Of a stretch of DNA of 64,000 nucleotides, positions 1 to 64,000 are shown piece by piece. The position numbers were made by a program, and so were the translations under genes. This stretch comes from Marvania coccoides. Its lineage: Eukaryota; Chlorophyta; Trebouxiophyceae; Chlorellales; Chlorellaceae. Where the stretch lies: the NCBI GenBank assembly GCA_963854735.1, contig OY978107.1, positions 379,501 through 443,500 on the forward strand. Direction: 5' to 3'. A model generated the notes under the pieces. The model saw only the letters and a program-made list of their open reading frames with translations, was not told the DNA's origin and made no database searches. Every line of letters begins with the position of its first letter. Positions within the stretch are counted from its first letter, which is position 1.

Positions 1-120
1 TGCAAGCAGAAATAATAATAATAAATTGATGAATGAAAATGAGAATAAAGAAAGACCAAAGAAAAACCAACCGCTAAAAGAAAAAGAGAAAAGAATAACA
101 AAGGAAAAGAAAAGAAAAGC

Positions 121-1395
121 TTATATCCAACCACGCAGCTTCTCGTACTCGCCAGCGTCATGGCTGGCTTTAATGAAAGAAGCAACCTGCTTCGGAGCTT
201 GCTGCAGAAACTGAAAAAGATTCAAAGGAGAAAAAGGGGAAGACGAAGAAGAAGATGGCGCGTCAGGGAATAAAGATGGGTAGGATGCCCGCATTGCTAC
301 CAACGAAGGGCATGTGCAATGAAAAACCATGTGCTCTTCGTCCTCGCAAGAACCAGAAGCACACAAGCGGCATGTCCGATGCGAATGCGGCCGCCCAATG
401 TAGCGCCCCGTCTCCACCCCAAGATGATGAGAGCTGCAGCGGAATCTTGCCAAAGAGACCCGCCGCGGAACCGAAAGGACAGAAGAAAGGTACGGCTGCA
501 AAATATAAGAACTCATTGTGGTATCACCGCCTCGTATTGTTGCCTTGTAAAAGTCAGTTTTCGTCCCCGATTGTTGACGGTAAAAATCCATGTAGCGTTG
601 GCGCATGGCCGCCTCTGCCAGCCTGGGGTCGTCCAGGTCGTCGCTCCCCGCGGGCACCACGCCGCTTTCCGCCACACCGCTTTCCAGACCTAAAGCGTCG
701 ATCAGGCACAGCACTTGCGCCGCCCAACAGCGCTGCGAAGATGAGTTTTGCAGCGCCAGCGCAAGGTTGTCCCGAAATGCTGCCTTGAGCGTCACCCTGG
801 TGTCAGGCAAGGTGTGGAGTCGCTCCCAGTACCTATAGATACGTTTCGCCCAAGCGCACGCCAAGGGGAAGCGACCAAATTCCCCCAGTGTGACCACGTT
901 GGCCGTGCCTTTGCGTACTCCCAACACACGCCGCAAGAAGGCTCGGTAGAATATCTCGCACTTGTCGTTGCCGTCACCGCCCACCGCAGCTGCCACCTGG
1001 GCTGGCCCCCAGGTCTCTACTCCGTATCCCAATGTTGGGATCACCACCGCATTAAAGAATTCGCCAAGAAGTCGTGCCGATGTGATCCCCAGCTGTGCGC
1101 ACCGCCGCCACATCACTGCCAGCGCCCCCCTCGCTGTTTTCAGCCGTGCCGCCGCTGCCACAGCACCAAAATCCCTTCCAGTCGTAAATATCACGCCTAA
1201 ATATTTGAACTCTGCCACCTCCTCCAGCTGCACCCCCCTGTAGGTAACCCGAACGCTGCTTGGCCCGCTGCCACCCCCCAGCGACATCACCTTTGTCTTT
1301 GCCAGGCTCAGGGTGAGGTCCCACTCCGCTGCGTATTCCGAAAGTGCCGCCAGCTGCACTTGTAGCCCCTCGATGCTCTTGGCCACCAGCGCCAG
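121..1395 (-). pseudogene. LINE reverse transcriptase, C-terminal fragment
   Basis: The frame opens at the last residues of the catalytic YADD-like motif (DDLALVAKS), followed by the thumb-type stretch 'LTLSLAKTKVM' and 'FKYLGVIFT', which are hallmarks of non-LTR reverse transcriptases. Near the C-terminus 'CRLCASGSCEDEEHMVFHC' gives a Cys/His cluster of the kind found after the reverse transcriptase in many LINEs. The frame ends at a stop at 121. The N-terminal half of the enzyme is missing because of an internal deletion, so the protein is not functional. Confidence 0.85.
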
Positions 1396-2174
1396 ATCAT
1401 CTGATAGAAATCATGGAGGCTGAGCCTGAGGGGGCAGTGGTCCAGCCTCTCGTGCGGTGGGGGTCCCTCTATCTCGATGCTAGCCTTGGAAAGGAGGTCT
1501 TGGTCAAGTAAAATATAGTCCGTGGTAGATTTTTGGTTACGTGAATTCCAGAAAGTAAAGTTACCAGAGGTGTCGCCGGCGACTCTACCGTTGGCGATGA
1601 AGATTTCGGCAATGGCCTCCTCCATGCCTAAAATCCATTTCCCCATCTCGTTTAGCGGCCGCGCAACATCTTCATTCCGCCGCTGCGCCGACGCTCCGGT
1701 GTGCGCGTTAAAGTCACCAGCGACGATTACGTTGCCCATTCCACTCGCTTGGGCAACCTGTTGTTCCAAGCAAAAGCATGCGTCAGTCATGTCAGGGTCA
1801 TTTGGTTTAAAATAGCAGGCGGCAATAAACAAATCCTGGGGCAGTCCGGCCTCTTTATCAAATCGGAGCCAAGAAAATTGGCCACCGCGGTAATGTTCCT
1901 CTGGCCAAGGGGTGGCAAATGATTCCAGGTCCAGAGAAACGTAGACCGCCACTCCCCCGCGGGCGCCTCCCGCCGCCGTTGTTGACGCGGTTGGGCGTGG
2001 GAAATTGTAGGCGCGGTAGTTTGGCACCGTTGGGGGAGTGTCTTCGTCGCTCAGCCATGTTTCTGTAAGGATGACAAGGCGCTCCCCTCGAAAAAGTGAG
2101 AAAACAGCGGACGGCTCGCTTTGGAGGAGGCCTTTTACGTTGAGCAGGAGAAGCCAGGGGCTGCGGCGGACCAC
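1396..2174 (-). pseudogene. LINE endonuclease domain (EEP/APE-like), truncated
   Basis: The frame contains 'LTETWLS', 'VAGDFNAH' and a C-terminal 'LDHCPL' motif. These correspond to the E, D-x-N and D-H catalytic motifs of the exonuclease-endonuclease-phosphatase fold used by LINEs to nick target DNA. It begins at about 2174 on the minus strand (this start is only the edge of the open frame) and is cut off at about 1395, where a deletion joins it to the YADD region of the reverse transcriptase with a one-base change of frame. Confidence 0.82.
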
Positions 2175-2204
2175 GGTGGCCGTTTCCCCTTGACTCCCGC
2201 CCCC

Positions 2205-3536
2205 CTATTGAGAGTTTACGGGTGTGGTGACACCCGGCGTGCGGTCTGGGGCCGCGCGATTTGGGCCGGCCTGGTTGTCATTTCCCCGCCGCGGGTGGTG
2301 CTGTGGGACGGCGCGCACCGCGGTGGAGGGGACAGGCTGGCGTGGTGGGACAGCCGCTTGCCCAGCACGAGTAGGACGCGTGTGGGGGCGGCATTGGGGG
2401 CGGGAGCGGGGAAGCTGACCGTGCCGTCTGGGTGCCCTCGGGGGAAAGCAGACATGCTGCTGGGGGGTGGGGCACGCCATAGGGATGATGATACACGGCG
2501 GGTTAAAATCGGGGGTGGGCGCCGGGTGAGGGCGCCTCCAGCAGTCGCGGTCTGAGCGGTGTAGCACAGCGGGGCGTCTGCGTTGAGCGATGCGGGCGCG
2601 GTGGGCCAGGTGGTCGACGTGATAGTCGATGGACACCTGGACGTAGCTTGAGAGCCGGGATTTCGCGCACCAGATCGCTTTTCGGGTTGCGTGGGGGACG
2701 TCGAGGACGATAACTGAGCGGGGGCGGCCAAAAAAGTCGTGAGAGACAAGGGTTTCCAGAGCACACACGCCATCAAGGGATTCGATATTTAAACAGTTGC
2801 GAGAGAACTCCTTAAACTTCCCCAAAGCGGTGTGGAGGCTGTCGTTGATTCTATGGTCCAGCCCATATACGACAATTTTTTCCATCCGCAATGATGGCGA
2901 TGCCGTGGCAGCGTTGGTGGCGTTGGCGGCGGGAGCGGGCAGCTCCGGGGGGATAGTGACTAAGGGAGAGAGTTGACGCGGATGCTCAGGCTGTGGGACC
3001 GGTGTGGGGCCGGCTGGGGTGGCCGGCAGCGGCGTTGGGGAAGGTTGCGCCCGGAAATCCGCAATCCGAGAGACTGTCCACTTGAAAACAGTCCTATCAT
3101 TGAATTCGCGGGGCACTAGGACATCCAGAGCGGGCTGTGACTTGTACATGCGTTGTTTGACAGCTACACCAATCACCGGCGGTCCGGGGGGAAGCGCGTT
3201 GGCCGTCCCGTCCCACTCAGAGCGTGGGATGGGGAAGGCAACACCAAGAAGATGCTTGCCGCAGGCCGTGGTTCGGATGCGGCCGGTGATTTTGGTGGGG
3301 ACACCTGCTGCCTCACAGCCAGACTCGTAGTAATGAGCCACGAGCGCTGCTGCATCAAAAGTTGCGCGATTGTAAATGCATTTCTGCTTCCCAAATGGAA
3401 GCTGGGGCAAAGTAGGGATACTAAGAGAGTGTTCACGACGGAGTTTGCTGTGCGCATCAGTATGTTTCTTATTGTTGCCCAAGGTGTTGATGACGGTACG
3501 GGAAGATGAGATGAGAGTACTGCTAATCGAAAACAT
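2205..3536 (-). pseudogene. LINE ORF1-like protein
   Basis: A long frame of about 443 codons lies upstream of the endonuclease on the same strand, with a proline-rich middle (about residues 165-210) and a basic, proline-rich end. No zinc knuckle is visible. Its place in front of the endonuclease is what argues for ORF1; the sequence alone does not resemble a known ORF1 closely. The C-terminal 100 residues look out of register (arginine/proline rich), so a frameshift near 2600 is possible. It was probably an RNA-binding chaperone of the element. Confidence 0.55.
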
Positions 3537-3620
3537 TCTTCTAGGTGACGGAAATCAAACAATACAATCGAAAGGTAGGAGGAAAGGAGGAAAAACACAA
3601 AGTAGGTTGAATTACTGATG

Positions 3621-3915
3621 GGAGATAAAATAAAATTGGACGAGATTTAAGAAGATTAGCGGTTGGAGTTTCTAAGATCTAATGTAAGACTGGCGAAAAA
3701 GGTTGGGGAATAGGTTGGTTATGGGATGCAAATGAAGGGGGAAATGTTATGGTTAGATATATATGCTTGGGGTGCGTTAAAATTTGGTTTCGTCCGGGTT
3801 GATTAGATGAAATATTTTTATAATTTTGTTTCTGCTTAAATGCTTGTTGTATCTGATCGTTTATATGCAAATATGCTTGTTGTAGGAGATGCTTAAAATT
3901 AACCGAAATTAATTG
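3621..3915. other. Intergenic, AT-rich
   Basis: No coding signal was found between the retrotransposon and the 3' end of the docking-complex gene. It probably holds the 3' untranslated region of that gene. Confidence 0.6.
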
Positions 3916-5125
3916 TTATAGTCTGTTGACTTCCGAGCACACGGAGTCCACCTGGTGCTCCACCTGTTCGACCTTGGTTTCTTGTACGCTGGCGGAGCTT
4001 TCTGAGGCAGCCTGGTCGTCCTGCTCTGCCTGGACTTTGGAAGCGGCAGCGGTGGCCTTGGCAGCGTCCACCCTGTTTTCGAGCTTCTCCAGGCGGGCGT
4101 GGGTGTCGGTGAGGGCCGAAAAAATGTTGAAACACAGCGTGCGCAGCTCCATCAGCGAGTGGATGGCATCGTCAGGAGTGTTGCACCCTGCAGAGAAAAC
4201 AAATATTTTTTGTGCGTTTAAAAATATTACAAATAGAAATATCGATGGCGGCTTTTTAATGAAGAATTGCTGCTCGCCTTCAATACCGGAAACCACTACC
4301 TCCAGTAGCTGCTGCAGCGCGCGCAGGCGCTCAGCAGGCGTGCCTACATGAGCGTTGGCAGACTCCCCGCCAGCAGGCGCGGTATCCATGCTGCTGCTGC
4401 CCTCGATAGCTCCAGCAGTAGCGTTCGCCGCCCCCACCACCGCACGCTGCCTCTGCAGCAGCGCCTCCATGCGCTGTGCGCGCTGTGCCGCCTGCTGTGC
4501 TGCCTCCGCCTCTCGCCTTCCTCGGTCGCCGTCGATTACCTCCGACAGCTGCTTCCACTCCGCCTCCGCGGCTGACGCGTCCTTGTTTGCCTGGGTGGCC
4601 ACCTGCGCCCGCATAGCTTCAGCTTTTCCTCGAGCCTCATGCTGCTCGGTAGATTTTGCCAACAAATCTGCCACCACCTGCGCCTTTTCCACCAGGCCGC
4701 CCTGCATCTTCTTCGTCAGCTCCTGAAACAGCCGCGTCTCCCTTCGCAGGCCGTCTACCCGGTCTTTAAGCTGCGAGGCTTGCAGCTCGGCAGAGCTGCG
4801 TGCCGCCGCCGCCTGCTGAATGCGGTTCTCCAGCAGGATGACCTTGCGCTGGGCGCGCACCGACACCTCCATCGCGCGGTTGACCCCGCCGATGGCTGCG
4901 CGCTGCGTGGCGATGAGGGAGCGAAGCCGAGCCTCGTCCCGAATCAGGCGCTCCATTTCTTCCTGCTGTTGCGCGATGAGGGTCTCGTAGGACTCATCCT
5001 GCTTGCCCAGGCTCTGGATGAGTTTCTTTGCGGACTGCGTGGTGGGGTCTGCGGTGTAGCGATTGAATTCCATGAGCTCATCTTTCAGCTGCCGGTTGTC
5101 GGCGGTCAAGGTGTCGACCGCGCTC
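3916..5125 (-). CDS. ODA1: Outer dynein arm docking complex protein, ODA1/CCDC63-CCDC114-like (5' exon unresolved)
   Basis: The protein is almost entirely coiled coil (370 codons seen). Its motif order matches ODA1/DC2: 'ADNRQLKDEL' near the start, 'VILLENRIQQ', then 'DGLRRETRLFQELTKKMQ' and a segment rich in A, E and K ending in 'EWKQLSEVI'. In algae and animals this family anchors outer dynein arms to the axonemal doublet, so a flagellated stage is implied. Exons on the minus strand are 5125-4287 and 4187-3916, joined by a GT-AG intron at phase 1. An acceptor (CCGCAG) at 5128-5126 means at least one upstream exon exists; I could not place it with a matching phase in 5200-5600. It lies head-to-head with the V-ATPase gene. 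Confidence 0.8.
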
Positions 5126-5193
5126 CTGCGGAAAAACATGTTTTTTGTGTAAACTGTGTTTTTCTTATTTAATAGATTTATTTTAGATTCCAA

Positions 5194-5741
5194 AAGTCGG
5201 AAAAGAGGAGAACAGAGCGTGCCTGAGCTTTCGCATTGAGTGAGGTGGACCCTTGCTGGGCGACTTGGAGGGTTGGGCCTCCTTCCGTGTCATGATTCTG
5301 TGTTGAATGTTTGATTTCAATGGGGTTTGAGGGATGAACTGGGCTGGAGAGTGATAGATGAAAGAGCCTTGGGCTGAGAGTCAACTTGGGGCTTTAAGCG
5401 CGGATTGGCTCAGGTCTGATGTGACTCAGCCGTTTTGGGGACGATTATAAGTGGTTCTCACCCGACAATCGCATCCTGCAGCCTCCAAAAATCGCGTTTT
5501 CCGATCTTCCACCGGTCAATAACTTTCCACCACGCTTCTCATAGGTTTTCGCTGCAGCCCTTGCAGAGCGTCGCCAATTTGCCATAATTATTGTATAAAT
5601 TCAAGAGTTTGAAACCAGAGGAGGGTCCCTGTGCTCCGGCCACTTTAAAGCCCTGCCCTTGTTTGCCGGCCTTATTTTTTTATTTTGCAAGCCCCAAGCG
5701 GGTCTTTCGCATAAATCTCTATAACCAGGCGCCCAATAAAA
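5194..5741. promoter_or_regulatory. Shared 5' region of ODA1-like and V-ATPase A genes
   Basis: This stretch lies between divergent genes and must hold the first exon of the docking-complex gene and the V-ATPase promoter. Minus-strand ATG codons occur (for example near 5585 and 5474), with a possible donor GTGAGAAC at about 5461, but the phase does not match the acceptor at 5126. No clear TATA box was found. Confidence 0.4.
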
Positions 5742-9361
<3,620 letters not shown>

Positions 9362-10369
9362 AAAATGTTTTTTGAAACAACAAAAATTAGGCAGTAGCTT
9401 TGTGGACGGGTGTTTTTCGTCGTAGCCGTGGATAGAATGATGGAAATAGAAACTAGTGTGGTCGTGTACTCCTTTTTTTGTTGGATAATGGTGGAGCAAT
9501 ATGAATGATGTGGTCGGCTGTTTTCGTTTCGGCTGGATTGGCAAAGCTGGTGCGTGTTTTTTTTCTTTTCTTTTTACACTGATTGATATCTTGATTTGTC
9601 CAACAGCTGCAGCAGTGCCAATTCGATTTAAAACATTTACTATATAGCAGTTATTTTGTATAAACAAACGCTTGTGTAATAATCGTTTCTCTTTTCTTCT
9701 TTGGGGGGAAGTACAGCTGCCGAAGCTTTATTCAAATTCGCGAGCTTCGTCTAATGCTTCTGGGAGTACGGCATCCCTCCTTTATAAAAAAGGCGATGCC
9801 TCTGCCGCCCGCAACGCCGTTGCGCTAGCCATGTCAGTCAATAATGGGGGGAAGTTCGACAGAAGAAAACATGGTTCTATTCGAGGGGCAGAGAAGGAGT
9901 CAGGCTTCAGCTTGTGTGCACAGTGGCTCGTCAATGCTCGTCGCCAGAGCGAAAATTAACAACGAGAAAGAAACAGTTGTGGTTCAGCGGGCTTTGTCCC
10001 CATCCATACCATTCTCCGCAGCTTTGCACCCTGCGTGTATGCAGTAAGTTCTAGATAGGCGATCCTGCTTTTTACCACACTAGCAGGTGCAGCGGCGGTG
10101 GAGAGGCGGCGGCCGGCAGCACCTTCAATTCCTCACAGAGTGAGCCAGGCCCACACGCAAGCAAGTTTCCGGCTGATTCCTCTTTTCATTGAGCATTTCA
10201 TCGCCAAAAAGTCCCACCTGACACTCAGAATTTGAAACCCCTATACGTAGTGTGGCCGAGAAAGTTCAACGGTTTTGAAAATTTCGCCATTTTCGCTCGT
10301 CGCAGAAACTCGGGACATTGTTTAACTTGCATTTTTTGCCACAACAGTCGACCATCGTCACCTGCAGCA
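9362..10369. other. Intergenic region between V-ATPase A and H2B
   Basis: TGTAA, the usual chlorophyte polyadenylation signal, occurs at 9675, about 310 bases after the V-ATPase stop. Open frames at 9672-10047 have no recognisable domain and are treated as chance. The last 200 bases should include the H2B promoter; no histone-type promoter elements could be named with confidence. Confidence 0.5.
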
Positions 10370-11623
10370 ATGGCCCCTAAAGCTGAGAAGTGAGTCTCCT
10401 GTTTGATGCCTTCTCCCGAATTCATCTTTTGCATTTTGCGTTTGGCACCTGCATTCCACGCCTTGAGAGGCGGAAACCGAGGCGCTGTATGAGCGTTTGA
10501 TTGAAGCGCACGATCGCTGGCATTGCTGGGCTCGTTTTTAGCTCAAAATTTCTCGGAAAATAACAATTAAACTTTCGCCATATTTTTCGTGCGTGCAGGG
10601 CACCCGCCAAGAAGGCAAGTATTAACATATGCCACATGTAGTATATGCACGGCCGCGGCGCGTCGGTTCAGGGCTTCTCGTGCACAGTTGAAATGAACGT
10701 TGCTTGTCCGATTGATTTTGGCCGACAAACTAAGCCGCCTATCCTTTACATATGTGCAGACGGCCAAGAAGGTCGCGGAGAAGCGCTCCTCCCGCAAGAA
10801 GCAGGCTGCCAAGGTGAGCTCGATTTAAATTTAACATCGAAATCGACAATACGTGCGGAGCTTGTTTCTGTGGATTGTTATGGTCTTTGGTTGGAGAACG
10901 ACCACTGGTGGTTGTTTCTGTGCCGGCCAGCCATTGTGCTCGCTGGTGGGGTCGGTAATGAGAAGAGTTTTCCGTCTCTCGACGCCGCCTGATTTTTTTC
11001 CATAGCAACAGCGTGAATCAGGCAGTTACTTGCCAGTCTCTTCATTATTACCTGCTCCTGCGCACACCTCCGTTCCATTTCTCCCTCTCTTCGTTTCCAC
11101 CCTCTGTTCCCTTTCAAATTTTGAATTCTTCTTTCTTCGCCGCACCCTCACTTTCCAGCATTTTATTCAACTATTTCACCACGATAGTCCTCGATCTCTA
11201 CCATTGTGCTCTTTATTTCAGCTGTGTTGCACCTTCTTCGCTGTCTGAGCTCGGTTTCACGTATTTTCTGAGTAATAACATTCTCTTCTCAGTACCTCAA
11301 CATACCGCTCACAAAACCTCCCCACAAACCATCTTCCTTCACTGCAGGCCGAGACCTACAAGATCTACATCTACAAGGTCCTTAAGCAGGTGCACCCCGA
11401 CACCGGTATCTCCTCCAAGGCGATGTCCATCATGAACTCTTTCATTAACGACATCTTCGACAAGATTGCCACCGAGACCCAGAACCTCGCTCGCTACAAC
11501 AAAAAGCCCACCGTCACCTCCCGCGAGATCCAGACCGCCGTGCGCCTCATCCTCCCCGGAGAGCTGTCCAAGCACGCCGTGTCTGAGGGCACCAAGGCCG
11601 TCACCAAGTTCACCTCCGGCTAA
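10370..11623 (+). CDS. H2B: Histone H2B, intron-containing
   Basis: Four exons (10370-10389, 10599-10614, 10760-10813, 11348-11623) give 121 residues. The lysine-rich N-terminal tail is spread over the first three tiny exons. The last exon holds the whole histone fold: '[18 protein letters not shown]', 'MNSFINDIF', '[21 protein letters not shown]' and the C-terminal 'TKFTSG'. Intron 2 begins with GCAAGT rather than GT; only this junction gives the conserved tail in frame. Replication-dependent histone genes normally lack introns, so this copy is likely polyadenylated and may be a replacement-type or constitutively expressed H2B. A stem-loop of the replication-histone type was not found after the stop. 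Confidence 0.95.
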
Positions 11624-12145
11624 GCGCTGTGCAGCGGCTCGTTTTTCGCCCTTCCTCTGAACGAACTACGCCAGTAGCGCGTTCTGCGGTGCAAACCCGC
11701 AGGGCATGCCTGGCCTCACCATAGCAGATGATAATGACGCACCACACTCCACTCACTGCATTCATTTGACTTCCTTTATGACCCGCCCTTCTTCTTCTTC
11801 CTTTACTTTATCGCCAGCTATTAACCAGCAATAAGTACAGTAACAAAAAGCAAAAAAAATCCCCGAATTCTGTATGTCTAGTCCCTTCTTTCGGGTGGAA
11901 GAGAGGCTGCCGATGTTTTCTTCATTTCTACAATCATTAGCTCCTGGCAACAACGTCTGTGTGTGTTTCGCAGCTAGTGCTTGGTTGAAGCTCAAATTCG
12001 TGGCCCTTTCTCTTCCGTCCGTTTCTATGTAACAAAATATGAATAACAATTACATTAGAAACAATTACATATAAATTCAGTCGTGCAAGTCATGAAATCA
12101 TAATTAAATGGGTGGGTACAAAAGTAAGCGAAGAAAAGGTATGCT
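11624..12145. other. Convergent 3' regions of H2B and DIB1
   Basis: Two genes end facing each other here. No coding frame with a recognisable domain is present. Confidence 0.6.
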
Positions 12146-13087
12146 TCAATAGCGGTACTTGGTTGAGTAATCTGCATTTCGTAATAGTAAGTGAAAGGGG
12201 TCAGATTCTGGGAAAGTGGATATGAAGACGTAGGAAGAAAAAATTTCGACACTGTATGCAGTCCTCACCTTTGGGCGACACCACCAGACCCCTGCCTTTC
12301 CTGGCCCCCCTGTACACGGTCTCCACGATGTCGATGAACTCCTGCTTGTCGTTCATTGCCCAGTTGATCTTGTTGTTGTTTCCGGTGCCCAAGTCCACCA
12401 TAATGTGCTGCAAAGCAGTGGTAAAAACAGACAAAAATGAGTGCAGATTCAAGTATCACAAAATGACAATAATTTCAGCGTGAATTTCTTGTGAGAAATG
12501 GAGTGTTCCGTGGGCCAAACAGCGCAGCTCTGCGGGGGGGAGCGCCTCCAAAGGAGGCGCAAGACAGGAAAATGCGACAACAGTACCCAGGGCAAAAACT
12601 AAATTTTGTTTCTGTTGCAAAGAGACTGTCCTGGGGACACGAGAGAGTCCATAGGGTAATTATCTTTGCTTTAACTTAAGTCTTGGAGGCGGTGGCGGTG
12701 GAACACCGCTGCTTCCCCTACAAAACTGCTGATTGAGAGTTTACCTTGTTTCGGAAGAAGAACATGACGGTGCAGGGGTCGTAGAGCTCGTACATGGCGT
12801 TGAATTCGGGGACTTCTGTGATGTCCACGAGGTAGACGACTGCAAAATTCTTCATTTTGTCGGCCACGGAGGACAGTACCTCGTCCATCTGCATGCATGT
12901 CTCATCCCAATCATGGCCAAATCGCATGCACACCACCCGGGCTTCCTCCTGCAGAGCATTGTCAAGGAAAAAGTCTTCGAATAAATTTTTGTCTCCTCCA
13001 AAACGTCTGCGCGAATCTCCAACTCACCGACAAGATAGCTTGATCAACAGCGTATGCAGTGTGCAAGTGGGGTAGCAAATAACTCAT
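12146..13087 (-). CDS. DIB1: U5 snRNP 15 kDa protein DIB1 (thioredoxin-like 4A)
   Basis: Four minus-strand exons (13087-13028, 12948-12745, 12407-12269, 12171-12146) give 142 residues, exactly the family length. The protein begins MSYLLPHLHTAYAVDQAIL, contains 'RFGHDWDETCMQMDEVL', 'YELYDPCTVMFFFRNKHIM' and 'GTGNNNKINWA', and ends 'SPKDYSTKYRY'. DIB1 has a thioredoxin fold without redox activity and sits in the U5 and U4/U6.U5 tri-snRNP, where it must leave before spliceosome activation. The last exon codes for only eight residues and the stop. All introns are GT-AG. Confidence 0.97.
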
Positions 13088-13773
13088 TCCTGTGTTCGAT
13101 TTTATTGCAGAAGAGAGATGTCTTGTTTTGATTAGTGTTTGTTATCTCGCTTCTTCTGTTGTTCTTTATGTAAAGCGAGCTTGAAAATATATATTTGACA
13201 AAGCGCCAGATGAGCCCTTCTCTAAATTCCGCTTCCCTGCCCAGCAGCCATAGCACTGGCGCCGCCCCTCAAAAAACAATATCTCTACCACTGTCTGTCA
13301 ATCGTTGACTTATATTGATATATTTGGCAGGCTGACACATGACACATGAATAAAGTAAAAGGAAGCGGGAGTTAGGAGTACCAAAAAAAAAAAAAAGAAG
13401 GAAGGAAGACAATGCTGAAACCGGAAGTGAGAAACCGGAAGATAAAAGAAGAAGGAAGGAGAACAAAAACTGAAACTGCTGCTGGTGTATGCTGACATAG
13501 GAGCGGCAAAGCACCATCACACGATGCGATCCGCCGCTGCAACAAATCGAACGAGGGAATGGGCTGACCTAGTAAACAGAAAACGGACGACGATAGAGGA
13601 AAAGGAAAAGGAAAAAATGAATGACAACTCGATGCGTATACCTCGGAAAAAGAAAGAAAGAATAAAGATTTGCTGTAGCATAGAAAGAAGAAGAAACGAC
13701 CTAAAAGGAATGAATGAATCAAAAGCGTAATACGTACTGTTAAAAAGATTCTCGAGTATTATTTATAATTGGC
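13088..13773. other. Intergenic between DIB1 and transportin
   Basis: This region is the promoter side of DIB1 and the 3' side of the transportin gene. It includes purine-rich and A-tract sequence (13382-13396) and no convincing gene. Confidence 0.5.
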
Positions 13774-16700
13774 TCACTGTAATTGACACATTTCCACCAA
13801 TTTTGAGGCCACCTGCGGGCCCATGCTGCCTAGGGCCGCCTCCCACTGCCCCATCGCCACCAGCTGCGCTTTGTACGCTGTCATGACCTGAATGAGCTCA
13901 TTGCGGAGCCCCTCGCACGTCAGGGCGCGCCAGCTCACCACCGCCTCGCACACAGACGCAAACGCGGCGGCACCCGCCGCCGGATTGATCCGCAGCAGGG
14001 CGCAAAGTCCCAGGAAGGCGTGCTCCTTCTCTACCCCGTCCCTCAGCCCCCTCAGTACCATGCACCACGGCCCAACGAAGGCGCCAGCGTGCGGGGCAAC
14101 CGCGTCTGCGCAGGTCCACGAGATCCGGCCCACCGCAATCGCAGCATTCTCCACCAGGCTGCGAGGGAGGCCGCCCGCCGGAGCAGCAATGATTCTCGCG
14201 AGCCTTTCCAGCGCAGGGAGCGCGAACTGCGCGACCTCGGGGGAGGCACACCCCACCGCCAGCTCTCCCAGCGCCCACGCGGCGTTGTTGCACGCAGAAA
14301 TGGCCTGGTGGGTGATTGCTTGAGGTTCGAGAGAGGCGAGCGCCGATCCCACTATTTCCCCCAAAACTGGCATTAGGTGCGGGCAGCAGGTGGTGGCGAT
14401 GTCCCCCACCAGAGCGAACGCACTCTGCCGCACGTCGGGGTTGGCGTCAGCGCAGCACCGCACCAAAACCTGCGGCAGAGCGCTGCGCCCCACGAGACTC
14501 TCTACCCCCGCTCCCAGCCCCTCTACCATTCCACTGACAGCATCCAAACACCCCACGACAAATTCGTCAGCGTCATCCTTCTCGTAGGCCCCCCCAGCGG
14601 CCCCTGCGCCCATGCTGTCACCGGTGGTGACGCACCGGGCAAAAGCTGACTCGGCGTAAGGCTGCAGCTGGGGACCAGCGGCCTGCGCCACGGAGGCCAC
14701 GCACTCGAGCACCGGCAGCAGGTCGCGATCGCCGTCGGGCAGGGAAGCGAGCTTGGAGAAGAGCGGAGGCAGGATGAGGGCGGCGCCTTCGGAGGCTTGC
14801 AAGGCGGCTGGGAAATGCTCCGCGACGGTGGTGACGGCGTCGTAGGCATAGCGCAGGGAGCGGCGGCCGTAGCGGTGCAGCGCCGAGCCCAAGGCGCCCA
14901 GAATTTGGCCGGCGTAGGGCATCGCATTATTCTGTTTCAGATTTTAAGTAATAATAAAAAAGTTAGCTTTATTGGTCAAATTTCGCACTTAACCATGAAC
15001 TTATAACGTGCTTGAAGATAAAATAAGCATATACATTATACTAGCTATTGAAATTTGAGGAGACAATATTCTCTTACCTGCGCTTCTTCGACTATGGCTG
15101 CCAGGCTGCCGCAAGCCGCCTCCTGCACCCTGCGGTTGTGGTCTGTGGTCTTCTGGCACACCCCAGCCACCACAGAATCCAGCAACCCCCGGTCGCCCTC
15201 TCTCGCCCTATCCAGCAATCCCCTGGAGTAACGGGTGAGCGCCCAGCAGGCTATGCAGCGCACCATGGGACGGGGGTCTTGCAGGGCCGGCAGCAGCGCC
15301 GCTGCGATGCCTGCGAGGTGCTGGGCGAGGCCCGAGGCACAGCCATCAGAAACTGCTCCCAGAGCCAAAATGGCGCTCTCTCGGGCGCGCCAATCTGCGC
15401 CAGCCAGCCGTTCGTGCACCTAAAGAATTTAGATAATTGAAATGAGTGTCAAAATTGAGATTATGAACTGAATTATAGGTTGAAATTTGAATTGCCAAAA
15501 AAAAGCATTTTTTTATGGCATTTTTCTCGCAATTCATGCTGCCTAGACACTGATAAACACAATACAAAAGTTCCAAAATACAAAATGTGTACCTGAGGCA
15601 GCAGCAGAGGCAAAATTTCGTCGCCAAAGGAGGCCGATAACATGTCGAGGCCAGCAGCTGAGCATCGCCTCAGGTTCCACCGTGCTACCTCGCCGTCCTC
15701 ATCATCGCCATCCTCGCCGTCTTCTTGGGCCCCACCATGGCCTATGCCTGCACAGTTGTTTGAACAAGTTGTTTCTAGAGGTCCTCTCGTAACACCAACC
15801 AAGCACATAGAGTTGAGAAAGAAAGCGTGGCTTTCAGCTTCCCCCCTCTTTCCCTTAGCATTCATCCCCTCTGCTTTAAGTCGGGGAAAAGCAAACAGAA
15901 AAATGGAAAAAAAATCCTTGAAACAGGCGTAACAATATCCTCTCTACCGCAGCATTATTATTATTTAAAAAAGTGCATCCAGCTTGCCTGTGCTTGCATG
16001 AATGTGGGGCTTGATGTCTGCATCGCGGTCCCTGCCACCTGTCCGCCCCGCCAGCGCCTCTTCCTCTGCTGCCTCGGCATCAGCCACCTCTTCATCGTAT
16101 TCGTCATACACCATGTTCTTAAGCAGTACAGGCAATAGTCGTGGCAAGTACGGCCGCAGAATCTGCATTTATAAGTCATCACACAATGCACATTGGTTAG
16201 TAATGGTAAATGGTGCCATGTATTTTTGTTCGGCACGAAATATTGAAAAAATATTGGCAGAAAATGATTAAAATAGCTTATTTTAACGCAGAATTACTTT
16301 CGGGTCATAAAAGGCTATAGAAAATCGTTTAAAATAAACTTAATAACTCACCCCAACGTCTAAGCCTGATTCAGGGTAGGCAGACCAGAATTCGCACGCC
16401 TCCACCGCCACGCTTTCTTCTGCGTCCTGGGTTGAGGCCAGCATGTACTCGATGACCCCTCCCAGCTGGGACTCCAGGCGATCGGGCACGGTGGCGGTGA
16501 GCTGCACCAACCCAGCACAGACGGCCTTGCGGACGGAAGGAGCTGGGTCATGCGCTAGCGAGAAGAGACCCTGCGTGAATGAAATGATGAAGGAGACAAA
16601 TTAGAAAGTACTGTAAGAAGAACAAACATCATAATAATGGCAAAAACTCTCTTAGAAGGAAAAGAAAAGGCATCTCTATAAGATCGACGGGTTCTCGCTT

Positions 16701-17525
16701 GCCTGAATGTATTGCTGCAGGTTGGCTTGAAGCGACGGAGGCATGTAGCCAACAGCCAAGTTGACAGCCGACACCGCCAGCGCCCGCAGCGCAGGCTCAA
16801 TGTGCGAAAATTGCGCCAGCACGCGCGGCAGCACTTCATCGCTCCCCCTCTGGCCGCTGCCTTGAGGCGCCTCCCCTTCCATGCACATTGGCGCCTCTTC
16901 GTAGAGCTTGTAGACCGAATCCAGCGCACCGTCTATTGCCGCAGATTCTCCCGAGTCCAGCGCAGCCGCTAGCGCAGCAGGCAGCTCAGGCCAGGCAGTG
17001 CAACCGCCAGCGCTTGCGGTACTGCTTCCCACTGCTGCTATCGCTACCAGACAGGTGCCTGCGGTGTGCCGCAGAGCGCGGTCGGACAGGCGCAGGCCGG
17101 AGAGCACCGCGGTTTTGACCTCGGGGGGCGTGCCGGAGAGGGGAGCGGTGTGGATGTTATTTTTAAGGAGAAGGCCGGCGCTCTGCCGAACTTCGATTGG
17201 GAGGCCCTCTCCGCTGGCGAAAATAAAGGCGAGATAGTTGTTGAAGTCGGGGATGGCGCGGCACTGCTCCAGCTGCGCGAAAATCTAGGAAAAAGGAGAG
17301 AGAAGGGCAGGATTTGGAGGGGGGTAGTTGAGAGAGCGGCCAAGAGTATAGTTGTTGGGGGAGAAAATGAAGAGTTAAGGAGGGATGAGGAGGGGTTCGC
17401 TTGATTTTCGAGTGCAAAAGGTGTTGATCAATGATTACCTTGGCCTGGTCCGCGCCTGGCTGCTGAAATTCCGTGAGCAAGCCCGTGATTTGCTGCACGC
17501 CATCTTGGTGTGGCTGCCAGCTCAT
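13774..17525 (-). CDS. TRN1: Transportin-1 (karyopherin beta-2), nuclear import receptor
   Basis: Seven minus-strand exons (17525-17439, 17284-16703, 16570-16352, 16162-15988, 15747-15593, 15419-15078, 14931-13774) give 905 residues, close to the 890-900 of animal and plant transportins. The HEAT-repeat solenoid is recognisable from the start ([20 protein letters not shown]) through '[12 protein letters not shown]', the acidic loop about residues 345-400 (many D and E), '[14 protein letters not shown]', '[11 protein letters not shown]', '[12 protein letters not shown]' and '[15 protein letters not shown]'. It carries PY-NLS cargo such as hnRNP proteins into the nucleus and is released by RanGTP. 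Introns 2 and 4 start with GC (CAG|GCAAGC, ACAG|GCAAGC); in intron 4 no GT lies before the in-frame stop. It is divergent from SF3B2. Confidence 0.95.
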
Positions 17526-17970
17526 GGTTGCGCGTGTTCCACTGTCTTACGCAGTCATCAAGGAATTAAGAAGTGTCGTGATGCAAATGCAGGCCAAGAG
17601 GCTCAGGTTAACGCGAGCTTTCGATTTGTAATGTTGAGAATATTTGTGATAGAAGGCAGTTGGGTTTGATTGGCGCTTCAGATTGGAGTCGCAGCCTTAA
17701 ATGTGATCTTTATTGAATTGCATGCAGCGCCAGGGCTTTGTTTTGTCAGCAATTTTGTTTTTGTTTTTCTTTTGATATTTTCAGCAGAGATGGGTGTTTT
17801 GTGTATATTATTTTTTATTGCGTTGTTATAAATCCGATTCTGAAGCCTCAAAGCGCCCCCTGAATTTGTGAAGCCTTGGAAAATAAAAGAACATATTTTT
17901 AATCACATTTTTTTTTTGAGCAGTCCTGCATCGGTGTTCGCCTGAATAAATCCAGAAGTCTCCTGCAACG
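17526..17970. promoter_or_regulatory. Divergent promoter region, transportin / SF3B2
   Basis: This stretch of 445 bases separates two start codons pointing away from each other. It is AT-rich, with a T tract near 17910, and no coding sequence is seen. A shared bidirectional promoter is an inference from the spacing. Confidence 0.5.
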
Positions 17971-20515
17971 ATGGTGGGGACAACAAGTAGCGCGGATGCG
18001 GAGGTGCCAAATGGAAGCCATCATGAGACGAATGGCACCAAGCTCTCAGCCGCGCAGAAGAAGCGGTTGAAGCAGAAGCAGCGCAAGGCCAACAAAAAGG
18101 CCGAACGGTGCGTTTTGAATTTCACTGCAACCCCTTCTCTGCCCCTTCATTTTCAATACTAAATTAAAAAGCATCGCTCCCGCGCTCTTTCTGCAGGGAG
18201 CAGCAGCAGGCACAGCCCAAGGCCGCCCCACGCGCTCGTGCTGAAGAGGAGGTCGAAATTGAGTACGTCACGGCCCCTATGGACGTCGTTCTTGCTTCAG
18301 CACAAGCTGGTGGCTCCGGCGATGCGGCTGCTTTTGAAAACGACCCTGAGGGCGCAGCTGCGATGGAAGAGCTCGCGCGCATCATGCAGCGCTTCACAGG
18401 GGAGGAAGAAGAGCCTGCAGCGCCGGCCGCAGGGGAAGGAGGAACAGCAGCAGAAGGCCCATCAGCGGAAGGCGACGGAGGAGAAGATAATGCGGCTGTT
18501 AAAGGGGGAAAAGGGGGCGGGGAGGGGTCGGGGGATGATGGAAGCGACGATGAAGGCGAGGGGGGTGAAGAAGCTGGCGAGAAGCTGTCGAAAAAGAAGC
18601 GGAAAGAGGCGTCGCGGCTGAAGATTGCTGCGTTGAAGCAGATTTGCGACAGACCGGAGGTGGTGGAGGTGTGGGACGTGACGTCGGCCGACCCCGCGCT
18701 GCTGGTGTACCTCAAATCGTACCGCAACACCGTGCCTGTGCCGCGCCACTGGTCGCAGAAGCGCAAGTGAGTCCGTTTCTATTTATTATAATGTTTTTTT
18801 ATTGCTGAAATGGTTTCCAGCGTGTTGATGGAACAGCGTGATGTGTCGTCATTGCGGTTTGATGTAGTTTTGTTTTTGAGGATGTGGTATGGCATATTTA
18901 CTTAAATTTCTTACGCTCACCTAAAATTTTATTCCCCTTATCGCAGGTACCTGCAAGGCAAGCGGGGGCTGGAGAAGCCTCCCTTCAAGCTGCCTGCGTT
19001 CATCGAGGCCACTGGCATTGGTGAGATGCGGCAGGCGTACCTGGAGAAGGCTGAAGCTCAGAAGCTCAAGTCAAAGGGGCGGGAGCGCATGCAGCCTAAG
19101 ATGGGCAAGCTGGATATTGACTACCAGATCCTGCACGACGCATTCTTCAGGTGGGTGAACAAACTGTAGCGGTAATTTCTTTCATCCGTTCTTTACAGAG
19201 ACAATTTTCGTTTCTCATCTATAGTCTTTATTAATAATTAAACTCCCAGCTACCAATTACCTGGTTATTAGTAATTTTTTGCGGCGCATATGTTCGTATA
19301 GAACGTGCTCACCCCAAATATAGGCTTCTAATCGCTTTTCTTTCCCGAAATCAATTTCAACGCAGGCACCAGACCAAGCCCGCCATCTCCGGCTTTGGCG
19401 AGCTCTACTACGAGGGCAAGGAGTATGAGGCATCCGTGCGCCACGCCCGCCCAGGTGTGCTCAGCGCCGAGCTGCAGGAAGCCCTGGGCATGGAGTTCGG
19501 ATCTCCGCCGCCGTGGCTGGTGTCGATGCAGCGCTATGGCCCGCCTCCCAGCTACCCCTCGCTGCGCATCCCGGGGCTGAACGCGCCCATCCCTCCCGGC
19601 TCGCACTTTGGGTACCACCAAGGCGGCTGGGGGAAGCCCCCGGTGAGTTTTTTGTATAGAAGAATGGGTGTTTGCATATGAAACATTCTTATATGCGTCA
19701 GCTTCCTTTTATTCAACACTCTCTGAACACGCGTGCCTATGTTTAAATTTTTATTTAATTAATCTTTCTTCTCTTACTTTCTTACTTTAATTATTCCACT
19801 ACAGGTCGACGAGTACGGCAACCCCATCTACGGCGACGTCTTCTCCTCTGGCGCCAAGGGCAGAGGGGACGACGGCGACGCGGGGCACCTCATCGGCAGC
19901 CACTGGGGGGAGCTGGAGGAGGAAGAAAGCTCGGAAGAGGAGGAAGAAAGCGAAGAGGAGGGAGGGGAGGAGGAGGAAGAAGACGAGGACGCTGCCTTTG
20001 CGGACGGCACGGCTTCAGTGGCCAGCGGCATTGCCAGCACCATCCCTGGGGGGCTGGAGACCCCGGTGGAAGTGCAGCTGCGAAAGGCGGCGGAGGAGCA
20101 CGCAGCAGCGGCGCCCGAAGCGCCAAAGCAGCTCTACCAGGTGCTGGAGCAGCAGAAGGCGACGGTGGGGGCAGCTGGCATCATGGGCAGCGACCACGTG
20201 TACAAGGTGCCAGGCGAAACAATCACCGCTGCTGGCGCAGGAAAGGGTGAGAAGAAAGTTTCAATTGCGGCGGCGCGGCGGTTAGAGGCACTGCGGCGGG
20301 AGATGCCGGCGGATGTGGACGTGGCCATCGACCCTGCGGACCTAGAGGCTTTGGATGATGACGCGCTGAAGGATTTGTATGAATCCAGAGTGAGGGAAGC
20401 GAGGACAGCAGCTGGGCGGGAGGATTTTTCAGACCTGGTGGCTGCCAAAGCGGTGACGCAGAAGCGCAAGGCGGACGACAAGACGGGCGGCAAAGAGAAG
20501 AAGTTCAAGTTTTAG
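17971..20515 (+). CDS. SF3B2: Splicing factor 3B subunit 2 (SAP145/CUS1)
   Basis: Five exons (17971-18107, 18197-18766, 18947-19150, 19366-19642, 19805-20515) encode 632 residues. After a lysine-rich start and an acidic linker comes the DUF382 core: 'DRPEVVEVWDVTSADPALLV', 'LKSYRNTVPVPRHW' and 'RGLEKPPFKLPAFI'. The PSP domain follows with 'GELYYEGKE' and 'PPPWLVSMQRYGPPPSYPSL'. The end is acidic and then basic (EKKFKF). SF3B2 is part of the U2 snRNP SF3b complex, where it holds SF3B4 and helps branch-site recognition. The acidic stretch at about residues 400-430 is nearly pure E/D. All introns are GT-AG. Confidence 0.96.
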
Positions 20516-21100
20516 AGAGCCGGGAGAGAATGATGAAAGTGGAATCAAATATGTTTGCTCATAAAAATGTTGTTGCTGTTCTTCGTCGACTGGTTGTTTG
20601 GGAGGGGATTAGTGGCTTGTCCCGAAAGTGAAACGCTGGAAATCATATGCCCCAATAAGTGTAACATAGGGCCCAATTTGGATGAGAAATTTTCTTTGGG
20701 AGTTAATATGGAATTGCGGGAGCTGTTTGGGGTATGTAATAAGCAATAAACCGACGTTTGAAAAGGGACTGCCCATAGTTGGGCAAAGCAGTCCGACAGG
20801 GGTTGCAGAGACGATCAGGATCAGCTGTCTGTCAGGCAGGAAAATGCCGTCAACGCCCAGTCGATTGCGCGCACTGCTGAGTCGAGAGCAAGGGAGATGG
20901 GGAGGGGAGAAGCTGCCTACGCCCCTGCTTTTAATCACACAACGCGTCGGCAGTGGGCTATTGAAGGAATTTTTAATATAAATTTGAGCCGTATTGCGTT
21001 GTTGGCAGCCTCCTACTTTGATTTTTCATTTGTTTTTTTTTTAAACATCGAGCCTCCTCCAAACCGTAGTATACTGGGGTTTTAGGGTTCGGCCACCAAG
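20516..21100. other. Intergenic between SF3B2 and Mpv17-like gene
   Basis: TGTAA at 20660, about 145 bases past the SF3B2 stop, could be its polyadenylation signal. Nothing else was recognised. Confidence 0.5.
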
Positions 21101-22171
21101 ATGGTAATGATTGGGCTAACTCAGGCCCCTGGGAGACTTTGGGGCAACTACATGAAAATTCTAAAGGACAATCCTGTGCGCACAAAGATGGGAACCTCCA
21201 TCGCGGCTGCATTCCTGGGGGATGTGATCGCTCAGCACGCTTCCAAACCCTCCCACGCCCCTGACTGGAGGTAAGGGCTGTCGAAGACAACAAATCTAGG
21301 AATTTTGTCCCCGCCTGGTGCCCGCCGCAAAGGCGATGGCTGGCGTCGATGGTCTTTCTCTTTATTAGCTGTGCCATTTCTGTAGTGATTATCATTTTAA
21401 ATGCTATCACAACCTTATTATTTTTCTCGTTTTTTTTCAACAGCCTCGACTGGGCCCGCACCGCCCGCCTCTGCATGTTCAACGCCGGCATGGGCTTCCT
21501 GGGCCACTTTTACTACGGCGCGCTGGACCAAAAGGTGGGCGCTCTGGCGCCGACCTCTCCTCCCACCGTCTTAAAGAAAGTGGCCATTGACCAGCTGATA
21601 TTTTCGCCGCTGTGTACGCTCATCTTCTACGCCTATAAAGTGGTGGCGGTGAGTGATGTTTGATTGAAGACTGTAATTACATGCGAAAAACTCGCATGAG
21701 TTATTCTCCTTTTGTTATGATATAATTTGTCAACATTTTTTTGTTTGCCATTGTATTTTTTGCTGCAGGAAAACCGGGCTGGGCAGTACCCTCAGGAGCT
21801 GAGAGACAAGCTGTGGCCCACGATAAAGGCCGGCTGGATGCTGTGGCCCGCTGCACACGTGAGAAATCGCATTACTCTTTATATGTTTGAGTCAGCAGTC
21901 AGCGAAAACCACCATTCTCACAACCACTATGAAATGTTTTCTTCATTTACACGTATTTCAGGTTATCAACTTCGCCTTCGTCCCCACTCACCACCGCATT
22001 CTCTACGCAAACGTGGTGTCTGTGGCTGGGACGTACCTTTTGTCACGGGCGGCAGCAGGAGACTTCACTAAAAAGAATGACGGCGATAAGCTGCCCGGCC
22101 GGGCGCAGAGCCTAAAGGAGAGCCTTCCCACTGAAGTGATTTTCGACGGTGTCAACGTTAAGCTCGACTAA
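21101..22171 (+). CDS. Mpv17/PMP22 family membrane protein
   Basis: Four exons (21101-21270, 21444-21648, 21769-21858, 21962-22171) encode 224 residues. The family core is present: 'GDVIAQHA' near residue 45, 'RTARLCMFNAGMGFLGHFYY', 'KKVAIDQLIFSP' and 'WPTIKAGWMLWPAAHVINFAFVP', the signature before the last helix. Members are four-helix proteins of the inner mitochondrial membrane, peroxisome or plastid and may act as channels. The sequence does not settle which organelle is used; there is no long leader. The C-terminal tail of about 50 residues is longer than in most members. Confidence 0.92.
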
Positions 22172-23066
22172 GGGCTCACTTTGGTTCAGCATGAGCATTA
22201 TGATGATTGATTTGTTTCTAATGTTTTTTTGTTCCCTTGCTCTTCTGTCTTTCTCGCAATAATTTTTGTCCCTAAAGGAGAGATTGTGTTTGCCTCCTCC
22301 TTTCCCAGTATACCAATAACGCTGTATTCCTTTTTTTGCATTCATGTCGATTTTTTGTCTCACGTTTAATTCGGGCTACGATAAAACTCAGCCTTGTTCT
22401 TTGGTAGCTTTTTTCTTCGGTTCAATGATTGTGCCTGCATCTTTGTCTCTGCATGTATAATAATATTCCAATGCCCCTGCGCATTCAGCTCTCTTCCAAA
22501 GCAAATAGCCATTGTGTCGTTTAAATGAATGATGTCTCGATTAGTAGACCCAAATGTCTTCTCATGCTTTCTGCCCATTTTTTCACCCTTTCTTTCCCAT
22601 GCCTTAATTGCAAAAATGATGTTACAGGCGGTATTTTTTTCCGTCTGAATTGCTCTGTTTTCCAAAAAAAAATTGGTGTCTTTTGTGTTGGTTCTAGACT
22701 TTCTTACATGTAATCATAGCTGGAAAGACAAATTATTGCCGGGGGTGTGAGGACCAGCGCCAGCTGGAGAAACGAGCAGCAATGGCTAAGAAATCCTCGT
22801 GGGCATCGGCCGCAGCGGAACGGCCGGAAGCAGCCGTGCATTTCACGCTCTTTGGCCTGCACAGTTTCTCCCTGGGCTTTGAACGGCTTCTGCTATTCAA
22901 TGGTGTCCAGCAGAGCTGCTAAACGCGAGCTGTCTGCCCTCGTTTTGAATCTTCAGACCTCCGGGCAGAGAGCTGTAATGAAGCGATGCAGCGATTTTGG
23001 CCGCATTTTCTGCTTTATTTTAATTTAAATACATCTTTTTTAATTATATGATAGCTGAAAAACACG
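22172..23066. other. Intergenic, no supported gene
   Basis: It contains TGTAA at 22709. An ATG at 22792 opens a frame of about 47 codons with no recognisable domain and no matching splice partner. Nothing else is supported. Confidence 0.5.
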
Positions 23067-23768
23067 ATGAACGCTCTCACAGATATCACGCACCCTCCGG
23101 CCTCCGCGAAAAATGCTGCCAACGATCTGTGGCGCGAAACCAACAAAGCTTTGAGCGGCGAGTCACGTATATTGACTAAATCATGTTTTACGGACCGCAC
23201 AGGCGACACACGACCACACCCCTAACTAACAAAATAAATTTCTTGTGTGCAGAGCAAGAGCAGCACTCTCAAGAGCTCTCACTCCTGGTGCAGACCGCCA
23301 AGACCACCCTTGGTGCCACCAAAGCCGAAATCGAGAGCGTCAACGCCAGTAAGCTGCTTTTTGCGCATTCTTCATTCCTCGATAATTATTTTTTACTCTA
23401 TTTTCCCTTTGCACCCACCTGCAGTGAAGCGCGACGTGGATGACCAGCTGGCCAAGGCCGAGTCTGCGCTTGCTGCGGCATTCACCGAGAAGGAACGCCT
23501 CAGCGACCAGACAGTAAAATCGGCAGAGGACCTCACAGTGCTCAACCGCCAGCTGCGCCTGCTGTCCGCTGCAGCCGTGGAGGCCGAGCGCAAGCTGCTG
23601 CAGGAGAGGTAAGGGGATGTATTCCCCATCAAATTGATGTTGATTTTGTCCAACAATCGAATTCTTTAAAATTTTCTGGCCTTCAGGAAATCGCTGCAGA
23701 AGGAACTGGCGCTGCAGCGTGCGAGGCTGGAGAAGATCGTGCGCCTGGCATCCACAACCGAGGCTTGA
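23067..23768 (+). CDS. Small coiled-coil protein, function unknown
   Basis: Four exons (23067-23166, 23253-23348, 23425-23608, 23687-23768) join with consistent phases (1, 1, 2) to 153 residues. From about residue 35 on, the protein is one long helix with heptads: 'QELSLLVQTAKTTLGATKAE', 'DQLAKAESALAAAFTEKERL', 'QLRLLSAAAVEAERKLLQER', 'ALQRARLEKIVRLAS'. No named domain was recognised. Size and heptads would suit a kinetochore, axonemal or tether subunit, but that is a guess. The start ATG is the first in frame after the upstream stops. Confidence 0.7.
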
Positions 23769-24079
23769 AGAAGTGGCTGGCGAGCTGCATGGTGCTCGAG
23801 AAAAGTAATATGTGAAATTATTTACAGAGTGCGCTGATTTAGCGCCAAAGGAAGAGAAGATTAAAAGCAATACTGCAAAGCACGCATGAATATTGTTAAT
23901 GATATGCAAAATAATTTATTGGAAGCATTGCACTAGGGAAAAAATAGAAAGTAGAACAGCGGACGCCATGCGGCATTTTCAAATTTGTCACTTGCTGTCA
24001 AAAAGAAGTCGGTAGGGAAAATGGTCGCTTATTTAGAAATCAAATCCTAAGAGGGTAAAAGATAAAACAATAAAATCAA
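23769..24079. other. Convergent 3' regions
   Basis: This is the 3' side of the coiled-coil gene and of the EF-hand gene. No coding signal was seen. Confidence 0.5.
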
Positions 24080-24200
24080 ACTGCGCAACTTTTTTTTTTT
24101 CATTCTTTCTTGTCGTTGAAATTCCACACGTAAGCGGTAAACTACGCAACTTTTTTTTTTCATTCTTTCTTGTCATTGAAATTCCACACGTAAGCGGTAA
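24080..24200. repeat. 60-base tandem duplication at the end of the EF-hand gene
   Basis: Two nearly identical copies lie side by side at 24080-24140 and 24141-24200, each with a T tract followed by the coding end of the last exon. They differ by two substitutions and one T. The inner copy (24141-24200) carries the working stop at 24160; the outer copy would lie in the 3' untranslated region. Confidence 0.9.
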
Positions 24201-24921
24201 ACTCCTCAAACGAAACATCGCCATCGCCGTCGGTGTCGATCTCCTTCAGCAGGTACTCCGCCTCTTCTTTGCTAAAGGTCACGCCCAGAACCTTCATCAC
24301 GTGCTGCAGTTCGTCAGCTGAAAGCCTGCCATTGCCGTCTTTATCTATCGTGGTGAACAGGCTGCGAAGCTCCTGCAGCTCAGCCTCCAAATGCTCGGCC
24401 TGCAAAATATGAAGATTATTTTAGAAGGATGGTACTGCTGGACAAGCATTGCGCAAAAAAAAAACACGGCTTCTGGATTTGTAGGGGACTGCATCGCCAT
24501 CCACTCACCCCCAACCGATCCCCCATGACGGCTGAAAACTCCTCAAAGTCGATCACACCGTTGCCGTCCGTGTCCATGATCTGTTTAATCAGGAAAGTAA
24601 ATTAATTCATGATATGTTTGTTAAAGCAGAAAATGTAAAAACTGTCGTTCACGCGGCGGTGGAATTTTTTTAATATTGCCCAATTCGGAACAGCCTACTG
24701 AACATTTCTGAAATATTAAATCAAGTCAAACTCGTCACCTTCATGTACTCGTCGAGCTCCAGCGGGCTGGGGTGCTCCCCCATCGCCTTTAAGCACTCTT
24801 TCAGCTCTGCAGCGTCAATAGTGCCAGACCCGTCTTTGTCAAACAGAGCGAACGCTCGTCGGACTTCAACGTCCTTGGGTGCCCCACGGGTGAGACGCCT
24901 TGCGCCTTCTCCTCCCTTCAT
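24160..24921 (-). CDS. Calmodulin/centrin-like protein with four EF-hands
   Basis: Three minus-strand exons (24921-24739, 24580-24509, 24399-24160) encode 164 residues. All four calcium loops are intact: [36 protein letters not shown] and [12 protein letters not shown], with the twelfth position E in each. A basic N-terminus of about 17 residues precedes EF1, as in centrins, but the linker and end look more like calmodulin-like proteins. It likely binds four Ca2+ and acts as a sensor. The ATG at 24921 has a possible acceptor (TTTTCAAG) just upstream, so a further 5' exon is possible. It is divergent from the MLO gene, 384 bases away. Confidence 0.9.
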
Positions 24922-25305
24922 TATCTTGAAAAAGTTCTTCGAATTTGAAATGAAAATAAAAGATGTGCTCCACACCCGTCTAACGGACACACACGATTGC
25001 GTTCTGCTTATATTAATTAATTGATTTATTTAATGCCCAACTGCGAGAGAGAAACTCTGAAATACATGAGAGTGTTGCGCTCTCTTTCTAGGGCTTGGGA
25101 ACTCTCCTAGGAGCAGAAAGGGCAAATTTTAATTGAAAAATATAAACATCCGTCCAGAACAGAGGTTATGCAACGAGGAGTGGCCCACAGAACTCGCAGT
25201 TTTTGAAGTTTGTCCCTTTTTCTGAACAAACTCGATATATTGAAAAATGCGACGCTTCTACCCCGAATTTACGTATTAGATATCATCTAGAGACGTTATC
25301 GCACC
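24922..25305. promoter_or_regulatory. Divergent promoter region, EF-hand protein / MLO
   Basis: This stretch separates the two start codons. It is AT-rich, and no coding sequence was seen apart from a possible 5' exon of the EF-hand gene. Confidence 0.45.
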
Positions 25306-28300
25306 ATGGTGAGAACTTGCAGCGCTTTATTCCCCCCCTGACTCTCAACTTTGGTGGCATCGAACAAATGACTCAGCTACAGAGCAGTTCATCTATCAAA
25401 ACCAACTCAATTTATTTACTTTATCTGGTGTAACGCCTTGGAACGTCTCGCATTGCGCGTTTGCATCTTTTCCTTCACATTTTCACTTTTTTTCTCCTCC
25501 ACAGGGCGGAGCTTTTGCCGACCAGGAGTCCTTCCTGGAGACCTCAACCACAGTGCTGTCGTTGGTCTTCGTGGGTTTCCTGTTCGCCTCGATTATTTTT
25601 CAAGGCATCATCGAGGGCATTAAGAAGTTTTTAAGGTCGGGAGAAATAAAATTCAGTCGTATCATTTCTGGGAACTGGGTGCATTTCACACAAAAAACAA
25701 TCCAAACTAAGACTAAATCATCTTACCGCTCTGTTGATATGAAATAGGCGTCACAAGCGGCATGGCATGCTGGTGGCGTTTGAGCACTCGGTATGGGAAC
25801 TGACGCTGGTGGGCTTCATTTCGCTGTGCCTCATCGCCCTGCAAGGTCAACTTACCACCATATGCGGTAAGAAATAAACGGATGAATATTGATAAAGCGC
25901 GCAGTTGAACCTCACAGCAAAGCGAGCAGAAATTCTGGTACTCGATCTGCCCTCGGGGGAGCGCCCCTGGGAGATTGAGCGGCGGCAGGCCGGCTCTGGG
26001 AATTCATAAGAGAATAAAATTTTCTTTTTTAATATTTTCTCGGCCTCAATTTACCTACTTCATATTGTTTCTTCATTGTTTTTCAACAGTGGATGTCAGC
26101 ACCGACCGAGCAAAATGGTCCATTATCGACCAGGTCTACAGCGCTGGCAATTGCCCGTGCTGCCTCGAGCACACATCAGGTATAAGGCGTCAATCGACGT
26201 TTATTTCCTTCACGTCCATATGCATGTACTACCTTGAAATAAATGCATCAACCTCGCCTGTTAATTAATTTCGACTATATCTCATGCAGGCATTCAAAAC
26301 TGCCTGCTGCAGACTGCATCCTGCGGCAATCCAAGCGACAAATTCTGCAACTGCGACGAGCTGGACCCTACCTGCGTGGCCCCATTCCACACAGACGCGT
26401 CCAATTTTTCCTCCTCTCCTTCTACTTACTACCCGCCCCCTCCTCCAGCAACAGCAGCCCGCCGCCGGGCGCTTGCTGCCGCCTCTTCATCTGTAAAGGC
26501 AGCGGAGCCGTACTGCGTGGGCGCCACCACCGTGCCGCCCACCTGCGGCCCTGGCAAGATGCCGGCGGTGTCATTTTTAGCTTTGGAGCAGGTTCATTTG
26601 TTGATTTTCACCGTAGCTTTGGTCCACGTGACCAGCGGCTTTCTTCTCTACTTGGCAGCGCTGATGCGAGTCAAGCTGCAGTGGAAGCGGTGGGAGGCGG
26701 CAGACGACTCGCACTCCCGAGCGGTGCGCGCCAAGCTGCAGGAATACTATGCTTCGCTGGACAGCAGCGAGAAGAAGGTGCACGGAGGCTCGGCGATCCT
26801 CTTAACAACCCTGGGAGAAGCGGGAAGTGCCGGTGTGAATGGTGCTGCAGCTCTGGAAAATGGAGGCGATGTGGAAAATCAGCAGCAGGGCCCGCAATTA
26901 TCGACGGCAGCGGAAGAAGCGACGGCCAGCAAAACTACAGGAGGGTTTGCGGCGGTGGCGACGGCTGCAGCGACGGCCAACGGCATTGAGCTGGGGCAGC
27001 GAACTGTCAGCCAAGCGCTGCCTGACGTGCTGCGGGGACGCGGCCGCAGCTTATCGCGAAGTCTTGCAAGGAATTTTTCAGCTATTAGCGCCGCGGAACC
27101 GAGCGCTCCTACGCGTATTGGAAAGTTGGTGGAGTGGGTGAAGTCGTTGGGGATGGGGCTGTCTCCGTTTGTGGTGACTTCGGATGAGTATGCGCTGATG
27201 CGGGCATCTTATTTGTATACCCACAAGCTTAGCTCGCAGTTTGCATTCCTAGAGTGAGTTATATCAGCTAAATGAGATATTATTTCGTTAGGGCTGATGA
27301 GATATTATTTCGTTAGGGGGTGTTGATGCATTCAATTTCGAGTGATTCTTGGGTCTTTTTTGTACTTTCTTTCTCATTTTCTTCCTTTCCCCCCGCATTA
27401 TTGCCAAATACAGTCACGTACAGCGCAACATGGAGGACGATCTGTCGCACATCGTGGGTCTATCTGTCGAGTTTTGGGCTGTCATCATCGTCTTTGTGCT
27501 GGTCTCTGGGCCCTACGGCTGGGCAGTGATGCCCTTCATGGCCGTCATGGGCGTCATCCTCTTCTTTACCAACGGCAAGATCGCCTGGGTGAGCAAAGTT
27601 GTTTAAAGATTAATATCTACTCAATAAGACCCCTCCCGGACGAAATTTTATATGGATATACTCTGAAGAATGCTGTGTATATAAAACATGCCTTAAATGA
27701 TACTGAAATTATTGGTGTGCAGGTCATCCGGCGGGTCACTTCCAGAGGAGGGGCGGGGCGTCTCACCTCCGACGTATTTTGGTTTAAACGGCCCCAGCTG
27801 CTGCTCATTCCCATCAAAATGGCGCTTTTCCTGTGCGCCTTCATCTACGCCTCCTTCCTCTTCTTTGTGTGGCAGGTACGCCCATTTTGCAGTGCTTAAT
27901 TTGGCCGGAGTGCTGCCCCGGTGAAATTGCATTGAAAGGCTTTCTATTTCATTTATCTGTTTTTCTCTGTTTTTTCTTCTGTCATCCAATGCAACGTATT
28001 GCCACCTCTCTTCCCATCACCCCCGTAATTATTCAATAGCTGCTTTCTTTCTTCGCAACTCATACTTGCAGTTCTCGGCCAAGTCTTGCGCCTTCACCGA
28101 TGCTTTCTACCCGGGATGGGTGCTCCCCTGGTGGACCATCCTGCTCTTCAACTCCCTCATTTTCCTGCACATGGGCGCCGTCACCCTGCCCGCCTACTCT
28201 CTGGCTGTTTTGATGGGGTCGGACGTCAAAGCTCACATGCTGCCAAAACGCTTTGCGAAAAAGCTGCTGGCGGTGGCGGCTGCCGCCAAAACCAAGGTGC

Positions 28301-28662
28301 GCGAGGACAAAGCACAGCAGGCGCAGCAGGCGCTTCAGAACCGATCACTTGGGCCAATTCCTGCTGAGCTATCTGAGGTGGAAAGCGCAGCGCAGCCAGC
28401 AAAGCTGGCGCAGCAGGAGGCTGCGGCGGGTGCAGCTCCTGTTATTGCTGGCCCAAGCGAGGAGAATGCGGTCATAGTGGCAGGAGAAGAGGAGAGGAAA
28501 GAGGGAGAGACTGCTGTGGCTGCTGCTGTTCCGGTTGCAGCTTCTGTGGTGGCGGAGAGAGCGACGAAAGCGACCAAGGGAGGATTAAGGCGGCTGGGAT
28601 CAATGATAGCGCATCATATGGTGGGTCACGGCGCTGACCACCACCGTCGCACTACTGATTGA
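25306..28662 (+). CDS. MLO: MLO family seven-helix membrane protein
   Basis: Eight exons (25306-25308, 25505-25635, 25748-25866, 26090-26179, 26290-27253, 27414-27588, 27723-27875, 28072-28662) encode 741 residues. Seven hydrophobic helices fall at about 15-40, 57-80, 212-236, 455-472, 474-492, 525-545 and 560-585. Family marks are 'WELTLVGFISLCLIALQGQL', the cysteine-rich first loop (CPCC...C...C...CNC), 'RNMEDDLSHIVGLS' and 'FYPGWVLPWW'. A basic amphipathic stretch (FAKKLLAVAAAAKTKVRED) after helix 7 sits where plant MLOs bind calmodulin. Land-plant MLOs act in calcium signalling and powdery mildew susceptibility; the algal role is unknown. The first coding exon is the ATG alone. The loop at about 250-400 is long and Ala-rich, as is the tail. 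Confidence 0.93.
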
Positions 28663-29223
28663 GCTGGGATGGTTTTATTTCTGTTACCCGCCAGTGTGGC
28701 GGAAATGTCTACCAACTAAAATTTTCGTCCATTTTTAGATGTATTCCGTGGCTAACCTATTCTTTCGTACGCATTCTTCTACCCAAGCTTTTGATATTCT
28801 TTAAAGTAGTATTTTTAGCATAAAAATTCTCCCAATTGGATGACATTTCAGTGTGAATTTTTAAGAAACCAGATTTTTGACTAGTTCAAGGTCAAGTCCA
28901 GAGCATTTACGAGAATATTAACGCAGCGGAGGTTCACGTTTTGAAACTCCCAGCCTCGATAGAGCCGATGAACAGAAAGGGCGAAAATTTGCACGGAACT
29001 GCGGCTTGTTTTATTTTTTATAAAATTATTTCTGGTTGCGAGATACCGGCAAGACGGATTCCGCATAGTCCCATCGCACAGCCAAAGAGAGAAACCATTT
29101 ATTTTTTATTTTCGCCGCGCCCGAGAAGCTTCACAACCACAGGACCCTCCTGGGACCACCGCGGCGCCCTTGGCGACCTCCTGCCACCCCCCACATCCTT
29201 ACACTCACGGTGCTGAGCCTGAG
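28663..29223. other. Intergenic between MLO and array gene 1
   Basis: AT-rich sequence without a supported gene. It should contain the MLO 3' end and the promoter of the first array gene. Confidence 0.5.
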
Positions 29224-32200
29224 ATGAACGGAGGAGCGCCCTCAGCTCTCCTCATCCCCGCTGTGAAAGCTTCCACCGCCACCGCTGCCGAGGGGGCAGC
29301 CACAAGCGCCGGCAGCGTCCCGCCGGATCCAAACCCGCCTGGTGGTGAGTCTTCGGCACCCCAGGCCGCCCGGCCGGGCCCACATGGCGTACCTGAGGGG
29401 AAGCCATTGAAGATGCTGCGAGATCCTCGGCGGGCCGTCGCTGCTGTCGCCAACGGTTCGGCATCACCGCACGCGGAGCACGCTCAGCAACCTAAATCGA
29501 CTCCTTTCGGTGGGGGCCCCCCTCCTGCTTCGGCTGCTGCTGTGCTTCCTCCGCCCGCCTCTATTCCACCGCAGCCGGCTGCCGCTGTTGCAGACGCAGC
29601 CCCCCACTCCATCGCGCTAGCGTATTTTAGTGCCCAGGCGAAAATGGCTGCCGCTGCCACGACAGCAGCAGCGAAGGTGGAGGCCCCTGCAGCGCAAGCT
29701 GCTGTCGCGGCTGCGGCAGCCGCCCCTGCCGCTGTTGCTCCCTCATCTCCGCCTGCTGTCGCTGAACCTGCTGGGCCGGCTCCGGAGGTGTTCCCAGCTG
29801 GCCTCCAGGTCGAGGCAAGTATTGTATTTTATTGCCTACCTATAATTTTTGCTAAATTTGTTTTTGCTCAGATTCTAAAGCTGTCTATTTAACACTCTTC
29901 TTTTTCATATGCAGCTTCATCCACGGAAGAAGCAGTGGGTGCGTGCTTCAGACCCGAGCAACCCCCTCAGAAAATTCATCGCAGTCACGCTGACGCCGTC
30001 CGACGCCAAAATGAATCGAATGAGGCCGCCCAGGCAGTGGTGGACCCAGTTTTATGGCATCTCGGAGCCTTTGAGTGCCATTAATCAGAAGCTGCTGGCC
30101 ATTTCTGGCGACAATTCCTACCTGCTCAACGTCACGCCCTACGACAAGTACCCCTCTGAATTTTACATTCAAGGTAGGCAATTTCAACGCATTGTATCTC
30201 CATTTAAATGAGTTTCTTATCAATAATAGAGTCTTTTTTCTGCAATTAGGATGCACTGAGTTTTTTGGGCAGTGAATTGATGGCAGAGAAAATATTCCCA
30301 TCATATGTTTTTTTAAATATTGTGATCGACCTATTGCATTTTGATTGCAGGCTCAAAGGCCAAGCTGATGTTCCGCGACCTCAGCATCGGTCCTGGTGAC
30401 CTCATTCGCCTGGAATACGTCCCAGCAGGCGGCGACGAGGAACGGTACCTTTCAGCCGAGGTTGTGATATTTCACAGGGCGCAAAACCCCTATGCGGGCG
30501 CAGTGCTGGCCGCCGCAGCTTCCCGTCAAGCCAACACGTAAGTTTGTTTTTATAAATTTAAATATGGGGCTTTCTTTTTAAGCGTCATTAAATTTTGGGC
30601 TGTTGAGAAATTGGAGAAAACATTGCGTAATTTTGGCTTCTTTGCGATTAAATCGAGCTGGGCTCTATTGTCAACGTATGCAGGCAAGCGAAATCGGCTC
30701 TGAACCCAAAGCCCGAGAAGCGAAAGGCAGCAGCGACGGCTGAGCCTGGCGGAGGAGCACCCCGAAAAAGAAAGTTAGCGCCCAGAAGGGCCGACGCAGG
30801 GGACGCGTTGGCCGGGTTTGACTCCGATTTGGAAGGCGGCGCTGACTCTGCGGCGTGGGCGGCTTCTGGGAGCGAGGGAGAAGGCAGCGAAGGCGGCGGC
30901 GGAAAAAGAATGAGGGAGCCTCGCCGGCGGAGGGCTACAGGCGGCTGGCAGTTCCGCTACGGCGATGAATTTGCGGTAGGGGGCAGCTCCGACGAGGAGG
31001 ACGTGCGGCAGGCCATGGAGGCGGAAGAAAGGAGGGAGTTTGATGAAGAAAGGAGCGTTTCGGAATCGGAGATGGGGTCTGAAGAAAGTGGGGGGTATGG
31101 GGATTACGACATGGGTAATGGAGGGGTGGAGGTGGTGGCGCCGGAGGGACAGCCTGATGATGGACCGGAGCTGCAGCTGGGCGGCGGCGGCGGCGGTAGC
31201 ATCCCGACCTTCAAGTTTCGGCTGCCCCCCGATGCCGTGGCGGCAGATTTCGCCACTCTTAAACTCCCCATTCCCGCTGCTGCTGCTGTTGCGACAATTG
31301 AGAATGCTGATGCCCGGCGGCAGGACCGCGGTGGTGCTCGAGAAGCAGGCAGCCCCAGCCGCCTTCCCGAGCAGCGGCAGCAGCAGCAGGAACACCGTTC
31401 TCCAGCAGTTCTGCTTCCCCGCCCCTCCCCCAAAGCTCCTGATTCTTCAAAGGAGGGCAGCCCTGGGGCATTGCCACCCCCGCCCCGCAGCATCTCCGTG
31501 CGGCCTTCCCCTCAAAAAGAGCAGCGACAGCCGGATGCCATTAAAAATCAGGCAGTGGCGATGGGAGGAAGAAAGCCGAGCGCGCTGGACATGCTGGCAG
31601 GGGCAGCGCATGAGATTCCCATGTCCCCCCGCCCTATGTTTGCGCTGCGGGGAATGCAGAAGATCCGCGAGAGCGGGCAAGGCCTGGCGAGGTGAGTTTG
31701 TTTTGCCGGATTTTTTTTATCAGCAAAGTATAGTCAATGCGTGAATGGTGTGCAAGACTAAAAAGAGTAGTGATTTCATAGCATGCTGTGTATTTTATTG
31801 TATTGTATTCAGGGCTGCCAAGGTTGTCGTGGCTTGGGACAAGGCCATCAAGACCGAGGCTGACGCCAGTCTGAGCCTCACAGATTTTATGATCAAGCTG
31901 CAGGCGGGAGGACTGGTCGGCAAGTAGATTGAATTTATATGCTAAACGCAGTCTGGGATGTATTTTATTCAGAGAAATTTAGTGTTCTCTTAGTCTTATT
32001 ACTGCCTGCGTAAATTTGTCTCTGAAAATTATTTTCTTCACAGCTAAGCTTTCTTTCTTTTCTTCTTCTAATGTGAACCATGCAGAGATGGACAGCTATT
32101 TCTCGAATCCCGATTCCTGCACCGTGACTGTGGAGCTGAGGCTGACTGAAGCGGGGCTGGCCGCCGCAGCGCAACAAAAGTCCCAGCCGCTGGACGACGC

Positions 32201-32231
32201 CGTGAAGAGCCTGGTGTCAGAAAAGGGCTGA
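29224..32231 (+). CDS. Tandem-array family gene 1: B3-like domain protein (large form)
   Basis: Six exons (29224-29814, 29915-30173, 30351-30537, 30684-31691, 31813-31919, 32086-32231) encode 765 residues. Residues 1-197 are Pro/Ala-rich and end in the family motif 'EVFPAGLQVE'. The conserved domain (about 198-345) has 'KQWVRASDPSNPLRKFIAVT', 'LSIGPGDLIRLEYV' and 'RAQNPYAGAVLAA'. A 320-residue acidic and Pro-rich linker follows, then the C-terminal module 'FALRGMQKIRESG...KVVVAWDKAIK' and 'EMDSYFSNPDSCTVTVELRL'. The domain resembles a plant B3 fold (inference), so a nuclear DNA-binding role is possible. Introns 1 and 5 start with GCAAGT; paralogues have GT at the same position and phase. The start ATG was chosen as the first true ATG of the open frame. 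Confidence 0.82.
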
Positions 32232-32903
32232 GTGGAGTATCTGAAAGTGAGGGGAGCATAATGTACACACGGTGACACCGTAGGAGCCAAAATTTAAGCT
32301 GAAGTATGGTTTGCCATAAGAGCGATATCGATGATTAATGCCGTTTTTTTACATGGTTTTTAGGGTGAAAAGATCCTGCTGAGGCGGGCGTATCCACCTG
32401 CCAAATATTGGCAGCATAGAAGTTTGTAACTAATTATGACTAGTCCAGTATGGGAGCGCTTTGAAGTTGCAAGTTGAAATATCAAAATGCTAGATTATGA
32501 TGAATGGCGCCATTAATTCAGCGCGTTCTGGCTTCACAAGCCCAAGTCAGTGTACAGAGGGCGCAGGAGGAATAAAAAAAGATGATAATCGGTTGCAGTT
32601 GGGATAGTACAAATTTTTACTTCTCTCCCTGTTCATTTCATTTTTTGGGGGGCCTGGATTTTGGTAACTATTTTAATTTCTGTCCAGTCGTACACGAACG
32701 ACGAAGGGGAAAAATTGGACACTACTTTTTCTTTGTAGGGTCGCCACAACTTGGTCTTGCCAGCTGAATTCAAATGTACGCAGCTCGAGCTGATCCTAAT
32801 CTTTATTTGTGTCATAATTGTAGTTATACAATTTTACATTAAAAACTATACCATTTCACGTTAATAACTCGGTGGAGTACTTCTTCCATTGTTACACCAA
32901 ACC
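32232..32903. other. Intergenic within the array
   Basis: AT-rich, no supported gene and no visible remnant of the array family. Confidence 0.5.
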
Positions 32904-33230
32904 ATGATTGCCTTGCGCAATCTCATCGCACTCGTGCTCATGGTTCTCAGCCTGTTTGCTGGCAGTGCCGATGCCGTTCTGTGTGAATCTTACACCGACC
33001 AAGCGAGATGCCAAGGCAAGGTAGTAGACACCGGCGTTTGCCGCTGGAACGCCAACACCGCTGCCTGCTCCTCAGACATGGCAGGCCTCCCCGCTGGCAC
33101 CGTCGGCATCACCTCTGTCGTCGTCACCCCCGTCATGAGCGACCCCCTTCCCCCCGTCAAGAAGCCCGCCTCCAAGTCTCCTAAGAAGTCGTCGAAGAAA
33201 GGACGCAAGCTCAAGGCCTTCCGCAACTGA
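32904..33230 (+). CDS. Small secreted protein with four cysteines
   Basis: A single-exon frame of 108 residues starts with a clear signal peptide (MIALRNLIALVLMVLSLFA, cleavage likely after about residue 24). The mature part opens with four cysteines spaced C-x8-C-x9-C-x8-C, including 'CRWN', somewhat like a plexin/PSI-type knot. It ends in a Pro/Ser/Lys-rich basic tail (KKPASKSPKKSSKKGRKLK). No family was recognised. It is one of the few intronless genes here and sits inside the tandem array. It could be a cell-wall or extracellular protein. The ATG at 32904 was chosen because it begins the signal peptide. Confidence 0.72.
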   Translation: MIALRNLIALVLMVLSLFAGSADAVLCESYTDQARCQGKVVDTGVCRWNANTAACSSDMAGLPAGTVGITSVVVTPVMSDPLPPVKKPASKSPKKSSKKGRKLKAFRN

Positions 33231-34196
33231 AACTACCAGTGCTAGTAGTGTTATCTGTCCTTCCCGCTTCCGCCACTCCATCGCCAGAGCCCCTTGCAGC
33301 CGTAGCAGCCTAGCTCCACCATTGCCGCAGCGATTCTTCACCAACCAACTACCGCGACTTTTTCCATCTCACCTTCGCCAGCACAGTCCCTACCTATTCC
33401 GTCGTGCATATCACCATCGTGTGAGCGATGTTTTCGCTCCGTTCCGTCGTTTATTTTCTTTTTCTTGGTTTTCTGTTGTAATTTCGTTTCTTCGTTGAGA
33501 GCAATATAGCCAGTTTTTCGTTCATACTCGGCTGCGAACACGATATTGAAGATTTCTATTTATCTTTGCTTGCTTTCATTTTGAGTTCCATCCAAGGAAC
33601 AATTTGCTCTTATCTCCCCTCGCTTCCCTTTCCCGCTGTCTTCTTTCTTTGCCGTCCTGGGCGATGAGTGACAGCCTTTCCGTGCTTCTATTGGTTTGTT
33701 TATATCTTTTTGCTACCCTTATCTGTTTTGACGCTTGCTTTTCTTTTCGTCCTGGGCAGAGTCCCTAACGCTCTGCTCCGCTTTTGTTTGCTTCCATTTC
33801 CTGCTAGTTTTTTTCTATTCTTCGAGGGCAATGAGTGACCACCTTCCTGCTTCTTCTTCGAGGGCTTTCCTTTCCCTAATTTTTCGCTTGCTGTTCTTTT
33901 TGTGGAGGGCGAAGAGCAACCGCCCTTATTGCTTTGCTTTTGTTTGCTAATCCTTCCCTTCTGTCTGTTTATATCCCTTTATAATTTGGGCGATGAGTGA
34001 CCACCCCTTGCTGCTTCGCTTTTGTTCGCTTAACGTTCCTGCTATTTTTTGTCATTTCTTTTTTTGTCGTTTGACCGTCGTTGATTCCCTGCTGAATACG
34101 TACAGAGAAACATACGTATTAGTTTTTGACAATTTCTTTTTCAAATCTTTTTTTAGTAAATTTTCTCGCATTCTTTGTGTAAGAAATCTCATATAG
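33231..34196. other. Pyrimidine-rich region with degenerate repeats
   Basis: T/C-rich sequence after the secreted-protein gene. It contains an about 80-base degenerate tandem repeat (separate entry) and no supported gene. Confidence 0.55.
33655..34080. repeat. Degenerate tandem repeat, period about 80 bases
   Basis: A block 'gggcgatgagtgaccacc' or close variant recurs at about 33659, 33755 (weak), 33825, 33905 and 33987, each followed by a T/C-rich segment with 'gcttcgcttttgtttgctt'-like sequence. Spacings are about 95, 70, 80 and 80 bases. This is an old minisatellite. Confidence 0.7.
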
Positions 34197-34799
34197 TTGA
34201 CAGCGCAGAATGCGACAGAGGGGGGGCGACGGCGGCGGTACCTCCACAGCTGCCGCTGCCTGGGCAGCTTTCTGTATTATTATTTTCGGACATTCTACAA
34301 GGTAGTATCTCGGGCTGCAAAGCTCGGCAAGTATAAGCAAGGAATTCGAGACTCGTTTTTGAGCTGGAAGCTTGGCGGACCCCAGATGACAGCGCTCACC
34401 AAGCTGTGCCTCCCCCATTGTCACGATAAGTCCTTGCTGCCAACATGGATCAAGAGTCTCCCGATGCTGCAGAGGCTATATCTATTACAATGACGATATC
34501 ACGATGTTACCAGCTGGCTTACAAACCTGAGGGTGCTGAAATGACTGGACATTACTGGATGCACGCGTTCAGTGGTTGGCCCATCCGTCTTCGCCATGTT
34601 GAGGAGCCGCAAGGTGCAGGTGAAAGGAGCCGGAGCTGCCTTGGACAACCTTGTCGACGCTGCTCTTGATCCCAACATTTTTGGCAACCTGTTCAATACC
34701 AGGCAGGCTGCTGAAGACGCGATGCTATGGTTTGAAGAAAGTGCTGGAGTGCTGAACGTCCTTGTCAGCGGGGTTATCGCCGCTGAGGCAGCATGCTGA
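34197..34799 (+). pseudogene. Leucine-rich-repeat gene remnant
   Basis: The translation shows plant-type LRR units: 'LTKLCLPHCHDKSLLPTWIK' and 'SLPMLQRLYL' in one frame, 'NDDITMLPAGL' in a second and 'LTNLRVLK' then 'LDITGC' in a third, the last two separated by TGA at 34542. The third frame continues to a stop at 34799 through 'NIFGNLFNTRQAAEDAMLWF'. At least one frameshift and one stop break the reading frame, so this is a decayed fragment. The upstream boundary is uncertain. Confidence 0.55.
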
Positions 34800-35046
34800 A
34801 AAAGAAAGATAGACTGAATATTTGCAGGCAGCAAGTCGAAACATTTAAATTTATATAAATAGTTATTGTATCCAAGGTAATTTCTAACAGCAGCGCGAGC
34901 TCTTGAAATCAAATTCTCGGCTTTAAACCTTATTTTATTTTGAAAAAAACAGTTTCGACAAAATTTCGCGGCCTTCAGCAGCCTCTTTACATCGCAACGT
35001 TAATAAAACCCCCAGCTGTGCAACGAAAAAGCATAATATTGAAATT

Positions 35047-36549
35047 ATGGAGGCAACTTCAGCTGCAGTGCCGGCTGCTGAGGACCATCCCCAGCAGGAT
35101 GAAATCGCCCGGGTTTTTGGCCCAGGCTTCACAGGAGAGGTAAGACAATAATAAAAAATAGTATTATAAATATTCGGAAGTGTGCTTGGCATAAACTTCC
35201 CCCTGGCGGCGTTTCCCCAGCATGCTTCCAAAAATGACGTTTCCTAGTATCCACTTCTTCAGATCCACCCTCGCCGCCCTTCCTGGGTACGCGCCAGCAA
35301 CCCCGCCGATCCCAACTCCAAGCATTACATCGCTGTCACTCCCTCCGCCCCAGACATTGCCGCATTTATTCTGCGGCCAACCCACAGGTGGTGGCGGCCA
35401 ACCCACAGGTGGTGGGCTGAGTTCATGAAAGCTCCCCTCACCGAAAAACTGCCGTGCAAGCTGAACGTCGTCGTAGATGGCTCCACCTACGCGGTACACC
35501 GCGTAACTGATCACTACCCTGAGTACGACGACTTTAGAATTAAGCTGGGCAGCGAGCTGGGCGGACATGTGCTGGGACTAGAGCATGGGGAGCTGCTAAT
35601 AATGGAGCTGGTAGATGCTGCAAGGGATGGGGTGGTGGGGACTGTTAAGATGAGCGTGGTGGCGAAAGACGATAACCCCTGGGTCGACGAGGCTGAAGTT
35701 GTGGCCGCCAGAAGGCGAGGCGAGCCCCTGAGATAAAAACCTTGGATAGTAGTACTCGATGGTTTGAATATTATAGTATCGATAGGAGCTTAAAGGACTG
35801 TGTTTTTTCATCTTTGCAGACTTGCGTCAGGAATGCACTCGGGAAAGAAGCAGGGGGAGAGAAAAAATGCAGCTCCTAGCGACGACGTGCAGCAGAAGAA
35901 GCCGAAACGAAAGGGAAGCCACCCACAGATATCGTTTCCTGACGAAGGCCCTCTGCCTCCCTCCCCTCTCCTTCCTTCCAAAAAGCCCAAGGAAAGAAAA
36001 ATAGCCGCTCGGCTCCTCGCTGCTGCCATTCGCAACCCTGAAAGAAAAGAAACCCATGATGAGGCTGAACAGACGGCCGCGCTCAGGACAGCCCCTTCCA
36101 CGGCGCCTGTAGGCGCAGCTGCAACGCTGAGCTTGCAGGAAAAGCAGCCAACATCGATGGTGCGTGTAGTGAGTCAGAAGCGGTTGAAAAGCGACGGGAA
36201 GGTAGTTGGAGCAACGCTGGTGCTGCGCTATGAGAGGAAGAACGCGGAAGCTGTGAACCGTCATCTGCAAGAGCTGTCGATGCAGCTGGAAGATGCCAGT
36301 AAGAAAGAAAACTAAATTTTTCAATTGAAGTCACCAGGCGCAGCTTTATACGTTGAATTTCCTTTCTAATTGCATTAATTTGCCGCAGAAATTGATTTGG
36401 ATTTCGAGGAGGATGAGAGCCTGGCGAAGGTGCTCATCGAGCTGCCAGCTGATGCTGCGGTGGCAGCGGCTTCTGAGGGGGGCAGTGGCACGCAGCAGGG
36501 CTGCCCGCTGGTGATCAAGCAGGCGATAGCCAGGGTGCTTGCAATTTAG
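35047..36549 (+). CDS. Tandem-array family gene 2: B3-like domain protein
   Basis: Four exons (35047-35139, 35263-35714, 35820-36298, 36389-36549) encode about 394 residues. Exon 1 ends with 'IARVFGPGFTGE'. The conserved domain has 'PSWVRASNPADPNSKHYIAV' and 'GLEHGELLIMELV', and ends 'NPWVDEAEVVAARR'. A basic, likely nuclear-localising linker (KKPKRKG) leads to the C-terminal module 'VSQKRLKSDGKVVGATLVLR' and 'IDLDFEEDESLAKVLIEL'. The second donor is uncertain: the exon stays open to a stop at 35733, and only AG|GCGAGG at 35715 gives the phase 2 junction shared by the family. The domain has a doubled heptapeptide RPTHRWW. Confidence 0.78.
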
Positions 36550-37143
36550 AATTGTTTTTAGAAAGCTGAGCGATACAGCGGAGGGATTAAATATGAAACA
36601 TAGCGTAATTTTTGAGGAGTATTTCGCTGAAGGAGAGACGATGGAGTCTTTGCTGTATTTTATTTCCATGCTGCGCTACTATATTTGCATACTTTTGGTC
36701 ATTTTCCCGCTCTGATCTAACGCTGGAGAGCTCATCCATTCTGCATCACCGCACTCTGCGCTGCGCATGCACAAGGGGTTCTGAAGTGCTCTTGGCGTTT
36801 ATCTTGGTGCGGGGAGGTGATGTGTACTGTAACAATATATAATATATATTATCAAGAACGGCTTCTCAAGCCTTAAAAACCGCAGTCGAATTTTTCATTA
36901 GGTAGACAGATTTTTGGCGAGTCATTAATTCCGCTCCTCTTTACTTCCGACAGCTTTTTCATTAAAAAAAAAAATTTTGGTTCTCGCGCTGTTTCTGCAG
37001 GTGGCGATTTGGCCTCTACCGAAATCTTCTACAAAATTTTATCCTTTATAAAATTATCTCCAAGACCTGTTCATTGCCCGTTGTCCTTCCTGGTTATTTC
37101 CGAGGTTTACATTTGAGCCCGCATTCCATTTTGAGGGAGTCCG
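36550..37143. other. Intergenic within the array
   Basis: AT-rich, including an AT palindromic stretch near 36835-36850. No gene is supported; an undetected first exon of the next array gene could lie here. Confidence 0.45.
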
Positions 37144-37180
37144 ACAACAACAACAGCAGCAGCAGCAACAACAAGAAGAA
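37144..37180. repeat. CAA/CAG microsatellite
   Basis: Thirty-seven bases of CAA, CAG and AAG triplets lie directly before an ATG at 37181, at the 5' end of the third array gene. Probably untranslated leader. Confidence 0.7.
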
Positions 37181-37208
37181 ATGGCGGCGTCTTTGATTCC
37201 TTGGCCAG

Positions 37209-38562
37209 GAGGACGCGGCTGCTGAGATATTTGGACCTGGAATAATTGAGGAGGTAATTGTATTTCTAAATATATTTAGCTCTTTATCTGCATGAATGCA
37301 AGAAAAACACCATCCTCAATATTTTTCCCTTCCATTTTTAGACGCACCCGACAAGGCATCAGTGGTTGCGCGGCAGCGACCCCATTAACCCTCAAACCAA
37401 GTTTCTGGCGGTCACAATGACTGCCAGTGACATAAAAAGCAATTGCTTTCGCGCCAGCAAGGACTGGCTGTGCTTCTTTCTTGGGACGCCAGAAACGGAA
37501 ATTTCGCATCAAATCCCAAAGCTAAGCGCCGTTTTTGAGGGTTCGTCGTACGATATCAAGGTGATGCAGCGAACCCGCCCCGAATTCATTCTGCGGATGG
37601 AGACAGTCGTCTTTCAGAGCGTTCTGCGGTTGAGGCTCCGAGACCTGCTTATCATGGAGCTGGTGAAAAGCGCGGGCAATGAAGCAAATGCAGGCGAAGA
37701 AGAAGCGCCTGCAACCATAAAGCTGAGCGTGCGGCGCAGAGCTGAAAACCCCTGTGCCGATGACCTGTTGACTAAGCTGGCAGCAATGCAAGTTCAAATA
37801 GATTAAATGTTTTCCTTGATATAGAGCAAACAGCAACAGCATATTCATTTACCTAATTGTCAAATAAAAATTCTGGTTTTCAAAACAAGTGTAGGTCTGA
37901 GCGGCGTGCGAAATCAATCTACAAGCATAAGGTGGCCCTCGAGGCCGCTTCAGATTCTTCCGACGGTGAGGAGCTCCTATACGACCAGGAGCATGGAGTG
38001 AAACTGGCGCAGAAAGGAAGCAAAGGTGCAAAATCAAAGAGGAAAAACGGCGGCAGTGACTCTTCGCCTGCTGCACCAAATACTGTCCCGCCGAGCTCCA
38101 AGGCTGCTTTCTTCTCTGCTCCTGCTGCTGAAAAGCTGACCTTACTGCGCCTGAAGTCTCAGAAGAGGCAGAAGCGAGGGGAGCGCACTGCTGGAGTGAA
38201 CCTTGTTCTGACGTGGCACCCTGAAGTGAGCAGCGTTTCCGCCGTCAGCCGCAGCCTGCATGAGTTCAACAAGAAGCTAAGGGACGCAGGTAAGACTGTT
38301 TTCTAGTCAATTTTCCCTGTATTTTGGGAGGAAATTGTGTAACAATAAACGTACTTAATTAATAATAATATTCTAATTAGTATACTAATGGCGTTTATTA
38401 TTTATTATTTTATGTGAAGAGATGGATTTTGAGATGGATGACGACGCCTGTGAAGTCAGTATGGTGCTGGAGGAGCCTGAATCGGGGGTCGCAGCGGGGC
38501 CAGCTGAGCAGGGCATTCCTAAGGCTGTCAGGCAGGCGATGGCGATGCTGCTGGAGGTTTGA
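37209..38562 (+). CDS. Tandem-array family gene 3: B3-like domain protein (5' end unresolved)
   Basis: Exons 37209-37253, 37342-37787, 37895-38289 and 38420-38562 give 342 residues with the family phases 0, 2, 1. Exon 1 ends 'AAEIFGPGIIEE'. The domain has 'HQWLRGSDPINPQTKFLAVT' and 'LRLRDLLIMELV'; the linker is basic and Ser-rich; the C-terminal module is 'LKSQKRQKRGERTAGVNLVL' and 'GIPKAVRQAMAMLLEV'. Intron 2 begins AT|GCAAGT; no GT gives the right phase before the stop at 37804. The nearest ATG (37181) is one base out of frame and a stop lies at 37194, so exon 1 may be spliced at the CCAG before 37209 to an unseen exon, or the copy is damaged. Confidence 0.7.
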
Positions 38563-39652
38563 GCTGCTGGACGGAGAAAAATTTCGTTAAAAAAGAATTT
38601 GACATAAAGAAGAGAAAAAAAAACAAGACGGTCGCAGAAAATTAAAATTAAAATCTTACAGAAAAAAACAAAGCAAAATTGGATTAATTGGCAACAATTC
38701 TATACTGTGATGACATGCAGAAGATTGCATGTACAACTTACAGTTGTTACTTTGCTAACGTTTAATAACGATGCAGACGGTTTCATTGGCAGGGACGGCA
38801 AGCGAGAGCGCATACTGCTAGACGCTCAGCTCAGACAGCACTCCGCACCCTGTAGATTAAGGCTTAAAACAGTCAGGAGTTTTTCGCTTTGCTCCAAATG
38901 AAGGGGGTAGTAATTTAACTTTCTTTCACTACACTGCAGCTACACAAACACCGTTTTTTTTTGAAATTATTCGAGATATATTATCACAAAAGAAAGGTTA
39001 AACGGACGTCAGCATCGCTGTCTGAGTGCCTTATGAATTTATATCTGTGATGAAAATATTTTTCATATTAAAATTCCAAAAGGTCTGCCTTCTAATGTTA
39101 AATTATCATAATAGAAAGATTTAAGGATCAGGCACGCATTAGCTGCATGGAAAGAAATATCAAAAGGAAAGTTGCCACTGAAATGGACCCTCGACGACGA
39201 TAAAAATAAAAACCTCGAGGGCTTTCTAGAAGATAAAAATCGTTTCTTTTATGATGCAATTATCGCCGCAATAAACAATTAGATTGTCGGGCTGTTTCAT
39301 TTTTAGAAAATATTATCACGGATTAGTCAGGTTGCAAACGTGAGCGGTGAGCGCATGAAAATGATGGACGCAATAAAATGCGTTGTAAATCGCGCCTTCA
39401 ACATTATGAATTATATTACATTATATTATTTCCTGAGGGATCTTGTTGAATACACCACAGAGCGGATCAGCGGAGCGTTGAGGACATGCAAGAATTTTAT
39501 TTAGTCAAACATCCAAACAAGGTTGCGAAACCCCTCGATTTTGAATTAATTCAAATCTCAAAATTCTGAATCTTGTCTTATAAATACACTTCAGGCCTGC
39601 TAGGCTCCTCGCCTGCAAAGAATCTGAATCTCCCCTTCCAGCATCCAAAAAA
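38563..39652. other. Intergenic within the array, about 1.1 kb
   Basis: Strongly AT-rich sequence with short inverted A/T tracts. I see no coding remnant, RNA gene or array-family fragment. Confidence 0.5.
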
Positions 39653-41118
39653 ATGCAAGCAGACGCATCGCCATCCTACCCAACAGTATTCGGTACAGGC
39701 TTGGACGAAACCGCCGAGGTGAGCAAAGCTCTTGCTGGGCTCCAAGGCTGCCGTAAAAAAACCCGCTCGAAATATTTCCCAACGCTGTTCTCTGACAGGT
39801 GCACGACTACAAGATGACTTGGCTGCGAGTGCACGACCCCAACGTCCCTACTGCTAGGTTTCTGGCCGTCACCCTCACGAAATCTCAAGCTACTAGGGAT
39901 GCGAGGCTGATTCCTCCGCCGCAGTGGTTGTCGTGGCTGCTCAACAAGTCAGAAGAAAGCATGAAGGAGATGAAAATCCTGAAAGTGCACGCCAATGGAA
40001 AGGCATACGACGCCAGGGTTTCTTCTATTCGCAAACACGGGGTTCCTATTATATTTACAGAAGTTTTTGCCCAGTTGAAAGTGAATGAAGGCGACCTGGT
40101 GCGCTTCGAATACGCAGGCAAAGAAGAAGACACGCAGGGCCTAGGAGTCAACGTGGAGGTGTGGTCAAAAGAGCAGAATCGCTGGGCAGAGGCAGCGCTC
40201 GGGGCGGTGGCCACCAGAGCATGGAAGCGAGTTTTTTTCCTCCTTTTTTCCTGCACTGCTTTCCGATTGTAGCATTTCCTATACTATAAACGCTAGAACT
40301 AATGAATAATATGCTTTGTATCGTACCGCAGGCGGAAGAAAAAGGAAGGCTCGGCGCAAATTTTGGGCGCCGAGCTCTCCAAAGACGTCGGCCATAATGA
40401 AGTAAGAAAGGAAGAAAGGGACGCAGAAGACGAGGACGTGAAAATTGTGCTTTCCGATAGCGAGGTGGCGGCAAAAAAGAAAAACCGCTCCGGCGTTCCA
40501 TCAGCAGGCCTGGTAGACTTGCTTCATCCTCAGCAGCCTCCGGTTGCCTCAACTCCGCTCGAGAGGCAGCTTGCGCGCATTGACAGGGTCTTTGCGGCTC
40601 GCCGCCCCGCTGCTGATGGTGCTGCAGCCGCAGCTGCTGATTCTGTGCAGCAATTTCAGCCTGAGAAGGCTCCCTCTGCCACCGCTGCTGCGACTGCGAC
40701 TGCCGCCCTGCCAGTGGGCTCTGACAGCTGCTGCCCGCTGCGGCTGAAGGCACAGAAGCGGCTGAAGGCTCCAGGAGGCGAAATCGTGGGGCTGAAGCTG
40801 GTGCTGACTTGGCAAAAGGAGGAAAGAAGCGCCGCTGATGTGGTCCAGTGCCTCTCTGATCTGGGATTTGAAGGCGCAGGTAAGATTTTCTTAATGAATA
40901 ACAGTGAGATATGTATGTATCACTATATTCAATGCTATAAATTATGAATACATTTCGTTAAATCAACTTCAGCGATGGAATTTGTCATCGACAAAGTAGC
41001 CGGAGACATCTCAGTGGACCTAGAGCTGTCGGATTCGGACGATTCTTCTATAGAAAAGGGGCCTGGAGGCGTGCCCGTGCCCGTGTGGCGGGCGCTGGAA
41101 AAGCTGTTGGGAGCATGA
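39653..41118 (+). CDS. Tandem-array family gene 4: B3-like domain protein
   Basis: Four exons (39653-39718, 39799-40226, 40332-40879, 40973-41118) encode 395 residues and form the clearest copy of the family. Exon 1 is 22 codons ending 'TVFGTGLDETAE'. The domain reads 'TWLRVHDPNVPTARFLAVTL', 'IPPPQWLSWLL', 'VFAQLKVNEGDLVRFEYAG' and 'NRWAEAALGAVA'. This order (hydrophobic strand with T-L-T-K-S, P-x-x-W, then L-x-x-GD-x-x-x-F) parallels B3 domains. The linker is mixed acidic and Ala-rich; the C-terminal module is 'LKAQKRLKAPGGEIVGLKLV' and 'GVPVPVWRALEKLLGA'. Intron 2 starts AA|GCGAGT at the phase where paralogues 1 and 5 have GTAAGT. Confidence 0.82.
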
Positions 41119-42336
41119 CCGCTGGTCTCGTGCACAATTTTATTTACCCCTGGCGCATTCTTATTTGCATTAATATTTTTATTTTATTTTTTTAATTTGC
41201 TTGTTTGACTCGAATCTAGCTGTAATGCATAAAAATAAAGGAGGGAATGCTGTTTATATAGCCGCAAACGCAAACGCAGCAGTTGATATCTATTGAATGG
41301 CTGAAGCCCGTGGACTTCTAAAACATGTCATACTAATATAAATGCCGAAGGAAAGAAACAAAAGCTCAAGAAATGATGATGATGAGGGTGCTACAAGCCT
41401 AAGTCGCCGCAGGCGGGGCAGGGATCGAAATTGTAGGGGAATGGGCTACAATAGACCTATCCGGGGTCTATGGCCATATTTCGTATGGCTACAGGAGGCA
41501 TACTTCAGGAGGGTACGACGCTCTAGCCCAAGCCGTAATAGAAATCCCGGGGGTCGGCACTCAAAATATTAAGAGTAAAACTCTAGAAAATGACGGATAT
41601 ACTCCAATCGGGTGCTGCCCGCCAGGGACACAGAGAAGGGACCCGGAAATTTGCAGCATGGTGCGTCCGTTGTCCTCGCTCCCCAGTGGGAGGCTGTGGG
41701 CTGTGAGTCTAAACAAAACAACAAGAAGGCCCTGATACAGCTGGAGCAGCTGGTCGGACCGGAAACAAAGGAAATCGAAGAAAACGCAAGAAAATTCAAT
41801 TATTTTTTGTATGTTTTATTTTATTAAAGAAGGAAACACAGGAAAATCATTGGGCCGGCGGCCCCGCCACCCAAAACTCGGCAGCAAGGTCCCAGCGCAA
41901 GAAGGGGTGCATCGCCCCGCCTCCAAGCGGCTGGTAGCGGGGGTCTACTAGCCTCCTCCACCATTTCCCGAAACACCTCTCTGGCCCGCTTGACGCCGGC
42001 GGCTTCCAGCTCGGCCCCCCTCCTCACCCTGCGGTCACCCAGAGACGTGGAGAAGCGAACGTGACGGCATGCGGCGGCGGCGAGCAAGAAAAATGGGAAA
42101 TTGAAGAACTGGGGGAAAAAGAAAGCAGACTTGAAATGAAATTTTATTTTTAGCGAGAGACCATAGATTAGTCTTAATTCAATTGTCTGGCATTGGACGT
42201 CGTTGCTTATCAAATCAAAGGTCTTAGAAAGACGCAGGCTGACTCTCAAGTCTAAAAAAACTGTTTGAAAAAAATAAAAATAAAAATAAAAATCTAAATA
42301 TCGCAGTCTCATTGAGACGAAGCAATTGCTGACGAA
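41119..42336. other. Intergenic within the array, with an unexplained GC-rich island
   Basis: About 1.2 kb separates array genes 4 and 5. At 41830-42070 a GC-rich island has an open minus-strand frame with coding-like composition ('GVKRAREVFREMVEEASRPP') ending at a stop at 41824. It has no recognisable domain and no start; a retrotransposon 3' fragment is possible. The rest is AT-rich. Confidence 0.4.
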
Positions 42337-43555
42337 ATGCAAACCGCGCTGCGCCCAGTCTTTGGGAGCGCCCAGGCCGACGAGCAAGCCGAAGTTAGAA
42401 AAATATATAAATAATAAACGCCGCCCTCGTCGAAATTGGGATCCATTCTAAATAATGTAGCTTCACCCCTGTAGGTACATCTCACAAAGCGAGCGTGGGT
42501 ACGTCCCAAAGAAGCCGGAGATAGCGCTCGCTCCCTCGGTGTGACTATGACCCTAGGAAATGTCAACGCCGGCAGCATATCGCCGCCAAAGCCCTGGCTC
42601 GCCTGGCTGATGGAGGGCTCCGAAAATTCTGCGCTCTCTCTGAAACCGATTATAGCATTTCACAGTGGAAATTCGTATAAACTATATTTATCAATTTCAG
42701 ACACCCGGCCAACTGCTTCGTTGATCCGCTGCAAACCCCTCTTTTCCAAATTCAAAGAAGGTGACATTCTCAAGCTCGATTTCGTGGCGGACGCGGGAGG
42801 GGCGTACGTTCATCCTACTGTGAGCGTGGAATCGTGGCCGCGGGCTGAGAACCGCTGGGCGGATGCTGCACTGGGTCATGTGTTTCGCAGATACGGAAAG
42901 TAAGTATTGCAAGGGGAAAAAGCATGTTTAATTATGCAGCCGTGGTTCAAAAGAATAATCAATACTATGCAGGAAGGGAGAAAAGCAGCAGGTCGCAGCA
43001 GGCGGGTCAAGCAGTGGAAGCGATGATGATTTCTCTCGAGGACCTGCAGAAAAGAGGGGTTCTTCAGCTGCCCCCTCCGCCGCCGCTCTAGAGAAGCAAT
43101 TGGACCACTTGGGCGGGCTTCTGCAGCAGAGGCGTGCGATCGAAGAGGCCCGTCACCCTGAAAGGGCAGCAGCGTCCCTTGAAGGCGCAAAAAAGGCACC
43201 GCTGCCGCCTCAGGCAGCAAAGCGCTCTTCCGCCGCGCCTGCAGCTGCCGATGCTGCTGGAGGGAAGTCCCCTTTGCAGCTGGTGTCCCAAAAGCGGTTG
43301 AAGAATGCAGCTGGAAAGGTCACTGGGGTCAATTTGGTGCTGCGATGGGACAAGAAAGAAAGAAGCGAGAGTGAAATCGCCAGCAGACTGTTTGAGCTGG
43401 AGCTGAAGGACGCTGAGTTGGACTGGGAGGTGGTTGAAACGTCATGCGAGCTGCGCGCTGTGGTGGAGCAGCCTTCAAGCGTGCAGCACGCGCAGCTGGG
43501 CAGTGGGATTCCGGCAGCGGTGAGGCTCGCTGTGCAGCAGCTGATGGAGCTATGA
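42337..43555 (+). CDS. Tandem-array family gene 5: B3-like domain protein, last intron lost
   Basis: Three exons (42337-42393, 42475-42899, 42973-43555) encode 354 residues. Exon 1 (19 codons) ends 'PVFGSAQADEQAE' with donor GTTAGA. The domain has 'RAWVRPKEAGDSARSLGVTM', 'SPPKPWLAWLMEG', 'FSKFKEGDILKLDFV' and 'NRWADAALGHVF'. The C-terminal module is 'LVSQKRLKNAAGKVTGVNLV', and it runs without a break into 'ELKDAELDWEVVETSCEL' and 'GIPAAVRLAVQQLMEL'. In paralogues a phase 1 intron interrupts the protein at that place, so this copy has lost the intron cleanly. The exon 2 acceptor CTGTAG at 42471-42474 was chosen because it restores the conserved VHLTKRAW start. Confidence 0.82.
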
Positions 43556-44059
43556 AGCGCTACATTAAAAGGGCGAATTGAATGGAATGTTGGAGAGGGT
43601 AGTTTGATTGGTTGAAGAAAGTTCACTATATTTGATGACCTTTGAGTCTTGGATGGCATGCTTGTTTTGCGGGTATTTTCTTGCAAATGACGTGCCAAGA
43701 TGGATAAGATTAATAATGAAGAGCTGGGGAGAGGTGCAGCAGAGGCAGGGACTCAGAGAGGGAGGGGAATTCTTTCTTAAAGGAATTTCGTGAGCTTCTT
43801 GCATGGCTTCTTGAGGCCCTGACGTCTGTTATTCACTATATTTCACAACAGCTCGTGCTTTTATTAATCCCATAGCGCTGCAGCTCCGCAAAAGGCCTGG
43901 GCAGCCAACCTTTTTCACCACACCCTTTTTTCCATTATATTTTGTTCTCCTCTCACGAGCAATTTCAGAGCACAGTGACAACATTCTCAGCTTAAACGTG
44001 CAGCAATTGTAAACCTTGATCGCCTCCAAGGTTAAATCCTCGGGCTAGGAGAAACCCTT
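43556..44059. other. Intergenic within the array
   Basis: No coding remnant, RNA gene or repeat was identified. Confidence 0.5.
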
Positions 44060-45844
44060 ATGATGCAAGCCCCGACCAACATTCATCACTTTTCGCAGCT
44101 TCCCTTCGGAAAGTACCTCAAGCTTGATGATGGGTCGCTCCTCAAGATTGAAAACAACTCTGATGATGAGCTGACCGACGAGGACGCTCCTCCTGCCGCC
44201 ATCCCATCTCACGAAAAGGCGGCACAGAGATTTATAATTCACCCAAACGCTGCTGAGCAGATAGCTCGCGCGCGCCCTGATTTTGACCGCGGTTTTAGTC
44301 GTCCCTCTTTGCCCTTCGCGGCCCCGGCGGCTGTCGAGAAGGCCCTTGCCTTTGCCTCAGCTGCAGGCCGTCCTGCAGCGGCAGCTGTATTTGGCCCTGC
44401 TGCGCAAGTTGAGGTGAGATAGTTCTGCAAAGCACGACATAATGTATAAATACGATGTGTAAATCGCATCCGAGCTATGCAGTTTAGTTTTATATTTAAT
44501 GCTTTTGTCCAGGTCCACGTAACAAAGAAGGCCTGGCTGCGCGTCTCCAACCCTGCTGACCCCAACTATCGCACTCTAGCTCTGACTGTGACGAAGGATG
44601 TAACTAGCGGCACGGCGCGTAGCCCGCGCCCTTGGCTGGCCTGGCTGCTGTGCGGCGAAGAGAAAGTAACCTTTACCCAAAACGGCAAGATGACAGCGTT
44701 CGCTGGTGGGAAGCCCCACGTGGTGGAATTTGTAAGTCCGATTTCACGCTCGCACGACATTGATGTCCTTTTAGGCAGGCAGTTTGTCCGTGATTTGAGC
44801 GTGAAGCCCGGGGACCTCCTGTGCTTTGAATTCGCGGGGCTGGACGGCCCAAACAAGCTGCCGAAGGTCAATCTGACGGTGTGCAGCAACAACCCTAGGG
44901 CGGAGGCGGAGTTCACAGAGATGAAGCAAGGAAACCGGCAAGAAAAGCAAAGGCAAGCTGCTTTTTTTCTTTTTTCTCTCAGAACAACACAAAATTCAAT
45001 TCGAATTTACAGAACTGATTCCTTCTTCTGGGCCGCTGCAGAGGGGCGAATGGGGCGGAAACCCCCGCTGCTGCCTCGAGCCTCAAGCGAAAGGCGCAGC
45101 AGCCTCCAGAGGAGGCTCAGCGGAATTTGAAAGGCAGCCTTCGCCCTCCGCCTGAACTCGCCAAGAGAGTCGCTGCCCCGCGTGCCAAGCATGCAAAGCA
45201 GCAGGAGCGGCCGAAGAGCAGCAGTGACCGTGGAAGCAAACGGACGACTCGCTCCTGCATCCCTCTCTCTCCCCCTGTCTCCGGAGCTACCGCTCCCTCG
45301 CGCGGGGGCGCTGCCAGCGACCGCGCCCCGCTCATTCTCAAGTCTTAAAAGAAAATTCGCGGTGGAGCTGACGATGGTGCGATGCAGTGGGAGGTGGTTC
45401 TCGAGTGGGACCCCAGCCTGCGTGCGCCCAACGAAGTCACCAGCTCGCTGATGAAGCTCGCTGTTATGCTGGAAGGAGTCGGCGAGTGACTCAAATCTTT
45501 AAACAATCTGTCTTTTTAATTTCTTGTATCGATAGTCGCGTCCCTGTATTGGTATTGTGGATTCATGCTTTTTAATTCATTTTACTGCTGCAGAGATGTA
45601 TTTTTCAATCATCAAACCGTCTTGCAGAGCGACGGTGCATCTCACTCTGGAGAATGGAAGGGCAACGAAGGACCTGCACGCCGCTGTTCTGGCGTTGCAG
45701 AGTGCTTGAATGATAGAGAGCGTGTTGACTGAGATGAAATATATGAACGCAGCAGCAGCATCGGCTGGAGCCGAGCCGGCTGAGCCAGGCATTCCAGCGG
45801 CTCTTCGGCAGGTGCTGGCCAGACTGATGGAGTTAAAGGTATAA
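44060..45844 (+). pseudogene. Tandem-array family gene 6: B3-like domain protein with two in-frame stops
   Basis: Exons 44060-44413, 44513-44952, 45042-45481 and 45594-45844 fit the family structure and phases 0, 2, 1. Exon 1 is long (118 codons) and ends 'AAVFGPAAQVE'. The domain has 'KAWLRVSNPADPNYRTLALT', 'SPRPWLAWLLCGE' and 'FVRDLSVKPGDLLCFEFAG'. In the C-terminal module the conserved Gln of S-Q-K is replaced by TAA at 45346-45348; a second stop, TGA at 45707-45709, lies in exon 4, yet the downstream frame still ends in the family signature 'GIPAALRQVLARLMEL'. Both later donors are GC (AG|GCAAGC, G|GCGAGT). Either it is a recent pseudogene or it makes a 366-residue protein lacking the C-terminal module. 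Confidence 0.75.
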
Positions 45845-46051
45845 ATGCAAGATGAAGAAGAAAATGCTTTGTTATTTAGAGTTTCAGAGGGCTATTCATT
45901 GGTTAAATTTGTTATATATATAAGAATGTCACAAGTAATTAAAAAAGTGAAAAAAAATATAAAAAAAATCACTACATATTCGTTCAAAGCTTATATTCAA
46001 TTCTTGAATTTCTGTCTCCATCCAGCGCTGCCCAAATTTCAAAATGCCGCC

Positions 46052-49000
46052 TCAATCTCCATACCCCAAAAACCCATGCTGAGCCTCCTCGCCGTCGTCC
46101 ACAAGCAGCCCAAACGTAGCCGATCGCCTCAACACTCCTGGGGGCCCAGAAAGTAAAACATTGGCACTGGGCATCCAGTGCAGCCCAGAAGAAGATTTTC
46201 GCATGCCTGGACCTTCAATGCCATCAGCGCCGGCATCTCCAGCCTCGACGGCAACAGCATTTTCTTCTGGCCCGCACAGTTCCACCACTGCGTCGGAAAC
46301 CGTTCCCAGGGCTTGCACCACTGCCACAAAAACCCCCAGAGCCGCAAAGCCCAGCACCAGATCGGCTTGGGTGCAGCCCACTGGCGGCGGCGCCCTTTCC
46401 ACCTGTGCAGAAAAGGCGAGTTTTTCGATTATTTAAAAACAAAAACAAATCCGATGAAATGAACAGAAAATTAATGTACAGCAAACAACAATTTACCTCC
46501 AGTAGCAGCTCCTGAACCTGCGCTCGCAGATTGACCTGCGTAGCTTCCACCCTCTCCAGCGAAAGCTCCCCCGCTGCAAAGCCTCCCACAGCCGCCAAGC
46601 ACTCTCCCACTTGCTCCATTGCAGCGTCGATGTCCGGGCGATGAGGCAGCAGAAGCCGCAGATGCGGCACGTCGGTGCCGTCCAGCACGTGAGAGAAAGA
46701 AAGCAGCGTGTTGAGCAAGCGGCGGAGGGCACGGCGGGCGTTTTGAATGGCGGCAGCACGAGGCACGCCTGTCCAGCCGCGCAGAGCGCGCCGCTCAAAA
46801 TCAGCGACCACCTGCAGAGATAGCAGGTATATAGTTGTTCAATTATGAAGAAAATTGGCATAGAAGACCACTATTACCTTGACGCAGAAATGTTTGATTT
46901 ATAAATGAAAACAATACTTACCTCCAAATCTGACAAGCTTTGCAGCTTGGCGGCGGACTCCTGCCCTAAGGGACGCAGCTTGAACATCGAGTGCCCAAAA
47001 ACTACACGCTTCAGCCACGAGGCACGATCCCGCCTGCCAGCCCTGCCATGCGGAGAAGCGAGGTAGAAAGCCTCGGAAGTGGGGCTAAGGGGGAAGGGGT
47101 TGGGGCCAGCTGCTGCTGCTGGGGTGGTGGTGATGGAGAAGGAATTGCCAGATGGTCGAGGAGTGAATCCCATTCCGATGGCAATTGGAGTGGAGGCCGA
47201 GGCGGAACTAGGAGGAGCTGGGAGGGAAACAGAGCGTTCTGCACCGCTGAAACGGCGCAGAGAGGTGCGGATGGGGGGTAGCTCGATGGCTGCGAAGGCT
47301 GGGGAAGACCCAACACGAACCTCCCCACCGCTGTGAGGGCTCGCCCCGTTGCCCTCCACGACTTCGTTAGAAGACCAAGGCGCCAAACTTAGGCCTTGAT
47401 CTGTGGCAAGAGCCACGCCAGCTGCCTCAGTTACGAGGCCAGAACCCCGAAACCCAGCGAAAGGAGTGGGAATAACGGCTGGATTGGTTTCGAAAGAACT
47501 TGAGACTGCGGCGGGAGAGGTAGGCGAATGTAACGGCACGTGCCCAGCTGGTAGGGGAGGTTTGAGACCTGCTGCTGTGGGTGAAGTTGTTGCGCAGTTG
47601 GCAGGCAGGGTTGTGACAGCAGTATTATCGCTTGTCGTGCTGTAAATGCTACCAAGCCGCTGCAGCTGGCTGGGCGGCGTTCGAGATCCGCCGCCGCCAC
47701 CGGATCTGGATGTGCGCACTGGCGAAGTGGATTGCGCGGAGTGCGTGGAGGCCCGCCGAGAAAAAGAGAAGGGGTTTCTGCTCTCCGGCATAGCCAGCAA
47801 TTGGTGGCCTGCAGAATTGGTAAAAATATGAATGGGTATGAGGATGTAAATAATTGTATGCAGGCGGTGATAAAGAAGTACATTACAGCAACACAGTAGA
47901 AGGAACGAACAAAACAAAACTCCTTCCTTACCAGTGCTGGAGGCGATGTCCGCAAGGGAGTTGAGGACGTCACAGGTACGGCGCACCACAGCAGAACGGG
48001 TTGTCACTGGGAAGATCTGAGTGGCAACCAAATCAATGGCCAGTCCGATGGCAATGTTGGCCAGGCGCCACAGGGCTATCCTGGGCTGGATAGTTTCGCT
48101 GACATAACCTGTGCGCACAAATTATCGACGAAATGAGTTGGAGAAATAAGAAAGTGTTAATAACATATAACACATTCACATGCCCAGTGTACTACCTCAA
48201 GTTTATTAGGCTCGATGAAGAGTCCCCGATAGCAGGATTTTTCTTTCCTTTCCAATATAAATATATCTTTGTGTTCACTCACCCGCAAGCGCCACGATGG
48301 GCAGCGTGAACTTCCAGACGGTCCAGGTGTAGATCCACTGGTGGGGCGACTTCATTCCCCAGTACATGAGCAGCCCCTCTACTCCAGACAGCCCCAGCGC
48401 CATGAAAATGAACTTGGAGGCGTCGTTGGCATAGCTCAGGCCGTTCAAAAGGTAGACCAGGTACAAAAGCCTGCATGCCGCAGTTAAGTTAATTTTAGGA
48501 GCGGAACAAAAGGCATATTTAGTATAATATTTGATTTAAAATTTTGATCTGCTCGCTACGGGGAAAAAATGAAGCAAGAAATATGAGGCAAAATAACAAG
48601 AAATATTGAAGGATATAATGACCAAGAAGCTCAAAATTGCATTAAATGCAATAAATGACAGTTTCAACTCACCCTATGCCTGACAGCCCTGCAGCCACGG
48701 TGCCCATAATCCTATTGCAACCCCGCAGAAGCGCTCCCCCTACGCTGCGCTGCGCCATTACAACCACAGAGATCACCGCCCACACCGTAGAACGCCCCAG
48801 CGCTTCGTATGATGCATTGCAAACGTGCAACGCCGTTGCAGCAGCAATCGCCAGGGCTAGCTGAAAAGACAGCAGTAGATGCTCCCCTGTGAAACCTCCA
48901 TACAGATGCGTGCCAAGATTGAACGTGGAGAATGCCCAGCGGCCGGCAGAAGGACGCGGTGCCCGCCAAGAAGGCGCTGGCTGGCTTGACCTATCAGAGG

Positions 49001-51427
49001 CATCACCAGTGATGGCGGGGGGGGTCCCGCTTCCAGCTGCCCCTTTTTCGCCGTTTCCTTTGCCGTTGACCGTGCTTTCTGTTGTAGGAAAAGCCATCAC
49101 GAGAGAAGGGAACGAAGGGGACGGCTTTAGGGTGCATCCAGCGTGCGCAGGCTGCAACCGCAGTTCTGCTGTGTTTGTCTGCGCTAGCTGCTCTCCATCC
49201 ATCACCAAATCCGCTGCAGAGGGGTAGCTCCGCTTGCTGGCGTCTCCAGGCCTCCTTCCATCCTCCAAATCCTCATCTGAGTCCACATCAAACGCAAACG
49301 ACTTTGAGGTTGGCAACGGTGCAGTGGCTGCTGCACTTTCCGTCTTGACTAAGTCTGCCGGCGGTGCAGCCTTTTCACCGATTTTGCGTTCTGTCCGCTC
49401 GAGACTGACAGAGATGGGATGCGCCTGCATTGGGCTCCTTCCAGGCGATCGCCCGCGCGCTTGAGGGGAGCCAACCACAGCGGCGGCAGCGCGTTTCATT
49501 CGAGCGGTTGCCGGGCTGCCTAAAGGGGTTTCGGAGAGCCGCGCAATGTGATGTTGCGTCATGGGGCTCCGCGCTTCTGTGACCACCTGCTGCAGCGCCA
49601 GCGGGCTCTCCGCAGCGATGGAAATTGGGGTGCCGCCGCCGCTGCCTGCGGCAAAGTCCCAACGCTCGCCTTTAAAATGAAGGCGCCAGGCTGGCCAGAC
49701 CTCCGGGTCTATGGGACCTACAACTTCAGAGAGGACGAAGAAGAGGCGGCGCACGCGGGTGCCCAGTGAAAAGGCAACTGCGACTAGCGTGTCTGCAACC
49801 GAAAAGGGGAAACAGTATTTTTGGTTGTTATAGTTATTAAGACGCAAAAAGGCAGGAATTAAAAATAAAATAAAAGGCGCTTCTTAAAAAACTGTTATTG
49901 GATTATCACGACTTTGGACAGTAAATACCACCACAATTTGGATAGAAATAGCTGCAAATAAGCAAAATATTTACTTTCCGCCCGCTTACCTGCCACGAGC
50001 ACCTCTCCCTCTGAAAACTCCCTCCCAGTCGCAGGATCTACTGCAGGCACCCGCACCGTGTACAGCGAGTGCAGCAGGCTCTCCAGCTTGCTGAGATCCC
50101 CCAGCGCTGCAGCATATGACGCCTCAGGTTCCTGCCTGAGCACAGCTGCTGCAGCGGTCATGCAGGCGGCCATGCTATCCCCAATGGGCGTGATCTGAAA
50201 ACTCAAAGTACGCGCAGCAGAAAGGGGAGCGTTCCCTTCCGTCAGGTAAACCAGCGTCATCATGGTGGAAAGAAAGTCACGCAGAAGGGCCAGCAGGGCA
50301 GCGTAGACGTGCCTGGAAATAGAAATGGAGAAGGAAAAGTGGAGCGTAAGTTCGAAATAAACGTACACTCAGTTGTTAAAACAATTACAGCAGTCTACAT
50401 AATGCTTCCATAAATAATAATTAGCGTGAAAAAAATATTTGCCTTACCGTGGAAAGACGTGGGGCCGGTGGAAAACATCGATCTCTGTGGACACAGGATG
50501 TAACAAAGCCGTTGCTTTTACCAGAGCGCCGCTCACGGGGTGTGCCCACTCGTCGATGAAAGCTTGAATCGCCTCTGGCGCTACGAACTGCGGCTCACTG
50601 CTCCTCGCCTCATCAGGGTCACGAGCAGGCAACAATAACGTCATCAATTGTCGTGTCGCCGTGCCCAGCATCTCCAGAGAGGTGCAGGTGGTGGCATGAA
50701 TGGTTCTGCCGGCGGTGATTGGCAGCACAAACATCGACGTTATAGCTGCGGCAACAACTCCCAAAACGACTTGTAAAAGAAAATAAGGCATGGTTTTAAC
50801 CTCCAGGAAATCGAGATGGTAGCCAGAGAGCGCGACTACTGGCACAGAAAGGCCAGCAACGATGAAGCCAAACCAAAGAGAATTGAAGCGGAAAGCGCCG
50901 AGAGCTAGAAGGAAGCCGCCTATAAACATGCTGGCTGTCATCATGGCGCCTTTAGCGACAGACGAGGCGTAGGAGGCGGCGTTGGCGGCGTAAGTGAGGT
51001 ACATTGCGACAATTCCAAAGGCGCCACCCACAGCAGCTCCCATGACCCGCTGCACCACTGCAAAATAGAAAAACGCAAAGCATGAAACTGGGGTGCTCAT
51101 TATAATTCAGTATGCGCCGTTTGGGAGGAAGTGCCACTCACCGAAATTGAGCGCCGTGCCGACGTTTGGCTGCAGCACAATGGAGAAACTGACCACGGCG
51201 TACACCGGCGTGATCGAAGCGTAAGAAATGGAAAGAGAAGTCCAAACGTGAGGGATGCTGAGGACGATCAACAAAAGCAGCATCCCAGCAAAGCTTTGTA
51301 CACCGCCTCGGACGGAGGGCTTCTTCAGGGCAGCGCGCAGGCTGGAACCAAGCTTGGGCCGCCTGAACACGCCCAAGATGTTCTTCCGCCGCGTGGATGA
51401 CTGAAGAGGGCTCACAGCTTCACTCAT
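46052..51427 (-). CDS. FUSC/ALMT-like large membrane transport protein
   Basis: Nine minus-strand exons (51427-51142, 51057-50448, 50312-49990, 49792-48673, 48470-48283, 48108-47932, 47808-46922, 46811-46497, 46402-46052) join in frame to 1418 residues. Two blocks of hydrophobic helices lie at about 45-220 and 705-850. The second contains 'VWAVISVVVMAQRSVGGALL', a form of the motif shared by aluminium-activated malate transporters and the fusaric-acid-resistance (FUSC/ArAE) family. Between and after the blocks are long Ser/Pro/Ala-rich regions (about 440-690, 905-1190) that look disordered. It probably moves organic anions across the plasma or vacuolar membrane; the substrate cannot be read from sequence. 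Plant ALMTs have about 500 residues and one block, so the doubled layout is closer to FUSC proteins of fungi and algae. Confidence 0.82.
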
Positions 51428-51716
51428 TTTAAATAAGAGATAGATTTCGAATTATATTTGGGTTTCAAATTATGCGTATTTCTGCCGTCCAAGAAGCCGA
51501 CTTTGAGCATTTTCAAGTAACTTTAATGCATTTTCTCTTTCAATTAATTATTGAAAAAGACGTGTCGCCATCTGCGTCATCGCCTTTGGGCAGCCAAAGG
51601 GAAGCTACCGGACCAGATTGGGTCGTCGGCGAGACCAGAACAAAGAACGCGTTAAATTTAATCACTGTTTTCGAGATATTCGAAAGTAATCTCCGGAACG
51701 CTGAGAGCTGCGAAAA

Positions 51717-52318
51717 ATGGCCACTCAGGAGCATATGGAGTTGGAGATTGCCAAAGACAAGGAGGTGAATTTCTCGAATTTCTCCGCTACTTACACTACG
51801 CTGCACAAATAAACGGCCTTTAAAATATATAGGAGCTAGCAAGTTGTGCTACAAGCTCTGCCTTTTCGGTTTCTTGTATTTTTTACTGTTCTCGTCGTGA
51901 ATAAGAGGAAATGGCAGGAAAAATGCGGTTTGACTCTCCTCCATGCATGCAAAATATTGCAGACACAAGAAATGGTGAAGAAAGCGGAGCAGCACTTCCC
52001 CAATACGGAGAAAAGCGAGGCCATCCAGATGGAGGCCAACATGGGTCCCGGGCGCGAAGCGGAGGTGGGAGAAGGCGCGCCCAAGGGCCTTGCGCAGTCG
52101 GTGAAAGAAACCGTGGCGGTGAGTTGAGATGTTTTTTTTTTAAATTTATGCCAGGGCTGGGTTCTAGACAATGCTAATGAATTTGACGCAGTGCTACCAC
52201 CGGCCCGGCCAGTTTAAAGATCAATGCAGTAAACATCACTAACGTTGTGCAGGACGCTGCCGAGGCTGTCAAACAAGCCAACCCTGGAACGAGGGATATG
52301 CGTGAGAAGCACTGCTAG
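51717..52318 (+). CDS. Small hydrophilic protein, unknown function
   Basis: Three exons (51717-51764, 51963-52118, 52253-52318), all joined at phase 0, encode 89 residues. The protein is charged and helix-prone ('TQEMVKKAEQHFPN', 'QSVKETVADAAEAVKQAN') with no membrane segment or signal peptide, and ends in KHC. The composition recalls small LEA-type or chaperone-like proteins, but no family motif is present. It is divergent from the FUSC-like gene with 289 bases between start codons, and three consistent phase 0 junctions support it as real. Confidence 0.65.
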
Positions 52319-52436
52319 GAGGCTTATGGGACTTGTCAGCGGGATGCCTGTACTGCAGTAGTCGTTTTGTGTTTTCCCCCAAACAGAATTTTTGTAATCA
52401 TTTGTTTTTGTTCTTTTTGAAGTTTTAATTCTCCGC

Positions 52437-55400
52437 ATGTCTGGCTCACGGCCCGATCAGAGAAGAGAGAGGTCGAAGATCACCAAAATAATGGAGGAGA
52501 AAACCGAATATCAAGTGAGGATTGCCAGCAATTTTGTATCCTGCAGCCAACCCAATTTAATGTTGGCAAACGCGCTTTGAACGTTTCGCACGAATTTTTT
52601 TGGGGGAAAAATCTATAAAATTGCATCCCTTTATTTCTGTGCAGGACTGGTGGGCGGTGCCCACTCCTCTGCTGGCCCACCTCTTCCGGACGGTCGTAGA
52701 GCAGTACGACTCCCCCGAGGCGATAGCGCAGGCGTGGTGCAATTTGGCCCTCGTCTGCAAAGCTTGGTATGAGGCGGCCGTTTCTGTCCCTCTATGCTTC
52801 CAACTATGCGAGCCAGCGCATGTGACGTCCGGCCCCTGCAACTGGATGGCCTCCAAGAGGTTGCAGGTCGTTATTTTGAGCCGCAGCCTCTCGGAGCAGC
52901 ATCAAACGCAGCAGGCAGAAGCAGACGCTGCTGCCCAATTCGACCTGCAGTTGATGGCCAACCCACGCACCATCGCGCAGTCCGTCAGCTCTCTCAATGC
53001 AGCCATCAATTTTTCGCTCAGAGCCGCCCCGCTGCTGCGTCCTTTTGTGAAACTTCACCAGGTTGCGCTTTTCACTCCACTTCTCAACCTGGAGATTGAA
53101 AACGCGGGCCCGGTGTACGTCGACCTTGAAGCCCTGCGCAGCCTGTCGGCCCTCACTTGCCTTTCGCTTTCAGGTAATGGGATTCTCGGACCTATTGCAA
53201 GCAGGCTCTTTAATGGCAATTTTTTTCCTTTCGTTTCAACTTTTTTTTTTTTTTTTTTTACCACATTATTCGAGAAGTGGGGGTATTGAAAGTAATTCCA
53301 TAAATGTTTAATGCTCTTTCAAATATATGTTTTCTTACAAGCTTTCTAACTCTTACGTCTTTTAGGCTACATGGAGACCCCAAATTGGGAAGCTCTGCCC
53401 ACCACACTGAAGCATCTTTCCGTCAGCATTCACACCCGCTACATGGCAGTAACCGAGCAACCCTTCAGACGCGTCACTCAGGTCAGCCCCCATACCTATC
53501 GTAAAAATATTACTGCTCTTTTTTACCTGTACACCTGTTAACTAATCTATTGAGTCCGACATTTTGAATGCAGGTTGTCCTTCCTCCCGAAATTTCTTCT
53601 TTGGATTTTCTTTGCCTCAAGGCGGATGGCCTGGCTGTCGACTGGAAAGATCTCACCACGCGATGCCAAGAGATTCACCTCTCGGCAAACTTTCTTGCAT
53701 TGATCACGGGGTCAGCGGGTACCGCCAGCACGTTTGCAGATCTTGTGGTGGCGGCCCCTAAGGCTGAGTGTGCTGTGCTGGCATTCCACGACGCAGCGCT
53801 CTATCCCAGCAGGTGCGCTGACCGGCTGACCAATTTGTTGAATTTTTCTCCCCCTCTTTTTTTATTCAACTAATCTCTATTTTTTTTATAGGGAGAGTGT
53901 GCCCTCGCTGCTGTTGAACGGTCTGGACGATGCTGTGCTGCTGGACACGTTCCTGCTGGAGGTCAGGCAGCGCGCTCTTTCTTTATGGGACCTAGACCCA
54001 GTGATGGACGCCCCCCCAAACTTTGTGTCAGACCACGAGCCCTTTGAAGAGTGCTTCTGCCTCACCATGGAGAAGCAAGACGGGCCAGAGCCCAGGAGCT
54101 ACCATTTTACGTGAGTTTGACAGGAATTTACATTCGCACAACACAACACGCTTCCAAAGTTTCTCATTAATATTAATTAACTTTAATTTCAATATTTATT
54201 TTCGCTTGCTCTTCTTCCAGCACCCCCATCTCCGACGCCGAAATCGACCTCTTGGTGGCCCACCCCGCCTGGCGCCTCGTCTGGTGCCCCGATCCCCGCA
54301 CCATCGACGTCCTGCGCAACCCCGCATTTCTCGCAGCCAACCGCCGAACGCTGGCCCGCCTCTCCCGCTGCACCCTCCCTGAGGGCCTGCCCATCGATCT
54401 CACTCCATACGTCGCTCTGCGTTCGCTGCACTGCACGCTGCCCCCTACGCGCAGCATCCGCAGCATTCGCTTTCCTTCCCATCTCACTTCCCTGGAGATC
54501 GAAGTTCCACCCCGTCAGTCAGATATTGAGGGTGATATGCTGGATCCGGAAGGCGGCCTGCGGTTTAATTCCGAGTGCATTACCGCGCTGACTTCGCTGC
54601 GTGATCTCGCGCTCACTGGGTGGGCTCGCCATGACTTAGCGGAGCTTTCTTCCTCGGTGACTTCTCTTCGCATCATGAACCCTGATGTTGAGTACCCAGA
54701 ATCTCTTGACGCGTCCAGGATGCGCTTCCCCACCGCTCTGGCGCCCGATGATGGCCCTGGGCCGTCTGGCGCTGGCGGAAGGGGACGCCGCCGCTCCACC
54801 GCTGCCCGACTGCTTTCCTACATTTTGCCGGGGCATGCGCAGGAGGAGGGGCCACCAGCGTACGATTGGGACGGGGTTGTGGAGGACGACCCAGGCATGG
54901 AGTATGCTTTCGAGGATGGGGTAATGGAGGAAGGAGATGGAAATAACCATAATGATCTGGGTGGAAATGGAGGCGGTGGAAATGGGGACGAGGCTGAGGG
55001 ACAGCAGGCAGTGCGTCCAAGAAGGAGAAGGCGGCGACGAATGCCTCACAACGAGAATGGGCTTGACGAGGATGCTCCGTTTGCTTTTACCACCTCTGGG
55101 CACGATGACGATATGTATGACGATGGCTGGGGCGGCTTTGACGAGGAGGGAGATGTCGGAAATGGTGGGCATGGGGCTTCTTGCGGGGATCCGCACTGCC
55201 CTGTGCACAGCGGTAAGCCTCACCTGCAGTTGACATTTGCCGACAGCCGCGATGAAATTGTGGTGGACCTAGGGTGGCTGCTGCGGTCCAAGTTCCCCAT
55301 GATGTCCATAGCATTAGACCCCACGGTAGAAGCAGCACAGCACGGGGTGTACATCCAGTTACAGGTCAGATTAATAATTTTGTTTGCAAACTTTCAAACT

Positions 55401-55809
55401 TCAAATTGACGGCTGTTTTCTCTCTCTTCCCCCTGGAAATGATTTTTTGGGAAGGTGCTTGATTTATGTACTATTTTTGTTTATATTCTTTTAGGTGGGC
55501 GAGTGGGACAATTTCTTGGCCATTCTTCGTGAGTCGAAGGTTGAGGTTTTGGAGATCAACCACCACCGCCACGGCGGAATTTTCATCAACAAGAGTCCGC
55601 TGGCCAACGGCGACAGGCATCACTACTTGTGGGAGGGGCTGAAGGCGCTGGAAGCTGCGATTGGAGGGGAGCATTATGAGTTTAGGACGTGGGATGGCCA
55701 GGTCTCTAGAGTCGGGCTAGTGATGGAAGGAGTGTGCTATGCGTTGGTGAGGAAGAAGGACAAGCGGGCTGGGTCTAGTGCCGAAGAAGAGACAACCACC
55801 GCTCAGTGA
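52437..55809 (+). CDS. F-box/LRR-like protein
   Basis: Seven exons (52437-52514, 52645-53173, 53366-53481, 53574-53812, 53892-54110, 54221-55364, 55495-55809) encode 879 residues. Residues 27-75 ('DWWAVPTPLLAHLFRTVVEQ...WCNLALVCKAWYEAA') look like an F-box, which would recruit SKP1 in an SCF ubiquitin ligase. Irregular leucine-rich repeats follow ('LRSLSALTCLSLSG', 'LPTTLKHLSVSI', 'ITALTSLRDLALTGW'). About residues 550-720 form an acidic, Gly-rich insert with 'PRRRRRRRMP' and a CGDPHCPVHSG cluster that could bind metal. The C-terminal part is a compact domain without a name. Target recognition is presumed through the repeats; both domain calls are from pattern only. Confidence 0.72.
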
Positions 55810-56081
55810 GAGATAGCCTCTTTGTATTGCTGCTGAAGTTTGTTTTTTTGTGCTCAAGTCTTTTTGTTTGTTTAGTGAGAGAAATGAAGATCATCATCGC
55901 GGTTTTAAAATGACGAAAACATCTATGTTAACATCCTATCTTCTGCTCAAAAGGGGGAGTCGCTGAGAAGCACAGCATCCATTTGTTTCTGAACTGAAAA
56001 GAGGAAAGCTGCTAATTAACCAAAATTATGTGAGAAAATCATGAGAGATGACAAAACCAGCTGTTACTAATTATACTGCAT

Positions 56082-58407
56082 CTACGCCAGCTTCAGCTTC
56101 TTCTCCTCCTGCAGTTGCACGTAGCTCTTGGCGTTCACCATCGGAAGCAGCAACAATGCCGCTACCCCGCAGGCCGCCAGCAGGGCCGAGAAGTATGCGC
56201 CCCAGCCAAAGTCCCGCACCACAATCGACAGCGGAATGCCGGCGTTCGCCGCTCCCAGGTACGCCACCCATCCCAAAAAGCCTTGAGACGCTCCCACCGA
56301 ATCCGGCCGCACCAACTCCGCTCCGCACAGCCCAATCATCATCTGAGGGCCGTAAAGGAAGAAACCAATCATGAAGACGGTGATCCACTGCAGCCAGGAC
56401 ATGGAGGCGGGCGTAGCAGCGAAAGCCAGCAGCATCGCTCCGATTCCGATGGTGTAGGCAATCACGATGCGAATGCGCTGCCCCACGGTGCCTACGTCGG
56501 GACCACCGCGGGCAATGAGCATGTCAGAGAGTTTTCCAGCAAGGAGGGACCCCAGGAGGCCGCCCAGCTCCAGGCCTGAGACGCGAAGGGAGGCGGCTCC
56601 AGCATCAGCCACTCCTTTGACTTGCAAGAGGTAGAAAACGAACCAGGAGGTGACGCCCTGCCTCACGATATAGATGAAGAAGTAGGTGATGGCCAGACCC
56701 ACCACAAAGGGGTTCCTTTTTTTTTTTAATGGTAGGGAATATCGGAAAAAAATGAGTGAGAAATATCGTCGAAAAGAAAATTAATATCGAAAAAGAGCTC
56801 AAAAGCAAACTTGAGTAGATGGTATTATAAATGGCTGGCTTACTTAAGAACGTCTGTGACGAGGAGATCGACGAGGGACTCCTTCTTCTCCTCGGTCTTG
56901 GCGGCAGATTCCCCATCCGCAGCAGGTGAAGAGGGCTTGGCTGCAGCACGCTCCACTGGAAGGAACCCTGCAGACTCGGGGGAGTCCTTCACTCCCGCCA
57001 GGATCAGCAGACCCATCGCCATGCCCACAATTCCAGGGGCAAAGAGACCTGTACAAAAGACAGCGCTTCAAGATTGAGTAAAATCCAACGGAATCCATGT
57101 GGAATGGAGCTGTATACATAATAACTTGGCCAGTGACAGCTGTTTGGATCCGTTATTCACAAAATGAAAATAACCAGTTCCAATATCTTTCTCTGTTTTC
57201 CCCACCCAATGCAAACCAATATTATTATTTCAAGCTGCTGCTACTCACCCCACTGCCAGCCGTACAGTTTTGCTGCCGTGCCCGCCAGCAGCGGCGCCGC
57301 GAACCCTCCCATGTTGTGCGCGATGTTCCACATGCCCCAGTACGTGCCACGCTCCTTGGCTGCAAACCACGACGTCAGAATGCGGGCGCAGCCGGGGGCG
57401 CCAAGTCCCTGCAAATAACCTCAACATAGAAGTTCAGTAGTAATTCGATATAAGAAAAAACATTTGTAATTATCGATTTGTTCAAGCAAGCAATGAAATG
57501 TCGCCTCAAAAAAAATATGCCGGAAATAAATCTGGCCTTCCTGCCTTGCATAAATGCAAGATAGATGGATATTAAATAGAAAACGTAAATTACCTGGAGC
57601 ATGCCGTTGATGGACCAGAAGACTGCGAACCACAGCATGGAGGTTGAGAATCCGAATGCAATGTTCATCACCGCTGTGGCCATGAGACCGCAGGCCAGCA
57701 GGAGGCGGGGGGAGGTGCGGGAGCCCAGCACACCCGAGGCGAACTTGGACATGCCGTACATGATGGGGAAGATTGAGGTGAGGGCACCGATCTGCATCAG
57801 AGTGAGAAAAGGAATGGAGGTCGTTTAAAAGGCAGCGGAGAAAGGGGGAGGGAGGAGAGGGAAAATTGCTCTTCAAGGTCGATATTTTTGTCCACAGAAT
57901 TGAATTGCTCACATCAGTCATAGAGAGTCCGAGGGTGGCGTCGGCGACCATTGCCGGCGCTGTGTAGGTGAGACTGTTGCGGGTGAGGTAGAAGCAGGAG
58001 TAACCAAGCACAATGCCTGCAAATGTGATGAAACGCCGGCGCACAAAGTCTGCTGGGTAGGTCGGCAGCTCAGAGAGGGTCTGGGGCTCTGAAGCTGGAG
58101 AGATGGGCGTGGCAGCGGGGGCAGTACTCTCAACCAGCAAAGACTCTGCCTGGGAGGGAGGTTCGAGGGAAGAAGGCTGGGATGCAGCGGGCTCTTTGGG
58201 TTCCTCTCCGGCGGCCCTGCAGAGGTCACCCCTGCGTGTGCCAGACAGGCGCTGAGGCAGCACCGGGAATGAGCGGCCAACTTCTGGAGCTTTTCGAGCT
58301 GCGCGGGGCGATGTGCCCATCGGCCGGCCCGCCGAGAGGCGGGCTGACGGAGACAGATGGTGCAGCATTGCTGCAAGCTTGTTTGCGTAAAAAAAAAGCG
58401 AGGACAT
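56082..58407 (-). CDS. UhpC/GlpT-type sugar-phosphate:phosphate antiporter (OPA family, MFS)
   Basis: Five minus-strand exons (58407-57913, 57791-57594, 57408-57249, 57048-56844, 56715-56082) encode 563 residues. About 120 N-terminal residues are rich in Ser, Arg and Ala, like a plastid transit peptide. Twelve helices follow, with OPA marks 'GYSCFYLTRNSLTYTAPAMV', 'YGMSKFASGVLGSR', 'GLGAPGCARILTSWFAAKER' and 'GPQMMIGLCGAELV'. The family exchanges hexose or glycerol phosphates for phosphate; UhpC-like members in algae are thought to serve the plastid envelope. The start may be 58407 or 58368. The last acceptor is unusual: a run of A before AG|G instead of a pyrimidine tract. Confidence 0.88.
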
Positions 58408-59419
58408 AAACGAAATTAGCAAAAAAATTGACTACCTGGCACGGGGCAAACCATAGACGTATGGACATGCAAGATCAAGTAAATCATTTTACTCACTTTG
58501 ATGGTCTCTCGGCGATCGAACAACCAGAACGCAACACGGTATGGGCTCGGGTGTCTCCGACAACCAAAATGGCACAAGATCAGAGACGTCAGCAGATGGG
58601 CACCTGGCTCCGTTGTTTTTGATAGCGATTAACACTTGTGGTTTTGTCAGAAAGAAGAAGAGGAAGCTGCATAATCATAAATTTTGGTCGTCTTGTTGTT
58701 GCAGAGAAAGTTAGAATCCCCTCCTCCATTTTTCCATTAAAAATCCTTTGTCACCTAAAAACCAGAAGCCGAGACGCACAGAGCACAGTCCATGTGGCTA
58801 ATCAAGTGCATGCAATTGGCCTCCAGCATCCCATGCAAGCTGAACATGCGGCGTCAACCAGCGCGTCGGCGGACGAAACAAAAACAAGTCGCCTCTCGTG
58901 GCTTCGATTCAATATTTCAAGACTGGGCGTCGATATCAAGGATTAGTCAAACTGGTCCAGCTTTCAAATTGCGGCAAGGCATTTGTAGCAGGCTAGCCTG
59001 AGAATGCCGCCACTCAATGACTTAGCTGCTTCACAATCTTTTGGCCAGAGCAGCCCCTGAGAAAGGGTTTTAGATGCCAGTTGATGCCCAAGGATGTACG
59101 ATCTACTTTAGTTTCATCATCGTGACTGCTGGCTTGCTTCAAATTTTTGTTGCTGGCCTAGGCGGGCGGTGGGCGGTACATCATGGATTGTTGATCTAGA
59201 GCGTATTTTCCTTGGCAAGTGTTGTTTTATTTAGTAAAAGATTAAAAAAAAAAAAAAAAAGTGCTGACAGCAAGCTGGAGGCCTTCTTCTCCGAAGTCTT
59301 CTAATCCCAACGAAACGATGTGCTAATTTTTTTCGGCATTTTTGCTTGCAGTGGCAGATATTTTTGCAAGAACAAATACAAAATATATCTGAGCACCCTA
59401 CATCGAAGAACAAACAACG
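58408..59419. other. Intergenic between divergent transporter and oxidoreductase genes
   Basis: About 1 kb that holds the two promoters. It includes an A17 tract at 59244-59260 near the oxidoreductase side. No gene was recognised. Confidence 0.5.
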
Positions 59420-60954
59420 ATGGCTGAGAAGAAGACAGTGGTAATTGTGGGCCTCGGCTTCGTCGGGATGAGAGCTGTGCGGGAGCTCGCTGGCGATAAA
59501 TCATTCAATATCATCGCCATCGATGCCAAGGACTTCTTTGAGAACACAACTGCCGCTGCGGAGTCTATCACAGACGCTGAAAACTGCGAGAGGTAGACCA
59601 ATTTTATTCTAGTTCTTTTTAGCGACATATCGCATTCATTTACTTAATCCACACTGCAGGATGATGGTGGATTACACCATAAACCCAGCACTGACATCCA
59701 TTTTCAAGCAGGTCAGTCCTTTTCCAAGCCTCCCGCTCACCGCTCATAAATAAACAGGTCTCTCCTTGATCTCATAATTTCCAAATTTTTTCTACCCATC
59801 ACAGGGCATTGTTACATCCATCACTGCCAATGAAATCGGCCTTTCTTCGGGTGAAAAGATTGCTTTCGACTATGCCATCCTCGGCACTGGCTCAACCTAC
59901 GCAGCAGGCATCAAGACCGATCCCAGCGCGCTCACCTCAAAGTCCGAGCGTGTTGCCGCGCTCAAGAGCTATTCTGCCTCCATTGCCGCCGCCCCATCAG
60001 TAGTTATTGTTGGAGGTGGCACCGTGGGAGTTGAACTGGCTGCAGCTATCGCCGAAACCTTCCCAGGAAAGTCTGTGACCATCATCGCTGGCTCAGGGCC
60101 CCGCATCCTAGACCGTTTCTCCGAAAAGGTGTCAGAGTATGCCACAAACTGGCTGGAAGCAAAGGAGGTGAAAATTGTGACAGGGGAGCGGGTTGCAGAC
60201 TGGGGCGGCATGGGGGAGCTCCCTGCAGAAGGCAGCGTGACGACAGATGCTGGGACTGCGTACGCTGGGTTGGTGTTCAAGTGCCTGGGGGGTCCGCCTG
60301 CGACTGCCGCGTTTGCGGCGTCTCTGGAAGGCAAACTCACCGCTCGTGGGGCGGTGGTGGTGAACGACAAGCTGCAGGTGGAAGGCATGCCTAGCGTGTT
60401 TGCAGCGGGGGATGTGGCCAACACCTCTGAGGAAAAAACGGCGAATTATGCGGACTATGCGGGGATGGCGGCAGCGAGGAACCTCAAAGCGCTGGCGACC
60501 GGCAAGGAGATGATTTCCTTCCCGGCAGGACTGTTCAAAGGCGCGGAGAAGCTGCCGTTTGCCAGCGGCGCGACTTTGGGGAAGAAAGATGGGGTGATGC
60601 AGGTACGGCGGGTTTCCTTTGCATGGTATCCACAAGCGTGAAGAAATCACCTGAAGACAAACGGGTGTCTTCTGTTGCACTATTTTTGCATCGTTTTGAA
60701 AGCATACGAGCGGTGTTATTATTTTATCCATTGCAATACAACAAAATAGTGCTCACATTTTTTTTTTACTTACTTTTTTACCTGTGCAGATGGGCAGCAG
60801 TGAGGTGACGACTGGGAGCAGCATTGGGACGATGCGTAGCTTCTTCGGGAAGCTCATCATGGGCAGCGCGGCTGGCTCATGGTTTTGGGCTGCGCTGTAC
60901 AGCTTTATCAAGAAGATGTTCGCGGGCCAAATTGCCAAGCTCGCTCAGGCGTGA
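59420..60954 (+). CDS. AIFM2/FSP1-like FAD-dependent oxidoreductase
   Basis: Four exons (59420-59592, 59660-59711, 59805-60602, 60790-60954) encode 395 residues. Two Rossmann signatures are present: 'VVIVGLGFVGMRAVREL' near the start for FAD and 'VVIVGGGTVGVELAAAI' at about residue 195 for NAD(P)H; 'VFAAGDVANT' at about 330 is the second FAD contact. Layout and length fit the apoptosis-inducing factor 2 / ferroptosis suppressor 1 branch of type II NADH dehydrogenase-like enzymes, which reduce quinones. There is no N-terminal leader and no myristoylation glycine. The C-terminal exon has a short hydrophobic stretch (GSAAGSWFWAALYSFI) that could touch membranes. The start ATG leads directly into the FAD motif. 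Confidence 0.88.
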
Positions 60955-61308
60955 GCATTTTAATTTCCTGCCATTCAACATATTGATTCAATCCTTCGTA
61001 TGTTTACCATTTGAACGAATCACAGGAGGATTTCCCCCCCAAATTATCTGCCACTATTTTTTTTCCTAATTTGCCCCTCTTCGATCTTTAGTACTTGCTC
61101 AATACCATGTAATTCTATGTTATGGTTTGTTCCAAATATCCATAGGAACATGTGCAAAACCAATAGAAATTATGACGTAAAACTCGCCTAGATTGCGCCC
61201 TAATTTTTGTGGTGTTGAATCCACGCCGATTTTTTTAATATATTGCAGCACCGCGCTGCTGTTATCTTTAAACTCAATAATTATAACAACTGAGTCCGGG
61301 GGGGGGAA
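60955..61308. other. Intergenic between oxidoreductase and kinase genes
   Basis: TGTAA at 61105, about 150 bases after the oxidoreductase stop, is a likely polyadenylation signal. A G8 tract lies just before the kinase ATG. Confidence 0.5.
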
Positions 61309-63876
61309 ATGCGGCGCCTGTTGTGGGGCGCTCTGCTCTGCATCTTTTTCAGCAGGCCAGGTGCACTTGCTTCCCGAGTCTTGAAAAGCAATATTGTTGT
61401 GAGAAGCAACCAAGATCGATACCAGGTGAGAATAGTTTCTCTTGCGTCCGGCCACAAAAAACACGGCAGTTTGACAAATAAAATGTTTGCAAAATCCATT
61501 ATTGCTGATGTCTGTGGCTTGATTACGCAGGATCCTCTCCAAGCCGGTCCGTCGAGAAGGATACTGGTGAACGTGTATGATTACGCGCAAAGCTGCACCG
61601 TGGAGGCTTTGGACTACATTGAAACGAGCTCCTGGGCGTATACTGCACGAGATTATTATTCAATAGAAATAGATGGGAATGGGTGTGGAGATGGCGACGA
61701 ATGGACAACATGCTCCGATTACAACGATGTGGAGATTCTTACATTTGCTGTATTGGATATGTCAGTAAGTTACCAATGCTTCTCAGCACGATAATTTTGT
61801 TCTCTCAAATAACTGAAATAAATCCCATCTTTGCAGGGAGATGATTATGCCTCAGAGGTGGATGTTGCAGTCATTGACCTTGACACCGGAGAAACGTTAA
61901 AAAGCTTTAGTGCAAGCAGCTGCGTAAAATTTTCCATTGACGCGGGATCTGGCTGCCCAGGGGCAAACATCAGGATCAAAACCTTCTGCTCATCCCCTGG
62001 AAATTGCCGATTGAATTATGGATATGGATACACTACGGCATTATGCTCTCCTACCCCCTCCAGCCCCCTCAATACAAGCCCACCGGACACCCCAAGCCCA
62101 TCTGATTTCACACCTTCCGTCGTCATTCCCTCTCCCCGATCTACCGTCAGAATTGGGGCTGCCGTGGGGGGCGCGATAATTGGGATTCTGAGTGAGTAGT
62201 ATTTTTTTCATATACCCAGTGTACTCCGAGGATAATTAATCTCTTAGCTATTAAGTAATGACTTATGTCTCTCAAGAGCGCTCCATGCATGCAACGTCTT
62301 GCTTCCTTTTGTGCATTCCAGTTTTGGTGTAAAGGACCCTGATCAGCGATTTTCTTTTGCCCTCATTTTTCTATATATTATTACTGTAGGCATAGGTGGA
62401 GGCATCGCCACATTAATTGTGCGCCGTAAAAACAAGAACAAACAGCCTGACCCCGTAATAAACGAAGAGTATTTGACGTCGCCATCAGCAGCGCTGAATG
62501 ATCTGCCGCCCCCACTGACCAGTGATGAAGGACCCACCATCTCCAACAACGCGACAAAAGACGACAGTTACCTTTGGGCTACATCACCACCGGTTGAAGA
62601 TGGAGGAGAGGGAAGAAAGACAAAATTCTCGCCTTGCGACACTCCTGCCGCAGCTGAAACCAAAACAGCTGCACTCGCAGCTGGAGGCGGCATGTCTGAA
62701 GCAACAGCTGCGCACTCACAACTTTCTGCTTCGACCTCCATGGCCTCCATTGAGCTGTCCAGTTTGGGACAGCGGAGCGCAAGCCTGGCTGCTCCTCAAG
62801 ACCCGCTCCTTCAGTACGTCAACAGCCAGCTTTCTACAGCCAGTGGCAGATCATCTGTTTCAAAATTCTCCACCAGCTTGGAACTAAGCTTCAAAGACCT
62901 CCAGGTTGGAGCCTTGCTGGGGGAAGGCAGCTGGGGACGTGTGTTCAAGGCTACGTACCACGAAACCAGCGTCGCGGTGAAGGTTCTTCTCAGCGAAGAC
63001 AAGAAAGTCACCGCCGACAACGCTGCTTCGCTGCTGAGCATGTCCGCTCCGGTTCTTGAGCGCCTGAAGCAAGAAGCTTCAATCATGGCAAGCCTCGCAC
63101 ACCCTCACGTTGTGCAGTTCATCGGCATGACGACTTTTCCTCCTGCATTGGTGCAAGAGTACTGCGCGCGTGGGTCCGTGCTGGGTGTGCTGCAAGCCGC
63201 GGCCGCAGACCCTGCCGCCGCTGCTGAAATGACGTGGAAGCGACGTTTAGGCGTCGCTATTGGGACAGCGAAAGGGGTGCTGTTTTTGCACGCCCGCTCT
63301 TCCCCCATCGTGCACAGAGACTTGAAGAGCGGCAATGTGCTTCTGAGCCACAACTGGACTGCAAAAATCGCAGACTTTGGATTGGCAAAATGTCTCGAGG
63401 GCTCCGCCCGGTCGGCCTCCTTGACAGCGATGAACCCCCGGTGGCTGTCTCCAGAGCTGCTGCAAGGTGGATCTGCAACGCCGGCAGCCGACGTTTTTGC
63501 ATTCGGTGTCTTCCTTTGGGCAAGTTTTATTTTTATTTTTAAATTCATTCTTTGTGAGTTTCAAAGATAATTATCTTATTCAAGCATGACTTAATTATTT
63601 TACAATTCATTGCAGGAGCTCCTCACCTGGAAGCTTCCTTGGGGCTCAACGAGCCCTTGGACCATAGTAGGGTCTGTATGCAGGGGGGAGCGCCTGCCCA
63701 TTCCGCCGACGCCTTCTCTGCCTGGTCCAGAATGCGGCTGGCCAGGGCTGCCGAGGTACACTGACCTGCTGCAGCGGTGCTGGACTCAGGAGGCGGACCA
63801 GCGCCCAGATTTCAAGCAAATAGTGGAGGAGCTACGGGCGATGGCGCCGCCAGGGACTGAGGAGATGCATTTTTAA
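61309..63876 (+). CDS. Receptor-like protein kinase, TKL type, with novel ectodomain
   Basis: Five exons (61309-61425, 61531-61764, 61837-62191, 62390-63519, 63616-63876) encode 698 residues. A signal peptide (MRRLLWGALLCIFF, to about 21) is followed by an ectodomain of about 190 residues with paired cysteines and Asp-rich loops ('DGNGCGDGDEWTTC', 'VDVAVIDLDTGETL'), then a Ser/Pro hinge and one membrane helix at about 222-246. The cytoplasmic part has a Ser-rich linker and a kinase domain at about 405-690: glycine loop 'GEGSWGRVFKA', 'VAVKVLL', 'HRDLKSGNVLL', 'DFGLAK' and 'RCWTQEADQRPDF', all intact. It is probably an active Ser/Thr kinase sensing an outside ligand. Intron 4 begins TGG|GCAAGT, needed for 'FGVFLWELLTWKLPWG'. 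The ectodomain was not recognised. Confidence 0.88.
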
Positions 63877-64000
63877 GTATTTTTAAAGTAAATTTGAATA
63901 TATTAATATTTTTAACCTTTCAAGACCTTGAATAAAAGCTCTACCTCCTATCTTACCGCCATTTGCATTACAAATTCAATTGCCAATTAGCCTGCGTACA

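Follow-up and report, generated by a model that had tools for sequence, protein, structure and literature searches.

A B3 domain is marked by T..SD, a proline after it, the tryptophan of a W-x-F strand and L..GD, a signature that can also be read in the PDB sequences aligned here, and in auxin response factors the B3 domain is followed by a middle region and a PB1 domain. Excerpts of a published survey associate many-copy, fast-evolving B3 families with land plants, and report single B3 genes in Chlamydomonas and Volvox among the four green algae searched (PMC2688026). Compared with such canonical chlorophyte genes, Marvania coccoides differs in having at least 14 diverged copies of a B3-like domain besides two canonical B3 genes; six of these copies form an array in the window, by which we mean the whole 64,000-nucleotide stretch of contig OY978107.1 that was analysed. 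On balance we lean towards explaining them as a lineage-specific, strongly diverged B3-like family, whose members would most likely be nuclear DNA-binding regulators with a C-terminal interaction module of no named family.

The array consists of six genes, g1 to g6, between positions 29224 and 45844, all on the forward strand, their places, order and strand being as an earlier note on this DNA had put them. They have four parts in common: an exon with (V/I)F(G/P)..E at its end, a domain of ~140 residues, a charged linker of low complexity and, at the C-terminus, a module of ~90 residues (C-module). The g1 model (765 residues) has a long first exon (29224..29814) ending in VFPAGLQVE, followed by a GC-AG phase-0 intron, and includes two additional introns; its B3-like domain (29915..30537) is divided between two exons (29915-30173 and 30351-30537), its linker exon (30684..31691) holds at the 3' end the start of the C-module with a degraded 'SQKRLK', and two further C-module exons follow (31813..32232; 31813-31919 and 32086-32232). 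In g2, exon 1 (35047..35139, ending in VFGPGFTGE) precedes a domain (35266..35709) whose downstream donor is uncertain and a C-module (36157..36551) with a phase-1 intron inside it (36299-36388). The g3 motif exon ends in IFGPGIIEE (37209..37253), with an in-frame stop upstream and no in-frame ATG found; its domain (37345..37782) is followed by a GC-AG phase-2 intron, and its C-module (38142..38559) is split by a phase-1 intron (38290-38419). The parts of g4 are exon 1 (39653..39718, ending in VFGTGLDETAE), the domain (39799..40212) and a C-module (40738..41119) with a phase-1 intron (40880-40972), and those of g5 are exon 1 (42337..42393, ending in VFGSAQADEQAE), the domain (42475..42885), followed by a phase-2 intron (42900-42972), and an unbroken C-module (43274..43555). 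Finally, g6 has a long exon 1 (44060..44413, ending in VFGPAAQVE), the domain (44513..44923) and a decayed-looking C-module (45361..45706), which is in weakly matching pieces (45379-45474 and 45569-45703) with a stop where SQKRLK would be expected.

The earlier note had also described intron phases 0, 2 and 1 as common to the genes, which holds in full only for the phase-0 intron before the domain (6/6). Among the five genes modelled beyond the domain (g1 to g5), only g1, g3 and g5 have a clean donor for the phase-2 intron that follows it, the doubtful donors being GCGAGG in g2 and GTTTTT in g4 (modelled as phase 0); the phase-1 intron within the C-module is found in g1 to g4 and is absent from g5.

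The 22.46 Mb genome is that of a photosynthetic alga and has 21 chlorophyll-binding matches. The family extends beyond the array: the domain copies, at least 14 in number, are spread over five contigs, with eight of them on the window's contig. C-module sequence lies downstream of the domain in 11 of the 14 copies, and the N-terminal exon motif is found in 10. Single-copy searches through the genome confirmed that the domain is common to the array genes, far above chance: the g4 domain alone recovered g5 (E 2e-13), g6 (6.5e-12), g1 (3.9e-6) and g3 (2e-4), as well as five copies located on contigs other than the window's (1.9e-10 to 2.8e-4), and g2, missed by this query, was recovered by the C2 copy (1.6e-6). 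The g5 C-module as a query matched g4 (3.8e-6) and, at 4-5e-3, g3 and g2. The best PDB matches of the two canonical B3 genes (L001 and L002) were VAL1 and LEC2. Two protein-database searches, in a database that includes relatives of a canonical M. coccoides B3 gene at ~72% identity, returned no homologue of the family, which is consistent, within the sequences so covered, with the proposal that the family is lineage-specific. In NCBIfam the 14 domain members had a single match, at E 0.049; two scans of viral contigs, each with one protein, found no relatives, and no RNA family was matched within the window; among literature titles and the beginnings of abstracts we found no description of an algal family of this kind.

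The likeness to B3 that the earlier note had seen in the order of motifs stands at the level of profile against profile. With hhalign, 11 family domains aligned to a B3 alignment (eight PDB-entry rows, one of them partial, plus the two M. coccoides B3 domains) over 83 columns with probability 87.4 and score 38.5, in register at T..S, the following proline, NGK and L..GDL..FE; the PDB rows by themselves gave probability 83.2 and score 36.5, and adding three divergent copies to the family lowered the probability to 73.3. On the same scale, comparisons between known B3 subfamilies scored 46.5 (RAV-REM) and 40.6 (LAV-REM). The real score was reached by 0 of 200 shuffles of the family columns (maximum 19.9) and 0 of 200 shuffles of the B3 columns (maximum 17.0). 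When each row of the 14-row alignment was left out in turn, all 14 resulting profiles aligned at the same place (scores 31.4-36.2), as did two disjoint halves, the six window copies and the eight others (probabilities 70.7 and 44.1). Controls against the 11-row profile scored 9.0 for PB1, 14.2 for the C-module and 16.9 for the double-psi (DPBB) barrel, which was thereby rejected as the origin of the GD motif. The signature is kept in part only, with T in 13/14 copies, S in 10/13, P in 11/14, G and D each in 12/13, and the tryptophan of the W-x-F strand in 0/14.

The likeness did not extend to single sequences. Pfam B3 (PF02362) matched none of five domain-exon products at E<=1 and none of 11 members at E<=10 (these scans left out C11m, C11p and C5), and over the whole genome the model matched two places, neither in the family. 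A B3 profile alone, run against 3635 ORFs, did not lift the members above background: no family domain except that of g4 (sixth, E 4.4, not significant) ranked within the top 25, and a profile from the PDB rows alone put g4 13th, over half its length. In the reverse direction, the domain profile found nothing better than E 0.12 among PDB sequences.

Over these 83 columns the family follows the motif order and spacing of the RAV/NGA and LAV proteins (VAL, LEC2, FUS3), scoring 33.2 against RAV types alone, 33.1 against LAV types alone and 38.5 against the mixed set. Unlike them, it has no Pfam B3 match, it has a tryptophan shortly after the proline and lacks that of the W-x-F strand (each in 14/14 copies), and its B3-like part is flanked by additional conserved stretches, VHP....W.R on the N-terminal side and NP.A.A on the C-terminal side. 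In its many copies, fast divergence, some degree of tandem duplication and poorly conserved B3 it recalls the land-plant REM genes, as excerpts of the survey present them (PMC2688026); however, it does not match a REM B3 profile of two rows, one partial (score 19.2, probability 3.3), and it differs in having a linker and a C-module, and in its algal host. With auxin response factors it shares a general plan, an N-terminal B3-type domain, a low-complexity middle and a small C-terminal domain; however, the C-module is not PB1 by profile (hhalign score 11.2, probability 0.2, against three IAA/ARF PB1 rows), which lends no support to an ARF-like identity for it, and ARF_AD and AUX_IAA had no match in the genome, in searches run without a positive control.

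The searches agreed with the claim that the C-module has no named family: there was no match above noise in Pfam (eight copies) or among PDB sequences, where the best hit of its profile had E 0.46; the g5 C-module alone had no match in viral contigs. Its exons are not an internal repeat (score 8.0, with 100 shuffles reaching up to 10.5). Clusters of the NLS-like K[KR]x[KR] pattern occur in three of five linkers and are in clear excess only in g4, where 8 of 1000 shuffles reached the count, as against 51 for g2 and 196 for g1.

Convergence is an improbable source of the likeness to B3; the domain would then have a different small beta-rich fold, and the genes would belong to another rapidly evolving system, for instance one of recognition, defence or mating. 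The lack of significant matches with Pfam and with the lone B3 profile would agree with this, as would the very fast divergence (terminal branches of the domain tree have a median of 0.99 changes per column); however, the profile-profile score is about twice that of any of the 400 shuffles, the match appears in both disjoint halves, and the DPBB barrel, which also has a GD motif, gives no such score. We are doubtful, a little less strongly, of a B3 fold that does not bind DNA sequence-specifically and serves instead for loose DNA binding or as a protein-protein adaptor, a role that has been discussed for land-plant REM proteins. The domain is highly variable in sequence and charge, and since the charge of the longer copies ranges from +7 to -5, DNA contacts may have been lost in some of them; the REM B3 is likewise described, in part of the survey, as rapidly diverged, with VRN1 binding DNA without sequence specificity (PMC2688026). 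Against this, most members retain the T..S and GD positions, and the linkers contain basic stretches.

The birth and decay of copies proposed earlier was upheld, as both damaged copies and a recent duplicate were found: the g6 C-module is broken, C4b has a stop inside the domain and the recent duplicate lacks nearly all of the domain. Together with g3, for which no in-frame start was found, and the rates of C4a/C4b (dN 0.35 versus dS 0.44), such damage could suggest that the array is mostly a graveyard, with one or two functional genes among pseudogene copies that have no present role. We consider this very unlikely: all six window copies have kept an open frame through the domain (in g1 across an intron), even though silent sites approach saturation in the other four pairs that were compared (pS 0.72-0.80, pN 0.40-0.48), which points to long purifying selection. 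The only supported groups in the tree are g2-g3 (89/94), g4-g5 (84/80) and C4a-C4b (99/98), and a single inner branch out of 11 passes the strict threshold, so a single origin of the array is neither shown nor excluded.

Under the preferred reading, that of a diverged family of B3-like nuclear regulators, the B3-like domain would grip DNA by the face of an open barrel and the C-module would pair the family proteins with each other or with partners, a division of labour like that of B3 and PB1 in auxin response factors, although the C-terminal part is an unrelated one. The family itself expands through tandem and dispersed duplication, with decay of copies. It is a rather long step further, and an unlikely one, that this unicellular green alga convergently built a large family of B3-type regulators on an ARF-like plan with a new C-terminal interaction module, in a fast-turnover array like that of animal KRAB zinc-finger genes, possibly silencing mobile DNA or setting species-specific gene control. 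The C-module may represent a new small domain for protein interaction. Because the family lies below the reach of the usual domain searches, its like may go unnoticed in other algal genomes, and the presence in an alga of a diverged B3-like family with many copies would mean that such an expansion occurred more than once.

Searches of the genome (22.46 Mb in 15 contigs) with single proteins identified at least 14 copies of the B3-like domain, a lower bound, as are all of our counts for this domain: contig C11 carries eight (six in the window, C11:379501-443500, the others lying at 368.4 kb and 370.6 kb), C4 three, and C2, C5 and C6 one each. The family pattern stands, and extends beyond what the earlier note described. 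A profile of the C-terminal 'SQKRLK' module (C-module) matched sequence downstream of 11 of the 14 copies in the stretches examined; its scores are circular for the copies that built it, and the best scores of those outside it were 9e-7 (C11p), 2.4e-4 (C4b) and 6e-4 (g6, the window gene starting at 44060). No C-module was found downstream of C4c, C5 (~1.5 kb examined for both) or C11m. With one regular expression, placed ahead of a GT or GC donor, we found the N-terminal exon motif in 10 of the 14 copies, and not at C2, C4c, C11m or C11p. There were also C-module fragments with no domain at C11:369.2 kb, C11:454.0 kb and C5:897.1 kb, and perhaps another, weak, upstream of the C6 copy. That on C5 (L065, C5:897080-897238) is an orphan first half; the ATPase gene upstream of it resembles, by eye, proteasome Rpt2. 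The C-module half at C11:369242-369828 (L055:7242-7828, minus strand) lies downstream of an ORF with the Cys motif C-x5-C-x2-K-x3-H-x-G-F-C and a sub-threshold Pfam match to Zf_WRKY19, with no B3-like domain detected between the two. A similar motif follows the canonical B3 of locus L002; a scan of the loci and the window (342,828 bases, overlapping loci included) gave no distinct match to the Cys pattern beyond these two.

Gene models for g1–g6 (the window genes starting at 29224, 35047, 37209, 39653, 42337 and 44060) bore out the proposed order of motif exon, ~140-residue domain, low-complexity linker and C-module, the exon before the domain ending in (V/I)F(G/P)..E. The earlier note also placed introns of phases 0, 2 and 1 at shared positions, and this stood only in part: the phase-0 intron upstream of the domain is present in all six genes (that of g3 read from the motif-exon search), but the phase-2 intron is clean only in g1, g3 and g5, with doubtful donors in g2 and g4 and g6 models ending at the domain, and the phase-1 intron divides the C-module in g1–g4 and is missing from g5. 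The C-module of g6 is fragmented, with a stop, and no in-frame ATG was found for the g3 motif exon. Three of the 17 modelled introns are GC-AG introns with GCAAGT donors (g1 at 29815 and 31920, g3 at 37788); a GCGAGG donor in the g2 model is doubtful. A small gene between g1 and g2 (32904-33230) begins with a hydrophobic stretch, contains cysteines and ends in a very basic tail; Pfam matches it weakly, below cut-off, to Paramecium surface antigen (E 0.009). Elsewhere in the window, a minus-strand ORF (124-1410) has a reverse transcriptase match (E 1.1e-5, below cut-off), and adjoining minus-strand ORFs, up to 3554, resemble by eye the remainder of a non-LTR element.

Pfam gave no B3 match among the family domain members scanned (five exon products; 11 members), and a PDB sequence search with the domain profile returned nothing below E 0.12. 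The B3 parallel, previously read from motif order, holds at the profile-profile level: an 11-copy family profile matched a B3 alignment over 83 columns with probability 87.4 and score 38.5, against maxima of 19.9 and 17.0 in 200 shuffles each of the family and B3 columns. With PDB B3 rows only, the values were 83.2 and 36.5, and with all 14 copies 73.3 and 33.5; the 14 leave-one-out profiles scored 31.4–36.2, and disjoint subsets matched at the same place (six window copies, probability 70.7; the eight others, 44.1). For scale, the known subfamilies RAV and REM score 46.5 against each other, and LAV and REM 40.6, the LAV set including this genome's own two B3s. The 11-row family profile scored 33.2 with RAV and 33.1 with LAV, each taken alone, and 19.2 with REM, compared with 16.9 for the double-psi barrel, 9.0 for PB1 (the C-terminal domain of auxin response factors) and 14.2 for its own C-module. 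Two results speak against the B3 reading: run alone against 3635 ORFs, the B3 profile placed g4 only sixth (E 4.4; thirteenth with PDB rows only), as the sole family domain in its top 25, and all 14 copies lack the W-x-F strand Trp. DNA binding by the B3-like domain is putative, though a reasonable hypothesis.

The C-module (~90 residues) was aligned from eight full copies, and its two halves from 12 (first) and 11 (second) copies. A simple propensity average, together with inspection by eye, weakly predicts strands in the first half, then helices, another strand and a C-terminal helix. Profiles rejected PB1, B3 and an internal repeat as its identity, and searches of Pfam, of PDB sequences and of viral contigs gave no relative above noise. 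Against the protein database, neither the domain alignment (1215 candidates) nor one of g4, g5 and g2 at full length (with 8000 candidates scored) matched any protein at E 0.01; as a comparison query, the canonical B3 of locus L001 matched 11 of 22 candidates, with identity along its length reaching 72%. As these searches require shared five-residue words and similar length, distant relatives may escape them. The Pfam B3 model identified two canonical B3 genes in the genome, with top PDB matches to VAL1 (E 1.6e-13) and LEC2 (E 1.4e-8). Together with 21 places matching chlorophyll-binding proteins, and one Mlo-type and one ALMT-type gene in the window, these indicate that the source is a green alga. 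Single B3 genes are reported for Chlamydomonas and Volvox among the four green algae searched in PMC2688026, five B3 sequences from three chlorophytes are used in PMC5379062, and PMC5873896 describes chlorophyte B3 and PB1 in separate proteins.

The domain copies share 22–34% identity with g4. In four of five pairs compared silent sites were near saturation, with pN of 0.40–0.48; the fifth, C4a/C4b, had a dN of 0.35 versus a dS of 0.44, and C4b is interrupted by a stop. Pieces of window 41041-43438 recur as a recent duplicate ~30 kb downstream (C11:452-454 kb, L057:8813 to L058:671), 97% identical over the longest piece (567 bases) and 84–95% over the others, which lacks the first exon of g5 and nearly all of the second. 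These patterns amount to birth and decay, as the earlier note proposed for the array, superimposed on long conservation.
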